The translations under genes were made by a program, and so were the position numbers. Of a stretch of DNA of 38,588 nucleotides, positions 1 to 38,588 are shown one piece after another. Origin of the DNA: a virus. How positions within the stretch are numbered: position 1 is the stretch's first letter; the number at the start of each line of letters is the position of its first letter. Location: the IMG/VR virus record IMGVR_UViG_3300011114_000525, positions 1 to 38,588 of that record, one strand, 5' to 3'. The notes under the pieces are model-generated. The model was not told where the DNA came from, ran no database searches, and saw nothing but the letters and a program-made list of their open reading frames with translations.

Positions 1-219
1 TTCAGGCTTTGTGGCAGTACGCACAGAGAATTTCTGTTGAAAACGTACAAACATTTACCGGCGGAGTTTATGAAGTTCAGTTTATGTATTCGTTTAACCG
101 TGTGCCAAAAACTATTGGCAGAAAAATTGTTCCAGCATTTGAAACAGAAGCAGGGACACTGGTTGACGCAGAAGGTGGAATGTTGCGTGTGGGGTCAATC
201 GTACAAATTTCGGATAACG
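1..219. repeat. Left copy of the terminal redundancy (circular overlap)
   Basis: Bases 1-219 match 38370-38588 except at two positions: T46 against C38415 and C132 against T38501. The repeat lies inside a gene whose reading frame continues exactly across the join. This is what an assembler leaves when it closes a circular or circularly permuted genome, not what a physical terminal repeat usually looks like. Both mismatches change the amino acid (Val/Ala and Pro/Ser), which suggests two strain variants in the sample. Confidence 0.95.
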
Positions 220-2312
220 AAGTTGGTGTCGTAACCAATTTTAAGGACTCCGTTTCAAGACAAATGGTTATTGATCCGTACACGGGCGGTGTGGTTGAGG
301 CAACAGGTTACGGAGATGACGCTATTGCAATAGTTCAACCAGTAGAAAACGGTGACGCTTTTGGCAACGGCGAAGGAACACAAGCAGCACGCCGAATCAT
401 CGGCAACACGCCAATATACGACGAAACCACCAAACGTGGATTGCCTCAAACGCTCAAACGCGAAGTATCCCAATTTGATCCAAAAGATTCAGGGAAAATC
501 CAATCTTTCCAAAACTCTATGGACACTAGCACCGAATGGTTTTTTAGCCACATTTACGGTACGATCACACGCAAACTTGAACGATCACCAGTGTTTCGTG
601 AATACTATTACCAAGAAGTGAACGCACTAATTGACCGTCTTGACCCTGCTGAAGCACAAAAGTTTTTGTTGAAGGTGGAGAAATCAGCCAAAGATGCTGG
701 CATGACCCGAGAAAAATATGTTGGCGACAAAGAAATTATTGCGCGTATGCGGGCATCAACTAAAACTGCTGGTGACGTGACTATCAACGAATTAGACGAA
801 TTTGCCAAAGTACAGGCAGTCACACGGATGAAAGAACTTTTGTACGATGCCTCAGAGCGAAGCAACCTTCAAGACGCGCTACGCATCATCATGCCATTTG
901 CACCGGCATGGAAAGAAGTTATCGGCACATACGCAGGGTTCCTGAAATCAGACCCAATAGGTGCAGCAAGAAACTTTCAACGAGTTTACAGTGGTATCGG
1001 CAACGCCGACCCAGACAACGACGGTCGAGGGTTCTTTTACAAAGACCCAACCACAGGACAAACCATGTTTACGTTTCCAGGTTCGGGAACTTTGGCTAAA
1101 GCATTAACAGGTTTGGATGCCACCCTTGAAGCACCTGTGGCTCGTTTGTCGCAGGGTATCCAGTCGTTCCCTGCGTTGGGTCCGATGGCACAAATCGCGG
1201 CTTCTAAAATAATCCCTGATGTCCCTGAAACAGACTTCATTGTTGGGTTGTTGTTGCCGTATGGTCGCAAAGGTATCGGGGCGGTAGCACCACTTCCACC
1301 GTATGCAACAAAGTTGGCTGCCGCATTCACAGCAAACGAAGATGATCTGACAGGCATCTATGCCAACACGTACATCGAAACTTTAAGAGCCTTGTCTGCT
1401 ACGGGCGATTATGACATGTCTAGCAAAGACGAAATTTTGCAACTACAAAAAGACGCAAAGTTTAAGGCACGGATTTTGACTGCTTTTCGAGCAATCTCAC
1501 AGTTCACCGGCCCAACAGCAGGAACCACAGAGTTCAAGGTTGAAACCAAAGACGGCGACCAATTCGTGTCGGCGTTGATCAAAGAGTTTTATGACATGCA
1601 GGCCGATCCTGCTATTGGCTATGACAAAGCGTTGCCACAGTTTTTGGCTAAATACGGCGACGAAGTAGCGTTGTATGTTGCATCAAAAAGCCGATCCACC
1701 GTTGAGGGCTTGGAAGCAACGTCAGAGTTCCGTGAATGGGAATCAAAGAATAAAGACATTATTGCTGTGTATCCGGAAGTGGCAAGGTATTTGGCTCCGA
1801 CTGGTTCCGATTTCAATTTTGCTGTATATGACCGTCAACTCCGTGCTGGTGAACGAGTCAAGTTGACAGACAACCAAATTATTGAGTTGGCTCAAATCCG
1901 TATCGGTTCAGCGAACTTCCGTCATGCCCGTGAAATGGTTGGGCCGTACCCTGACGCTAATGCTAAAGACATGTTGAAGCAGTATCGAACATACTTGTCC
2001 AAAAAGTATCCTGGGTTTCCTGCTGTTGCAGAATTTCAGGTGGGTAAGTATTACAACGACATTTTGGAGTTGAAGCAACTGGTGTTTGATAAGCGTGTTC
2101 AGTCTGATGGTACTGTTGAGTCTATTAAACAGTATTTGTTGGCGCGTGAGCAGGCTATTGCTGCTTCGGGCGTTTCTGAGCAAGGTTTCCGTTCTGCGAA
2201 GTCCGCAGAAGGGATACGGGATCAGTTGGCTAGTATTGGTTTGGCATTATCTCAGCGTGAGCCTAATTTTGCCCGTATTTATGATCGTCTATTAGCATCG
2301 GAAGTTGAGTAG
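1..2312 (+). CDS. Giant virion protein, C-terminal part (continues from 35648-38588)
   Basis: This is the 3' end of a gene that begins at 35648 and runs through the circular join. Base 3 is the first base of codon 909, and the joined gene encodes 1677 aa ending at TAG 2310-2312. The TTG at 9 is not a real start. The protein is largely helical and charged, with no signal peptide or membrane segment in this part. A motif of the type R-IMPFAPAWKEV lies near residue 1205, followed by a region rich in aromatic residues and glycine; such motifs occur in very large virion proteins of other phages. It follows portal and precedes scaffold, so it is probably a minor head or DNA-ejection protein like the large internal proteins of podoviruses. 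That role is inferred from size and position only. Confidence 0.8.
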   Translation, partial: QALWQYAQRISVENVQTFTGGVYEVQFMYSFNRVPKTIGRKIVPAFETEAGTLVDAEGGMLRVGSIVQISDNEVGVVTNFKDSVSRQMVIDPYTGGVVEATGYGDDAIAIVQPVENGDAFGNGEGTQAARRIIGNTPIYDETTKRGLPQTLKREVSQFDPKDSGKIQSFQNSMDTSTEWFFSHIYGTITRKLERSPVFREYYYQEVNALIDRLDPAEAQKFLLKVEKSAKDAGMTREKYVGDKEIIARMRASTKTAGDVTINELDEFAKVQAVTRMKELLYDASERSNLQDALRIIMPFAPAWKEVIGTYAGFLKSDPIGAARNFQRVYSGIGNADPDNDGRGFFYKDPTTGQTMFTFPGSGTLAKALTGLDATLEAPVARLSQGIQSFPALGPMAQIAASKIIPDVPETDFIVGLLLPYGRKGIGAVAPLPPYATKLAAAFTANEDDLTGIYANTYIETLRALSATGDYDMSSKDEILQLQKDAKFKARILTAFRAISQFTGPTAGTTEFKVETKDGDQFVSALIKEFYDMQADPAIGYDKALPQFLAKYGDEVALYVASKSRSTVEGLEATSEFREWESKNKDIIAVYPEVARYLAPTGSDFNFAVYDRQLRAGERVKLTDNQIIELAQIRIGSANFRHAREMVGPYPDANAKDMLKQYRTYLSKKYPGFPAVAEFQVGKYYNDILELKQLVFDKRVQSDGTVESIKQYLLAREQAIAASGVSEQGFRSAKSAEGIRDQLASIGLALSQREPNFARIYDRLLASEVE

Positions 2313-2314
2313 TC

Positions 2315-3076
2315 ATGGCAGACCCAGTTGTACCAGAAGAAACAGTTGATCCAAACGCTGGATACGACACTGGTTTCACTTTTTCTACCCCTGTTCAAAC
2401 CGATTATAAACTGCGTTACCGCCCTGTATATGGTTTTGGCAAGGGCATTTCCGACACTGAAAAAGCAACCCTTGATCAACAAATTGTAAGAACCCCCAAA
2501 CAGGCAAGACAGTATAACGGCGCATATTTGGTTGACGATCAAGGATTTATTGCTCGCAAACCGTACGACCCAAACAAAGACGTTGAGGGGGAACTGTATG
2601 CGATGGATGACGCAACGCGAGCAACAACCCAGTCGTTGCTATATTCGAGAGGGTTTTATGGTTCTTCTAAACCATCCCGAACGGGAACCATGTCTGCCGA
2701 TAGGTCTGCGTTCAAAGAGTTTTTGAATTATGCCAATAGTGAGGGCTATACGTGGAAGCCGTTGCTTGCCAAAATTTCTGCTATGCCAATGGTAAAAGGT
2801 TTGGGGGGCGGATCAAAATATCGTGTTTCCGCTCCGGAAGATATTACCGAGTATTTGCGTAAGTCTTCTTTGGAGAAGTTGGGTCGCACAATGTCTAAAG
2901 AGGATGTGGATAAGGCGATTGCTGCTATTCAGCAGGTTGAGCGCACGAAGGGTCCTGGTGCGCCTGCGATGTCTGTGGCTGCTGCACAGCAGGTTTCTGC
3001 TGCTGATCCTGACCGTGAGAAATCTGTTCGATTCCGTCGTGGGATTGATATTGCTATGAATTTGTTGGGAGGCTGA
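2315..3076 (+). CDS. Putative virion/ejection-associated protein, 253 aa
   Basis: This gene starts 2 bp after the giant virion gene and is followed 1 bp later by the next, so it is translationally linked to both. The N-terminus is Pro/acidic and probably disordered (residues 1-25). The middle has a GFYGSS segment followed by a helical stretch (about 130-150), and the C-terminus is helical and Ala/Gln-rich, ending in RRGIDIAMNLLGG. I see no catalytic motif or membrane segment. Codon use becomes T- and G-ending toward the 3' end, as in the preceding gene. I do not recognise the family; position between portal and scaffold suggests a structural or internal virion protein. Confidence 0.65.
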   Translation: MADPVVPEETVDPNAGYDTGFTFSTPVQTDYKLRYRPVYGFGKGISDTEKATLDQQIVRTPKQARQYNGAYLVDDQGFIARKPYDPNKDVEGELYAMDDATRATTQSLLYSRGFYGSSKPSRTGTMSADRSAFKEFLNYANSEGYTWKPLLAKISAMPMVKGLGGGSKYRVSAPEDITEYLRKSSLEKLGRTMSKEDVDKAIAAIQQVERTKGPGAPAMSVAAAQQVSAADPDREKSVRFRRGIDIAMNLLGG

Positions 3077-3077
3077 T

Positions 3078-4598
3078 ATGGCTACCGAGTATCCAGAATA
3101 TGATTCTGTTGGTCTGATTGATGGTTTCAAAACTCTTACATCCCTTCAGAAAGAATTAACCAAACTTGAAGCGGACATTAAGAGGGGCTACAGGGATTTG
3201 ACTTTGGCGGAAACCAACCAACAAGGTTTGCCGTACCCATACAGGTTGCAACTGTCGCAATTTTCTCAACAAAGCACAGACGCTTTGGCAAAACAAAAAG
3301 ACATAGTTGCTAGACAGGTTGCATTGTCTTCGGTTTTGGAAGCCAAAGCAAAAAAATGGACTCCGCTTAGTGGGCCAGATTTGCCTATACAAAAAGAAGA
3401 AAGGCGCATTGTCGGTGTTTTGCTTGGCGCACCAGCCGCAACAACTGCTTCTGTTGTTCCCGCCAAAGCAGTGATTGGGTCAAAGGGTTTTGTCGGACCA
3501 CAGTTATCAGATGCGAATATACCTGTTGTTTCCAAAGAACAACCCCCCGCAGATGGTTCTAGTGATATCAAGAAGTTGTCGGCAGATCAAAAGACATTTG
3601 TTGATGCACAGATAACTGCACGGAAACTCAAAGACACACCAGCGAACCGTAAGTTGCTTCGTGCCGAATATCAGAAAACTGCCAAACCAGCCGACGATAT
3701 GGCGTGGATGGAGATATTCCGTAAGGACTATCCGTCGTATTCGGACTGGACAACAACAGAAGTTGTAAACCATTTCGGTCAAGATTTTATGGACATTTTG
3801 AATAATGTTTCCACGGGAACAATTGAGTATTCCGATGAGGAAATAAAGGCTTTACTTAAAAACACTAAATACTTTAATTCCATAACGGACAAGCAATACT
3901 TTTTTGATACTCAGCGCAAAAGCGTACAAGACGACCTTGTTGCCACTGCTCGCAGGTCGATCACCACCGACTACGCAGATGTCGGTTTGTCCGAAACCGA
4001 TCTGGCAGACCTATCAAAAACGGTTGCTCGATCAGGGTTAACTGGCACAGGGCTAAAGCAGGCTGTGTATCAGTATGCGTTTCGTCGTGCTGCTGCTGCA
4101 CCCACAGCGACGGATACGAAGATGGTGACCAACGTGTTGCAGGGTGCGGATGCTGATGCGATACGCCAATCCGCCCGTGCGTACGGGTATGCGGTGTCGG
4201 ATGCCGAGGTTCAGGCTGCTTTGACTGGTGGCATGTATAACGGTGTGGCTGTTTCTTCTGAGTCTATTTTGCAGAAAGCACAGAAAGCAGCAAAGGGTGC
4301 GTACGGGCATTTGTCGGACCAGATTGATGCTGGTTTATCGTTGTCAGATATTTTTGAAAACTATAAGCGGTATGCGGCGAATGTGTTGGAGTTGGATGAG
4401 TCGCAAATAGATTTCACCAAAGATCCTAAGTGGCAGTCTGCGTTTGGTACGAAGGAGTCTGGTCAAATGGGTTTGGGCGATTGGGTTACGAAACTGAAGT
4501 CGGATGAGTCGTTTGGTTGGCAGTTTACGAAGCAGGCTAATCAGCAGGCTACGGATATTGGTTTGACTTTGGCACGGGCGTTTGGAAAGGTTAAGTAA
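3078..4598 (+). CDS. Putative internal virion protein, 506 aa
   Basis: The ATG at 3078 follows the previous stop by 1 bp, and the stop overlaps the next ATG (TAATG at 4596). The first 110 residues are predicted coiled coil (SLQKELTKLEADIKR region). A Pro/Ala-rich linker follows (about 110-165), then a long helical C-terminal half with repeated small Ala-rich helices. No transmembrane segment or enzyme motif is seen. Size, helical content and membership of the portal-to-scaffold gene block resemble internal core proteins of short-tailed phages, but no sequence motif proves this. It is not a tape-measure protein by position, because it precedes the capsid gene. Confidence 0.65.
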   Translation: MATEYPEYDSVGLIDGFKTLTSLQKELTKLEADIKRGYRDLTLAETNQQGLPYPYRLQLSQFSQQSTDALAKQKDIVARQVALSSVLEAKAKKWTPLSGPDLPIQKEERRIVGVLLGAPAATTASVVPAKAVIGSKGFVGPQLSDANIPVVSKEQPPADGSSDIKKLSADQKTFVDAQITARKLKDTPANRKLLRAEYQKTAKPADDMAWMEIFRKDYPSYSDWTTTEVVNHFGQDFMDILNNVSTGTIEYSDEEIKALLKNTKYFNSITDKQYFFDTQRKSVQDDLVATARRSITTDYADVGLSETDLADLSKTVARSGLTGTGLKQAVYQYAFRRAAAAPTATDTKMVTNVLQGADADAIRQSARAYGYAVSDAEVQAALTGGMYNGVAVSSESILQKAQKAAKGAYGHLSDQIDAGLSLSDIFENYKRYAANVLELDESQIDFTKDPKWQSAFGTKESGQMGLGDWVTKLKSDESFGWQFTKQANQQATDIGLTLARAFGKVK

Positions 4599-5737
4599 TG
4601 TCACAAATGGATTTTACTGGCGTTGATTTTACTGGTCTTGCCAATCTCAATCTTGGAGATTTGCGTGACTCGCAAGGCCGATATCCAATGGACCCAGGTT
4701 ACGATCCTGCGCCAACCCCCGAAGTTTCTTCACCTGTGTTTGCGGGTGGAACTTTGGATCGACCAACCGCTGACGGTGTTGCCCCTGTTGTTACACCAAC
4801 CGAAACACCAGAAGAAAAGGCGACACGGTTAGCCAACGAACGTGAAGACGCACAAGCCGAAACAGCACGACTCAATAGGCGCAAAGACGCACGATCATCC
4901 ATGAACGCTGTGTTGGCAACCTACGGGTTGAGCGATCTATCAGAATATGTTTACAACGAAATTATTGTTAAAGAAACGGTAAATATCAACAACCCTGACG
5001 CAATTATCTTTGCTATCCGTGAACAACCTGCATATCAGAAAAGGTTTTCTGCCAACAAAGAACGAGTCAAGAACGGGTTTGACGAATTAGACCCTGCTTC
5101 ATATATTGCGTTAGAAGACCAGTATCGTGCAACCCTATCTGCTAACGGTATGCCCGTATCGTTTTATGATTCCAAAGATGACTTTGATGCCCTGATCGGC
5201 GGATCGGTTTCTAACGCGGAACTACAGTCCCGTGTTCAAGACGGATATCGTGCTGTCCAAGACGCTGACCCTGAAGTGAAACGGCAAATGCAAGAACTGT
5301 ACGGAGTATCCGAAGGTGATCTTGCCGCATACTTTATTGACCCGAATCGTATGAAACCGTTGCTTGTTGCAGCCGACTACAAACGTCAAGCCGAAGCAGC
5401 CAAGATTGCGGCTAGGGCTTCTGAGTCGGCAGGCATCCAACTTACGGGTGGTCTTGCAGAAGACTTGGCACGTCGAGGTGTCACCGAAGGACAAGCCCAA
5501 GCAGGGTTTACCGAGATTGGAAAACTTGGTGAACTGACAACACAACTCAGTGGTGAAACAGCCCTCAGCCAAGAACAGATTATTGGTCAACAATTCGGTA
5601 CCGATACCCAAGCAGCATTGGAATTAGAGAAGCGTCGTCGTCGTCGTGTAGGAGAGTTCGCTGGTGGTGGCGGGTTTGCTCGCACACAAGGTGAAACTTC
5701 TGGTGCAACAAGACTGTCGGTTGGCAAAGCCGAATAG
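4598..5737 (+). CDS. Putative internal virion protein, 379 aa
   Basis: The start overlaps the previous stop by one base. Residues 1-60 are Pro/Asp-rich and likely flexible. Residues 65-110 form an acidic/basic helix, the middle is mixed, and residues 250-345 are strongly helical and Ala/Gln/Glu-rich. The C-terminus has a run of five Arg (near residue 350) followed by a Gly-rich stretch (EFAGGGGFARTQ), a likely nucleic-acid or partner contact. It is the last gene before the promoter at 5743, so it closes the operon that starts upstream of the terminase. Function unknown; a packaged or ejected protein is the best guess from position. Confidence 0.65.
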   Translation: MSQMDFTGVDFTGLANLNLGDLRDSQGRYPMDPGYDPAPTPEVSSPVFAGGTLDRPTADGVAPVVTPTETPEEKATRLANEREDAQAETARLNRRKDARSSMNAVLATYGLSDLSEYVYNEIIVKETVNINNPDAIIFAIREQPAYQKRFSANKERVKNGFDELDPASYIALEDQYRATLSANGMPVSFYDSKDDFDALIGGSVSNAELQSRVQDGYRAVQDADPEVKRQMQELYGVSEGDLAAYFIDPNRMKPLLVAADYKRQAEAAKIAARASESAGIQLTGGLAEDLARRGVTEGQAQAGFTEIGKLGELTTQLSGETALSQEQIIGQQFGTDTQAALELEKRRRRRVGEFAGGGGFARTQGETSGATRLSVGKAE

Positions 5738-5742
5738 GGTAC

Positions 5743-5773
5743 TTGACACGCCGACAGTGGGTGTGTGTATACT
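5743..5773 (+). promoter_or_regulatory. Strong sigma70-type promoter for the scaffold-capsid operon
   Basis: The -35 box TTGACA is at 5743-5748 and a -10 box TATACT at 5768-5773 with a 19-bp gap; reading TGTATA at 5766-5771 gives a 17-bp gap. It lies in the only sizeable gap between the internal-protein block and scaffold, and is followed by a structured leader. The -35 is a perfect consensus, which fits high capsid expression. Confidence 0.75.
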
Positions 5774-5777
5774 AAGA

Positions 5778-5819
5778 GTGTTCAACAGAACACCCATCGG
5801 AAGTCCCCCGTCTTCGATG
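5778..5819 (+). promoter_or_regulatory. Two stem-loops in the scaffold-capsid 5' leader
   Basis: GTGTTC-AACA-GAACAC (5778-5793) is a perfect 6-bp stem with a 4-base loop beginning about 5 bases after the -10 box, so it would sit at the extreme 5' end of the mRNA. It is followed by an imperfect stem, CATCGGAAG (5795-5803) with CTTCGATG (5812-5819). A 5'-terminal hairpin could stabilise the late mRNA, or the DNA palindrome could be an operator. Sequence alone does not separate these. Confidence 0.55.
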
Positions 5820-5888
5820 CGTTAAAAGGGGTGAGATTTGCAGCCATTCTGAACCCTCCGGTCAGAGTGTGGGCAGAAGGAGTGGGTC

Positions 5889-6338
5889 ATGTCAGAGTCA
5901 GACTTCGAGTTTGAGGATGAAGCACAAGACCAAGCGACACGGAATCCAGTACGCGCCAGAATGCGTGAATTGGAAGATCGGAACAAGGCTCTAGAGGCGC
6001 AAGCCAAAGAAGCCGAAGGAGCCAAACGAGAATTAGCGTTTGTCAAAGCAGGAGTTGATCCTGATGCGGCAGGTGCCAAATGGTTCGTTAAAGGCTACGA
6101 CGGTGAGTTCACAGCCGAAGCAATCCGTGCAGCAGCCGAAGAAGCAAATCTCATACCTTCACAGAAAAAAGAAGTGGCTGCCGAACAGCAGGCATGGAAT
6201 CGGGTGGCTCAGGCCAGTCGTGCAGGCGAGACAAGCGATGCACCGGTTGACTATTCGCAACGTATTAATGCTGCAAAATCTTCGGATGAAGTGATGGCTT
6301 TACTGGCTCAGGCAAGAGCAGAAGCAGAAAAGTACTAA
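5889..6338 (+). CDS. Scaffold protein
   Basis: This 149-aa acidic, highly helical protein has a strong coiled-coil segment (residues 25-55, MRELEDRNKALEAQAKEAEG) and a second Ala/Glu-rich helical end with LLAQARAEAEKY. It directly precedes the major capsid gene, the standard place for scaffold in tailed phages. The start is supported by a GAAGGAG ribosome site at 5877-5883. Scaffold proteins direct procapsid assembly and leave before or during packaging. A short HxGxD-type protease is not present, so this is scaffold only. The long leader before it contains the operon's promoter and hairpins. Confidence 0.8.
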   Translation: MSESDFEFEDEAQDQATRNPVRARMRELEDRNKALEAQAKEAEGAKRELAFVKAGVDPDAAGAKWFVKGYDGEFTAEAIRAAAEEANLIPSQKKEVAAEQQAWNRVAQASRAGETSDAPVDYSQRINAAKSSDEVMALLAQARAEAEKY

Positions 6339-6348
6339 TCACTCTCCA

Positions 6349-6378
6349 GTAGGCGCACTACCTTCTGGGGCTACCCCA
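6349..6378 (+). promoter_or_regulatory. Tandem small hairpins before the capsid gene
   Basis: GTAG-GCGCA-CTAC (6349-6361) and TGGGG-CTA-CCCCA (6366-6378) lie between scaffold and capsid. The second ends where the ribosome site AAAGGA (6378-6383) begins, leaving it free. Such hairpins can mark RNA processing or stabilise the capsid transcript. There is no T-run, so they are not terminators. Confidence 0.4.
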
Positions 6379-6389
6379 AAGGAATCATA

Positions 6390-7358
6390 GTGGCAGTTAC
6401 ACAAGCAAGTTCACTCAGTGTTGATCAGGCGGCGTACGACCGGTTAGCGTATTTCGCTCTCCGTTCAGAACTGTTGTTTGACCAAGCAGCAGATGTGCAA
6501 GCAACCAATCAGGCGATGCCTGGTTCTTCGGTTATCTTCACCATTTTCTCGGAAATGGCTGCGGCAACATCAACGATCAGCGAAACATCTGACCTCACCC
6601 CAGTAACAATGGCAGACAGCCAAGTGACTGTAACCCTTGCCGAATACGGTAACACGGTTAACACCACTGCAAAACTTCGTGGAACCTCGTTCCTTGATGT
6701 TGATGCTGTTGCAGCAAACTTGATTGGTTACAACGCTGGTAACAGCATCGATCAAGTTGTGTCAGCAGTTTTGGCTGGTGGAACAAACGTTGTTTACGGT
6801 GGTGGCGGTTCATCCGATCCAACAAGCACTGTAACCATTCAGGCTGAAGACATCGTTGAAGCCAACGACGTGCGCAAAGTTACAGCAGCACTTCGTTCAG
6901 CAAACGTAGCAACTTTCAACGGTTACTACATGGGCTACATTCACCCAGACGTTTCGTACGATCTCCGCAAGGAAACCGGCAACGCATCTTGGAATGCACC
7001 TCACGTCACCGTGGACACAGCGAACATCTACAACGGCGAAATCGGCACTTTTGAGTCGGTTCGTTTCATTGAGACACCTCGCGCGCCATTGGCTGCTAAC
7101 GCATCGAACGGTACCAGCACAACTGGTTTCATTGACGTGTACGGCACAATCATCATGGGTCGTCAGGCTTTGGCTAAGGCGTACTCACAGGTTGATGGCA
7201 ACGGCGTTGTTCCAAAGGTCGTTCGCGGTCCCGTGGTTGACTCGCTCATGCGTTTCAATCCGATTGGTTGGTACTGGCTTGGTGGCTACGGTCGTTTCCG
7301 TGAAGCCTCTTTGCGTCGTATTGATTCGTCGTCAAGCATTGGTTCAAACGCTTCCTAA
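6390..7358 (+). CDS. Major capsid protein (HK97-fold type)
   Basis: This 322-aa protein follows scaffold and precedes a strong terminator, as expected for the most expressed gene. The GTG start at 6390 has AAAGGA 6 bases upstream. The N-terminus (SLSVDQAAYDRLAYFALR) is helical, as in HK97-type N-arms. The centre carries MADSQVTVTLAEYGNTVNTT, a pattern typical of N4-gp56/P22-like coat subfamilies. It also has GYYMGYIHPDVSYDLRKE and a C-terminal IGWYWLGGYGRFREASLRRI. These are features of that coat group, so the assignment is confident though the subfamily is less sure. Codon use is strongly C-ending compared with neighbours, consistent with high expression. Confidence 0.88.
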   Translation: MAVTQASSLSVDQAAYDRLAYFALRSELLFDQAADVQATNQAMPGSSVIFTIFSEMAAATSTISETSDLTPVTMADSQVTVTLAEYGNTVNTTAKLRGTSFLDVDAVAANLIGYNAGNSIDQVVSAVLAGGTNVVYGGGGSSDPTSTVTIQAEDIVEANDVRKVTAALRSANVATFNGYYMGYIHPDVSYDLRKETGNASWNAPHVTVDTANIYNGEIGTFESVRFIETPRAPLAANASNGTSTTGFIDVYGTIIMGRQALAKAYSQVDGNGVVPKVVRGPVVDSLMRFNPIGWYWLGGYGRFREASLRRIDSSSSIGSNAS

Positions 7359-7384
7359 TTAGGTTGCGTTAGTCCCTCACATTG

Positions 7385-7434
7385 TGGGGTGGCCCAGGTT
7401 CCCCTCGACCTTGCGGCCACCCCATTTTGTGTTT
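7385..7434 (+). terminator. Rho-independent terminator after the capsid gene
   Basis: TGGGGTGGCC (7385-7394) pairs perfectly with GGCCACCCCA (7415-7424), and the loop contains a further AGGT/ACCT pair (7396-7399 with 7408-7411). A T-rich tail, TTTTGTGTTT, follows directly. Position just after the coat gene suggests it lowers, and may not abolish, readthrough into the decoration and tail genes. Confidence 0.85.
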
Positions 7435-7464
7435 GGTGTATGATGTTTTTGTCGAAAGGTTCAC

Positions 7465-7833
7465 ATGTCTATTTCTAATTATGCCGAGTTAAAAATCTTG
7501 GATCACACAACTGGTAGAGCAGCGTGGACTATTCCTACGAACGTGTATGTCAAGTTGCACACGGCCGATCCTGGTGAGGCTGCAACATCTGCGGCTGCTA
7601 CAGAAACTACTCGTAAGGTTGCTGCGTGGGCTGTGGCTGCTTCGGGTGCGATTGCTACGTCGGCAACTTTGGAGTGGACTAACGTGGCTGCTACGGAAAC
7701 GTACACGCATTGGTCTATGTGGGATGCTTCTACGGCAGGTAATGCTTTGTGGACTGGTGCTTTGTCTACGTCTGCGGCTGTTACTGCTGGTGACACTTTT
7801 CAGATCACTACTCTCACGCTGTCTCTCGACTAG
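7465..7833 (+). CDS. Head decoration or minor tail protein (Gp80-like family)
   Basis: This 122-aa, Ala/Thr-rich, beta-strand protein has the pattern YVKLHTADPGEAATS near the N-terminus, LEWTNVAATETYTHWSMWDA in the middle and an AGDTF-plus-LSLD ending. The same order is seen in small phage proteins annotated as Gp80-like or LHTGDPG proteins of actinophages. The start has GAAAGG upstream, and a TATGAT -10-like box lies at 7439-7444. Position right after the coat gene fits a capsid decoration or head-tail protein. The exact role is unproven. Confidence 0.6.
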   Translation: MSISNYAELKILDHTTGRAAWTIPTNVYVKLHTADPGEAATSAAATETTRKVAAWAVAASGAIATSATLEWTNVAATETYTHWSMWDASTAGNALWTGALSTSAAVTAGDTFQITTLTLSLD

Positions 7834-7838
7834 TCGTT

Positions 7839-7852
7839 AGGGGATAACCCCT
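7839..7852 (+). promoter_or_regulatory. Hairpin covering the ribosome site of the repeat-protein gene
   Basis: AGGGG (7839-7843), loop ATAA, CCCCT (7848-7852) forms a perfect 5-bp stem. The AGGGG arm is also the only Shine-Dalgarno-like sequence for the ATG at 7854. If it folds, it would hold translation down unless ribosomes arriving from the gene upstream (stop at 7831-7833) open it, giving translational coupling. Confidence 0.5.
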
Positions 7853-7853
7853 C

Positions 7854-8819
7854 ATGGCGCAAACAGCAGTCACAGGTTTTAGCGAACCGTTTGTTGATAC
7901 CCACCCGTTTTATCGGGGAACCTATTTTCGTGTTGTTGGTCGTACTGCTACTGGTTCTGGTAATGGTTCTGCTTCTGTTGCTCACACAAACTTTGAACAA
8001 AGGTTGGGTCAGTTAACTGACTTTAGTTTTCCGTTCCGTTTCGGTGGAAGATTTTATCTTGGTGTTCGTGCTGTTGTCACGGTTACTGCTACAGCATCAG
8101 GTTTGGGTGCTGAGTCGTCTGTTGAACAGGTGCTACGCCAACGTACCGCTACTGGTAGTGGTGTTGGTGATGCTGTTGTTATAACACTTACAATAGTAAT
8201 TCGTATTTCTACAGGTTCGGGTGTCGGGTCTGCGTCTGTCACAGGGCTACATGTTGCGCCTCGTACAGCGTCGGGTAGCGGTGTCGGGTCTGATACCACG
8301 GTCGGCAGTATTACGCCTGTTAGAACGGCTCAGGGGAGCGGCACAGGGGATTCTACGGTTGCGTTCATTCGTGTTCTTATTCGTACCGCTACAGGCTCAG
8401 GTGACGGGTCAGGTGACGGTGTTGATCTTGTTATCAACATTCGTACTGCGTCGGGTTCGGGAACGGGAACATCGACTGCGCTTGGCGGGATCCTATATTT
8501 CCGCACTGCCGAAGGTTCGGGAGTAGGCACAGATACCGCTGTTTGGGTGAAGTCACATATTTTCCGTGTCCCATACACGATCACCTATTCGCAAGGAACG
8601 TTCCGTGGTGAAGGCACAGCGAACCGTTTGCAGTCATATAACCGGCATGGTGTTCGAGCGTTAAACCTGTATCACCTCACAGATGACAGTTACACAACTG
8701 TTGAGCAGCGTGACGCAGGACAGATATTGAAATTGTGGCATGGTGGGCGTGACCATTTTTTGACTGATGCCGAAGTAACCGAATTGACCGCAGCAGGCTT
8801 TGGGGCTAGTATCACCTGA
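7854..8819 (+). CDS. Tail/surface protein with nine Thr-Ser-Gly repeats
   Basis: This 321-aa protein has about nine repeats with a period near 20-25 residues, each with the core R-T-A-x-G-S-G-x-G followed by a beta-strand (roughly residues 26-240; the first two are separated by a longer insert). The final 66 residues form a separate domain ending DAEVTELTAAGFGASIT, which is shared with the 98-aa protein at 9501-9797. The repeats are rich in Ser and Thr, the usual acceptors for O-glycosylation, and the next genes encode two glycosyltransferases. There is no signal peptide. It overlaps the next gene by one base. It is probably an elongated virion surface protein; glycosylation is inference. Confidence 0.7.
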   Translation: MAQTAVTGFSEPFVDTHPFYRGTYFRVVGRTATGSGNGSASVAHTNFEQRLGQLTDFSFPFRFGGRFYLGVRAVVTVTATASGLGAESSVEQVLRQRTATGSGVGDAVVITLTIVIRISTGSGVGSASVTGLHVAPRTASGSGVGSDTTVGSITPVRTAQGSGTGDSTVAFIRVLIRTATGSGDGSGDGVDLVINIRTASGSGTGTSTALGGILYFRTAEGSGVGTDTAVWVKSHIFRVPYTITYSQGTFRGEGTANRLQSYNRHGVRALNLYHLTDDSYTTVEQRDAGQILKLWHGGRDHFLTDAEVTELTAAGFGASIT

Positions 8820-9514
8820 TGATCGTTGAGGGATTAAGTATTGTTGTCGCTGTGTCAACCGAGTACTGGGGGCGGTTCGGTGATGGTTGGACTCAAAGTG
8901 TGTTGGCTCTTGAACCCAAACCTGAACATGTATTTATTGCTTCCGAGGAACCACTTGTTTTGCCCGATGGCTGGTTGCAGGTTCAGGCTGTGAAACCGTT
9001 AATTTGGGATGCGTTCACACAGGTAATATCTCAATCCCCAACCACCTATGCGATGTTGGTGAACATTGACGACAGGTTGCCCACAGATGCGTTAGATGAC
9101 CTTGTGTTGGAAGGTGACATTATTTGTTCTGCGATGATTGACACAGAAGGTGTGGTCAGTGTCCCTTGTCAAAAAAGGTATGAAAACATTGTGAACGCAT
9201 ACTGGTATCCGCTAATGGGATCAATCATTTTTCATCGAGATGTACTAAAGAAAATACCGTTCAGACCGACTGTGTGGATGGATTGGATTGCGGCATTTGA
9301 ATACAAAGCCCACAAGTTAGACATCAGATTCAACAAAAAAATACGGTACATCTACAACATTGAAGGAGAACGGCTGTCAAACCCCGCCGACCCCTCTGCG
9401 GCATTAAGCCAAGTTGCTATTATGAGGAACATGGTCAGACACGGTACGCCCCAACCAGGCAACGTATGGCCACCAGTTTTGATGGAAGGAAGTTACGCCG
9501 ATGAGCATATTTAG
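8819..9514 (+). CDS. Glycosyltransferase, GT-A fold (family 2-like)
   Basis: This 231-aa protein begins with a beta-strand of the GT-A type (LSIVVAVSTEYW). It has an acidic IDDR motif near residue 80 in the position of the nucleotide-sugar/metal-binding DxD, followed by conserved-looking hydrophobic strands and a WMDWIAAFEYKAHKLDIRF segment typical of the acceptor side. No transmembrane segment is present, so it acts in the cytoplasm. It overlaps the repeat-protein gene by one base and the 98-aa gene by 14 bases, so it is made together with both. The donor and acceptor cannot be read from the sequence; the adjacent Ser/Thr repeats are the obvious candidate. Confidence 0.65.
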   Translation: MIVEGLSIVVAVSTEYWGRFGDGWTQSVLALEPKPEHVFIASEEPLVLPDGWLQVQAVKPLIWDAFTQVISQSPTTYAMLVNIDDRLPTDALDDLVLEGDIICSAMIDTEGVVSVPCQKRYENIVNAYWYPLMGSIIFHRDVLKKIPFRPTVWMDWIAAFEYKAHKLDIRFNKKIRYIYNIEGERLSNPADPSAALSQVAIMRNMVRHGTPQPGNVWPPVLMEGSYADEHI

Positions 9515-9797
9515 AACACCAAGCGACAACTTTGTGACCCCACGGTTGGCAGAGTTCAACATCAAAGGTGATCGCCTATCCCAAGAACAACGCCTCGCCA
9601 ACAGGCTTGCCGTACATTACGCAGCCACCCCTAGAGGTCGTAACGTATTCCAGTTAACCAACCTGTCATACACAGAGAACCAACCATCAGACATGTCTAC
9701 TGTGATCAAAACCTATCTTGGTGGACACGACATTGAGGTGGATGCTACCGAGGTAGCATCGTTGACAGCAGCAGGATACGGGAGTTACATAACGTGA
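9501..9797 (+). CDS. Small protein with the TAAGxG C-terminal domain
   Basis: This 98-aa protein has residues 33-98 that align with the last 66 residues of the repeat protein at 7854-8819: both have ANRL, an LT-x2-SYT motif, I-x4-GG-x-D and an ending E-V-x2-LTAAG-x-G-x2-IT. The N-terminal 32 residues are different. The ATG at 9501 lies inside the end of the GT-A gene, and the stop overlaps the next GTG. The duplicated domain may be an anchoring or trimerisation unit for a virion protein, or a recognition tag for the glycosyltransferases. Both ideas are inference. Confidence 0.65.
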   Translation: MSIFRTPSDNFVTPRLAEFNIKGDRLSQEQRLANRLAVHYAATPRGRNVFQLTNLSYTENQPSDMSTVIKTYLGGHDIEVDATEVASLTAAGYGSYIT

Positions 9798-10078
9798 TCA
9801 AACATCAAGAGACACATCCAAACCTGGATGTTGAGGGTTGTTTCGGATGCAAAGTGTCGGCAGTCGGATTCAGCGCAGAACTTATGCCTACCCGTACTGG
9901 TTCTTCACGGTCGGCTGTGATTGCACAGAAAGATCGTGTGCTAGAAAAGGACTTGGCAGCATACAAACGTTTACGTGACGATGGTGTGCAACCAAAAAAC
10001 ATTGATGGTTCGGCAACGGTGGAAGCGAGAGCAAACGAAAAATGGCAGGTCGAAACAGGGATACTTCCAGACTTCTAA
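9794..10078 (+). CDS. Conserved small actinophage protein with CxxC motif, 94 aa
   Basis: It starts with GTG at 9794 overlapping the previous stop (GTGA). The N-terminus has HPNLDVEGCFGCKVSAVGFS, a pattern I associate with a small protein found near structural or glycosyltransferase genes in actinophages. The CxxC (residues 16-19) could bind a metal with other ligands, but only one pair is present. The second half is helical and Lys/Arg/Asp-rich (DRVLEKDLAAYKRLRDDG). It overlaps the GT-B gene by 37 bases. Function unknown. Confidence 0.6.
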   Translation: MIKHQETHPNLDVEGCFGCKVSAVGFSAELMPTRTGSSRSAVIAQKDRVLEKDLAAYKRLRDDGVQPKNIDGSATVEARANEKWQVETGILPDF

Positions 10079-11175
10079 ATCTTGTTGGGGTTGAAGAACC
10101 CAAGATTGGTTACGGCAAAATTGTTGAAGGGTTACGCAAAGCGTTATCTAATCAGGTAACACTTGACGAACAAGCAGAATCGGTGGTGTATGTGACTACA
10201 CCGAACATGGTTAAAGGCTGGTATCAGGGGCAGAAGGTTTCGTTTATTACGATGTGGGAAACAAACCAGTTGCCATCAAAGATCAAAGACTTTTTGCCGT
10301 ATGTGGACACAGTAATTGTTCCGTCTATGCACAACTTTGATTTGTTTTCACAGTTCCACAACAATGTTCACATGATCCCGTTGGGTGTTGACCGTGCAGT
10401 TTGGCGCACATCAGACGTTATTCCGCACGGCAAGTTCCGTATTTTGTGTGGTGGATCAGAGTGGCATCGTAAAGGTTTGGGTGTGGTGCTAGAGGTGTTT
10501 CAAAAGTTGGCGTTACCTGACGCAGAGTTGTGCATCAAAATTGTGCCACCGTACCTGTACGCGCCCGACCTGACGGGTATTCCCAATGTGACTGTTTACG
10601 ATAAATGGATGACCGAAACAGACGAAGCAGATTTGGTGCGTTCATGCGATCTGTTCGTGTCGGCTTCCCGTGGCGAAGGATTTGGTTTGATGCCGTTACA
10701 AGCAATCTCTGCTGGTGTTCCGGTGGTGTTAACAAACGCTCACGGTCATCGAGAGTTCGCTGATCTTGCGACGCACAGGATTTCTACAACAAGTGTGCCT
10801 TGTGAGAACGGGTTTTGGAGTGGGGCAGGCGATTGGGATGAACCGAACCGTGACGAGTTGGCTGCTGCGATTCTTGATGTGTATGACAACCGTGGCAAGT
10901 ATCGTCGTCAGGCAGCCCTGACATCGTTTGCGGTAGGGGCGTTTAACTGGCATACAGCAGCCGATCAACTGTTACAAATTGTTAAACCAACCAGCAACAC
11001 ACGGTCTGAGGTTTGGGTTCCGCTAGAGCCAACCTGCGAAATCGAGGTAACTAAACGGGTGCAGGCCGACATTGGTGGACACAGGGTTGAATTAGCCCCA
11101 GGGGTCAAACATCGTGTAGTGTTGAATGTACGTGACGTTCTATTCAAAGCAGGATTACTCAAATGGGATTGTTGA
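10042..11175 (+). CDS. Glycosyltransferase, GT-B fold, family 4-like
   Basis: This 377-aa protein has the GT4 layout. An N-terminal Rossmann half has a Gly-rich loop (EPKIGYGKIVEGL, residues 19-31). A linker holds VHMIPLGVD (near 109-117), and the C-terminal half has a WHRKG lysine (residue 144) and the donor-binding motif SRGEGFGLMPLQ (209-220), whose Glu is the retaining GT-B acid. The ATG at 10042 lies within the preceding gene; it gives a complete first beta-strand, so I keep it. The last about 70 residues (after 310) form a small beta domain not needed for catalysis. It is cytoplasmic and probably transfers a sugar to a virion protein or to the GT-A product. Confidence 0.8.
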   Translation: MAGRNRDTSRLLNLVGVEEPKIGYGKIVEGLRKALSNQVTLDEQAESVVYVTTPNMVKGWYQGQKVSFITMWETNQLPSKIKDFLPYVDTVIVPSMHNFDLFSQFHNNVHMIPLGVDRAVWRTSDVIPHGKFRILCGGSEWHRKGLGVVLEVFQKLALPDAELCIKIVPPYLYAPDLTGIPNVTVYDKWMTETDEADLVRSCDLFVSASRGEGFGLMPLQAISAGVPVVLTNAHGHREFADLATHRISTTSVPCENGFWSGAGDWDEPNRDELAAAILDVYDNRGKYRRQAALTSFAVGAFNWHTAADQLLQIVKPTSNTRSEVWVPLEPTCEIEVTKRVQADIGGHRVELAPGVKHRVVLNVRDVLFKAGLLKWDC

Positions 11176-11177
11176 TG

Positions 11178-11183
11178 TATGGT
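11178..11183 (+). promoter_or_regulatory. Possible -10 box upstream of the microprotein/tail operon
   Basis: TATGGT (TAnnnT type) lies three bases after the GT-B stop codon, 34 bases before the ATG at 11217. No convincing -35 box is present. Similar TATGNT boxes lie in other gaps of the late region, which is the reason for listing it. Confidence 0.35.
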
Positions 11184-11216
11184 AATCTGTTTTCCTAATC
11201 CTTGAAAGGAACGATT

Positions 11217-11333
11217 ATGCCCAAAGTTGGAAAAATGGAGTTCCCTTACACTGCCAAAGGTAAGGCTGACGCAAAGAAAATGGCTAAGAAGACTGGCAAA
11301 CCAATGATAAATGCCAAGAAGAAGGGCAAGTAA
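11217..11333 (+). CDS. Lys-rich microprotein, 38 aa
   Basis: The coding sequence begins MPKVGKMEFPYTAKGKADAK and ends in a KKKGK tail. About one third of residues are Lys, with a strongly positive charge. The ribosome site GAAAGGA lies about 7 bases upstream. Tiny proteins beginning MPKVGKKKFPYT are common in actinophage structural regions. They could bind DNA or neutralise charge in the capsid or connector; function is not established. It is followed 2 bp later by another Lys-rich microprotein. Confidence 0.65.
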   Translation: MPKVGKMEFPYTAKGKADAKKMAKKTGKPMINAKKKGK

Positions 11334-11335
11334 TC

Positions 11336-11461
11336 ATGTCTATGAAGGGCGAAAAGTACAAGTCTAAGAGTGCTATGAAAAAGCACGAAAAAGGCGAAGG
11401 CAAAAAAGAGAAGATGATGGAATACGGCAAGCCTAAAATGAAGGCTAAGAAAAAGAAGTAA
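11336..11461 (+). CDS. Lys/Met-rich microprotein, 41 aa
   Basis: It begins MSMKGEKYKSKSAMKKHEKG and ends MKAKKKK, with a very high Lys content and seven Met. It starts 2 bp after the stop of the other microprotein, and its stop is immediately followed by the ATG of the adaptor-like gene. I do not recognise a fold. Its place in the head-tail operon suggests a structural or nucleic-acid-binding role, which is inference. Confidence 0.6.
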   Translation: MSMKGEKYKSKSAMKKHEKGEGKKEKMMEYGKPKMKAKKKK

Positions 11462-12346
11462 ATGTCTACCGCTGGTGCGCTCATCAACAGGGTGTCACGG
11501 CAACTGTTATCTGGAACGATTGAGGAACGGAACAAGTTAGCAAGCACCGTTACATCGGCAGACACGTCTATTGTCATGTCTTATGACTTGGCTGGTTTGC
11601 GTGGTGGGTCAGTGTTTGAGATTGATTCGGAACTCATGTATGTCTGGGTTGCTGAATCAGGCAGTAAGACTTTGACTGTTGAGCGAGGCTATCTAGGTAC
11701 TACAGCAGCCGCGCATACGGCTGGCGCACTTGCCATTCTGAACCCTCGTTTTCCGCAGCAACAACTGTTGGATTCGTTCAACCAGGAACTAGATGATTTG
11801 TCTAGCCCATCTAACGGTTTGTTTCGGGTTGTGAACGCTGATCTGACCTACAACGGTTCTGACCGTCAACTAGACATCACCTCTGCTTCTACGGTGATTG
11901 ATTTGATTGATGTGCGCCTAAAGTATTTGGCTTCGGATTATCCGGTGTTGCGTGGGGTGAGGTTGTCACGGGATTTGCCTACAGCCGATTTTGCGTCAGG
12001 GTTTGCTATCACGTTTGATGAGTTGTCTATGGCGGGTACTTTGCGTGTTCGATATAAGGCACCGTTTGTTCGGGCTTCTACTACTGCGTCGGATATTCAG
12101 TCGGTTTGTTTGTTGCCTTTGACTATGGAAGACATTGTTGAGATGGGTGTGATGGCTCGTATGTTGGCTGTGCGTGAAGTGAAGCGTAACTTTATTGAGT
12201 CACAGGGTGATACTCGTAGATCGGATGAGGTTCCTGCTGGTTCTATGTCTAATTCGGTTACAAACATTTTGAGGTTGCGTCGTGATCGCATTATTGCTGA
12301 GGCTTCTAAGTTGGCTCGGCAATACCCGTTAACTATTAGGGTTTAA
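11462..12346 (+). CDS. Head-tail adaptor-like protein, 294 aa
   Basis: The ATG directly follows the previous stop. It begins with a helix (INRVSRQLLSG), then beta-rich sequence, VERGYLGTTAAAHTAGAL near residue 75, and a long helical C-terminus (EDIVEMGVMARMLAVREVKRNF). An N-terminal helical part joined to beta domains, in this genome position before a large beta-rich tail protein, resembles the adaptor (tail tubular A) of short-tailed phages. The VERGYLGTTAAAH segment is also found in other phage connector-region proteins. The assignment rests on position and architecture rather than on a diagnostic motif. Confidence 0.55.
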   Translation: MSTAGALINRVSRQLLSGTIEERNKLASTVTSADTSIVMSYDLAGLRGGSVFEIDSELMYVWVAESGSKTLTVERGYLGTTAAAHTAGALAILNPRFPQQQLLDSFNQELDDLSSPSNGLFRVVNADLTYNGSDRQLDITSASTVIDLIDVRLKYLASDYPVLRGVRLSRDLPTADFASGFAITFDELSMAGTLRVRYKAPFVRASTTASDIQSVCLLPLTMEDIVEMGVMARMLAVREVKRNFIESQGDTRRSDEVPAGSMSNSVTNILRLRRDRIIAEASKLARQYPLTIRV

Positions 12347-12347
12347 C

Positions 12348-14180
12348 GTGGCATACGTTTTAGATTTCAGTAGTCCGTTTCGTGGTGGTTCATCGTTTTA
12401 TACGGGTACTGGTACCACGCAACTTGTTCCGTTTGTTTTCCCTGTGGCTATTAATGGTCGACCGTATTTGATTGACAGTAAATCTAATGAGTTCACACGA
12501 CAGTTTGATGCTCGTGTTCGTGATTCGGTTGACCAGTCTGCTGAACCTGGTGAGGCTGCTATTAACCCACAGGGTTTGTGGAGGCGTTCGCAGTCGTCTT
12601 GGCATTATGGTGCAGGACAAAACTATTCGGATACCGCTGATGCCGAGGCGTTTAGGTTTGATTCTTCTAAAGGTATAAATGTTTGGGATCGTGGCAAGTT
12701 GTCGTTGTTGAAAGACACCACCCAAATCCTGTCTGATGCTGCTGCAACCCTAAAATCTATTGTTGCTGGCACACGCCTGTATGTGGCTTCTGCTGGCAAC
12801 GTGACGTTCTATACAAGCCTCACCGCTAGTCCTACATCGTGTACCGCCGAACCTGGTGGCAACGTTGGTTCGATGACAAGCGACGGTTACAACGTGTGGG
12901 CTTCGTTTGCTGCCAACGGTATCCATTACACAAACACTTCTACGGGTGCGTTCAGTTCGTACATTACAGGTACAGACACGTTCACCAAAATCAAATACAC
13001 CAAAGGCCGTTTGATGGCTGCTGCTGGTGCTACGATCTACAACTTTATTAGTTCGGGTGGTCCAGGCGCAGGGTTGTTTACTCACGGGAACAGCACTTGG
13101 TCATGGGTGGGGTTCGCTGGTGGACAAAACCATATTTATGCGGCAGGGTACGCAGGTCAAACATCGTTGATCTATAAGACCACCATCAAAACTGATGGAA
13201 CAACTTTGGATGCGCCAACTGTGGCAGCCGAACTACCTGAAGGCGAAATCGTTACAGCACTTGATTCGTATTTGGGTTATGTGCTAATCGGCACGACCAC
13301 AGGGTTTAGGTTTGCGTCATCGGATGACAACGGCAACCTTGTTGTTGGACCGTTGATCGAGGTTGGACAGGTGGATGCGTTTGCTTCACAAGGTCGGTTT
13401 GTTTGGTTCTCATACAAAAACATTGATGCCTCATCTACAGGCTTGGGGCGTATGGACGTCAGTTCACAGATTGCCACCAACCAGCCTGCGTGGGCAGCCG
13501 ATCTGATGGTCACAGGTCAAGGTGCTGTGCCTTCGATTAGCATGTACGGCACACGACCAGTGTTCACTGTTACAGGGTTGGGTGTGTACTGCGAACATGC
13601 CACCGATCTTGTTGCGTCAGGAACCCTTGATTCAGGTATTTATCGTTGGGGTGTACCGGACAGCAAGTTTGTTCCTAAGTGGGATTTGCGTACCGAGCAG
13701 TTGGAAGGCACGGTTGCATTGTCTGTGGCTTCTGATGGTGGTGGGTGTAACGAGGTTGGTTCGCAGGTTACTTCTTACAGTTTGGAATCCACGTTTGATG
13801 GGTTTGAGACACGCATTTTTGAGGCTGAGATTCGGCTCACTATGACACGTTCGGCTACTGCCACCGTTGGTCCTGTGTTGACACGGTGGATGGGTCGGGC
13901 GTATGCGGCACCGTTGCGTTCACAAATCTTTAGTGTCCCAATTTTGTTGCATCATCAAATCAATGTTCGTGGTCGAGAATACTTTTTTGATGTGGATGAT
14001 GAACTGTTCCGTTTGCGGGCGTTGGTGGAAACCCCGTCGGTTATTACTTATCAGGAGAACTTGGATACGTATTCGGTGATTGTTGAGGATGTACGCTGGC
14101 AGCCTGTGGATTCGGCTCATTCCCATAACGAGTGGGATTGGAACGGCACATGTACGATCATTATGCGTTCGGTTAGATAG
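12348..14180 (+). CDS. Tail protein with beta-propeller-like repeats (nozzle candidate)
   Basis: This 610-aa, mostly beta-strand protein carries an early GLWRRSQSSWHYGAGQ segment (near residue 75) and RFDSSKGINVWDRGKLSLL, known from actinophage minor tail proteins. The middle (about 130-410) has repeating GxxIYxAxG, GxxVWxSF and YLGYVLIGT units spaced like propeller blades. The C-terminal 200 residues form a beta-sandwich-like part. In short-tailed phages, the nozzle protein that follows the adaptor has a propeller, so that role is plausible. A minor tail protein of a long-tailed phage is the alternative, but no tube or tape-measure gene is seen. Confidence 0.6.
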   Translation: MAYVLDFSSPFRGGSSFYTGTGTTQLVPFVFPVAINGRPYLIDSKSNEFTRQFDARVRDSVDQSAEPGEAAINPQGLWRRSQSSWHYGAGQNYSDTADAEAFRFDSSKGINVWDRGKLSLLKDTTQILSDAAATLKSIVAGTRLYVASAGNVTFYTSLTASPTSCTAEPGGNVGSMTSDGYNVWASFAANGIHYTNTSTGAFSSYITGTDTFTKIKYTKGRLMAAAGATIYNFISSGGPGAGLFTHGNSTWSWVGFAGGQNHIYAAGYAGQTSLIYKTTIKTDGTTLDAPTVAAELPEGEIVTALDSYLGYVLIGTTTGFRFASSDDNGNLVVGPLIEVGQVDAFASQGRFVWFSYKNIDASSTGLGRMDVSSQIATNQPAWAADLMVTGQGAVPSISMYGTRPVFTVTGLGVYCEHATDLVASGTLDSGIYRWGVPDSKFVPKWDLRTEQLEGTVALSVASDGGGCNEVGSQVTSYSLESTFDGFETRIFEAEIRLTMTRSATATVGPVLTRWMGRAYAAPLRSQIFSVPILLHHQINVRGREYFFDVDDELFRLRALVETPSVITYQENLDTYSVIVEDVRWQPVDSAHSHNEWDWNGTCTIIMRSVR

Positions 14181-14182
14181 TG

Positions 14183-14188
14183 TATGAT
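14183..14188 (+). promoter_or_regulatory. Possible -10 box before the tail fibre genes
   Basis: TATGAT preceded by TG lies 11 bases upstream of the ATG at 14200, just after the tail gene stop. Transcription would start about 5 bases before the ATG. An AAAGGA ribosome site also lies in the gap, so the gene can be translated from a longer mRNA too. No -35 box is evident. Confidence 0.35.
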
Positions 14189-14199
14189 AAAGGACAACT

Positions 14200-14706
14200 A
14201 TGGCTGCTGTAACTAGACGACAATACAAGGGTGCTGCGGCATCCACTACGACGACGAACTCGTTGACTTCTGTTGACACGTCGGTAACTTTGACTGCTAC
14301 TACAGGCTGGCCTTCTACGGCTGCTGTCCCGTTTTATGTGGTGATTGATCCAGGTACTTCGTCTGAGGAGAAGTGTTCGGTAACGATTTCGGGTTCTACG
14401 TTGACGTTGACTCGCGGGCAGGATGACACGACCGCTGTAGCACATAGTTCTGGTGCAACGATCTATCCGGTGTTCTCGGCTGACGATGCTGACGAGGCAA
14501 ACAACATGGCTGCGACGATGACGACTAAGGGTGACTTGTTGGTTACTACTGGGTCGGCGTTTAATCGTTTGGCTGTTGGTACTAACACTTATGTGCTTAC
14601 TGCTGATTCGGCAGCAACAAACGGTGTGGCGTGGGCTATTATTCCTACTCAGACACCAGATTTTTCTAGCGACCAAAATGTTTTAATAACACAAGTATTC
14701 GGATAA
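14200..14706 (+). CDS. Tail fibre protein, 168 aa
   Basis: The first two thirds are Thr/Ser-rich beta-strand, with VIDPGTSSEEKCSV and LTLTRGQDDTTAVAHSSGAT, a module common at phage fibre N-termini. The end has KGDLLVTTGSAFNRLAVGT followed by VLTADSAATNGVAWA, the well-known fibre motif that precedes adhesin domains. There is no signal peptide. It begins the group of four fibre-related genes that runs to 16189. The role, in host attachment at the tail tip, is supported by the motif. Confidence 0.75.
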   Translation: MAAVTRRQYKGAAASTTTTNSLTSVDTSVTLTATTGWPSTAAVPFYVVIDPGTSSEEKCSVTISGSTLTLTRGQDDTTAVAHSSGATIYPVFSADDADEANNMAATMTTKGDLLVTTGSAFNRLAVGTNTYVLTADSAATNGVAWAIIPTQTPDFSSDQNVLITQVFG

Positions 14707-14718
14707 AGGAATAACAAC

Positions 14719-15093
14719 ATGGCAACATTTACAAAACTCGCATTACAGCCAGCAGGCACAACAGGTGACGGTTTAGGAATTACTGTCGTTGCCACAGCAA
14801 CAGCAGGTACAGCAATTCATACAGCGTCATCTACGGCAACAACCATTGACGAGGTTTGGTTGTATGCAGTTAACATTCACTCATCGGCGGTTACTTTGAC
14901 GATTGAGTTTGGTGGTGTTTCTGTAACGAAAGACATTATTCAGCAATCTATTGCAGCAACACCTAGCGGTCTTGTGCTTGTTTGTGCTGGTCTTGTCGTT
15001 CAGGGTAATGCTACGGCAAAGGTTGTTCGTGCGTTTGCAGGTACAGCATCTAAGATTGAGATTTTTGGTTTCGTAAATAGAATCACGGCGTAA
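14719..15093 (+). CDS. Fibre-associated beta protein, 124 aa
   Basis: This is a beta-rich protein with GLGITVVATATAGTAIHTA, then DEVWLYAVNIHSSAVTLTIE and LVLVCAGLVVQGNA, ending FGFVNRI. The pattern 'iHTa...DEvwLyavN...Gl.l' is a small family seen beside fibre genes in unrelated aquatic phages. The ATG at 14719 has AAAGGA nearby. It may be a fibre tip or cap subunit. Function inferred from neighbours only. Confidence 0.55.
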   Translation: MATFTKLALQPAGTTGDGLGITVVATATAGTAIHTASSTATTIDEVWLYAVNIHSSAVTLTIEFGGVSVTKDIIQQSIAATPSGLVLVCAGLVVQGNATAKVVRAFAGTASKIEIFGFVNRITA

Positions 15094-15095
15094 CG

Positions 15096-15974
15096 ATGAC
15101 TAGGTACGCACAGCGCACACTTATACAGCAGGGTACGGTTGCTAATTGGGGTAAGGCTGCACCTGCTGGTATCGGTGTAGTGAACGGTTACGGTGTTGCA
15201 ACAGGTGGAACAAGTTATCCTGTGACAGTCAGTTCTATCGCTTACACTTTGTTGGCGTTCACAGCAGATGCAAACCTTGTTGTTTCTACTGCTGGTTTGT
15301 TTGATGTCTTGCTTGTTGGTGGAGGTGGAGGCAGTGGCAGTGGCACTTACGGTGGTGGTGGTGGGGGTGGTGGAGGAGTTATTGGTATTCAGGCAACACA
15401 AACAATTTATTTGACTGCTGCAACTTACGCAGTTGATGTCGGCGCAGGTGGAGCAACAGAACTTGTTGGATTGAATAGTGCTATTGGCTCTGTGGTCGCA
15501 GTCTGTGGTGGTGGATTTGGTGGCACAACTGGAGCGTTGCAACCTCGTGGTTCGGGTGGTGGTTCAGGTGGTGGTGGTTCAGATAATAGAATAGGTAGCA
15601 GGTCGGTATTCCTTCTTGGTGGATTTGATGGTGGTAACGCATCGGCTGCTTCAAACTCTCCAGGGGCAGGTGGAGGTGGTGCTGATGGTGCTGGTGGAAA
15701 CTCAACAGCAAATACAAATGGTGGTGCAGGTGGAAACGGCAAAGATATTTATCCGTTTGTCAACTCAGTATCTGTGCTAACTAATCCTTACTACGCTGCT
15801 GCTGGTGGTGGTGGTGGTTACACGGGAACAGTCGGTACGGCTGGCAACGGTGGCGTTGCAGGTTCTACTGGTACAGGCATTGCTGGAGTAAATTATGGTG
15901 CAGGTGCAGGTGGTGGAGTGACTGCTGGTAATGCTGGTGCTGCTGGTCTTGTATTGGTGAGGTTCAAAGTATGA
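15096..15974 (+). CDS. Glycine-rich tail fibre adhesin
   Basis: This 292-aa protein starts MTRYAQRTL and has a short beta domain. From residue 75 it becomes a glycine-rich domain with LLVGGGGGSGSGTYGGGGGG, AVDVGAGGA and several later GGGGG and GAGGGG runs, ending GAAGLVLVRFKV. This order is typical of the phage Gly-rich adhesin domain, in which polyglycine-II helices carry variable loops that bind the host surface. Its long open reading frames on the other strand are by-products of the Gly codons. Likely the receptor-binding protein. Confidence 0.75.
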   Translation: MTRYAQRTLIQQGTVANWGKAAPAGIGVVNGYGVATGGTSYPVTVSSIAYTLLAFTADANLVVSTAGLFDVLLVGGGGGSGSGTYGGGGGGGGGVIGIQATQTIYLTAATYAVDVGAGGATELVGLNSAIGSVVAVCGGGFGGTTGALQPRGSGGGSGGGGSDNRIGSRSVFLLGGFDGGNASAASNSPGAGGGGADGAGGNSTANTNGGAGGNGKDIYPFVNSVSVLTNPYYAAAGGGGGYTGTVGTAGNGGVAGSTGTGIAGVNYGAGAGGGVTAGNAGAAGLVLVRFKV

Positions 15975-16189
15975 GCGCAACATATTTTGCACAAGTCACT
16001 AACGGAATCGTTACAAAGGTTGCTGTCACTTCAGCAGAGTTTATGGATGCTAACCCTGACCGTTATCAGGGCGAATGGCATGAAACTTTTATTGGTGTTG
16101 AGGGTAAGACCTACGCAGGTATTGGTTACACATGGAACGGCACAGATTTTGTTGCGCCAGTAGCACCTGAACTTCCTATTGAGGAATAA
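15971..16189 (+). CDS. Small fibre-module protein with AGIGYTW motif, 72 aa
   Basis: The ATG at 15971 overlaps the adhesin stop (ATGA). The sequence MSATYFAQVTNGIVTKVAVT with a later GKTYAGIGYTWNGTDFVAP matches a small protein family common in cyanophages and other aquatic phages (YFA at the N-terminus, YAGIGYTYD in the middle). Those relatives often lie in tail fibre regions. It could be a fibre assembly or tip protein. This copy is shorter than most relatives I recall. Confidence 0.55.
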   Translation: MSATYFAQVTNGIVTKVAVTSAEFMDANPDRYQGEWHETFIGVEGKTYAGIGYTWNGTDFVAPVAPELPIEE

Positions 16190-17677
16190 GTGCGTGGGTC
16201 ACGCTGGCTGATATTTGCGCCTGTAGCAATACTCGCACTGTTCGCACCACAAGCCAACGCTGAACCTGTAGCGGGGCTACAAACACGGTACTTCATTATT
16301 GATGAAGTACCACCTACACGGGCAGACAACATCTATACCGAATGTGGTAGTGAAGTGGAAAACAACATCAACCGTTCGTATGACGGTGAACCATATTTAG
16401 ATTGCACTAACGATTTGTTTATGGTGCATATGACAGGGTTTATTACGATCCCTGAACACAACACCATAGAGTTTTGGTTGGCTTCTGATGATGGTGGCAC
16501 AATCAACATTGATGGGAACGAGTGGGGCAACTGGTGGGACCAGGGTTGTTCAGCCACCGAATCGGGACAGATAGACATTAGTGCAGGCAGCCAGCCACTA
16601 GACCTTTGGATGTATGAGAACGGCGGGGGAACGTGTCTAATGCTTGCATGGAACATTGACAACACGGGTTGGGTAATCGTGCCTGACGAAGCGTTCACTA
16701 CTACAGTATCGGTTACGACCACAACCGATAGTCCAGTAACAACTATTCAGGAGACAACAACCTCATGGGAATCTACAACAACATCCACGACAACCACGAC
16801 ATCAACGACGACCACTTCTACTATTGCACCCTCTACGACTGTGCCTGTAACAAACCCCTCGACTACTACGACACCTCAAACAATTTATATACCCCCACCA
16901 GAACCAACAATGCCAGACCCGCCAGCAACGGTTCCTCTACCACAAATAGAGCCGCCAGCCATCCCAGAGATACCAGACCTTCCACCAGAGATTGAAACAA
17001 TCCCACCAGAAACATTAAATCTCCCTCCCGAAATTGTAGACACAATGCCCGACGTTGTGGACACATACCCTACTGTTGAGCCACCCGATACCCTACCGTT
17101 TGTCGGACTACTACCCGACCCACCCGACACTATGCCTCTGCCATCAGACACCCTCCCAGACGCACCAGAAACGCTTGACACGCTCCCAATAGAAGTAATC
17201 GCCGAATTACCACCCGAACTCGTAGAAGCCCTCCTAGACGCTGGCGACAGTGAAGTACCCCTCACCGAAGAACAGTTCACTGCCGTTGTGGACACAATCG
17301 CAGACCTAGCCCCCGAAGAAGCAGTAGCACTAATAACTCAAATCCTTGCTACCGCGGTAACACCAGACCAAGCCGAAGCCCTAGCCACCAACCCTGACGT
17401 GTTGGCTGTCATCACCGAAGAACAAGCCACAGAAATCTTTGAAACCATAGATGTAACCGAATTAGATAACACCCAGATAGCCGAACTCACAGCAGCAATC
17501 CAGGGCGCACCCCTCAAAGTCCAAAAAGCCTTCGAAAAAACTATTGACATTTTCGGCGGATTTGACGACTACGTACCAACAGGCTCCAACATTCCTGTAG
17601 GAGAACGACGAACACTCATCGCCATCGCAGCAGGAACAACCCTCACAGCAGCAAGTAGTAAGATAAAAAGGAAATGA
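16190..17677 (+). CDS. Secreted PA14-like protein with Thr-rich and Pro-rich stalk
   Basis: This is a 495-aa protein with a GTG start. Residues 1-24 form a signal peptide (hydrophobic core IFAPVAILALFA, cut near ANA-EP). Residues 28-165 look like a PA14/GLEYA sugar-binding domain: GLQTRYF, a FWLASDDGGTINIDG motif with the Asp-Asp pair, and an ending LMLAWNID. Residues 170-225 are a mucin-like run of Thr, Ser and Val, followed by a Pro-rich stalk (230-335), a helical acidic region and a weakly hydrophobic C-terminus ending KIKRK. It lies between fibre and lysis genes and overlaps the next gene by 4 bases. A surface-displayed or virion-attached lectin is possible; the signal peptide is odd for a fibre. 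Confidence 0.7.
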   Translation: MRGSRWLIFAPVAILALFAPQANAEPVAGLQTRYFIIDEVPPTRADNIYTECGSEVENNINRSYDGEPYLDCTNDLFMVHMTGFITIPEHNTIEFWLASDDGGTINIDGNEWGNWWDQGCSATESGQIDISAGSQPLDLWMYENGGGTCLMLAWNIDNTGWVIVPDEAFTTTVSVTTTTDSPVTTIQETTTSWESTTTSTTTTTSTTTTSTIAPSTTVPVTNPSTTTTPQTIYIPPPEPTMPDPPATVPLPQIEPPAIPEIPDLPPEIETIPPETLNLPPEIVDTMPDVVDTYPTVEPPDTLPFVGLLPDPPDTMPLPSDTLPDAPETLDTLPIEVIAELPPELVEALLDAGDSEVPLTEEQFTAVVDTIADLAPEEAVALITQILATAVTPDQAEALATNPDVLAVITEEQATEIFETIDVTELDNTQIAELTAAIQGAPLKVQKAFEKTIDIFGGFDDYVPTGSNIPVGERRTLIAIAAGTTLTAASSKIKRK

Positions 17678-17841
17678 AACGCCTAGCCAACCTCATCAAA
17701 GACAACGCATGGACATACGCAGGCACAGGCCTAGTCCTGATCACCCTGTCAGGGCCAACGCTTCGGCAAGCGGTATGGGTAGTTGGTGTATCATTGGTGT
17801 TACACGCAGCATTAACTCTCAGCACAAAGGAATCAGAATGA
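17674..17841 (+). CDS. Small two-segment membrane protein, 55 aa (holin or antiholin candidate)
   Basis: The ATG at 17674 overlaps the preceding stop, and the stop overlaps the next ATG, both as ATGA. Residues 1-9 are basic (MKRLANLIK). Two hydrophobic segments follow (about 13-26 and 34-48), and the tail is polar. It sits directly before a second small membrane protein and the endolysin, so it is likely part of the lysis cassette as holin, antiholin or pinholin. The choice cannot be made from the sequence. Confidence 0.7.
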   Translation: MKRLANLIKDNAWTYAGTGLVLITLSGPTLRQAVWVVGVSLVLHAALTLSTKESE

Positions 17842-18074
17842 AAAAAGCACAAGACATCCTCGGTCGTATCGTGGCAGTGTTCCTGTCCTCAGCGTTGGCT
17901 ATCGTTGGCGGTAGTGCTGTGATTGCCCCTGAACTAGAAATTTGGAAGTCGGCTGTGCTTGCTGGTTTCGCTGCATGTGCAACCGTTATTCAAAAGTTGG
18001 CGCAAGCATCACTTGATGGCAAGTTGACAATGGAAGAAATCAACAGCGCGTTCGGCGCAAAACCAGCCAAGTAA
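17838..18074 (+). CDS. Holin, 78 aa
   Basis: I chose ATG 17838, which overlaps the previous stop and has AAAGGA just upstream; a GTG further upstream would lie inside the previous gene. The protein has a basic N-terminus (MKKAQDILGR), two hydrophobic segments (about 10-32 and 37-53) and a helical polar tail (KLTMEEINSAFG). This layout, followed directly by an endolysin, is that of actinophage holins. It would permit the endolysin to reach the cell wall at the end of infection. Confidence 0.75.
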   Translation: MKKAQDILGRIVAVFLSSALAIVGGSAVIAPELEIWKSAVLAGFAACATVIQKLAQASLDGKLTMEEINSAFGAKPAK

Positions 18075-18078
18075 ACCT

Positions 18079-18606
18079 ATGGCATATCCAGTCGTGCCGG
18101 TCAAACTTTGTGACCATCTAAAGAACGCTGTCCCAGGCAAACTAAGCCCAGACAAACTACGCAAAACTGTAGGTGGTACACTCCACCATTGTGCTGCTGA
18201 TGCGTGGGAAGCGATGGTTGAAGCAGCAAACGTGGCTGGTATCAAATTGAGACCAACCAGTTCAGGCGACACATATCGAACACTTGAATTACAAACCAAA
18301 GCGTTCTTTCAAAGATACCAACTAGAACCAACAGGCAACCCTGACACACGCACTTTTGAGGGCAAGAAATGGTATCTCAAAAAAGGTATGGCGTGTTTGG
18401 CTACCCCAGGCAAATCTCAGCATAACCTCGGAATTGCTGTCGATGTAGCCAACGCCAAAGGCCATACACTTGATTGGATGCTCGCCAACGAACACCTCTA
18501 CGGCTTCTCACACGAAGTCCAATCCGAGCCGTGGCACATCCGCTACACACAAGGAAACCAAGTCCCACCTGCCGTTGCAGCCTTCGTTGCTGCGAAAGCC
18601 GTATGA
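18079..18606 (+). CDS. Endolysin, M15 (VanY/DD-carboxypeptidase-type) peptidase
   Basis: This 175-aa enzyme has the M15 zinc site: SQHNLGIAVDV (His115 and Asp122) and SEPWHIRY (Glu150 and His153). An upstream Arg/Gly/Tyr segment (SSGDTYRT) forms the substrate pocket. There is no signal peptide, so export depends on the holin beside it. It cuts peptide bonds in peptidoglycan stems or cross-bridges. No separate wall-binding domain is seen; residues 1-45 may serve that purpose. The stop is 1 base before the next ATG. Confidence 0.88.
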   Translation: MAYPVVPVKLCDHLKNAVPGKLSPDKLRKTVGGTLHHCAADAWEAMVEAANVAGIKLRPTSSGDTYRTLELQTKAFFQRYQLEPTGNPDTRTFEGKKWYLKKGMACLATPGKSQHNLGIAVDVANAKGHTLDWMLANEHLYGFSHEVQSEPWHIRYTQGNQVPPAVAAFVAAKAV

Positions 18607-18607
18607 C

Positions 18608-18814
18608 ATGGATGCTGTTTGGGCTGCTGGTGTTACTGGTGGTTTCAGTCTGTTAGCAATCATCGTTGCCAAACTAGGCAAAGAAAACCGTGAAGACCAC
18701 GCCATAGTGCAAGGCATCCTACGCAACATGCACAAATCTTTGAACCGAACCGAAGACAAAGTAGACAGAATTGACACCGCGCTCACAGACCATGTAAGGT
18801 CCAAGCACAACTAA
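18608..18814 (+). CDS. Small membrane-anchored coiled-coil protein, 68 aa
   Basis: The real start is ATG 18608, right after the endolysin stop. An N-terminal membrane segment (WAAGVTGGFSLLAIIVAKL) is followed by a helical coiled coil, MHKSLNRTEDKVDRIDTALT, with the C-terminus in the cytoplasm or outside. Actinophage lysis cassettes often end with such a protein, related to the DUF2746-like group. It may modulate holin action or connect membranes. Function inferred from position. Confidence 0.65.
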   Translation: MDAVWAAGVTGGFSLLAIIVAKLGKENREDHAIVQGILRNMHKSLNRTEDKVDRIDTALTDHVRSKHN

Positions 18815-18836
18815 GCCGATTGAAAGGTGCTTGCAA

Positions 18837-19031
18837 ATGGCGAGGGGATTCACTACCGTTGAGTTGACACTCATCCGCGACAGTCTATTGAAGGTCACAC
18901 CTTCACGAAACCAAGCCGACGAACTGTGGGAAATCATAGAAAAACTCACCAAAACAATCGAGGGAGCGCACGTTGAACACGCCAAAAAAATCCGTGAAGC
19001 CAAGCCTGATGGAAGAACTAAAAAAGGGTAA
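18837..19031 (+). CDS. Small helical protein, 64 aa
   Basis: ATG 18837 is preceded by GAAAGG at 18821-18826, which favours it over a TTG two codons earlier. The protein is helical and charged: FTTVELTLIRDSLLKVTPSR, then a second helix ending in DGRTKKG. It overlaps the following gene by 59 bases in another frame. I do not recognise it; it may be a small DNA-binding or regulatory protein together with the HTH protein that follows. Confidence 0.5.
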   Translation: MARGFTTVELTLIRDSLLKVTPSRNQADELWEIIEKLTKTIEGAHVEHAKKIREAKPDGRTKKG

Positions 19032-19236
19032 ATCCGTTAGCGGCCGAATACCAATGCTGTTGCAGATCATCAACAAACTAGACGCACAAGACAAAGCCGA
19101 TCTTCTCGCCGCACTAAACGACTACACTATTTCTGCACCGGCAATTAGCCGAGTGTTAGAAAACCGTGGTCATCGGATCAGTGTTGGTTCGATTAACTCT
19201 TATCGCAGAGGAGAACTGATACATGTCACTGGCTGA
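18973..19236 (+). CDS. Small helix-turn-helix protein, 87 aa
   Basis: A strong ribosome site GAGGGAG (18960-18966) lies 6 bases before TTG 18973, so I keep this start even though it overlaps the previous gene by 59 bases. Residues 45-82 contain AALNDYTISAPAISRVLENR and SVGSINSYRRGEL, the order of the small actinophage HTH proteins that end in RHRRGE. It is likely a DNA-binding regulator or terminase-like protein. It overlaps the following phosphoesterase gene by 14 bases, so the two are co-translated. Confidence 0.65.
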   Translation: MNTPKKSVKPSLMEELKKGKSVSGRIPMLLQIINKLDAQDKADLLAALNDYTISAPAISRVLENRGHRISVGSINSYRRGELIHVTG

Positions 19237-20206
19237 TGAATTACGGAAATCCAACGCACCTGCTTGGCCGATCATTGGTCAGGGCAAACAGTATCGTGTT
19301 CCGAAACTCACACCCAAGATTGTGTCAACAAGCAAATATCAAACAGCAGTCATTCTGCCCGATATGCAACTCGGCTACTTCCATGCGGGCAACGATGAAT
19401 TGGAACCGATCCACGATGAGCAAGCCATCGAGGTTGCGATGCGAATTGTCAAAGCATCCAAACCAAACCAGGTCATCATGGTGGGCGACAACCTAGACCT
19501 TTGTGAGTTCGGCAAGTACAGGTATACACCAGCGTTCGCACGAACAACACAAGCAACGATAGACCGTGCCACAGAACTATGCGCACAGTTACGCACGATT
19601 GCACCACAAGCCAAGATCGTGTGGATTGCAGGCAACCACGAAGAACGCCTCGGCAACTATGTGTTGGACTCAGCAGCAGCAGCGTTCGGGTTGCGTCGAG
19701 GCAGAGTCCCCCACGAATGGCCTGTCATGTCTGTGCCATACCTGTGTCGTTTAGATGAGTTTGAAATCACGTATCTGAGTGGATACCCGACAGGTGCGCA
19801 TTGGATCAACGAACGCCTGCACGTTATTCACGGAGACAAGGTTGCTTCCGGTGGCAGTACTGCCCACAAGTATTTGGCAACAGTCAAAACCTCTGTCATC
19901 TTCGGACATATCCACAGGCGTGAATGGGCTGAACGAACCCGTGACGACCATGATGGAGCAAGAACTATCTTGGCTGTATCGCCAGGCTGTTTGGCTCGTA
20001 CTGATGGTGCTGTGCCTTCGACTAGGGGTGGGCATGATTTGGATGGTAGACCGTTGTACCGTTCAGAAGACTGGCAACAAGGTGTAGCGGTGGTGGAGTA
20101 TGAGCCTGGTGACGGTAATTTTAATTTGGAGTTAGTACCAATCAGGGATGGTTGGGCTAGGTGGCGTGGCGTAGATTATTTATCAACAAACCCGAAAGGA
20201 AAATAA
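19223..20206 (+). CDS. Metallophosphoesterase (calcineurin-like)
   Basis: This 327-aa protein has all five metal-binding blocks: DMQ (Asp47, in place of the usual DxH), GDNLD (89-92), GNHE (137-140), VIHGD (His203) and GHIH (228-231). No membrane or signal sequence is present. Such phage enzymes occur often beside recombination genes; substrates are phosphodiesters or phosphomonoesters, and DNA-repair or nucleotide roles have been proposed. Gln in the first block, where most members have His, is a feature shared by a phage subgroup. The ATG at 19223 overlaps the HTH gene. Confidence 0.85.
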   Translation: MSLADELRKSNAPAWPIIGQGKQYRVPKLTPKIVSTSKYQTAVILPDMQLGYFHAGNDELEPIHDEQAIEVAMRIVKASKPNQVIMVGDNLDLCEFGKYRYTPAFARTTQATIDRATELCAQLRTIAPQAKIVWIAGNHEERLGNYVLDSAAAAFGLRRGRVPHEWPVMSVPYLCRLDEFEITYLSGYPTGAHWINERLHVIHGDKVASGGSTAHKYLATVKTSVIFGHIHRREWAERTRDDHDGARTILAVSPGCLARTDGAVPSTRGGHDLDGRPLYRSEDWQQGVAVVEYEPGDGNFNLELVPIRDGWARWRGVDYLSTNPKGK

Positions 20207-20616
20207 TGAGTGGAATGAAAGAGTTATTGTACGACCGTGACATAACGGCGTTTACGATTGCAGAACGAAGACAAGAAATTAGACAGTTACAAAAACAGAT
20301 TAGAGAACTCAAACAGGTTCTTGCATCACTACCCAAGAACAGCCCTACTGGTGGTCGAGGGTTGAGTCGCAAAACGAACAACACCTCTGGTCGCGCTTGG
20401 AATGACCCATCGGAAATTCTTTGCATAGTTGATTTGTTCAAGATTGCCGAAACACAATCACATCTAAAAACTGCCGCAGATCGTGGGCAGTGGGTTGCTG
20501 AACAGTCAGGTGTGTGGAGCGCGGGAACAGTTCATACTCAACTATCAATTGCTCGCAAGCAAGGATTGTTGCCTGACCGTCGAGTAAAAGTTATGCCAAA
20601 GAGTGGAACACGATGA
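20206..20616 (+). CDS. Unidentified protein with N-terminal coiled coil, 136 aa
   Basis: ATG 20206 overlaps the preceding stop (TAATG). Residues 15-42 are a basic coiled coil (ERRQEIRQLQKQIRELKQVL). A linker with SPTGGRGLSRK follows, then a C-terminal helical domain with WNDPSEILCIVDLFKIAETQ, GQWVAEQSGVWSAGTVHTQL and basic residues. The C-terminal layout (a helix, a turn at GVWSAGTVH, a basic helix) resembles a winged-helix DNA-binding domain, but I cannot confirm it. Unknown function. Confidence 0.6.
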   Translation: MSGMKELLYDRDITAFTIAERRQEIRQLQKQIRELKQVLASLPKNSPTGGRGLSRKTNNTSGRAWNDPSEILCIVDLFKIAETQSHLKTAADRGQWVAEQSGVWSAGTVHTQLSIARKQGLLPDRRVKVMPKSGTR

Positions 20617-20789
20617 GATTGTTCAATGTGGGTGACAAAGTAATCGTTGATGACCAGTCCGGCACAGTTGAATCTGTGATCGTGCATACGACAGGCAACA
20701 AATATGATGTGCGCTATGGCCACACTTTCATGCTGGCTGTTGATGTACCCGAAGACGAGATTGAGCCGTGGATAGCAGACGAACAATGA
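20613..20789 (+). CDS. Small SH3/KOW-like protein, 58 aa
   Basis: ATG 20613 overlaps the preceding stop, and the stop overlaps the next ATG. The sequence MRLFNVGDKVIVDDQSGTVE followed by VIVHTTGNKYDVRYGHTF has the beta-strand and Gly pattern of KOW/SH3-type barrels, where a GDxV strand leads into a short loop and a YxV strand. Such small domains bind nucleic acid or protein. It is part of a run of overlapping short genes (20613-21292). Confidence 0.55.
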   Translation: MRLFNVGDKVIVDDQSGTVESVIVHTTGNKYDVRYGHTFMLAVDVPEDEIEPWIADEQ

Positions 20790-20959
20790 TCTACCAAGTT
20801 AAATGCAACGCTTGTAAAGGTGTGATCGTTCACGACCCAAAGAACGTGACCGGCTGCTTGTGTGACTCGGATGCCCCAACATGGGTAGGTATCGGCAAAG
20901 ACGGCAGACTCATCCACTATTCACAATCCGATATGTCAGTGATTGAATACCCCGAATGA
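20786..20959 (+). CDS. Cys-rich microprotein, probable zinc ribbon, 57 aa
   Basis: ATG 20786 overlaps the preceding stop. It has CNACKGVIVHDPKNVTGCLC: a CxxC pair (residues 7 and 10) and a CxC pair (24 and 26), which together can hold one zinc ion. The rest is a short beta-strand region (WVGIGKDGRLIHYS). Likely a small zinc-ribbon protein; partner unknown. Confidence 0.55.
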   Translation: MIYQVKCNACKGVIVHDPKNVTGCLCDSDAPTWVGIGKDGRLIHYSQSDMSVIEYPE

Positions 20960-21054
20960 CTATCTTCGGTCGTCGTAACAACCCTTGCCCATGCAAGACA
21001 CCTCTACCTCAACAACCGTTCTGTGGTGATCGAGGAGTAGAAGATGACGACTGA
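20956..21054 (+). CDS. Microprotein with CxC motif, 32 aa
   Basis: ATG 20956 overlaps the preceding stop, and the reading frame ends at TGA 21052-21054 inside the next gene. The sequence begins MTIFGRRNNPCPCKTPLPQQ and contains PFCGD, with three Cys in total. NPCPC resembles the SEC-C zinc motif, but the expected His or Cys partner set is incomplete. It has tight overlaps on both sides, as real genes here do. Moderate support only. Confidence 0.4.
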   Translation: MTIFGRRNNPCPCKTPLPQQPFCGDRGVEDDD

Positions 21055-21292
21055 CCATGCGTTCGTTCACATCACCTGGCTAGACGCACACTCCGGCACA
21101 GACCAATGGACACAAATAGAAAACTTAGACCAAGAAGGATGCTTAGTACACACAGCAGGATTCCTGCTACCAGACGGAAAACCAGGCCACATCACCATCT
21201 ACCAGTCACGAACCCCAAACAACGATGTAGACCATGTGCTACACGTACCTGTGGCGATGGTGCAAACAATCCAAACGATTGACTTGACTTAA
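21044..21292 (+). CDS. Unidentified small protein, 82 aa
   Basis: The ATG at 21044 is preceded by GAGGAG (21031-21036). The sequence has an N-terminal beta-strand HAFVHITWLDAHSGTDQW and ends with VDHVLHVPVAMVQTIQTIDL. It is acidic, single-domain and probably an alpha/beta fold. It overlaps the previous frame by 11 bases. I do not recognise it. The last codons include the -35 box of the promoter at 21284. Confidence 0.55.
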   Translation: MTTDHAFVHITWLDAHSGTDQWTQIENLDQEGCLVHTAGFLLPDGKPGHITIYQSRTPNNDVDHVLHVPVAMVQTIQTIDLT

Positions 21293-21312
21293 CCCTGTTA
21301 CACCCCTAACAT
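21284..21312 (+). promoter_or_regulatory. Promoter for the recombination operon
   Basis: TTGACT (21284-21289) and TAACAT (21307-21312) are separated by exactly 17 bp. The -10 fits the actinobacterial TAnnnT form. It lies 31 bases before the ATG of the exonuclease gene, in the only gap between the small-gene run and the recombination genes, and the gap also holds AAGGAG as ribosome site. Confidence 0.65.
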
Positions 21313-21342
21313 ACAGTTACAAAACACCGACAAGGAGACACC

Positions 21343-22293
21343 ATGATTAAGCACGGATACCGAATACCTAAACCACCACACGGCAGCCAAGAATGGTTGA
21401 ACGCACGATGGCAAAACGATGACGGTCTAGCACGAATCACAGCATCAGTAGCCGCCGTGGTACACAACGAACACAGGTTCACCACACCAGCAGACCTCGC
21501 AGTAGAACTTTTGGCAAAAACACCCCCCGTGCCGAAAGAACAAAACGATGCGATGCGTCGAGGAACAATCCTTGAAGGACCACTCATGTTGTGGGCATCA
21601 GAAATGTTGAACGTCACCATCACAGAACCACAAGAACTGTTCTGCTACGAAGAAGAAGGTGTGCGCCTCATGGCAACACTGGATGGCAAAGATTTGTCAG
21701 GTAAAATCTATGAACTGAAAACCTATAACAAAAGGTGGAACGGTCAACTCCCCCCATATTGGAAATGGCAAGGAGTACAACAAGCGATCTGCGCTGATAC
21801 AAACGAAATCACATGGATCGTTTTTGACTCCGATCTTCAACTGCAATTCCACACACAAACCGTCACATCCGACGAACGCCAACAACACATAGACGCAGTA
21901 CGCAAATTCTTGGGGTTCATTGACATGGGGATGATGCCGGAAGGTGCTGACCCCACCTACGACAATGTTTCGGCTTTGTACCCCGAAGGATATGAGAACA
22001 CTGTTGTTTTGGGCCATGAGGTATACAACACTTTAGAGCGTCTATCTATCGCCAAAGAACAAATCAAATCTGCTGAAGCGGTGCGTGACCAGTTGCAAGG
22101 TGAGTTGGGTATGCTGCTCGGTGACGCAGAGTACGGTTCGATTGACGGGGTGCAGGTTATTACTTGGAAGAACTCGTCACGCACTTCGTTTGATGCGAAA
22201 GCGTTTGAGAAAGAACATCCGGCTTTACACGCAAAGTTTAAGAAAACATCAACCTTCCGCACTATGCGGATCACAGCAAAGGAGAGCAAATAA
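21343..22293 (+). CDS. YqaJ/lambda-type exonuclease
   Basis: This 316-aa protein has the phage recombinase-exonuclease motifs: an N-terminal segment ending in ARITAS (residues 30-34), RRGTILEGP (72-80, with the motif Glu), LMATLDG (109-115, Asp114), YELKTYN (Glu124 and Lys126, the catalytic PD-ExK pair) and WQGVQQAIC (142-150). It probably resects linear double-stranded DNA 5' to 3' and works with the next gene's annealing protein. The C-terminal third has a coiled-coil helix and a basic end (KKTSTFRTMRI) common in this group. The stop overlaps the next ATG (TAATG). Confidence 0.85.
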   Translation: MIKHGYRIPKPPHGSQEWLNARWQNDDGLARITASVAAVVHNEHRFTTPADLAVELLAKTPPVPKEQNDAMRRGTILEGPLMLWASEMLNVTITEPQELFCYEEEGVRLMATLDGKDLSGKIYELKTYNKRWNGQLPPYWKWQGVQQAICADTNEITWIVFDSDLQLQFHTQTVTSDERQQHIDAVRKFLGFIDMGMMPEGADPTYDNVSALYPEGYENTVVLGHEVYNTLERLSIAKEQIKSAEAVRDQLQGELGMLLGDAEYGSIDGVQVITWKNSSRTSFDAKAFEKEHPALHAKFKKTSTFRTMRITAKESK

Positions 22294-23240
22294 TGAAACT
22301 TGAAGAAGTACTCGGCAAGTACGGTGTCCCCGATCCAAAGATCGTAGGCAAACTACCCAAAGCAGGAATGCAACTTGACTTCGTAGGTCACGCAGATGTC
22401 ACCAAAATGTTGATCGAGATTGACCCAGAATGGACATGGGAACCAACCGCGTTTGATGCCAACGGTCTACCTGCGTACCGTGTTGAGAACGGTATGGCAC
22501 ACATGGCAGGCTGGCTCACAGTGCAAGGTGTACGCCGACTCGGTATCGGCTCAGTTATGCACAACAAACCTGACCTGTTGAAAGAACTCATCTCCGACTT
22601 CATCCGTAACTCGGCTATGCGTTTCGGTATCTGCCTGGCGTTGTGGACTAAACAAGAATGGGATGACAACCCTCATGCCACAACCAAACCTGCACCGAAA
22701 CCGTTAGCCCTAGCCAGTAACCCTTCGGTGTCAGCAGAAAACATTGAACGATTCAAAGGCGCATGTGCTGACGCAGCATTAGATTGGCGTGAGATAGCCA
22801 ACAAAGCCGGTGTCAACCTAGACAACCTGCACGAATCCGATATGGATTTGCTACGTGCCGCATACACCAAAGCCAAAGCCACACCAAAACCTGTGGTCAA
22901 AGCCGAAGTGGTGGACTCATTCCAAATTGACCCCAACGAACAAATCTTGGATGTAGGTGACGTGTTGGCCAAAGTGGTAGACCTGTTCGCCGGTGCAGAA
23001 GTGATTGAAGAATCACGCAACAACCACCCTGCCAATGGCATACCACAAATCAAAGAACCAGGCGCACCAGCCACAGCACCACAGTTAGGCAAACTTCGTG
23101 CGTTATGTGGTGGTGCAGGTATCACCAGCAAAGAAGACCAACTCTCTATGGCATCAGATCACACGAATCGAACCATCACATCGTTCAATGATCTAACCAA
23201 AAAAGAAGCATCGGAACTCATCGGCATCCTCGCCCCGTGA
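22293..23240 (+). CDS. ERF/Rad52-like single-strand annealing protein
   Basis: This 315-aa protein has the annealing-protein core in residues 20-130: DFVGHADVTKMLIEIDPEWTWE, a short GWLTVQGVRRLGIGS strand and SDFIRNSAMRFGICLALW. These segments match the order of phage ERF/Rad52-fold proteins. The middle is linker, and the end (TAPQLGKLRALCGGAGI onward) is the helical C-terminal part seen on such proteins. Its overlap with the exonuclease gene (TAATG) and the resolvase gene (GTGA) links three recombination functions. Together they would recombine or concatenate phage DNA. Confidence 0.75.
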   Translation: MKLEEVLGKYGVPDPKIVGKLPKAGMQLDFVGHADVTKMLIEIDPEWTWEPTAFDANGLPAYRVENGMAHMAGWLTVQGVRRLGIGSVMHNKPDLLKELISDFIRNSAMRFGICLALWTKQEWDDNPHATTKPAPKPLALASNPSVSAENIERFKGACADAALDWREIANKAGVNLDNLHESDMDLLRAAYTKAKATPKPVVKAEVVDSFQIDPNEQILDVGDVLAKVVDLFAGAEVIEESRNNHPANGIPQIKEPGAPATAPQLGKLRALCGGAGITSKEDQLSMASDHTNRTITSFNDLTKKEASELIGILAP

Positions 23241-23572
23241 GCAAAAACAAATCTAAAGGCACAGCCTTCGAGACACTCATCGTTGACTACCTCAAACAGT
23301 TTTACCCAAACTGTGAACGACGCGCCCTACAAGGAGCGTTAGACAAAGGTGACATCACAGGTGTAGACAACCGCCTGGTCTTTGAATGCAAATCACATGC
23401 CACCCTCAACTTCTCTGGTTGGTTAACCGAAGCCGAAACGGAACGTGTTAACGCAGCCGCAGAAGTTGGGGTTGTGGTTGCCAAACGTCGAGGGTATGGT
23501 AAAGCCGAAGATCAGTACGTGGTACTCACCGTAAAAGATTTAGTGAAGTTACTTAACATTACTGAATACTAA
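23237..23572 (+). CDS. Holliday junction resolvase-like nuclease (PD-ExK)
   Basis: This 111-aa protein has a GTG start overlapping the previous stop. It shows the archaeal Hjc-type layout: KGTAFETLIVDYL (Glu12), ERRALQGALDKGDITG (Asp39) and LVFECKSH (Glu50 and Lys52). These are the catalytic residues of the resolvase group. A long helix follows with AETERVNAAAEVGVVVAK. It would resolve branched recombination intermediates before packaging. It ends the recombination operon. Confidence 0.75.
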   Translation: MSKNKSKGTAFETLIVDYLKQFYPNCERRALQGALDKGDITGVDNRLVFECKSHATLNFSGWLTEAETERVNAAAEVGVVVAKRRGYGKAEDQYVVLTVKDLVKLLNITEY

Positions 23573-23623
23573 AACCCTTATCCAGTAAGCAATCCGACAT
23601 TTTTGCTATGATAGGAGACACCA

Positions 23624-24145
23624 ATGCGGAAACTTGTACGGCTATTTGCCGTTTCCATAGTAGGGATTATCACCTTCGGCAGCATCGCATCAGCAGCCAA
23701 AGCCCCACTGCCAACCCTTGAACCTCTTAGCGTGGCTGTCCGTGCGTCTGAGGGGGTGTCTGAACCTGCCATCGTGTTCCGTCACGGCGACATCTCATGG
23801 CTACCAGAACTGGCTGCCAAAGCAGGTTGGCCACCTCGCACATGGAAACGCTTGGGGGAAATAATCTTACGTGAGTCCGGCGGATGTCCGACCCGTATCG
23901 GCGGCTCAATCGTGGATGAGAATTGCAACCTGATCCGCATGGCAACCATGTCGCACCCATCAGATACAGGACTTCTACAGGTCAATGGAATCAATTGGGA
24001 CATCGAACGAACCAAACTTGCAATCGTCTGTGTCCGTATGAAAGTATGCACCCAGGAGGAACTAATGAACCCGTTAACGAACCTGCGTGCTGGCAAACTA
24101 CTGTGGGATGTGGCAGGCTGGAGTCCGTGGAATACGACGAAATGA
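23624..24145 (+). CDS. Secreted lytic transglycosylase (SLT/lysozyme-like)
   Basis: This 173-aa protein has residues 1-24 as a signal peptide (hydrophobic VSIVGIITFGSI, cleavage near ASA-AK). The mature part has the lytic transglycosylase signature: ILRESGG with catalytic Glu84, DTGLLQVNGINW (GLLQ at 116-119), NLRAGKLLWDVAGWSPWN (near 153-170). Four Cys (88, 101, 136 and 142) could form disulfides outside the cell. It is separate from the lysis cassette and followed by whiB, sharing 4 bases with it. It may open the wall late, or act at DNA entry if packaged. Both are inference. Confidence 0.8.
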   Translation: MRKLVRLFAVSIVGIITFGSIASAAKAPLPTLEPLSVAVRASEGVSEPAIVFRHGDISWLPELAAKAGWPPRTWKRLGEIILRESGGCPTRIGGSIVDENCNLIRMATMSHPSDTGLLQVNGINWDIERTKLAIVCVRMKVCTQEELMNPLTNLRAGKLLWDVAGWSPWNTTK

Positions 24146-24429
24146 GCCTCCTAGATAACCTCATCCTTGAATTAAAAGACAACAACTTCGGTTGGCAAAA
24201 CAAAGCAGAATGCCGAGGCGAACTCACCGAACTGTTCTTTATGGACATCGAAGAAATATCTATCAACCACATCAAAATGCGTGAAGCCCGTGCAATCTGT
24301 GATAGATGCCAAGTAAAAAAAGAATGCCTTGACTTTGCCCTAATAAACAACATAGATTACGGTGTATGGGGTGGCACATCGCCACACCAACGGAAAGGGA
24401 TACGCCATGACCAACGACACGGAGTTTGA
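24142..24429 (+). CDS. whiB: WhiB-like iron-sulfur transcription factor
   Basis: This 95-aa protein has its real start at ATG 24142, overlapping the previous stop; an upstream in-frame start lies within that gene. The four iron-sulfur cysteines are Cys24, Cys53, Cys56 and Cys62 (C-x28-C-x2-C-x5-C), followed by the beta-turn GVWGGTS (74-80) and a basic C-terminal segment (HQRKGIRHDQRHG). WhiB proteins are limited to actinobacteria and their phages, so this gene sets the host group. Phage copies can redirect or silence host transcription. Confidence 0.92.
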   Translation: MSLLDNLILELKDNNFGWQNKAECRGELTELFFMDIEEISINHIKMREARAICDRCQVKKECLDFALINNIDYGVWGGTSPHQRKGIRHDQRHGV

Positions 24430-24622
24430 ACTAGAATACTGGCAGGATCGTGTAGACGCGCTTGCTGTCACCAATCAGGCGTTACAAGAAGAACGTGACC
24501 GCTACATGGATGCAGCCGACTCGCTCGCCAAAGAACTTGACGCACTCAAAGCAACTATGAAACAAGCCGAGTCTGTTATCTCACGGCTACGAACCCACAT
24601 CGCACAAGGCGTAGAACTCTAA
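24407..24622 (+). CDS. Coiled-coil protein, 71 aa
   Basis: ATG 24407 overlaps whiB by 23 bases; AAAGGGA at 24394-24400 is its ribosome site. The whole sequence is an acidic coiled coil: FELEYWQDRVDALAVTNQAL followed by heptads through SLAKELDALKATMKQAESVI. No other domain is present. It is likely a dimer or a partner of another phage or host protein; no specific function can be read. Confidence 0.6.
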   Translation: MTNDTEFELEYWQDRVDALAVTNQALQEERDRYMDAADSLAKELDALKATMKQAESVISRLRTHIAQGVEL

Positions 24623-24640
24623 ACAAAGCCGAGGGGCAGC

Positions 24641-25018
24641 ATGAAACCAATACACATAGAACTGTTCATTGACCGGCTATGCGGCCTGTTCCCGACAACC
24701 AACATCGCACGAAACACACTCAAATCTGCGTGGACACGCGACGACATCATGCTTGACGCATCAGAAGAAGACGGTAAAGCCGTACTCAAACTATGTGAAT
24801 CACTATCCAAATTCCCTGCATCAATCGGGGAAGTACGCCACATGTTTCGACAAGTTGGTGGACACATCGGTGGCACATTCGGCTGCGAACTATGCGATTT
24901 CACAGGATGGGATATAGGCAGAGAAACCATTGACGGTGTAGAAACCTTTTACACAATGGAATTTATGGGCGGCACATACGGTTATGTGAAACCATGCGAA
25001 TGCAGGAAAGCAGCATGA
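24641..25018 (+). CDS. Replication-loader-like protein with C-terminal zinc site, 125 aa
   Basis: The N-terminal 75 residues are helical with ELFIDRLCGLFPTTNIARNT, then TLKSAWTRDDIMLDAS, and a helix with KFPASIGEVRHMF. This resembles the small helical domain of phage helicase-loader proteins. The C-terminus has GCELCDFTGWD with CxxC and a final PCEC, a common zinc-site pair. No helicase gene is present, so it may recruit the host helicase. The loader link is weak and rests on pattern only. Confidence 0.5.
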   Translation: MKPIHIELFIDRLCGLFPTTNIARNTLKSAWTRDDIMLDASEEDGKAVLKLCESLSKFPASIGEVRHMFRQVGGHIGGTFGCELCDFTGWDIGRETIDGVETFYTMEFMGGTYGYVKPCECRKAA

Positions 25019-25131
25019 AACAAACCTGGTGCTGCCCACAATGCAAACAAACCATCACCACCTACATCCGACTTAGCGAACCACCCGTATGCGACAACAA
25101 ACACCGACCAACACCAATGGAAACAAAATGA
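25015..25131 (+). CDS. Cys-rich microprotein, zinc-ribbon-like, 38 aa
   Basis: ATG 25015 overlaps the preceding stop, and the stop overlaps the next ATG. The sequence starts MKQTWCCPQCKQTITTYIRL, with Cys6, Cys7 and Cys10, and later has VCDNKHRPTP (Cys and His). This is a minimal treble-clef or ribbon-like zinc site. It is one of several Cys-rich microproteins in this phage. Confidence 0.5.
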   Translation: MKQTWCCPQCKQTITTYIRLSEPPVCDNKHRPTPMETK

Positions 25132-25451
25132 ACCTACTAGACATCATCGCCGCTACCGAAGCCAAAAACCAGGCAATCGCTACCGTTACCAACAACGCAG
25201 ACCAGACATGGCTCACATCGTGCTACAGCGTCATCGTACAAATCGCTACCACTACCGACACCTTCACTACCGACAACATTTGGCAAGCACTAGAAAACGC
25301 AGCACTACCGACACCACACGAACCCCGTGCGATAGGTGCGGTACTTCGACAAGTTGCCAGTGACGGACTGATCTGCCCTACCGACACTTACCAACCGTCA
25401 GCGCGTGTTGCGTGTCACGCTCGCCCTGTCCGTGTTTGGCGGCGCGTATGA
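25128..25451 (+). CDS. Winged-helix-like phage protein, 107 aa
   Basis: ATG 25128 overlaps the preceding stop. The sequence has TFTTDNIWQALENAALPTPH, a PHEPRAIGAVLRQVASDGLI segment and an ending HARPVRVWRR. This order matches a small family found in many phages and prophages near replication genes, with a winged-helix-type DNA-binding fold (a helix, turn, helix, then a basic wing). It may regulate early genes or replication. The stop overlaps the next ATG. Confidence 0.6.
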   Translation: MNLLDIIAATEAKNQAIATVTNNADQTWLTSCYSVIVQIATTTDTFTTDNIWQALENAALPTPHEPRAIGAVLRQVASDGLICPTDTYQPSARVACHARPVRVWRRV

Positions 25452-25582
25452 ACGATCAACCGTCACTGTTTGACATCACCGATCCGTACCGTGCCGGCGA
25501 TAATCCGTTGGCCGAATGGACTGACAGCCAGATCGAACACTTGTTGTCGGTATGGAAAAAAAATATCCAAAATAATCCTTGA
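25448..25582 (+). CDS. Microprotein with a clamp-binding-like motif, 44 aa
   Basis: ATG 25448 overlaps the preceding stop. The sequence begins MNDQPSLFDITDPYRAGD. QPSLF fits the consensus Q-x-(S/D)-L-F by which polymerases and other proteins bind the bacterial sliding clamp. A short helix follows (DSQIEHLLSVWKK). The end of the gene contains the start of the promoter at 25579. It could compete for the host clamp or recruit it; short motifs of this kind occur by chance, so this is only a lead. Confidence 0.5.
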   Translation: MNDQPSLFDITDPYRAGDNPLAEWTDSQIEHLLSVWKKNIQNNP

Positions 25583-25607
25583 CATTGTGCCGGCGATAGG
25601 TCATACT
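25579..25607 (+). promoter_or_regulatory. Early-type promoter, first copy of the twin
   Basis: TTGACA (25579-25584) and CATACT (25602-25607) are separated by exactly 17 bp. The -35 is preceded by AATAATCC, giving the 14-base string AATAATCCTTGACA, which also occurs at the promoter at 27331. It lies 42 bases before the ATG at 25649 and drives the 25649-27072 operon. Consensus -35 boxes in both copies suggest strong early expression by host RNA polymerase. Confidence 0.75.
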
Positions 25608-25615
25608 CTTATCAG

Positions 25616-25644
25616 CCCCGCTTGACGGGGGAACACTTGGGAGA
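25616..25644 (+). promoter_or_regulatory. Leader hairpin and TTGGGAGA ribosome site
   Basis: CCCCG (25616-25620), loop CTTGA, CGGGG (25626-25630) forms a perfect stem near the predicted transcript start. It is followed by TTGGGAGA (25637-25644), a ribosome site 4 bases before ATG 25649. The same octamer occurs before the ArdA gene (27394) and at 29693. A 5'-terminal hairpin plus a fixed ribosome site resembles the capsid leader at 5778. Confidence 0.5.
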
Positions 25645-25648
25645 GTGT

Positions 25649-26260
25649 ATGAAACAAGTAACGGTTACAGAAACCGTGTTTCTATTGGGCGAATTGTCTG
25701 ATACGGCACGTGAAAAAGCGTTAGAAAAAATGCGCAACGTATTGTATGAATGGTTGGATAGCAGCCAGATCACCGATCACCTAAACGGCGAACTGTACTA
25801 CGCGCTCACTGGCACACACGACGGCGAACTAAGCACAAAAGAATTGACTAAGCGTGTTGGTCTTACTATCGAATGGTCACTGTCACACTGTCAAGGTGAC
25901 GGCGTGGCGATCTATGGCACACTCAATAGTGATGACGCACCCAACGTGAACTGGCACGGCGCAAGCACCGCCACATTCACCCGCAATAGTCACGGCAACC
26001 ATTACAGCCACGAACACTGTATGACAGTCGCACTGTTCAGTTACGACGACGACGGCTACGAAATTGACGCAGACAACAACACCACCGAAAAGTTTGCCGA
26101 ACAATTCCGTGATCTATGCCGCGAATTAGCACGATCAGGTTACGCGGAAATAGAAAACCTAACCAGTGAACAAGCCGTATTGGATCATCTCGAATGGTCT
26201 GAGCCGCGCCGGTTCACCGAAGACGGCGATATTCACCCGACAAAATGGTGGGGGGAATAA
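25649..26260 (+). CDS. Conserved phage protein with SQGDG motif, 203 aa
   Basis: I chose ATG 25649, just after TTGGGAGA; a TTG further upstream lies in the leader hairpin. The N-terminus has FLLGELSDTAREKALEKMR, and the middle has EWSLSHCQGDGVAIYG. The pairing LSD-x-A-(K/R)-x-A at the start and (S/H)-x-QGDG in the middle is the signature of a widespread phage protein family of unknown function, sometimes labelled antitoxin-like. A His-rich strand (NSHGNHYSHEHC) follows, and the end is acidic. As first gene of a strong early operon it may counter host functions, which is inference. Confidence 0.65.
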   Translation: MKQVTVTETVFLLGELSDTAREKALEKMRNVLYEWLDSSQITDHLNGELYYALTGTHDGELSTKELTKRVGLTIEWSLSHCQGDGVAIYGTLNSDDAPNVNWHGASTATFTRNSHGNHYSHEHCMTVALFSYDDDGYEIDADNNTTEKFAEQFRDLCRELARSGYAEIENLTSEQAVLDHLEWSEPRRFTEDGDIHPTKWWGE

Positions 26261-26418
26261 TGGCCACCACCACAGCACCCGCTTGGCGTTACTACCGATC
26301 ACAACTAGCCGGTACGCCTTGCGCGGAATGCGCTATTTGCGGAATGGTCTACGTCTATTGGGAAACTGATGACTTGGAATATCACACTCAACAACACGAA
26401 ACGGAGACAGCACAATGA
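26260..26418 (+). CDS. Small C/H zinc-finger-like protein, 52 aa
   Basis: ATG 26260 overlaps the preceding stop (TAATG). Its sequence has CAECAICGMVYVYWE (Cys21, Cys24 and Cys27) and then a final EYHTQQHE with two His. The spacing, a Cys pair, a hairpin and H-x4-H, resembles a small zinc finger. The stop overlaps the next ATG. It is probably a nucleic-acid- or protein-binding adaptor. Confidence 0.55.
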   Translation: MATTTAPAWRYYRSQLAGTPCAECAICGMVYVYWETDDLEYHTQQHETETAQ

Positions 26419-26705
26419 ACTTACGCGCACTACAACAATTCACCGACCAGATATTTGGCCAAAACCGGCACATAGACAGTATGAACGACTACTACCCGCA
26501 CACACTGTACCTAGACACCGAACAAAATACGTATGGTGACGCGTCACGAATAGCACTCATCAGCACCACCGACTGGACACAAGAGGACTGTGACGCTTGG
26601 GAAACAATGACCGACAGTGAGCGCAACGAATACGCCAACGACAGCCAACAACCGAACGAGGAAACAATTACCCCGTCAATGTGGCAAGAATTGAGCAGCC
26701 AATGA
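26415..26705 (+). CDS. Acidic early protein, 96 aa, unidentified
   Basis: ATG 26415 overlaps the preceding stop. The protein is acidic and rich in Asn, Asp, Thr and Gln: NDYYPHTLYLDTEQNTYGD, then STTDWTQEDCDAWETMTDSE and a helical end. No membrane or metal motif is present. It may be a decoy or inhibitor, as small acidic early proteins often are, but nothing in the sequence shows this. The stop overlaps the next ATG. Confidence 0.55.
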   Translation: MNLRALQQFTDQIFGQNRHIDSMNDYYPHTLYLDTEQNTYGDASRIALISTTDWTQEDCDAWETMTDSERNEYANDSQQPNEETITPSMWQELSSQ

Positions 26706-26905
26706 CAACAACAACCGAAAAAGAGTGGTGCGTACGGTTCGTAGGCGATTACTTTAGTCTCATCACCAACGTCACGGCAGAAAACGAAGAACAAGCCGAA
26801 GCGAGCGCAATATGGCAACTGAAAGATCATCACGGGCTAGATATGGAAGAAGCAGGTGCGTTTGACATCGAAGCGTTTGACGTAGAGAACGGCGAAAACT
26901 CTTGA
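26702..26905 (+). CDS. Small acidic protein, 67 aa, unidentified
   Basis: ATG 26702 overlaps the preceding stop. A beta-strand segment, EWCVRFVGDYFSLITNVTAE, is followed by a helix, EEQAEASAIWQLKDHH, then the acidic tail DMEEAGAFDIEAFDVENG. This beta-loop-helix pattern resembles small phage proteins with a single alpha/beta unit. The stop overlaps the TTG of the membrane protein. Function unknown. Confidence 0.55.
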   Translation: MTTTTEKEWCVRFVGDYFSLITNVTAENEEQAEASAIWQLKDHHGLDMEEAGAFDIEAFDVENGENS

Positions 26906-27072
26906 CCGACAGCATCATATTCCGCGCTACCACTACCACTACCATAATCACCGCAGCAATATGTGCCGTGACAGTAGGTGCCAACGCCGGCTACATCTGG
27001 TGGGCAACAACGCTCATCTCGATCTACCCGTTCGTACACTTGGCCTACCGACACCAACAAAACCGCCGCTAA
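26902..27072 (+). CDS. Small membrane protein, 56 aa
   Basis: It starts with TTG 26902 overlapping the preceding stop and ends with TAA 27070-27072. Two hydrophobic segments (about 14-28 and 30-48; IITAAICAVTVGANAGYIWW and LISIYPFVHLAYR) leave a basic C-terminus (RHQQNRR). It closes the first early operon. A membrane role such as superinfection exclusion or envelope alteration is possible but not shown. Confidence 0.55.
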   Translation: MTDSIIFRATTTTTIITAAICAVTVGANAGYIWWATTLISIYPFVHLAYRHQQNRR

Positions 27073-27080
27073 CAAGTACC

Positions 27081-27116
27081 GGTAGTGGTAAACCACTCCC
27101 AACGGCTACCACTACC
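27081..27116 (+). other. Perfect 10-bp stem-loop after the first early operon
   Basis: GGTAGTGGTA (27081-27090) and TACCACTACC (27107-27116) are exact reverse complements with a 16-base loop. It begins 8 bases after the stop at 27072. No T-run follows, so it is a weak terminator, a processing site or part of an origin structure. TACCACTACC also occurs inside the upstream gene near 26930. Confidence 0.5.
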
Positions 27117-27185
27117 GCTACCGGCACAATGACCGACTACACCGCCGAGAAACCCGATACCGTGTCACCAATGCCCGCCCGCGCT

Positions 27186-27284
27186 GATCTGGTGCCAATA
27201 TCGCGCCCGTAGTCGATCTGGTGGCCGTGCTACTTGTTGCCGATCTAATCGCCGGCAGTGTGATCTAGTTGCCGATCTATGACC
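27186..27284 (+). repeat. Five GATCT-centred direct repeats (iteron-like)
   Basis: GATCTGGTGCC (27186), GATCTGGTGGCC (27215), GATCTAATCGCC (27242), GATCTAGTTGCC (27262) and GATCTATGACC (27274) share GATCT plus a partly conserved tail. A further GATCTAATC (27352-27360) overlaps the -10 box of the following promoter. The array looks like a binding site set for a regulator or an initiator. Confidence 0.6.
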
Positions 27285-27330
27285 AACGAACACACCAAAG
27301 CACCCCGCAAAAAATAAATAATAATAATCC

Positions 27331-27359
27331 TTGACAACGCGCCCTAAATATGATCTAAT
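27331..27359 (+). promoter_or_regulatory. Early-type promoter, second copy of the twin
   Basis: TTGACA (27331-27336) and TCTAAT (27354-27359) have a 17-bp gap. The upstream AATAATCC and the -35 repeat the string at 25571. The leader has a TTGGGAGA ribosome-type site at 27394-27401, as in the first copy. It drives the ArdA-to-clamp operon (27412-29247), and its -10 lies inside a sixth GATCT repeat. Confidence 0.72.
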
Positions 27360-27411
27360 CAAATAGCGCACGAAAACCGCGAGCGCGTAACCGTTGGGAG
27401 ACGGGCAAAAT

Positions 27412-27993
27412 ATGACCACCAGCCAAATAAAACAAGACGCACCTAGTGCGTGTATTGTCTGCCTAAATTGTCTCAACAACGGCCGCGCGTTAGGTAAATG
27501 GATCACCGCCGAACAAGCAGCCGCCGAAATAGACGCGGAACTTATCACCTACGGCGGCCAAGCAGAACTAGCCACCTACCCAAACACCGAAAACGCGTTT
27601 ACACGTTGCCGGAAATGCGGCGGCGATGAGTGGGAACTAGCCGATTACGAACACACCCCGCGCACTTGCGGCACCGTTTTATCATTCTACGAAAACGCCG
27701 AACAACTAAACGACCTTCACGACAACGGAGACCTAGATCTAATCAACGATCTCGCGGCCTGTATCGACACCGGCGGCCAAATGACGCTAGACGAACTCAT
27801 CACCTACCACGAAACCAACTATCAAGGCAAACACGACAACGAACGCGACTTCGCGCAAGAATACGCCGAAAGCGTAGGAGATGAAAACGCAGTGCCAGAA
27901 CATATGCGGCCATATATCGATTGGGAACATTACGCCCGCGAACTAATGTACGACTACTGGCAATCTGGCGGCCATTACTGGCGGTCAGTATGA
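27412..27993 (+). CDS. ardA: ArdA-like antirestriction protein
   Basis: This 193-aa acidic protein has the ArdA layout. An N-terminal segment (CLNCLNNGRALGKWI, residues 17-31) matches the Y-N-x-G-x-L-x-G-x-W pattern. DEWELADYEHTP follows (72-83), then FAQEYAESVGDE (147-158) and a final YIDWEHYARELMYDYW (168-183). ArdA mimics bent DNA and blocks type I restriction enzymes. This version has Cys14, Cys17, Cys20, Cys66, Cys69 and Cys86, so a zinc-binding element may be inserted. ATG 27412 is the start; the stop overlaps the next ATG. Confidence 0.75.
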   Translation: MTTSQIKQDAPSACIVCLNCLNNGRALGKWITAEQAAAEIDAELITYGGQAELATYPNTENAFTRCRKCGGDEWELADYEHTPRTCGTVLSFYENAEQLNDLHDNGDLDLINDLAACIDTGGQMTLDELITYHETNYQGKHDNERDFAQEYAESVGDENAVPEHMRPYIDWEHYARELMYDYWQSGGHYWRSV

Positions 27994-28193
27994 GCGACCC
28001 TATCGGCTATTACATACTCGCCGGCATAGCACCCGCCAGCGCGCTCCTAGTAGGTCTAATGGCCACCTACGCCCAACGCACACCCCGCACACGACACACC
28101 AACGCCGAACTAATCCAACGCCGGCGCGCACAGATCGAGCGCAACAGCGCACGAAAAACAACAACCCAACAAACAAGGAGAACAGCAAAATGA
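27990..28193 (+). CDS. Membrane-anchored basic protein, 67 aa
   Basis: ATG 27990 overlaps the preceding stop. An N-terminal membrane segment (YYILAGIAPASALLVGLMAT, near residues 7-26) is followed by a very basic helix and tail (RRRAQIERNSARK, then TTTQQTRRTAK). It may sit in the membrane and bind nucleic acid or acidic partners on the inside. The stop overlaps the next ATG (ATGA). No family is recognised. Confidence 0.55.
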   Translation: MSDPIGYYILAGIAPASALLVGLMATYAQRTPRTRHTNAELIQRRRAQIERNSARKTTTQQTRRTAK

Positions 28194-28633
28194 AACTATT
28201 ACAGCAAGCCGAACTACTCGAAGCAGCACACCACCACGAAAACCCGAACAGGTTCGATCTAAGAGAAGCAAGTCTCTATATCGCGTCAGATGACGGACTA
28301 ATTACACTGGCCAGCAGTGGCGACGTGTACGACCTACTCGACGAAGCCCGCGAGAATGCGCTAGTTCAGGCCGTAATCGCAACAGACACACCACTAGCAC
28401 TTACTGTCTGTGGTTGGGCAGCACCACGCAACACCGAAACAGAAGCAGACAACGAACTCGCACCAAGCCAACACCCAGAACGCCGGCGCGTAGCCTTGTT
28501 CGTAGTGGTAAACAACGCCGGAGAAATGGCAAGTATCTTACGCTTCAGCGACACACCACAAGAAACAACCACAGACAACGGAGAAGCGCGCGGATCACTA
28601 GCCGAAGCACTTCTAGAACTGATGAGCATATGA
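28190..28633 (+). CDS. Unidentified protein, 147 aa
   Basis: ATG 28190 overlaps the preceding stop, with AAGGAG upstream. It has an N-terminal helix (LLQQAELLEAAHHHENPNRF), beta-strands, DVYDLLDEARENALVQAVIA, a strand pair around ALTVCGWAAP and a later VALFVVVNNAGEMASILRFS. This alternating pattern suggests a compact alpha/beta domain. The stop overlaps the clamp-like gene by 4 bases. No catalytic motif is visible; function unknown. Confidence 0.6.
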   Translation: MKLLQQAELLEAAHHHENPNRFDLREASLYIASDDGLITLASSGDVYDLLDEARENALVQAVIATDTPLALTVCGWAAPRNTETEADNELAPSQHPERRRVALFVVVNNAGEMASILRFSDTPQETTTDNGEARGSLAEALLELMSI

Positions 28634-29247
28634 ACACCACAACCCAACTAGGACAGATCACCGGCACACTCAAAGACCTTGCGCAAGTGTTCGCAATCGT
28701 CACACCATACGCCAGCACCGAAAAGCAGGCTCTACAACTAGCCACGATCACCGGCCAAGTGTTCGAGTGTTGCGACAGTTACGCAGCAGTAAAACACACC
28801 ACCGGCGAACAGATCACAACAACGCCGGACAGGTTCACACTGCCCGCCCTCGAAGTGTCAAAAGCACTTACAGCAGCAGCCAAACTAGCGGGTAAACACG
28901 CCGGCCAAGTCACAGCCACATTGACCGCCACACCGGAAGCGTGGACACTCACAACGAGCGCAGGCCAAACCCACACCGGAAACAACCCACAACACGAAAC
29001 ACCCAACACCGGCGCAATCTGGCAGACAGCACAAACAACAACACCGGACACGTTCGAGCCGTTCAGCCTTGCCCAATGGCAAATAGAACGCCTCGCCAAA
29101 ACCACCAAACAGGCCGCCAACAGCGACCAACCCGCAACACTCACCAACTACAGCACACCAACCAAACCGATCATCTACACGATCACAACACCCACCAGCA
29201 CAACCCAAGTGTTAGTGATGCCAACAAGACAACACGGCACCCAATAA
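28630..29247 (+). CDS. Small beta-clamp-like protein (DnaN-like), 205 aa
   Basis: ATG 28630 overlaps the preceding stop. The end VLVMPTRQHG matches the DnaN C-terminus (VMPxR), preceded by KPIIYTI in the position of the strand before it. Near residues 35-60, QLATITGQVFECCDSYAAVK resembles the clamp segment with the ATD-x-R-L-A motif, and FTLPALEVSKALTAA resembles the IPxK start of domain 3. Full clamps are about 370 aa with three domains; this is little over half and appears to lack the first domain. It may be a truncated processivity factor or a host-clamp mimic. No polymerase gene is present. Confidence 0.5.
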   Translation: MNTTTQLGQITGTLKDLAQVFAIVTPYASTEKQALQLATITGQVFECCDSYAAVKHTTGEQITTTPDRFTLPALEVSKALTAAAKLAGKHAGQVTATLTATPEAWTLTTSAGQTHTGNNPQHETPNTGAIWQTAQTTTPDTFEPFSLAQWQIERLAKTTKQAANSDQPATLTNYSTPTKPIIYTITTPTSTTQVLVMPTRQHGTQ

Positions 29248-29283
29248 CACCAACCACCACCAACGCCGGACAACACCGGCCAC

Positions 29284-29318
29284 CAATGCCCGCCCGCACC
29301 CACCGCCGGCGGGCATTG
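29284..29318 (+). terminator. Perfect 11-bp hairpin after the clamp-like gene
   Basis: CAATGCCCGCC (29284-29294) pairs exactly with GGCGGGCATTG (29308-29318). GCCGG/CCGGC (29265-29280) forms a smaller hairpin just before it. It is 36 bases after the operon's last stop. No T-run follows, so termination would be weak or factor-dependent. The left arm is part of the 17-base string shared with 27166. Confidence 0.5.
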
Positions 29319-29703
29319 TGCTATCACGCCACAAGTCGAAACACGCCCAACCACCACCACACCAACACCCAAACCAACATCTAGGCGATCACCTACGATC
29401 TTTACTATTCCGCAGCCGGCACCCGTATTGCCGAGCCGTATCGGGTAGGGGTACCCATTCAGCCGGCCAAACTAATCGACAACACCAACGCCAGCAGACC
29501 GCAACAGCGCACCACCAACCACCCGCCGCACAGATCATAACTGGGGGTATGCCGAGCCAGCCGCCCCCTCTATATGTCTATTATCCGTTGTGTCGATGTT
29601 TGGTTTTGTTGGTCACTCACAGTGGTTGACCCCTTGCCCAGGGAGGTGGGTGGTGGGGTGACTACTCTGTGTGGTTTTGGTTTTGTATCGTGTTGGGAGA
29701 TAT

Positions 29704-29871
29704 ATGCACTTGTGTGTATCTCTGGTAGTGATGGCGGCTAATGATTGTTCGGGTGTTTGCTCCCCCCACGGTTCGCTCACTGGTGAGCAGGTCGCCGTAG
29801 CCAAGAGTTTTAGCCGACACCTTTGTTTTAATGATTTGACGTTCATCACGCTGCTTGATCTATTTGAATAG
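29704..29871 (+). CDS. Possible small ORF, 55 aa
   Basis: ATG 29704 is preceded by TTGGGAGA (29693-29700), the same octamer found before the two early operons. The translation begins MHLCVSLVVMAANDCSGVCS and has a hydrophobic N-terminal part and a later SFSRHLCFNDLTF. The frame crosses the GCTCAC hairpin. Composition is unlike neighbouring genes, and an opposite-strand frame of similar length overlaps it. Support rests mainly on the shared octamer. Confidence 0.25.
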   Translation: MHLCVSLVVMAANDCSGVCSPHGSLTGEQVAVAKSFSRHLCFNDLTFITLLDLFE

Positions 29872-29964
29872 TTCATCGAACCACGTTTCCGTGGATGATT
29901 GTCCCGCCCTGTGCAACGAGGGTACGACCGTGTAAGTGCTTGTGTGTCGTCATCCCGACGAGTG

Positions 29965-29995
29965 TTGTTGGAGAGTGTAGCAGATGTGGTATCGT
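29965..29995 (+). promoter_or_regulatory. Possible promoter before the Lys-rich protein gene
   Basis: TTGTTG (29965-29970) and TATCGT (29990-29995) are separated by 19 bp; TTGGAG (29968-29973) gives 16. The -10 fits TAnnnT. It lies 43 bases before ATG 30039, at the right end of the non-coding region. Moderate match only. Confidence 0.4.
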
Positions 29996-30038
29996 TTTGG
30001 CAGGTACCTATTCATAAGTTAACTTTAAGGAACAAATC

Positions 30039-30314
30039 ATGGCGATGAAAAAAGTTGCAAAAAAAGTTGCACAAAAATCAAAAAGTGGTTACGGCGGGAC
30101 AGAATCTGGAGCAGAATTTGTAGACCGTAATAATTACTATGCCGCAAAGGGTTCAAAAGGTTCTTCTCCTTCGGCTGGTACTCGTACACGTACTGCATTA
30201 CAACGACCTGGTTCTCTAAAACAACCAACAGGTAATGAGCGTAATAGTTCATCTGCTATGGGTGGTATGTTTCCAACAGGGAAGAAAAAAGTTACAAAGG
30301 GTTCAAAAAAATAA
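30039..30314 (+). CDS. Lys/Ser-rich basic protein, 91 aa
   Basis: ATG 30039 has AAGGA upstream. It begins MAMKKVAKKVAQKSKSGYGG and ends PTGKKKVTKGSKK; the middle is Ser, Gly and Arg rich (SAGTRTRTALQRPGSLKQ). It is probably disordered and strongly positive, suggesting nucleic-acid binding or packaging-related function. It stands alone between a promoter-like region and a strong terminator, so it is expressed as a single-gene unit. Similar Lys-rich proteins lie at 11217-11461. Confidence 0.6.
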   Translation: MAMKKVAKKVAQKSKSGYGGTESGAEFVDRNNYYAAKGSKGSSPSAGTRTRTALQRPGSLKQPTGNERNSSSAMGGMFPTGKKKVTKGSKK

Positions 30315-30337
30315 CATCCCAAACGTAAGTGTTAACT

Positions 30338-30366
30338 AAACCTCTGCCTTCGGGTGGGGGTTTTTT
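30338..30366 (+). terminator. Rho-independent terminator with TTCG loop
   Basis: AAACCTCTGCC (30338-30348), loop TTCG (30349-30352), GGTGGGGGTTT (30353-30363) forms an 11-pair stem with three G-T pairs. It runs directly into TTTTTT (30361-30366). This is a classic terminator with a stable tetraloop and isolates the Lys-rich gene from the terminase operon. Confidence 0.9.
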
Positions 30367-30367
30367 A

Positions 30368-30440
30368 ATGTTGGTGGGCGAGGGGAGAACCGGAGTTAGT
30401 AACCCGACGAAACTATCTCTACGGACACACCCACCAACAT
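30368..30440 (+). other. 11-bp inverted repeat with structured loop before the terminase operon
   Basis: ATGTTGGTGGG (30368-30378) is the exact reverse complement of CCCACCAACAT (30430-30440). The 51 bases between contain GAGA/TCTC and CGG/CCG pairs that nest inside. It starts 2 bases after the terminator's T-run and ends 5 bases before the -10 box at 30445. It could be an RNA structure, an operator or a packaging recognition site near the terminase genes. Confidence 0.5.
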
Positions 30441-30444
30441 GGTG

Positions 30445-30450
30445 TATGCT
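30445..30450 (+). promoter_or_regulatory. -10 box placed for a leaderless mRNA
   Basis: TATGCT lies 8 bases before ATG 30459, and transcription would be expected to begin at or within a few bases of that ATG. No ribosome site is present in the gap. Leaderless genes with TAnnnT at this spacing are common in actinobacteria. Confidence 0.5.
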
Positions 30451-30458
30451 ATCAGATT

Positions 30459-31277
30459 ATGGTTAACGGTGAATCATTATTTTCGTACAAAGCGCGAACA
30501 GAAAAAACTACGCCTCCTGCGTCTAAACCGCATCGTTCAAAAGCGGCTATCAATACTCAAAACACTGCTAAAGCAAAAGGCCCCAAGCCGTTGACTAAAG
30601 CGGAACAGTGGTTGAAAGATAATCCACCGAACCGTCAGGGCATTGTTGACGAAGTGAAGTCGATGTTGTCCCCAAAAAATCTTACTGGTGCTAATGCAAT
30701 TCAGGCTGCCATTAAGGGTGATGGAATGTCCACAACTGAGCGCATTACAACAGGGTTGACTGGTGTGGTGCAGGGTTTATCGTTTGCTGCTGGTGGTGCA
30801 GCAGGTGAACCTGCTGTTGAGGGCGTAAAAAACACTGGTATCCCAGCACGAGCAGTAAATAAAATAACAAAGCAAGAAGTTTTGCTCCACGGAAGAAAAA
30901 CTTCTGGGTATTCAGAAATAAAACCAGCAGGTGGAAAGTACGAAAACCAACCAGAATTAAAAAAACATGCTTATAACTATTTTGACAACCCAAAGGCTCC
31001 AAATATTGCAGCGCCCAAAGGAAAATCATTAGGGGTAGAAGCATTACCATTCGCCCACGAGGGGGGAACCCTTTATGCGGTAAGAGGACCAAGGAAAAGT
31101 TTTACAAACCCACGTGGAGAAAAAGTTAATTGGAGTAGGGACACCGTTGTAAAATCTCAACAAAATCAAAAAGTTGTTGGGAGCATTCCAATAAATCATG
31201 CAGCGTACGGTGACTATGAAACCCAAATTGCTTCAATGTTAAAACGCGCTGGCGTAAAACTTCCTAGAAACAAGTAA
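30459..31277 (+). CDS. Unidentified 272-aa protein, C-terminal ADP-ribosyltransferase-like candidate
   Basis: The N-terminal 90 residues are basic and disordered-looking (Lys, Pro and Thr rich), followed by an Ala/Gly segment (ITTGLTGVVQGLSFAAGG). The C-terminal 130 residues hold EVLLHGRKTSGYSEIKP, AYNYFDN, GGTLYAVRGPRKSF and NWSRDTVV. An initial LLHG-x3-SGxxxI-x-P strand, followed by a YAV strand, resembles the His-Gly core of ADP-ribosyltransferase-like domains, but no clear catalytic Glu can be fixed. It has no ribosome site and probably a leaderless start. It lies at the head of the terminase operon; it could be a packaged effector or a capsid-associated enzyme. Confidence 0.5.
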   Translation: MVNGESLFSYKARTEKTTPPASKPHRSKAAINTQNTAKAKGPKPLTKAEQWLKDNPPNRQGIVDEVKSMLSPKNLTGANAIQAAIKGDGMSTTERITTGLTGVVQGLSFAAGGAAGEPAVEGVKNTGIPARAVNKITKQEVLLHGRKTSGYSEIKPAGGKYENQPELKKHAYNYFDNPKAPNIAAPKGKSLGVEALPFAHEGGTLYAVRGPRKSFTNPRGEKVNWSRDTVVKSQQNQKVVGSIPINHAAYGDYETQIASMLKRAGVKLPRNK

Positions 31278-31289
31278 GGTTGTCCCTAT

Positions 31290-31505
31290 ATGGGAACCAA
31301 ACGAAAAGTAGCACCAGAAGACAAACAACGATTCTTCGCCGCCATAGCCGCAGGCTCCTCAATAACCGAAGCCTCACGCATCTCAGGCGTACACATCAAC
31401 ACAGGCTCACGATGGTTAGCCCAATCTAAAGCAGCCAAAGCCAAACTAGACGCAGCAAAAATTGCCAAACGCGAACGCAAAGCAAACAAGAACTCTCCGG
31501 TTTAG
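31290..31505 (+). CDS. Small HTH protein, small-terminase candidate, 71 aa
   Basis: Residues 11-45 have EDKQRFFAAIAAGSSITEAS then RISGVHINTGSRWLAQ, a helix-turn-helix of the type found at the N-terminus of small terminase subunits. The remainder is a Lys/Ala-rich helix (KAAKAKLDAAKIAKRERKAN). It matches the N-terminal region of the TerL that follows at 31509 (both have GVHINT and a Trp three or four residues later). It ends 3 bases before the TerL start. It is shorter than usual small terminases and may work with the TerL-fused copy to recognise phage DNA. Confidence 0.6.
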   Translation: MGTKRKVAPEDKQRFFAAIAAGSSITEASRISGVHINTGSRWLAQSKAAKAKLDAAKIAKRERKANKNSPV

Positions 31506-31508
31506 TCT

Positions 31509-33485
31509 GTGACTGCTGGAAGATCAGGGCGACGACAAATTCCGCCACAAGATGTAGCCCGTTTTTGGCAGGCCCGTGCGTCAGGTATGTCGATCAAAGA
31601 TGCAGCGAAGATTGCTGGTGTGCATATCAACACCGCACAAAAATGGGATTCTAAAAAACGTAAAGTGAAAGCCGAGTTAGAGTTAGCGAACTTGGATGGG
31701 GCTAAAGTACGCAAAAAAGAAGGTGGCGTTCAAGCAGATCAGTGGCAAAAAGTTATGGATGTGTCCGATCTGCCACCAGTGATTCCGTATGACCGTTTGA
31801 AACCTGAAGCGCAACGGGCGTTAACCGATTTTGATTATTTCCGTAGACGCTATTTGGGGCGTGTTCCGTCACCGTGGCAGGTTGATGCTGCATATCAGAT
31901 CGAAGCATGGCTGTTGAACGATGATAAAGAGTTTGTGGTGTTGAACTGTCCCCCAGGTGCAGGCAAATCCACGTTGTTCCATGATGTGGCTGTGTGGCAG
32001 ATAGTTAAAAACCGCAAGATTCGTGTGATGATCGGTTCCGTGTCACAGGCTTTGGCAAAAATGTATTCGCGTCGTATCCGTGAAACCCTTGAACGCCAGT
32101 TTCCTTTAGACCCTGACCCGATCCTGATAGACAAAGGGTTGGCAATCAAAGCCGAAGCATGTTTAGCGATAGACTTCGGCAGGTTTAAGCCTTCAACAAG
32201 TGGTAGTCTGTGGCGAGCCGAAGAATTTATTGTCGAACAGGAGGACATGGGTGGACTGGACAACAAAGAACCTACTGTTAGTGCTTATGGTATCGAGTCT
32301 GAGTTCATTGGCCACCGTGCGGATCTCTGTCTATTTGACGACGTTGCGAGTCCGGAAAATGCTAAAGAGAGTGCGGCGCGAGATAAACTCATTGAACGAT
32401 GGGACTCAATGGCAGAAGCCCGTGTCGACCCAGGTGGACTCCTCGCAGTCATTGGACAAAGACTCGGCCCACTTGACCTCTACGCGCACTGCCTCTCCAA
32501 AATCACGTACGAAGATTTTGAAGACAACTACGACGGGTCAGACACCACAGACATCTCCGAAGAAAAAGAACCCCTCAAAAAGCACAAGTACCACCACCTC
32601 ATCTACAAAGCGTATTACGAAGAATTAGATACAGGTAAACTGTCTAAACGCAACACGGCTGCCGCATGGCCTGTTGGACCACTGCTTGACCCGTACCGTC
32701 TGTCGTGGAAAGATTTGTCGTATGTGAAACACTCAAATCCTGCGAAGTTTGCTGTGGTGTATCAGCAAGAAGATCAGGCCGAAGGCAACTATCTGATTGA
32801 ACGGGTGTGGGCTACTGGTGGTGTTGGTCCTGACGGTGTGATGTATCCAGGGTGTATTGACAATGAGCGCAGACCAGGACATATCCCACCAAACTTGCAA
32901 CCGCCACTAATTTCGATTGCGTCGGTTGACCCGTCACCAACCATGTTTTGGGCTATCCAATGGTGGATATATCAACCTGAAACAAACCTGCGGTTCTTGA
33001 TTGATTGTGAGCGTGTGAAATTAACTGCCGAAGGTTTGTTGGGTTACGACATTTCGGGGCGCACCTATTCAGGGATTATGGAAGATTGGCAGAACAGATC
33101 ATTTGAATACGGGTATCCGATCTCGCATTGGATTGTGGAAGTGAACGCTGCACAACGATTCTTGTTGGCACACGACTTTGTTCGCAAATGGCAGGCATTA
33201 CATACCGTGAACGTGGTACCGCACACCACAAGCCGCAACAAGTTAGACGAAAACTTGGGTGTGGAAGCGTTGCTGCCGAACTTGTGGCGTTCCGGTCAGG
33301 TGCGTTTGCCGACTATGCGTGAAAACTGGAAGACTTTGGCGTTCATTGAGGAGATGTCTTCGTGGACTAGAGACAAAAAAGCGGGTACCGACCTTGTGAT
33401 GGCACACTGGTTTGCTGAACTACATGCACCGAAACTTCGACAGGGTGTTGCACCGCCGAAACAGTGGCGGCCTTCTTGGATTTAG
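31509..33485 (+). CDS. terL: Large terminase with N-terminal helix-turn-helix
   Basis: This 658-aa packaging motor starts with GTG 31509. Residues 12-48 are a small-terminase-like HTH (FWQARASGMSIKDAAKIAGV followed by HINTAQKW). The ATPase has a Walker A CPPGAGKST (147-155) and Walker B LCLFDD (273-278). The nuclease half has IASVDPSPTMFWAIQWW (first Asp of the RNase-H-like site) and a later TDLVMAHWFAEL near the end. It pumps DNA into the procapsid through the portal and cuts concatemers. The fused HTH is unusual and suggests the small and large functions are partly joined here. Confidence 0.9.
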   Translation: MTAGRSGRRQIPPQDVARFWQARASGMSIKDAAKIAGVHINTAQKWDSKKRKVKAELELANLDGAKVRKKEGGVQADQWQKVMDVSDLPPVIPYDRLKPEAQRALTDFDYFRRRYLGRVPSPWQVDAAYQIEAWLLNDDKEFVVLNCPPGAGKSTLFHDVAVWQIVKNRKIRVMIGSVSQALAKMYSRRIRETLERQFPLDPDPILIDKGLAIKAEACLAIDFGRFKPSTSGSLWRAEEFIVEQEDMGGLDNKEPTVSAYGIESEFIGHRADLCLFDDVASPENAKESAARDKLIERWDSMAEARVDPGGLLAVIGQRLGPLDLYAHCLSKITYEDFEDNYDGSDTTDISEEKEPLKKHKYHHLIYKAYYEELDTGKLSKRNTAAAWPVGPLLDPYRLSWKDLSYVKHSNPAKFAVVYQQEDQAEGNYLIERVWATGGVGPDGVMYPGCIDNERRPGHIPPNLQPPLISIASVDPSPTMFWAIQWWIYQPETNLRFLIDCERVKLTAEGLLGYDISGRTYSGIMEDWQNRSFEYGYPISHWIVEVNAAQRFLLAHDFVRKWQALHTVNVVPHTTSRNKLDENLGVEALLPNLWRSGQVRLPTMRENWKTLAFIEEMSSWTRDKKAGTDLVMAHWFAELHAPKLRQGVAPPKQWRPSWI

Positions 33486-33491
33486 TATGGT
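33486..33491 (+). promoter_or_regulatory. Possible -10 box before the portal gene
   Basis: TATGGT lies just after the TerL stop, 34 bases before TTG 33526, with no clear -35 box. It is one of several TATGNT boxes in late gene gaps. Confidence 0.35.
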
Positions 33492-33525
33492 ATCTTTGTA
33501 CTAATTCTCATATTTAGGAGTGCGT

Positions 33526-35286
33526 TTGCTTACCACTGAAGAAATCGTTGCTCTCTATGAGCAAAGGCGCAGAGCGCAGGGTCCTTTGCAGGAACAAATG
33601 CGCCGTGTACGCGACCTAGCCAACGGTGATGTGATCGTACCACTAAACGAACTAGATAAGAACGCTAAAGCATCTGTAGCAAACCTGTTAGTACAAGGCT
33701 TGGATCAAATGTCGATGCGTGTCGCATCAACAATGCCAACCCCGTACTTCCCACCAGTCAAAGAAGGCTCAGACCGTTCCAAGTCCACAGCCAAAATGCG
33801 CAAACGCGCCATGCTGTCTATTTGGGATCATAACCGTATGCAAATGAAAATGCGTCGCCGCGCACGACACCTTCTCGGCTACTCACAGTCGGCCGTAGTA
33901 CTCAAACCTGACTTCAAAACGTTGATGCCAACATGGACTGTACGCAACCCATTAGACACCTACCCTGCGTTCACCGATGACCCAGACAATCCAGTTCCAG
34001 AAGACTGCATCTTTACTTTCAAAGCCACAGCCGCATATCTGCTACAAAATTATGGCGATCTAGTGCTAGGTAAACTGCGTATGGGCAAAGTTGATGGTGC
34101 AACCAAATACACAATGCTCGAATATGTGGCACCCGACTACATGTATCTTGTCGTTTTAGGTGCAGAAGACAACCCAACCTTAAACGCATCAGAACGTGCC
34201 GGTATCGAAGCACTCACTATCGAGATGATCCCGAACCGCACCAACATGCCGTTGGCTGTTGTAGCAAACCGCATCACCCTAGATAAGCCTCGCGGTCAGT
34301 TTGACGGTGTGATGGGCATGTACTACACACGCGCACGACTACAAGCATTAACCGAAATCGCTATTGAGCGCGGCATCTTCCCTGAAGAATATCTGATTGC
34401 ACGACCAGGCGAAAATCCTGAAATCATGCAAGTAGCCAACGGCAAACAAGGACAGTTGGGTATTGTCAAAGGTGGCGACATTCAACAATTACAACTTAAC
34501 CCAGGCTATAAGACCGATACCGCACTAGATCGGTTGGAGCGTCAAGAACGCTTAGAGGGTGCAATTCCCGCAGAGTTCGGCGGTGAATCAGCATCCAATA
34601 TCCGAACTGGTCGTCGCGGCGAATCAGTCCTTTCAGCAACCGTAGATTTTCGTGTTCAAGAAGCACAAGCAACCTTTGAACAATCACTGTTCGCAGAAGA
34701 CAAGATCGCTATTGCAATCGAAAAAGCGTATTGGGGTAACACCACCAAAACATTCTATATGGGTGCCAAACAGTCGGTTGGCATGGAGTCATATCAACCA
34801 AACAAAATTTGGCAAACAGACTTCCATTATGTCGCATATTCGGCAGCAGGATCAGACGTAAACAGTTTGATCGTAGGTTTAGGTCAGCGGCTCGGAACGG
34901 GCTTAATGAGTAAAGAATCAGCGCGTGAAGCGGACCCACTCATTTCCGACCCTGACCTAGAACATGACCGCATCATCGCTGAAGGAGTTGAATCTGCGTT
35001 ACTATCATCCATACAACAGCAGGCTGCGAATCCTGAAGGCCCGTATCAGCCAGAAGATTTGGCATACCTCACCAAACTCGTTGTCGAACAAGACGTACCC
35101 CTATTCGACGCTGTTAAACGGACAGACCAGCGGGCAAAAGACCGCCAAGCAGCACAAGCACCAGCAGGCGCACCAGAAACAATGCCAGGACTAGCCATGC
35201 CAGGAATGGGTGCGCAACAACCAGCCGAAGCACCAGCAGGACCTCCAGGAATAGAAGGACTGTTAGCACAACTAGGGGGTAGATAA
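33526..35286 (+). CDS. Portal protein
   Basis: I choose TTG 33526 because AGGAG (33516-33520) lies 5 bases before it; a GTG at 33520 would overlap that ribosome site. The 586-aa protein has the portal pattern: an N-terminal helix (LYEQRRRAQGPLQEQMRRVR), NLLVQGLDQMSMRVA, a region with WTVRNPLDTYPAFTDDP and a later helical stem part (GESVLSATVDFRVQEAQATF). The end is Pro/Ala/Gly rich with PGLAMPGMGAQQ. Twelve copies normally form the DNA channel at one head vertex. It follows TerL, as usual. Confidence 0.82.
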   Translation: MLTTEEIVALYEQRRRAQGPLQEQMRRVRDLANGDVIVPLNELDKNAKASVANLLVQGLDQMSMRVASTMPTPYFPPVKEGSDRSKSTAKMRKRAMLSIWDHNRMQMKMRRRARHLLGYSQSAVVLKPDFKTLMPTWTVRNPLDTYPAFTDDPDNPVPEDCIFTFKATAAYLLQNYGDLVLGKLRMGKVDGATKYTMLEYVAPDYMYLVVLGAEDNPTLNASERAGIEALTIEMIPNRTNMPLAVVANRITLDKPRGQFDGVMGMYYTRARLQALTEIAIERGIFPEEYLIARPGENPEIMQVANGKQGQLGIVKGGDIQQLQLNPGYKTDTALDRLERQERLEGAIPAEFGGESASNIRTGRRGESVLSATVDFRVQEAQATFEQSLFAEDKIAIAIEKAYWGNTTKTFYMGAKQSVGMESYQPNKIWQTDFHYVAYSAAGSDVNSLIVGLGQRLGTGLMSKESAREADPLISDPDLEHDRIIAEGVESALLSSIQQQAANPEGPYQPEDLAYLTKLVVEQDVPLFDAVKRTDQRAKDRQAAQAPAGAPETMPGLAMPGMGAQQPAEAPAGPPGIEGLLAQLGGR

Positions 35287-35651
35287 TGGCTGCATACGCA
35301 CAACGAACTGATCTGAACTCATCTGCGATGACCCCACAATACGGTGGTGTGAAAGCGTTGGCTGACGCACAAAAAGCGGTACCAATGGGTGCATCACCAG
35401 CCACAGCACCACAAATCCAACGCCCTGTTCCTGGCGCAGCAGGATCGTTAACACGCCCAACAGAACGACCACTAGAACCTGTTACTGCTGGCGCAAACTT
35501 TGGTCCAGGACCGAACGCTATGCAAGCCGGTATCCCTATGCCACGTTCATCCAATGGTGCTGCTATTGAAGAACTACGCGCTATTGCGCAAATGTATGCG
35601 TCGGATGATCTGCTCGACTTATTGGATGCGTATGGAAATGATGTTCAGTGA
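35286..35651 (+). CDS. Small structural protein, 121 aa
   Basis: The start overlaps the portal stop (TAATG), and the stop overlaps the GTG of the giant gene (GTGA), so the three are co-translated. The first 85 residues are Pro/Ala/Gly-rich and probably disordered (MGASPATAPQIQRPVPGAAG). A helix follows, IEELRAIAQMYASDDLLDLL. The layout suggests an adaptor or a portal-associated minor protein. No family recognised. Confidence 0.6.
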   Translation: MAAYAQRTDLNSSAMTPQYGGVKALADAQKAVPMGASPATAPQIQRPVPGAAGSLTRPTERPLEPVTAGANFGPGPNAMQAGIPMPRSSNGAAIEELRAIAQMYASDDLLDLLDAYGNDVQ

Positions 35652-38588
35652 AACTTGGCCGACAAATTCCTGCAATAAACTTATTTAACGAAACAAATAA
35701 ACCTGTTGTTACGCCCGCGCCCGCGGTGATGACACCACAGCAACTACAAAAACTTAGCGAAATCAAAACCCGTGCGGGATGGCTGTCGCCAAGCGAAGTA
35801 ACTTCTTTAGCCAAAGGTGATGCCACCACTCAGGCTATTGATGCTGTTGCAACAATGAAAGCAAAACAAATTGTTGACGGGCAAGGATCAGACCAACCTG
35901 AAGGAAATTGGGTTGAACGCAACGTATACGACAAACTGAAAGCAACAACACGCTACACGTTTGCGGGCTTAAACTTTGTTCCCGAATTTGTGCAAGGTGG
36001 TGTCGCACAAATGTTTGATGACAACACAGACGTTGACGGATGGATGATTTCCACAACGCTTGGTTCAATGTTGGCAAACCCAGAACTACAGGGCAAAGGA
36101 TTTTTTGCTGGCGACAAACTGATGGAAAAACAGGCTGAACGCGCGCGACGTTATCGTGGCACAGTAAACGGTTCGGCTTGGACTGTTGGCCGTGGTGCAG
36201 CAAACCTGGTGTTCAAACCTAAGTCTTTGCCATACAACATTATGTCCGGCGTGTTGGATGCGTTGGTAATGATCAAATCCGACCCTACAGGGCCGATTGT
36301 CAAAGGTTTCAAGTTGGCTACCGCTGGAGGTTTGACCGTTCGCGGCGCAGAAATAATTGGTACAAGCAAGGTTCCGCGGTTGTCTGTAGCAGCATTGAAA
36401 GCACTCCGAGAAGAACTTGCTTCAGGTGTTGGCTTAACTAAAGGTCTTGCCGAATACGGTTTAGACGGAACTTCTTACGATACTTTTTCTCGTACTAATC
36501 GCCGCTTTGTGACATTGATTGATCGTCTTGTTGGGGAGAAAAGTGCTGCTCGAATAGCAGAAGACATCTTTGACCACAAACTGCCCAACGAGGTCGTGAA
36601 CGCTTTGGCTGACGCAAACGACCCTGAAGTTGTGCGAGCCATTCTCGCTACTGGTTGGGGTATTTCTGATCAGGCGTTACCACAAGACATCCGCAACATC
36701 CAAAAAACGTTGTTGGGTTCACGCACCATTATGGGTACCGCTATTGGAGATATTGCCCACGAACGTATGCCGATGATTGATGGTATTCGCAAATCACGAT
36801 ATTTTACCGCCATGGCAAAGGGGCTAGTGGTTGTTCACGGAGACACAAACGACAACCGTAAGGCAGTCAAAACAATTATTTCATATTTGCGCACAGCCGG
36901 CGTTGCCCCAGAAACCGTTGACGAGATTGCGAACAAGGCTATGCGTTCGTTTGTTCCGTCTGGTTCTGATGCTGCCCGCAAGTCAACAATGGAAGTTTTT
37001 GAGGGAACCCTGAAAGCCGTAATGAAACAAGACGGCGTGACTGATGAAGTAATAAATGAACTGTTCACTAGGTCGCGAAGCGGCATAGAGAAAGCCCGCA
37101 TCTATTTGCAGAACAGGGCTGGACAGGCAACAGACAACGGATACCACACATGGTTGATGAATAAAGACCGCGGTTTCATTCCAGAAGAACAACTTGAATT
37201 AATGTTGTCCGAGTTGGGTTATAGAAATGGCGACCAGTTGGCGTTCACTTCACCAACCGAATTGGTGGAAATGTTGGATCGTGTGCAGGTGTTGCCTGAT
37301 TTGCGTGATGTTCGACGTATCACAAGAAACAAACTGTTCCGTGATGTTTTGGGTCAACAAGATATTGTCGGGAAAATACCGTTGGCAGCAAAACGCGGGA
37401 AAAGGCTAATCACCGTCATTACGGATCAAGCAGAATTTGATCGTTTGGGCAGAGAATTAACCCAGTTGCGTAAAACACCCAACAAAACAGAAGACATGTT
37501 CAACAAGATAGAAGAATTGCTATCTCAGCAAAACTCGCTAAAAGTTAAAGAACTAAAAAAGGTTATTACGCCAGAACAGCGTGGTGCCATAAACGCTATT
37601 GACTATGTGCAAAATCAGTTGTGGAAACCTTTGGCTTTGGCAACAGGGGGATATGTTGTCCGTAACTCGCTAGACGCACAGATACGTATGGCGTTCAGCG
37701 AATTGCCAAGTTTGATTACCCACCCGTTGCAATACATCGGTCTTGTTACCGGCACATCAAAAAAGATGAGCCTAAAATTTGAAAACCTTGCATCGCTTGG
37801 CACAACAGCAAGCCAAGAAACCATTAGCAAACTCGGCACCCAGATTGACGAACTAAGGGCGATCACAAATCGAACAGCAAAAGAGGAAGCGAAACTAGCC
37901 AAACTTGTAGCCAAACAAGACGAAATGTTGCTCACCAACGAAGGTTTATTGGATGAAGGTTTGCGAGATTTGGCTGATCAATTAGGTTTCGGCTTAGATA
38001 AACAGGGTCTTGGCGCGATGGACATTGACGACACCATGACCAAAACAGGTCACTTTGAGAACGTGTCTAGAGGCGACGCTGGTGGTGTCGCTCGCCACAC
38101 TGACGCTGTAGCACAAAACGGATATAGAACATTTAATGATCCTTTTCGTAGATTGGCTGCACAAACTTTTGTTGAATTTGGTGGTGTGTCACAAGCATCA
38201 CGCGATGCTGCGGCAAGTCGAATTGTCAACCTGATCAGAAGTAATCCAAAACTTCAAGAAGAAGTTTATGCGATGCACATGAAAGGTTTTCAAATAACAA
38301 ATGCCCGTACGGGATTGCGTAGTACTACGGGTGCTATTGATTTGGCTGCGTTGCCAGAAGACGAGATGGTTCAGGCTTTGTGGCAGTACGCACAGAGAAT
38401 TTCTGTTGAAAACGCACAAACATTTACCGGCGGAGTTTATGAAGTTCAGTTTATGTATTCGTTTAACCGTGTGCCAAAAACTATTGGCAGAAAAATTGTT
38501 TCAGCATTTGAAACAGAAGCAGGGACACTGGTTGACGCAGAAGGTGGAATGTTGCGTGTGGGGTCAATCGTACAAATTTCGGATAACG
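35648..38588 (+). CDS. Giant virion protein, N-terminal part (continues at 3-2312)
   Basis: The frame opens at GTG 35648 and is uninterrupted to the end of the window. Joined across the overlap (35648-38369 plus 1-2312) it encodes 1677 aa. The N-terminus is short and Pro-rich, then helical. Near residues 150-240 lies GAANLVFKPKSLPYNIMSGV, and residues 663-680 contain LATGGYVVRNSLDAQIRM, a motif of very large phage virion proteins. A coiled coil follows (about 720-765). No enzyme motif is certain. It may be ejected with the DNA or line the portal vertex. Confidence 0.85.
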   Translation, partial: MKLGRQIPAINLFNETNKPVVTPAPAVMTPQQLQKLSEIKTRAGWLSPSEVTSLAKGDATTQAIDAVATMKAKQIVDGQGSDQPEGNWVERNVYDKLKATTRYTFAGLNFVPEFVQGGVAQMFDDNTDVDGWMISTTLGSMLANPELQGKGFFAGDKLMEKQAERARRYRGTVNGSAWTVGRGAANLVFKPKSLPYNIMSGVLDALVMIKSDPTGPIVKGFKLATAGGLTVRGAEIIGTSKVPRLSVAALKALREELASGVGLTKGLAEYGLDGTSYDTFSRTNRRFVTLIDRLVGEKSAARIAEDIFDHKLPNEVVNALADANDPEVVRAILATGWGISDQALPQDIRNIQKTLLGSRTIMGTAIGDIAHERMPMIDGIRKSRYFTAMAKGLVVVHGDTNDNRKAVKTIISYLRTAGVAPETVDEIANKAMRSFVPSGSDAARKSTMEVFEGTLKAVMKQDGVTDEVINELFTRSRSGIEKARIYLQNRAGQATDNGYHTWLMNKDRGFIPEEQLELMLSELGYRNGDQLAFTSPTELVEMLDRVQVLPDLRDVRRITRNKLFRDVLGQQDIVGKIPLAAKRGKRLITVITDQAEFDRLGRELTQLRKTPNKTEDMFNKIEELLSQQNSLKVKELKKVITPEQRGAINAIDYVQNQLWKPLALATGGYVVRNSLDAQIRMAFSELPSLITHPLQYIGLVTGTSKKMSLKFENLASLGTTASQETISKLGTQIDELRAITNRTAKEEAKLAKLVAKQDEMLLTNEGLLDEGLRDLADQLGFGLDKQGLGAMDIDDTMTKTGHFENVSRGDAGGVARHTDAVAQNGYRTFNDPFRRLAAQTFVEFGGVSQASRDAAASRIVNLIRSNPKLQEEVYAMHMKGFQITNARTGLRSTTGAIDLAALPEDEMVQALWQYAQRISVENAQTFTGGVYEVQFMYSFNRVPKTIGRKIVSAFETEAGTLVDAEGGMLRVGSIVQISDN
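38370..38588. repeat. Right copy of the terminal redundancy
   Basis: It matches 1-219 except at C38415 (T at 46) and T38501 (C at 132). The copy lies within the coding frame of the giant virion protein and stops mid-gene. See the left copy for the meaning. Confidence 0.95.

Follow-up and report, generated by a model that had tools for sequence, protein, structure and literature searches.

A podovirus of aquatic actinobacteria with an exchangeable locus for a putative neck fibre and accessory glycosyltransferases

Introduction

Phages of the abundant aquatic actinobacteria are barely characterised. Among those described are the Planktophila phages LanE43AprE7 and LanE43AprF5 (E7 and F5 below) and the G2/G3 freshwater actinophages, which have genomes of ~39 kb; a WhiB gene was treated as an actinophage marker in that study, and the glycosyltransferases (GTs) of the cultured Planktophila phages were explained as means of DNA protection or superinfection exclusion (PMC10202952). 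Phage-encoded GTs also occur in the mycobacteriophages Che8 and Rita, in which the capsid is the reported acceptor, as cited in PMC11256854. As for neck appendages, the whiskers of Shigella phage Sf14 (gp30/gp31) are built from the products of two neighbouring genes. Here, we compared with these systems a locus in which a Thr/Ser/Gly repeat protein is encoded next to two GTs, and which the original prediction had read as a module for glycosylating the repeats.

Results

The window, i.e. the whole 38,588-nt stretch analysed, is the 38.6-kb virus record IMGVR_UViG_3300011114_000525, similar in size to the genomes of E7 and F5. Judged by its gene content, the phage is a podovirus of aquatic actinobacteria and a distant relative of E7/F5 and of the Streptomyces Beephvirinae. 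Its assignment as an actinophage, already made in the original prediction, is upheld by a WhiB gene, by a Beephvirinae-like capsid (43% identity to the Streptomyces Beephvirinae capsid) and by a structural block in common with E7 and F5; in addition, related capsid genes are present on three actinobacterial MAG contigs. The profiles of the capsid, small paralogue, CxxC, adaptor-like and nozzle-like proteins all match both E7 and F5, which likewise carry a GT and have an actinobacterial host, with WhiB. In contrast, neither phage matched the window gp80 or GT-B profile, the repeat-protein profile matched only their small paralogue, and their GT2 gene follows the Gly-rich fibre genes and precedes the nozzle-like gene. 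The Streptomyces Beephvirinae podophages Immanuel3 and Zeigle carry homologous capsid, CxxC, adaptor-like (2.7e-24), nozzle-like and fibre genes in a related order, but the slot is occupied by a gene annotated as tailspike or minor tail protein, their records gave no PF00535 match, and no GT is annotated in the regions viewed. A DNA search of phage records with the window returned no match, an NCBIfam search with seven of its proteins gave none above cut-off, and no tRNA genes were found. The features of the locus, together with the WhiB marker, are as follows.

6390..7358, + strand: major capsid protein, the anchor of the locus (PF13252, 5.9e-50)
7465..7833, + strand: gp80-like, putative neck/whisker protein (PF23140, 1.1e-29)
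7854..8819, + strand: repeat protein, 321 aa, putative neck fibre or whisker shaft with C-terminal domain (phrog_23524, 1.3e-99)
7941..8540, + strand: repeat region, residues 30-229, 8 motif copies (motif count, monomer model)
8556..8816, + strand: C-terminal domain, residues 235-321, common to the small paralogue (pLDDT mostly high; the most conserved part)
8819..9514, + strand: probable GT-A-like glycosyltransferase (homologue alignment, model, junction comparison)
9501..9797, + strand: small paralogue of the C-terminal domain of the repeat protein (phrog_23524 positions 274-342)
9794..10078, + strand: CxxC small protein (phrog_24600, 1.3e-32)
10042..11175, + strand: predicted GT4-like (GT-B) glycosyltransferase, accessory (PF00534, 6.1e-13; phrog_2170, 3.3e-27)
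11462..12346, + strand: conserved structural protein bounding the locus, putative head-tail adaptor (phrog_7578, 1.3e-95)
24193..24396, + strand: WhiB domain, marker of an actinobacterial host (PF02467, 4.4e-21)

The five overlapping genes that had been predicted were all recovered, with overlaps of 1 nt between repeat-protein and GT-A genes (TGATG), 14 nt between GT-A and paralogue, 4 nt between paralogue and CxxC, and 37 nt between CxxC and GT-B. The gene just upstream encodes a protein that matches PF23140 (podophage GP4 fibre I, gp80) with 103.8 bits against a curated cut-off of 27, and that is sequence-related to chains of the GP4 structure 8jou (6.5e-11) and the Sf14 neck structure 9c39 (1.8e-4). 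Because relatives of gp80 are found in the GP4 and Sf14 structures, and because the Sf14 neck is whiskered, the gp80-like and repeat proteins are read here as a putative neck whisker. The repeat protein differs from the Sf14 and GP4 components in that a sequence comparison with PDB chains gave no convincing match, and neither the adaptor-like nor the nozzle-like protein gave a credible match in a profile search of the PDB.

The repeat protein itself is real and contains 7 strict and 8 loose copies of the motif RTAxGSGxG, close to the nine or so first claimed, mostly spaced by 20 aa (60 nt) from residue 97 to residue 217. In 20,000 shuffles of the protein the motif was matched 0.0026 times on average and once at most. 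At the DNA level, the copies are only 62-78% alike, i.e. 22-38% of positions differ, yet the motif is kept, a pattern indicative of selection at the protein level rather than of fresh duplication. Across the 61 aligned sequences of the repeat protein (alignment A1), conservation averages 0.53 at the N-terminus and climbs to 0.69 in the C-terminal domain. The monomer model has pLDDT values <50 in the repeat region and no usable repeat fold there; it matched no PDB fold, and a BFVD search with it returned, at useful E-values, only unnamed or uncharacterised viral proteins. In a PDB profile search, the repeats hit designed helical proteins at E about 0.02, which was judged to be a chance match, and a protein search of phage records with the repeat protein and the GT-A protein gave no match. 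Since the repeat region is unfolded in the model and without a PDB fold match, the shape and the location of the putative fibre rest on gene linkage; an elongated repeat protein encoded in a structural operon, as had been proposed, agrees with the data, and a fibre-like shape may be its form.

Both glycosyltransferases of the original prediction are supported, albeit at different strengths. The downstream gene clearly has the features of a GT4 enzyme, with a Glycos_transf_1 domain scoring 49.1 bits against a cut-off of 26.4; its EX7E site reads EX7Q (EGFGLMPLQ or near variants) in 49 of 56 relatives, the other 7 falling off the pattern used. The upstream gene probably encodes a GT-A enzyme. 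Its product itself matched neither Pfam nor PHROG, but an Asp-Asp pair (D84-D85) and 44 invariant positions are kept across five homologues, one of which (L133) matches PF00535 at 4.6e-4 with 20.6 bits, under the curated cut-off of 23.3, and its model, of low confidence (pLDDT 47), aligns to ArnC, GtrB and EXTL2 at Z about 9.5-9.6. The missing Pfam match and the low-confidence model would also suit a decayed or repurposed relative that is no longer an active transferase; with an open frame, the conserved Asp-Asp motif and invariant positions, and 98% identity in locus L062, we regard this as very unlikely. The small gene after it had been taken for a paralogue of the GT-A gene: the gene exists, but its relationship is to the C-terminal domain of the repeat protein, and most relatives have kept it, among them phages that lack the repeat protein. 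The CxxC gene is present in nearly all loci and has homologues in the Beephvirinae and in E7/F5.

Relatives were collected from IMG/VR with four queries, the repeat protein, the small paralogue, the GT-A protein and the downstream structural protein (loci up to L207). Together with the window, 128 loci are complete over the region bounded by the capsid gene and the downstream structural gene; dereplication left 71 cassettes. The sample is biased by the queries except for 37 cassettes reached via the downstream structural gene, whose selection did not depend on the repeat protein; the tests below are uncorrected for shared ancestry. The contigs are metagenome assemblies in which chimeras are possible, and the pattern recurs in several independent contigs. 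The gp80-like gene and the repeat protein occurred together in 60 of the 71 cassettes and were both missing from the other 11; in the 37-locus subset the corresponding numbers were 26 and 11 (Fisher p 1e-9). The loci without this pair retain a C-terminal-domain protein and the CxxC gene, as do E7 and F5.

No such linkage was found for the transferases. A GT was present in 48 of the 60 cassettes with the repeat protein and in 10 of the 11 without it, and in the 37-locus subset the repeat protein and any GT were not associated (p 0.65). For the 12 repeat-protein cassettes lacking a GT, the search was extended to the whole records, two of them of ~41 kb and the others shorter and maybe incomplete, and neither Glycos_transf_1 nor Glycos_transf_2 was found. 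The clearest comparison is that of L163 with L011, which are 98% identical in the capsid, 97% in the scaffold, 96% in the CxxC protein and 99% in GT-B: L011 has the gp80-like and repeat proteins, whereas L163 has instead a 1014-aa collagen-like fibre and a different small paralogue. Reciprocally, L061 and L111 have gp80-like, repeat, paralogue and CxxC proteins at 83-93% identity, with GT-B missing. In the GT-B tree, enzymes of phages that have the repeat protein are intermingled with those of phages that lack it. Repeat counts were similar with and without a GT (p = 0.17), and the Ser/Thr fraction of the repeat proteins was higher without a GT (0.349) than with one (0.303; p 0.003). A short contig from a Micrococcales MAG (L211), in which a profile search found no GT-A or GT-B match, has a weak gp80-like match and a repeat protein whose C-terminal domain is related but whose repeats are very different.

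These results bear on the original prediction, in which both transferases form a dedicated module that O-glycosylates the Ser/Thr repeats. The adjacency and overlapping frames of the genes, the Thr/Ser/Gly-rich repeats and the GT found in 48 of 60 repeat-protein loci speak for it. However, a GT-B 99% identical is encoded in a phage without the repeat protein, 12 loci have the repeats and no GT, Ser/Thr is higher in the GT-less repeats, and the repeats differ in L211, so that a dedicated module is unlikely. In the related phages, a gp80/repeat-protein linkage was found and the predicted tie between transferases and repeat protein was not; repeat number did not co-vary with the transferases, and transferases without the repeat protein do occur in close relatives. 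Gained and lost independently across the 71 loci, fibre and GT genes are neighbours in an exchangeable locus rather than one dedicated sugar-coating machine.

The mode of exchange could be followed at the gene junctions. The GT-A gene has been inserted precisely between the repeat-protein and paralogue genes, as L144 reads straight through the same TGATG, and it occupies this junction only in the window phage and the L062 group. Its homologues in L133/L134, L057 and L181 lie between the CxxC and GT-B genes, a position that in other relatives is taken by unrelated GT2 genes or, as in L180, by a CTP-transferase. The window phage and L062 are 98% identical in GT-A and 94% in GT-B; L144, almost as close as L062 by its capsid (97%), has a GT-B of 68% identity and no GT-A. 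That the pair is common to the window and L062 but not to L144 suggests that the two genes were exchanged together. An obligate GT-A/GT-B pair was considered and rejected, as a GT-A-type gene is missing from 42 of the 56 loci with GT-B; if anything, GT-A-type genes were more frequent in cassettes without the repeat protein (7 of 11) than in those with it (9 of 60; p 0.002, not corrected for relatedness). L062 and L144 encode a repeat protein of the 251-residue type and the window phage one of the 321-residue type; in L150 and L026, this longer type is combined with other GT-B alleles. Among the sequences compared, repeat-protein type and GT allele thus assort freely. Within the repeat gene, the DNA of L144 and L062 matches that of the window again only from 8439 on, i.e. 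the N-terminal part and most repeats were exchanged while the C-terminal part stayed.

Discussion

Collectively, the comparison describes a locus between the capsid and putative head-tail adaptor genes that is probably an exchangeable neck-fibre locus with accessory GTs, likely for virion glycosylation, in which the repeats are not necessarily the acceptor. As an adsorption structure, it would have the gp80-like protein as the base of a neck whisker and the repeat protein as a rod-like shaft ending in the conserved folded domain common to the small paralogue, a domain that might serve as docking point on the virion or as tip. The Thr/Ser/Gly repeats would be mainly structural, in a beta-rich fibre; the exchange of the N-terminal part and repeats, the Ser/Thr richness without a GT and the different repeats of L211 favour such a role, and sugar on the repeats is compatible with the same facts. 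The two GTs would be accessory genes whose acquisition, loss and replacement within this locus do not depend on the fibre. They would most likely glycosylate a surface protein of the virion, and their acceptor need not be the repeats; by analogy, virion glycosylation, as originally proposed, is the most plausible use of such enzymes. It is possible that they modify whichever fibre is present.

One specific form of this explanation, and a real possibility though short of probable, is that the GTs glycosylate a protein common to all members (the capsid, the CxxC protein or the small paralogue), with the fibre as a bystander. The capsid and CxxC protein are among the proteins common to L163 and L011 along with GT-B, and as capsid glycosylation has been reported in Che8 and Rita, the capsid is a candidate acceptor. 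The GTs could instead act on host surface sugars and not on the virion, or on phage DNA, for superinfection exclusion or nuclease protection, as was proposed for the GTs of E7 and F5 (PMC10202952). We consider this doubtful, as in many relatives the GT genes lie within the structural operon beside fibre genes, and we noticed no gene for base modification in the window.

In the accessory-GT reading, the comparison locates the exchange of fibres and separates the fibre from the transferases. Natural pairs, with the same capsid and GT and another fibre or with the same fibre and no GT, would allow a direct test of what phage GTs do. We tentatively propose that fibre (gp80-like plus repeat protein, collagen-like, or neither) and sugar coat (GT-A, GT-B, GT2 or CTP-transferase) recombine independently; if so, they would give each phage a combinatorial 'serotype' directed against microdiverse actinobacterial hosts.

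Glycosyltransferase-linked genes in the cassettes

Among the compared cassettes, that is, the genes between the major capsid gene and the inferred head-tail adaptor gene, a small paralogue of the repeat protein's C-terminal domain was present in every one that carried a glycosyltransferase (GT). Four related phage loci (L161, L059, L162 and L166) have neither the small paralogue nor any GT, a joint absence that may come from a single clade. When the GT4 enzyme (window 10042-11175) was compared with its relatives, the GT4 EX7E motif took the form EX7Q in 49 of the 56, with the sequence EGFGLMPLQ or one close to it. In the cassette of locus L180, the GT genes adjoin the following gene, whose product is possibly a donor-sugar enzyme:

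L180 3065-3550, CTP-transferase-like gene (PF01467, 2.5e-17)

A further candidate acceptor

Window 16190-17677, PA14-domain protein, 495 aa (PF07691, 1e-5)

This protein has a signal-peptide-like N-terminus and also contains a Pro-rich segment and a mucin-like linker with many Thr residues; lysis-type genes lie directly downstream. It looks like a secreted glycoprotein of actinobacterial type and, as a candidate O-glycan acceptor, appears more typical than the repeat protein.

Fibre genes at two loci

Window 14200-14706, tail-fibre-like protein
L072 4614-5480, homologue of the above, between gp80 and repeat protein
L176 4212-5129, homologue, same position
Window 15096-15974, Gly_rich_2-type fibre protein

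Glycine-rich proteins related to the last of these cluster within the capsid-to-adaptor slot of some relatives (L178, L165, L152 and L082), which suggests that fibre genes have been exchanged between this slot and the locus of 15096-15974.

Follow-up and report, generated by a model that had tools for sequence, protein, structure and literature searches.

Adhesins of the PA14 type carry their head on a long stalk at the surface of the cell. Surface proteins by which phages limit adsorption are already known as well. According to the abstract of PMC9586334, superinfection-exclusion proteins also keep virions from adsorbing unproductively to the fragments of lysed cells; a reference cited there assigns, in its title, early expression to the Llp protein of phage T5. 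Phages of freshwater Acidimicrobiia have been reported (PMC6802176), and PA14, lectin and signal peptide are absent from the main text of that paper. A published description of the protein presented here was not found in a search that included passages of PMC9586334, PMC6802176, and PMC12143481 and left most subscription journals outside its range, nor did the literature searched contain the combination that sets this locus apart, namely a stalked lectin-fold head on a host-type polytopic anchor encoded in two genes, with exchange of the head.

Genomic Context

The window, i.e., the whole stretch of DNA that was analyzed, is an IMG/VR record of 38,588 bases, in which a tRNA search found none. 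Its capsid protein and a gp46-like protein have their relatives in Streptomyces phages, and the interval from gp46 to the holin gene in Streptomyces phage Treat consists of two short hypothetical genes only. A comparison of the capsid protein with 221 + 37 genomes gave zero matches and, having no positive control, is uninformative on the host.

The gene for the surface protein (16190-17677, + strand) lies between fiber and lysis genes, in agreement with the location claimed in an initial sequence-only reading of this DNA. It is preceded by the genes for a Gly-rich fiber-like protein (15096-15974; Pfam PF21722, 4.5e-15; phrog_2295) and a 72-aa protein of unknown function (15971-16189; phrog_14370), and is followed by those for a 55-aa protein with two transmembrane (TM) segments (17674-17841; PHROG 29041, function unknown), a 78-aa membrane protein that appears holin-like from its hydropathy and a weak PHROG holin match (17838-18074; E 0.047), an endolysin of the VanY/M15 type (18079-18606; Pfam PF02557, 7.6e-15), and a 68-aa protein with one hydrophobic segment (18608-18814), all on the + strand. 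The 78-aa protein, which has hydrophobic stretches, also matches PHROG 26427, whose label "nuclease" (5.2e-39) is apparently a mislabeling. Elsewhere in the window, the tail module contains a GT4-type glycosyltransferase gene (10042-11175), and the gene at 27394-27993 matches phrog_2059, an anti-restriction protein family (2.1e-14).

Domain Structure of the Surface Protein

The surface protein comprises 495 aa, starts with a GTG codon and is composed, in this order, of a signal peptide, a PA14 head, a stalk, a helical domain, and a C-terminal hydrophobic segment. A scan of IMG/VR with this protein yielded 107 pattern-matched stretches, of which 97 were confirmed and the best 80 of the 97 used; note that the collection contains near-duplicates, with L001 being 100% identical to the window and some contigs carrying two locus ids. 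The substitutions relative to six relatives affect mainly the third codon position (e.g., 19/13/59 in the head compared to L002), which together with the confirmed relatives shows that the gene is not a chance ORF. AlphaFold2 modeled the full-length protein with mixed quality (mean pLDDT 65.5), with the stalk disordered and the PA14 region mostly at 63-89. PADLOC returned zero matches for the four proteins submitted.

The signal peptide noticed in the sequence-only reading corresponds to residues 1-24 (16190-16261, + strand) and consists of a basic n-region and the hydrophobic WLIFAPVAILALFAP, followed by the predicted cleavage site ANA^E. A single signal-peptide motif ending in [AV]xA^[ED] fits 116 of the 119 viral relatives, and two of the three misses deviate only at residues fixed by the motif (ANA^Q; CWL). 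The two-part stalk had been recognized equally well, with a Thr-rich section at about residues 171-232 (16700-16885; pLDDT <50 for residues 176-203 and 205-232) and a Pro-rich section at about residues 233-333 (16886-17188), which is modeled without regular secondary structure; the Thr content is 42% between residues 172 and 250, and the Pro content 27% between residues 250 and 345.

The assignment of the head (residues 25-170; 16262-16699, + strand) to the PA14 domains, for which the same reading had proposed a structural check, is borne out by Pfam, an alignment of 33 sequences, and the model with its fold matches. Pfam PF07691 reaches 25.8 bits over residues 61-133 (cut-off 24), and the head model is close to PA14 domains of known structure (Z 15-17), with the RsgI-type PA14 domain 6qe7 as top structural match (Z 16.9, 2.2 A over 140). 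The PA14 domain of the sugar-binding adhesin MpAFP, which is available in sugar complexes, is matched at Z 15.6-15.8, and the Flo and Epa adhesins at Z about 12. Invariant positions in the alignment of 33 sequences are C52, C72, C120, C149, and D100-D101-G-G, with D100-D101 aligning with the DDG of the RTX-adhesin PA14 domain 6m8m; in PA14 domains, an Asp-Asp pair lies at the calcium/sugar site. The four cysteines of the head are also in keeping with export. As judged from the model, the head is a PA14 fold of the carbohydrate-binding kind, and may bind glycans.

The C-Terminal Region and the Two-TM Partner

Two features had been missed in the sequence-only reading, namely the two-TM ORF at 17674-17841 and the conserved C-terminal domain, which ends in a hydrophobic tail (about residues 334-495). 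A conserved all-helical domain occupies residues 334-451 (17189-17542, + strand; from the model and alignments A1 and A7), and is followed by a YVPxGSxxPVxxRR motif, a hydrophobic segment (helix 470-487), and the basic tail KIKRK, which together constitute a putative TM1 (17570-17674, + strand). The hydropathy of TM1 is only moderate (1.30, versus 1.21 for the best mature stretch). Alignment A7 contains nine invariant columns across 19 sequences, and in it the anchor segment of the window is 44% identical to that of the host anchor at locus L168. Pfam and NCBIfam searches of the anchor-bearing proteins named their heads, but never the anchor, and a comparison of the helical domain with the PDB yielded no significant match (best Foldseek E 0.2), a list from which absence excludes nothing; the best fold match at Z 8.5 is inside the chance range for helical matches.

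The ATG of the two-TM ORF overlaps the stop codon of the surface gene (ATGA). An equivalent ORF follows all 125 viral ORFs containing the C-terminal domain (CTD) for which 400 bp or more of downstream sequence are available; these encode 97 distinct proteins, that of the window among them. The equivalent ORF starts between -26 and +20 bases from the end of the CTD ORF; the two-TM profile was built from eight source sequences, some of which are inside the 125-locus set. Scanning IMG/VR with the C-terminal alignment matched at least 599 stretches and confirmed at least 403, of which the best 80 were used. The sole match in the phage collection is the lake phage DSL-LC01, in which a 944-aa protein bearing Thr-rich stalks has the two-TM segment fused at its C-terminal end. 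The two-TM ORF of the window shows 33-35% identity to the fused copies, with TLSG and a His common to both. An equivalent layout is also present in a more distant phage, represented by a phage contig in a metagenome-assembled genome (L211:4589-6894, in MAG G531), in the order of a holin-like gene, a gene for a secreted Thr-rich protein, an overlapping two-TM gene, and an endolysin-like gene; the secreted protein has a different head and a basic C-terminal hydrophobic tail.

These features bear on how the protein is held at the cell. It had been described as secreted, and the export signal upholds this part of the claim, whereas free release was discarded in view of the membrane partner and of the conservation of the C-terminal segment. 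Anchoring by LPXTG and sortase was rejected because the motif varies (YVPTGS, YVPVDS, YVMTNQ), and a lipoprotein because the viral proteins are without a lipobox, their predicted cleavage taking place after AxA or VxA, with E or D as the next residue.

Exchange of the Head

A total of 144 CTD ORFs was taken, five of which (L082-L086) come from outside the IMG/VR viral contigs; 118 are complete. A PA14 head is present in 86 of these 118, and the remaining ones carry either an unrelated head (type B), for which zero Pfam matches and zero PDB sequence matches were obtained, or a short one that contains Cys (type C). Starting at the stalk, locus L092 with its PA14 head and locus L095 with its type B head share 95.4% identity across 6.9 kb, and a 66-base part of the signal peptide is 89% identical; the heads in between cannot be aligned, and about 2.5 kb upstream are likewise divergent. 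A similar pattern is seen in the pairs L106/L105 and L102/L107. These comparisons indicate that the head is exchanged between otherwise near-identical phages, with the signal peptide and stalk being conserved.

The head type shows no tie to the directly upstream gene among 65 distinct proteins (48 PA14, 17 type B), and clusters of the upstream gene mix head types (12A:3B, 4A:5B, 4A:2B). The gene immediately 5' of the surface-protein gene varies among the loci. Above the Pfam cut-off, it codes for a 2OG-Fe(II) oxygenase at L011:3017-3673, L041:5432-6001, L112:4328-4945, and L148:1988-2590, and for a sulfotransferase at L023:5334-6008; as these genes are located beside one for a Pro/Thr-rich stalk, it may be asked whether they serve in stalk modification.

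Cellular Counterparts and Host

When run against a genome collection described as covering 84,980 species, the C-terminal alignment revealed four loci, which belong by title to one Microthrixaceae, two Ferrithrix (both Acidimicrobiia), and one Actinomycetota; an earlier scan with a single protein sequence had found zero relatives. Fused anchors occur at several host loci, among them L084, L168-L171, and L173; the 1192-aa protein of L084, for example, consists of RCC1 and DUF285 heads, a Thr-rich stalk, and the fused anchor. A class-level anchor search matched 9 of 395 genomes, two of which, G191 and G195, had E values of only about 1e-4 and were dismissed as spurious on inspection of the sequences. 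Within one family, 16 of 221 genomes matched, comprising eight fused and six split cases, the phage contig in G531, and the two-TM part only in G580; the matches in G580 and G602 are limited to the linker/two-TM part. The family of the L084 genome contributed matches in 3 of 37 genomes, one of them partial. Anchor-type proteins were never seen more than once per genome, and their neighbors, as identified by eye from translations rather than by family search, are of the housekeeping type (GroEL-like, IMP dehydrogenase-like, transporters, oxidoreductases), with a neighbor order that is common between genomes. In the model of a host anchor, the helical domain reaches pLDDT values of mostly 92-97 and is followed by a helix at 119-144, a disordered linker, a basic helix, and helices 218-249 and 254-284, with pLDDT about 52-82 for the linker and the membrane helices after TM1. 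As the viral pair recurs and most cellular copies are fused to surface-type proteins, the phage protein carries a split copy of an undescribed host anchor.

A profile of the phage PA14 head matched 13 of 221 genomes of that same family (best E 6.5e-29), with three of the matches keeping all four cysteines and the DD pair and two more keeping the three covered cysteines and DD; a class-wide sample gave 4 of 395 genomes, none better than 3e-8. The closest cellular kin of the four-cysteine head is, according to these searches, in the same bacterial family as the kin of the anchor. Several lipoprotein-like PA14 proteins of the host family (L214-L217) have cysteines in common with the phage head, and that of L214 combines a Thr-rich stretch with a C-terminal TM segment of its own. 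The 13 genomes with the head and the 16 with the anchor do not overlap, and no host protein combining the PA14 head with the anchor was found among the genomes searched. Since the two genome sets are disjoint, the phage protein has probably been put together, as a chimera, from parts of host type; the earlier idea of capture from a host is supported in the case of the anchor and, at a greater distance, in that of the head, but not for a host protein with both. From the cellular head and anchor counterparts and the MAG-binned phage contig L211, we infer that the host belongs to the Acidimicrobiia.

Discussion

The protein encoded at 16190-17677 is very probably displayed on the surface of the infected cell. 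The C-terminal anchor and the small partner gene, each of which has counterparts in cells, make display much likelier than free secretion, and support the initial suggestion that the protein alters the infected cell surface. Regarding its role, we tentatively favor a phage-encoded exchangeable lectin which is displayed on the infected cell and masks host glycans. The surface gene and its two-TM partner would be expressed late, together with the lysis genes; Sec would export the surface protein, whose C-terminal segment may assemble with the two-TM partner in the membrane like the fused three-TM host anchor, and the stalk would project the head away from the infected cell. The most likely function of the head would be to bind host-envelope glycans and to mask them, which would keep superinfecting as well as newly released virions off the doomed cell and its debris. 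This reading follows the analogy of the superinfection-exclusion proteins in PMC9586334, and the outcome would resemble that of T5 Llp, a protein unrelated to the one described here. If the phage masked its own receptor, the head should track the fiber genes, and the comparison of adjacent genes gave no support for this.

Other roles of the displayed head were considered as well. It may act as an adhesin that tethers the infected cell to neighbors or particles, such that progeny would be released near new hosts; the nearest folds indeed include the cell-cell adhesins Flo, Epa, and MpAFP, and swapping heads on a fixed anchor would suit changing partners, but co-production with the lysis genes would leave adhesion little time to matter, and this role is rather unlikely. 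A similar objection applies to a cargo that improves host fitness or prevents grazing by coating the cell and changing its recognition by protists or bacteria, unrelated to adsorption: unrelated heads are exchanged and upstream cargo genes are variable, which would suit such a function, yet any gain within a short lytic cycle is doubtful, which renders it quite improbable.

The position of the gene pair directly 5' of the holin-like gene and the VanY endolysin, including its translational overlap, would also fit a component of envelope lysis, with the two-TM protein as holin or regulator and the large protein bridging membrane and outer wall like a spanin, and the pair of L211 is likewise located between holin-like and endolysin-like genes. 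However, the module is also fused to surface-type proteins at housekeeping loci, head exchange is unexpected in a lysis protein, and the stretch of DSL-LC01 contains among its 20 features no recognized lysis gene except for one 34% match to the holin-like protein, which is encoded on the opposite strand at a distance of about 2.5 kb. The 55-aa ORF is holin-like in size and site, yet its homologues are fused at cellular surface-protein loci, which lowers the holin reading, and involvement in lysis as a whole seems improbable. The adjoining fiber genes and the potential of PA14 heads to bind host glycans would agree with a structural or accessory virion protein that is exported and then added to released particles. 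This had been offered as an alternative from the outset, but nothing was found in its favor or linking the surface protein to the tail, and the signal peptide, C-terminal hydrophobic segment, membrane partner, and cellular counterparts all speak against it, making it highly unlikely.

Display of a masking lectin may be part of a wider scheme, which we put forward with more reserve: phages of freshwater Acidimicrobiia could share a modular display system, consisting of a three-TM host-type anchor split into two genes and of exchangeable heads with recombination points in the signal peptide and the Thr-rich stalk, with the lectin coat controlling adsorption at and after lysis. A phage of lytic type would then rebuild the surface-protein anchor of its host to present interchangeable binding heads. 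The anchor module is abundant in viral contigs (at least 403 confirmed stretches), exposes an uncharacterized surface-anchoring module in Acidimicrobiia, and provides a functional hypothesis for PHROG 29041; masking, if true, would constitute a Gram-positive, lectin-based counterpart of progeny protection of the Llp type.

Compared with the known PA14 adhesins (MpAFP PA14, Flo1/Flo5, and Epa1), the protein has the fold in common and its Asp-Asp pair can be aligned (6m8m), but it is a phage gene product with a prokaryotic two-gene C-terminal anchor, belongs to a four-cysteine subfamily, and would bind sugars by analogy. It resembles T5 Llp and the superinfection-exclusion lipoproteins in being phage-encoded and, presumably, put on the infected cell, and may have the same effect of shielding progeny from dead receptors. 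Unlike Llp, it lacks a lipobox and has a polytopic split anchor, a large stalked head of lectin fold, and head exchange, and its gene is located near the lysis genes, in contrast to the early expression stated for T5 Llp. Two-TM holins are similar to the 55-aa protein in size and position, whereas the kin of the latter is fused to surface-type proteins in cells and in DSL-LC01. The surface proteins of Acidimicrobiia (L084, L168-L173, L199-L209, and L212) contain the same helical domain, the YVPxxS..RR-TM1 segment, and a two-TM part with TLSG, and also share Thr-rich stalks, in most cases, and heads of extracellular type with the phage protein; they differ from it by carrying RCC1, BspA/DUF285, or other heads, PA14 never being among those seen, and by their mostly fused anchor.
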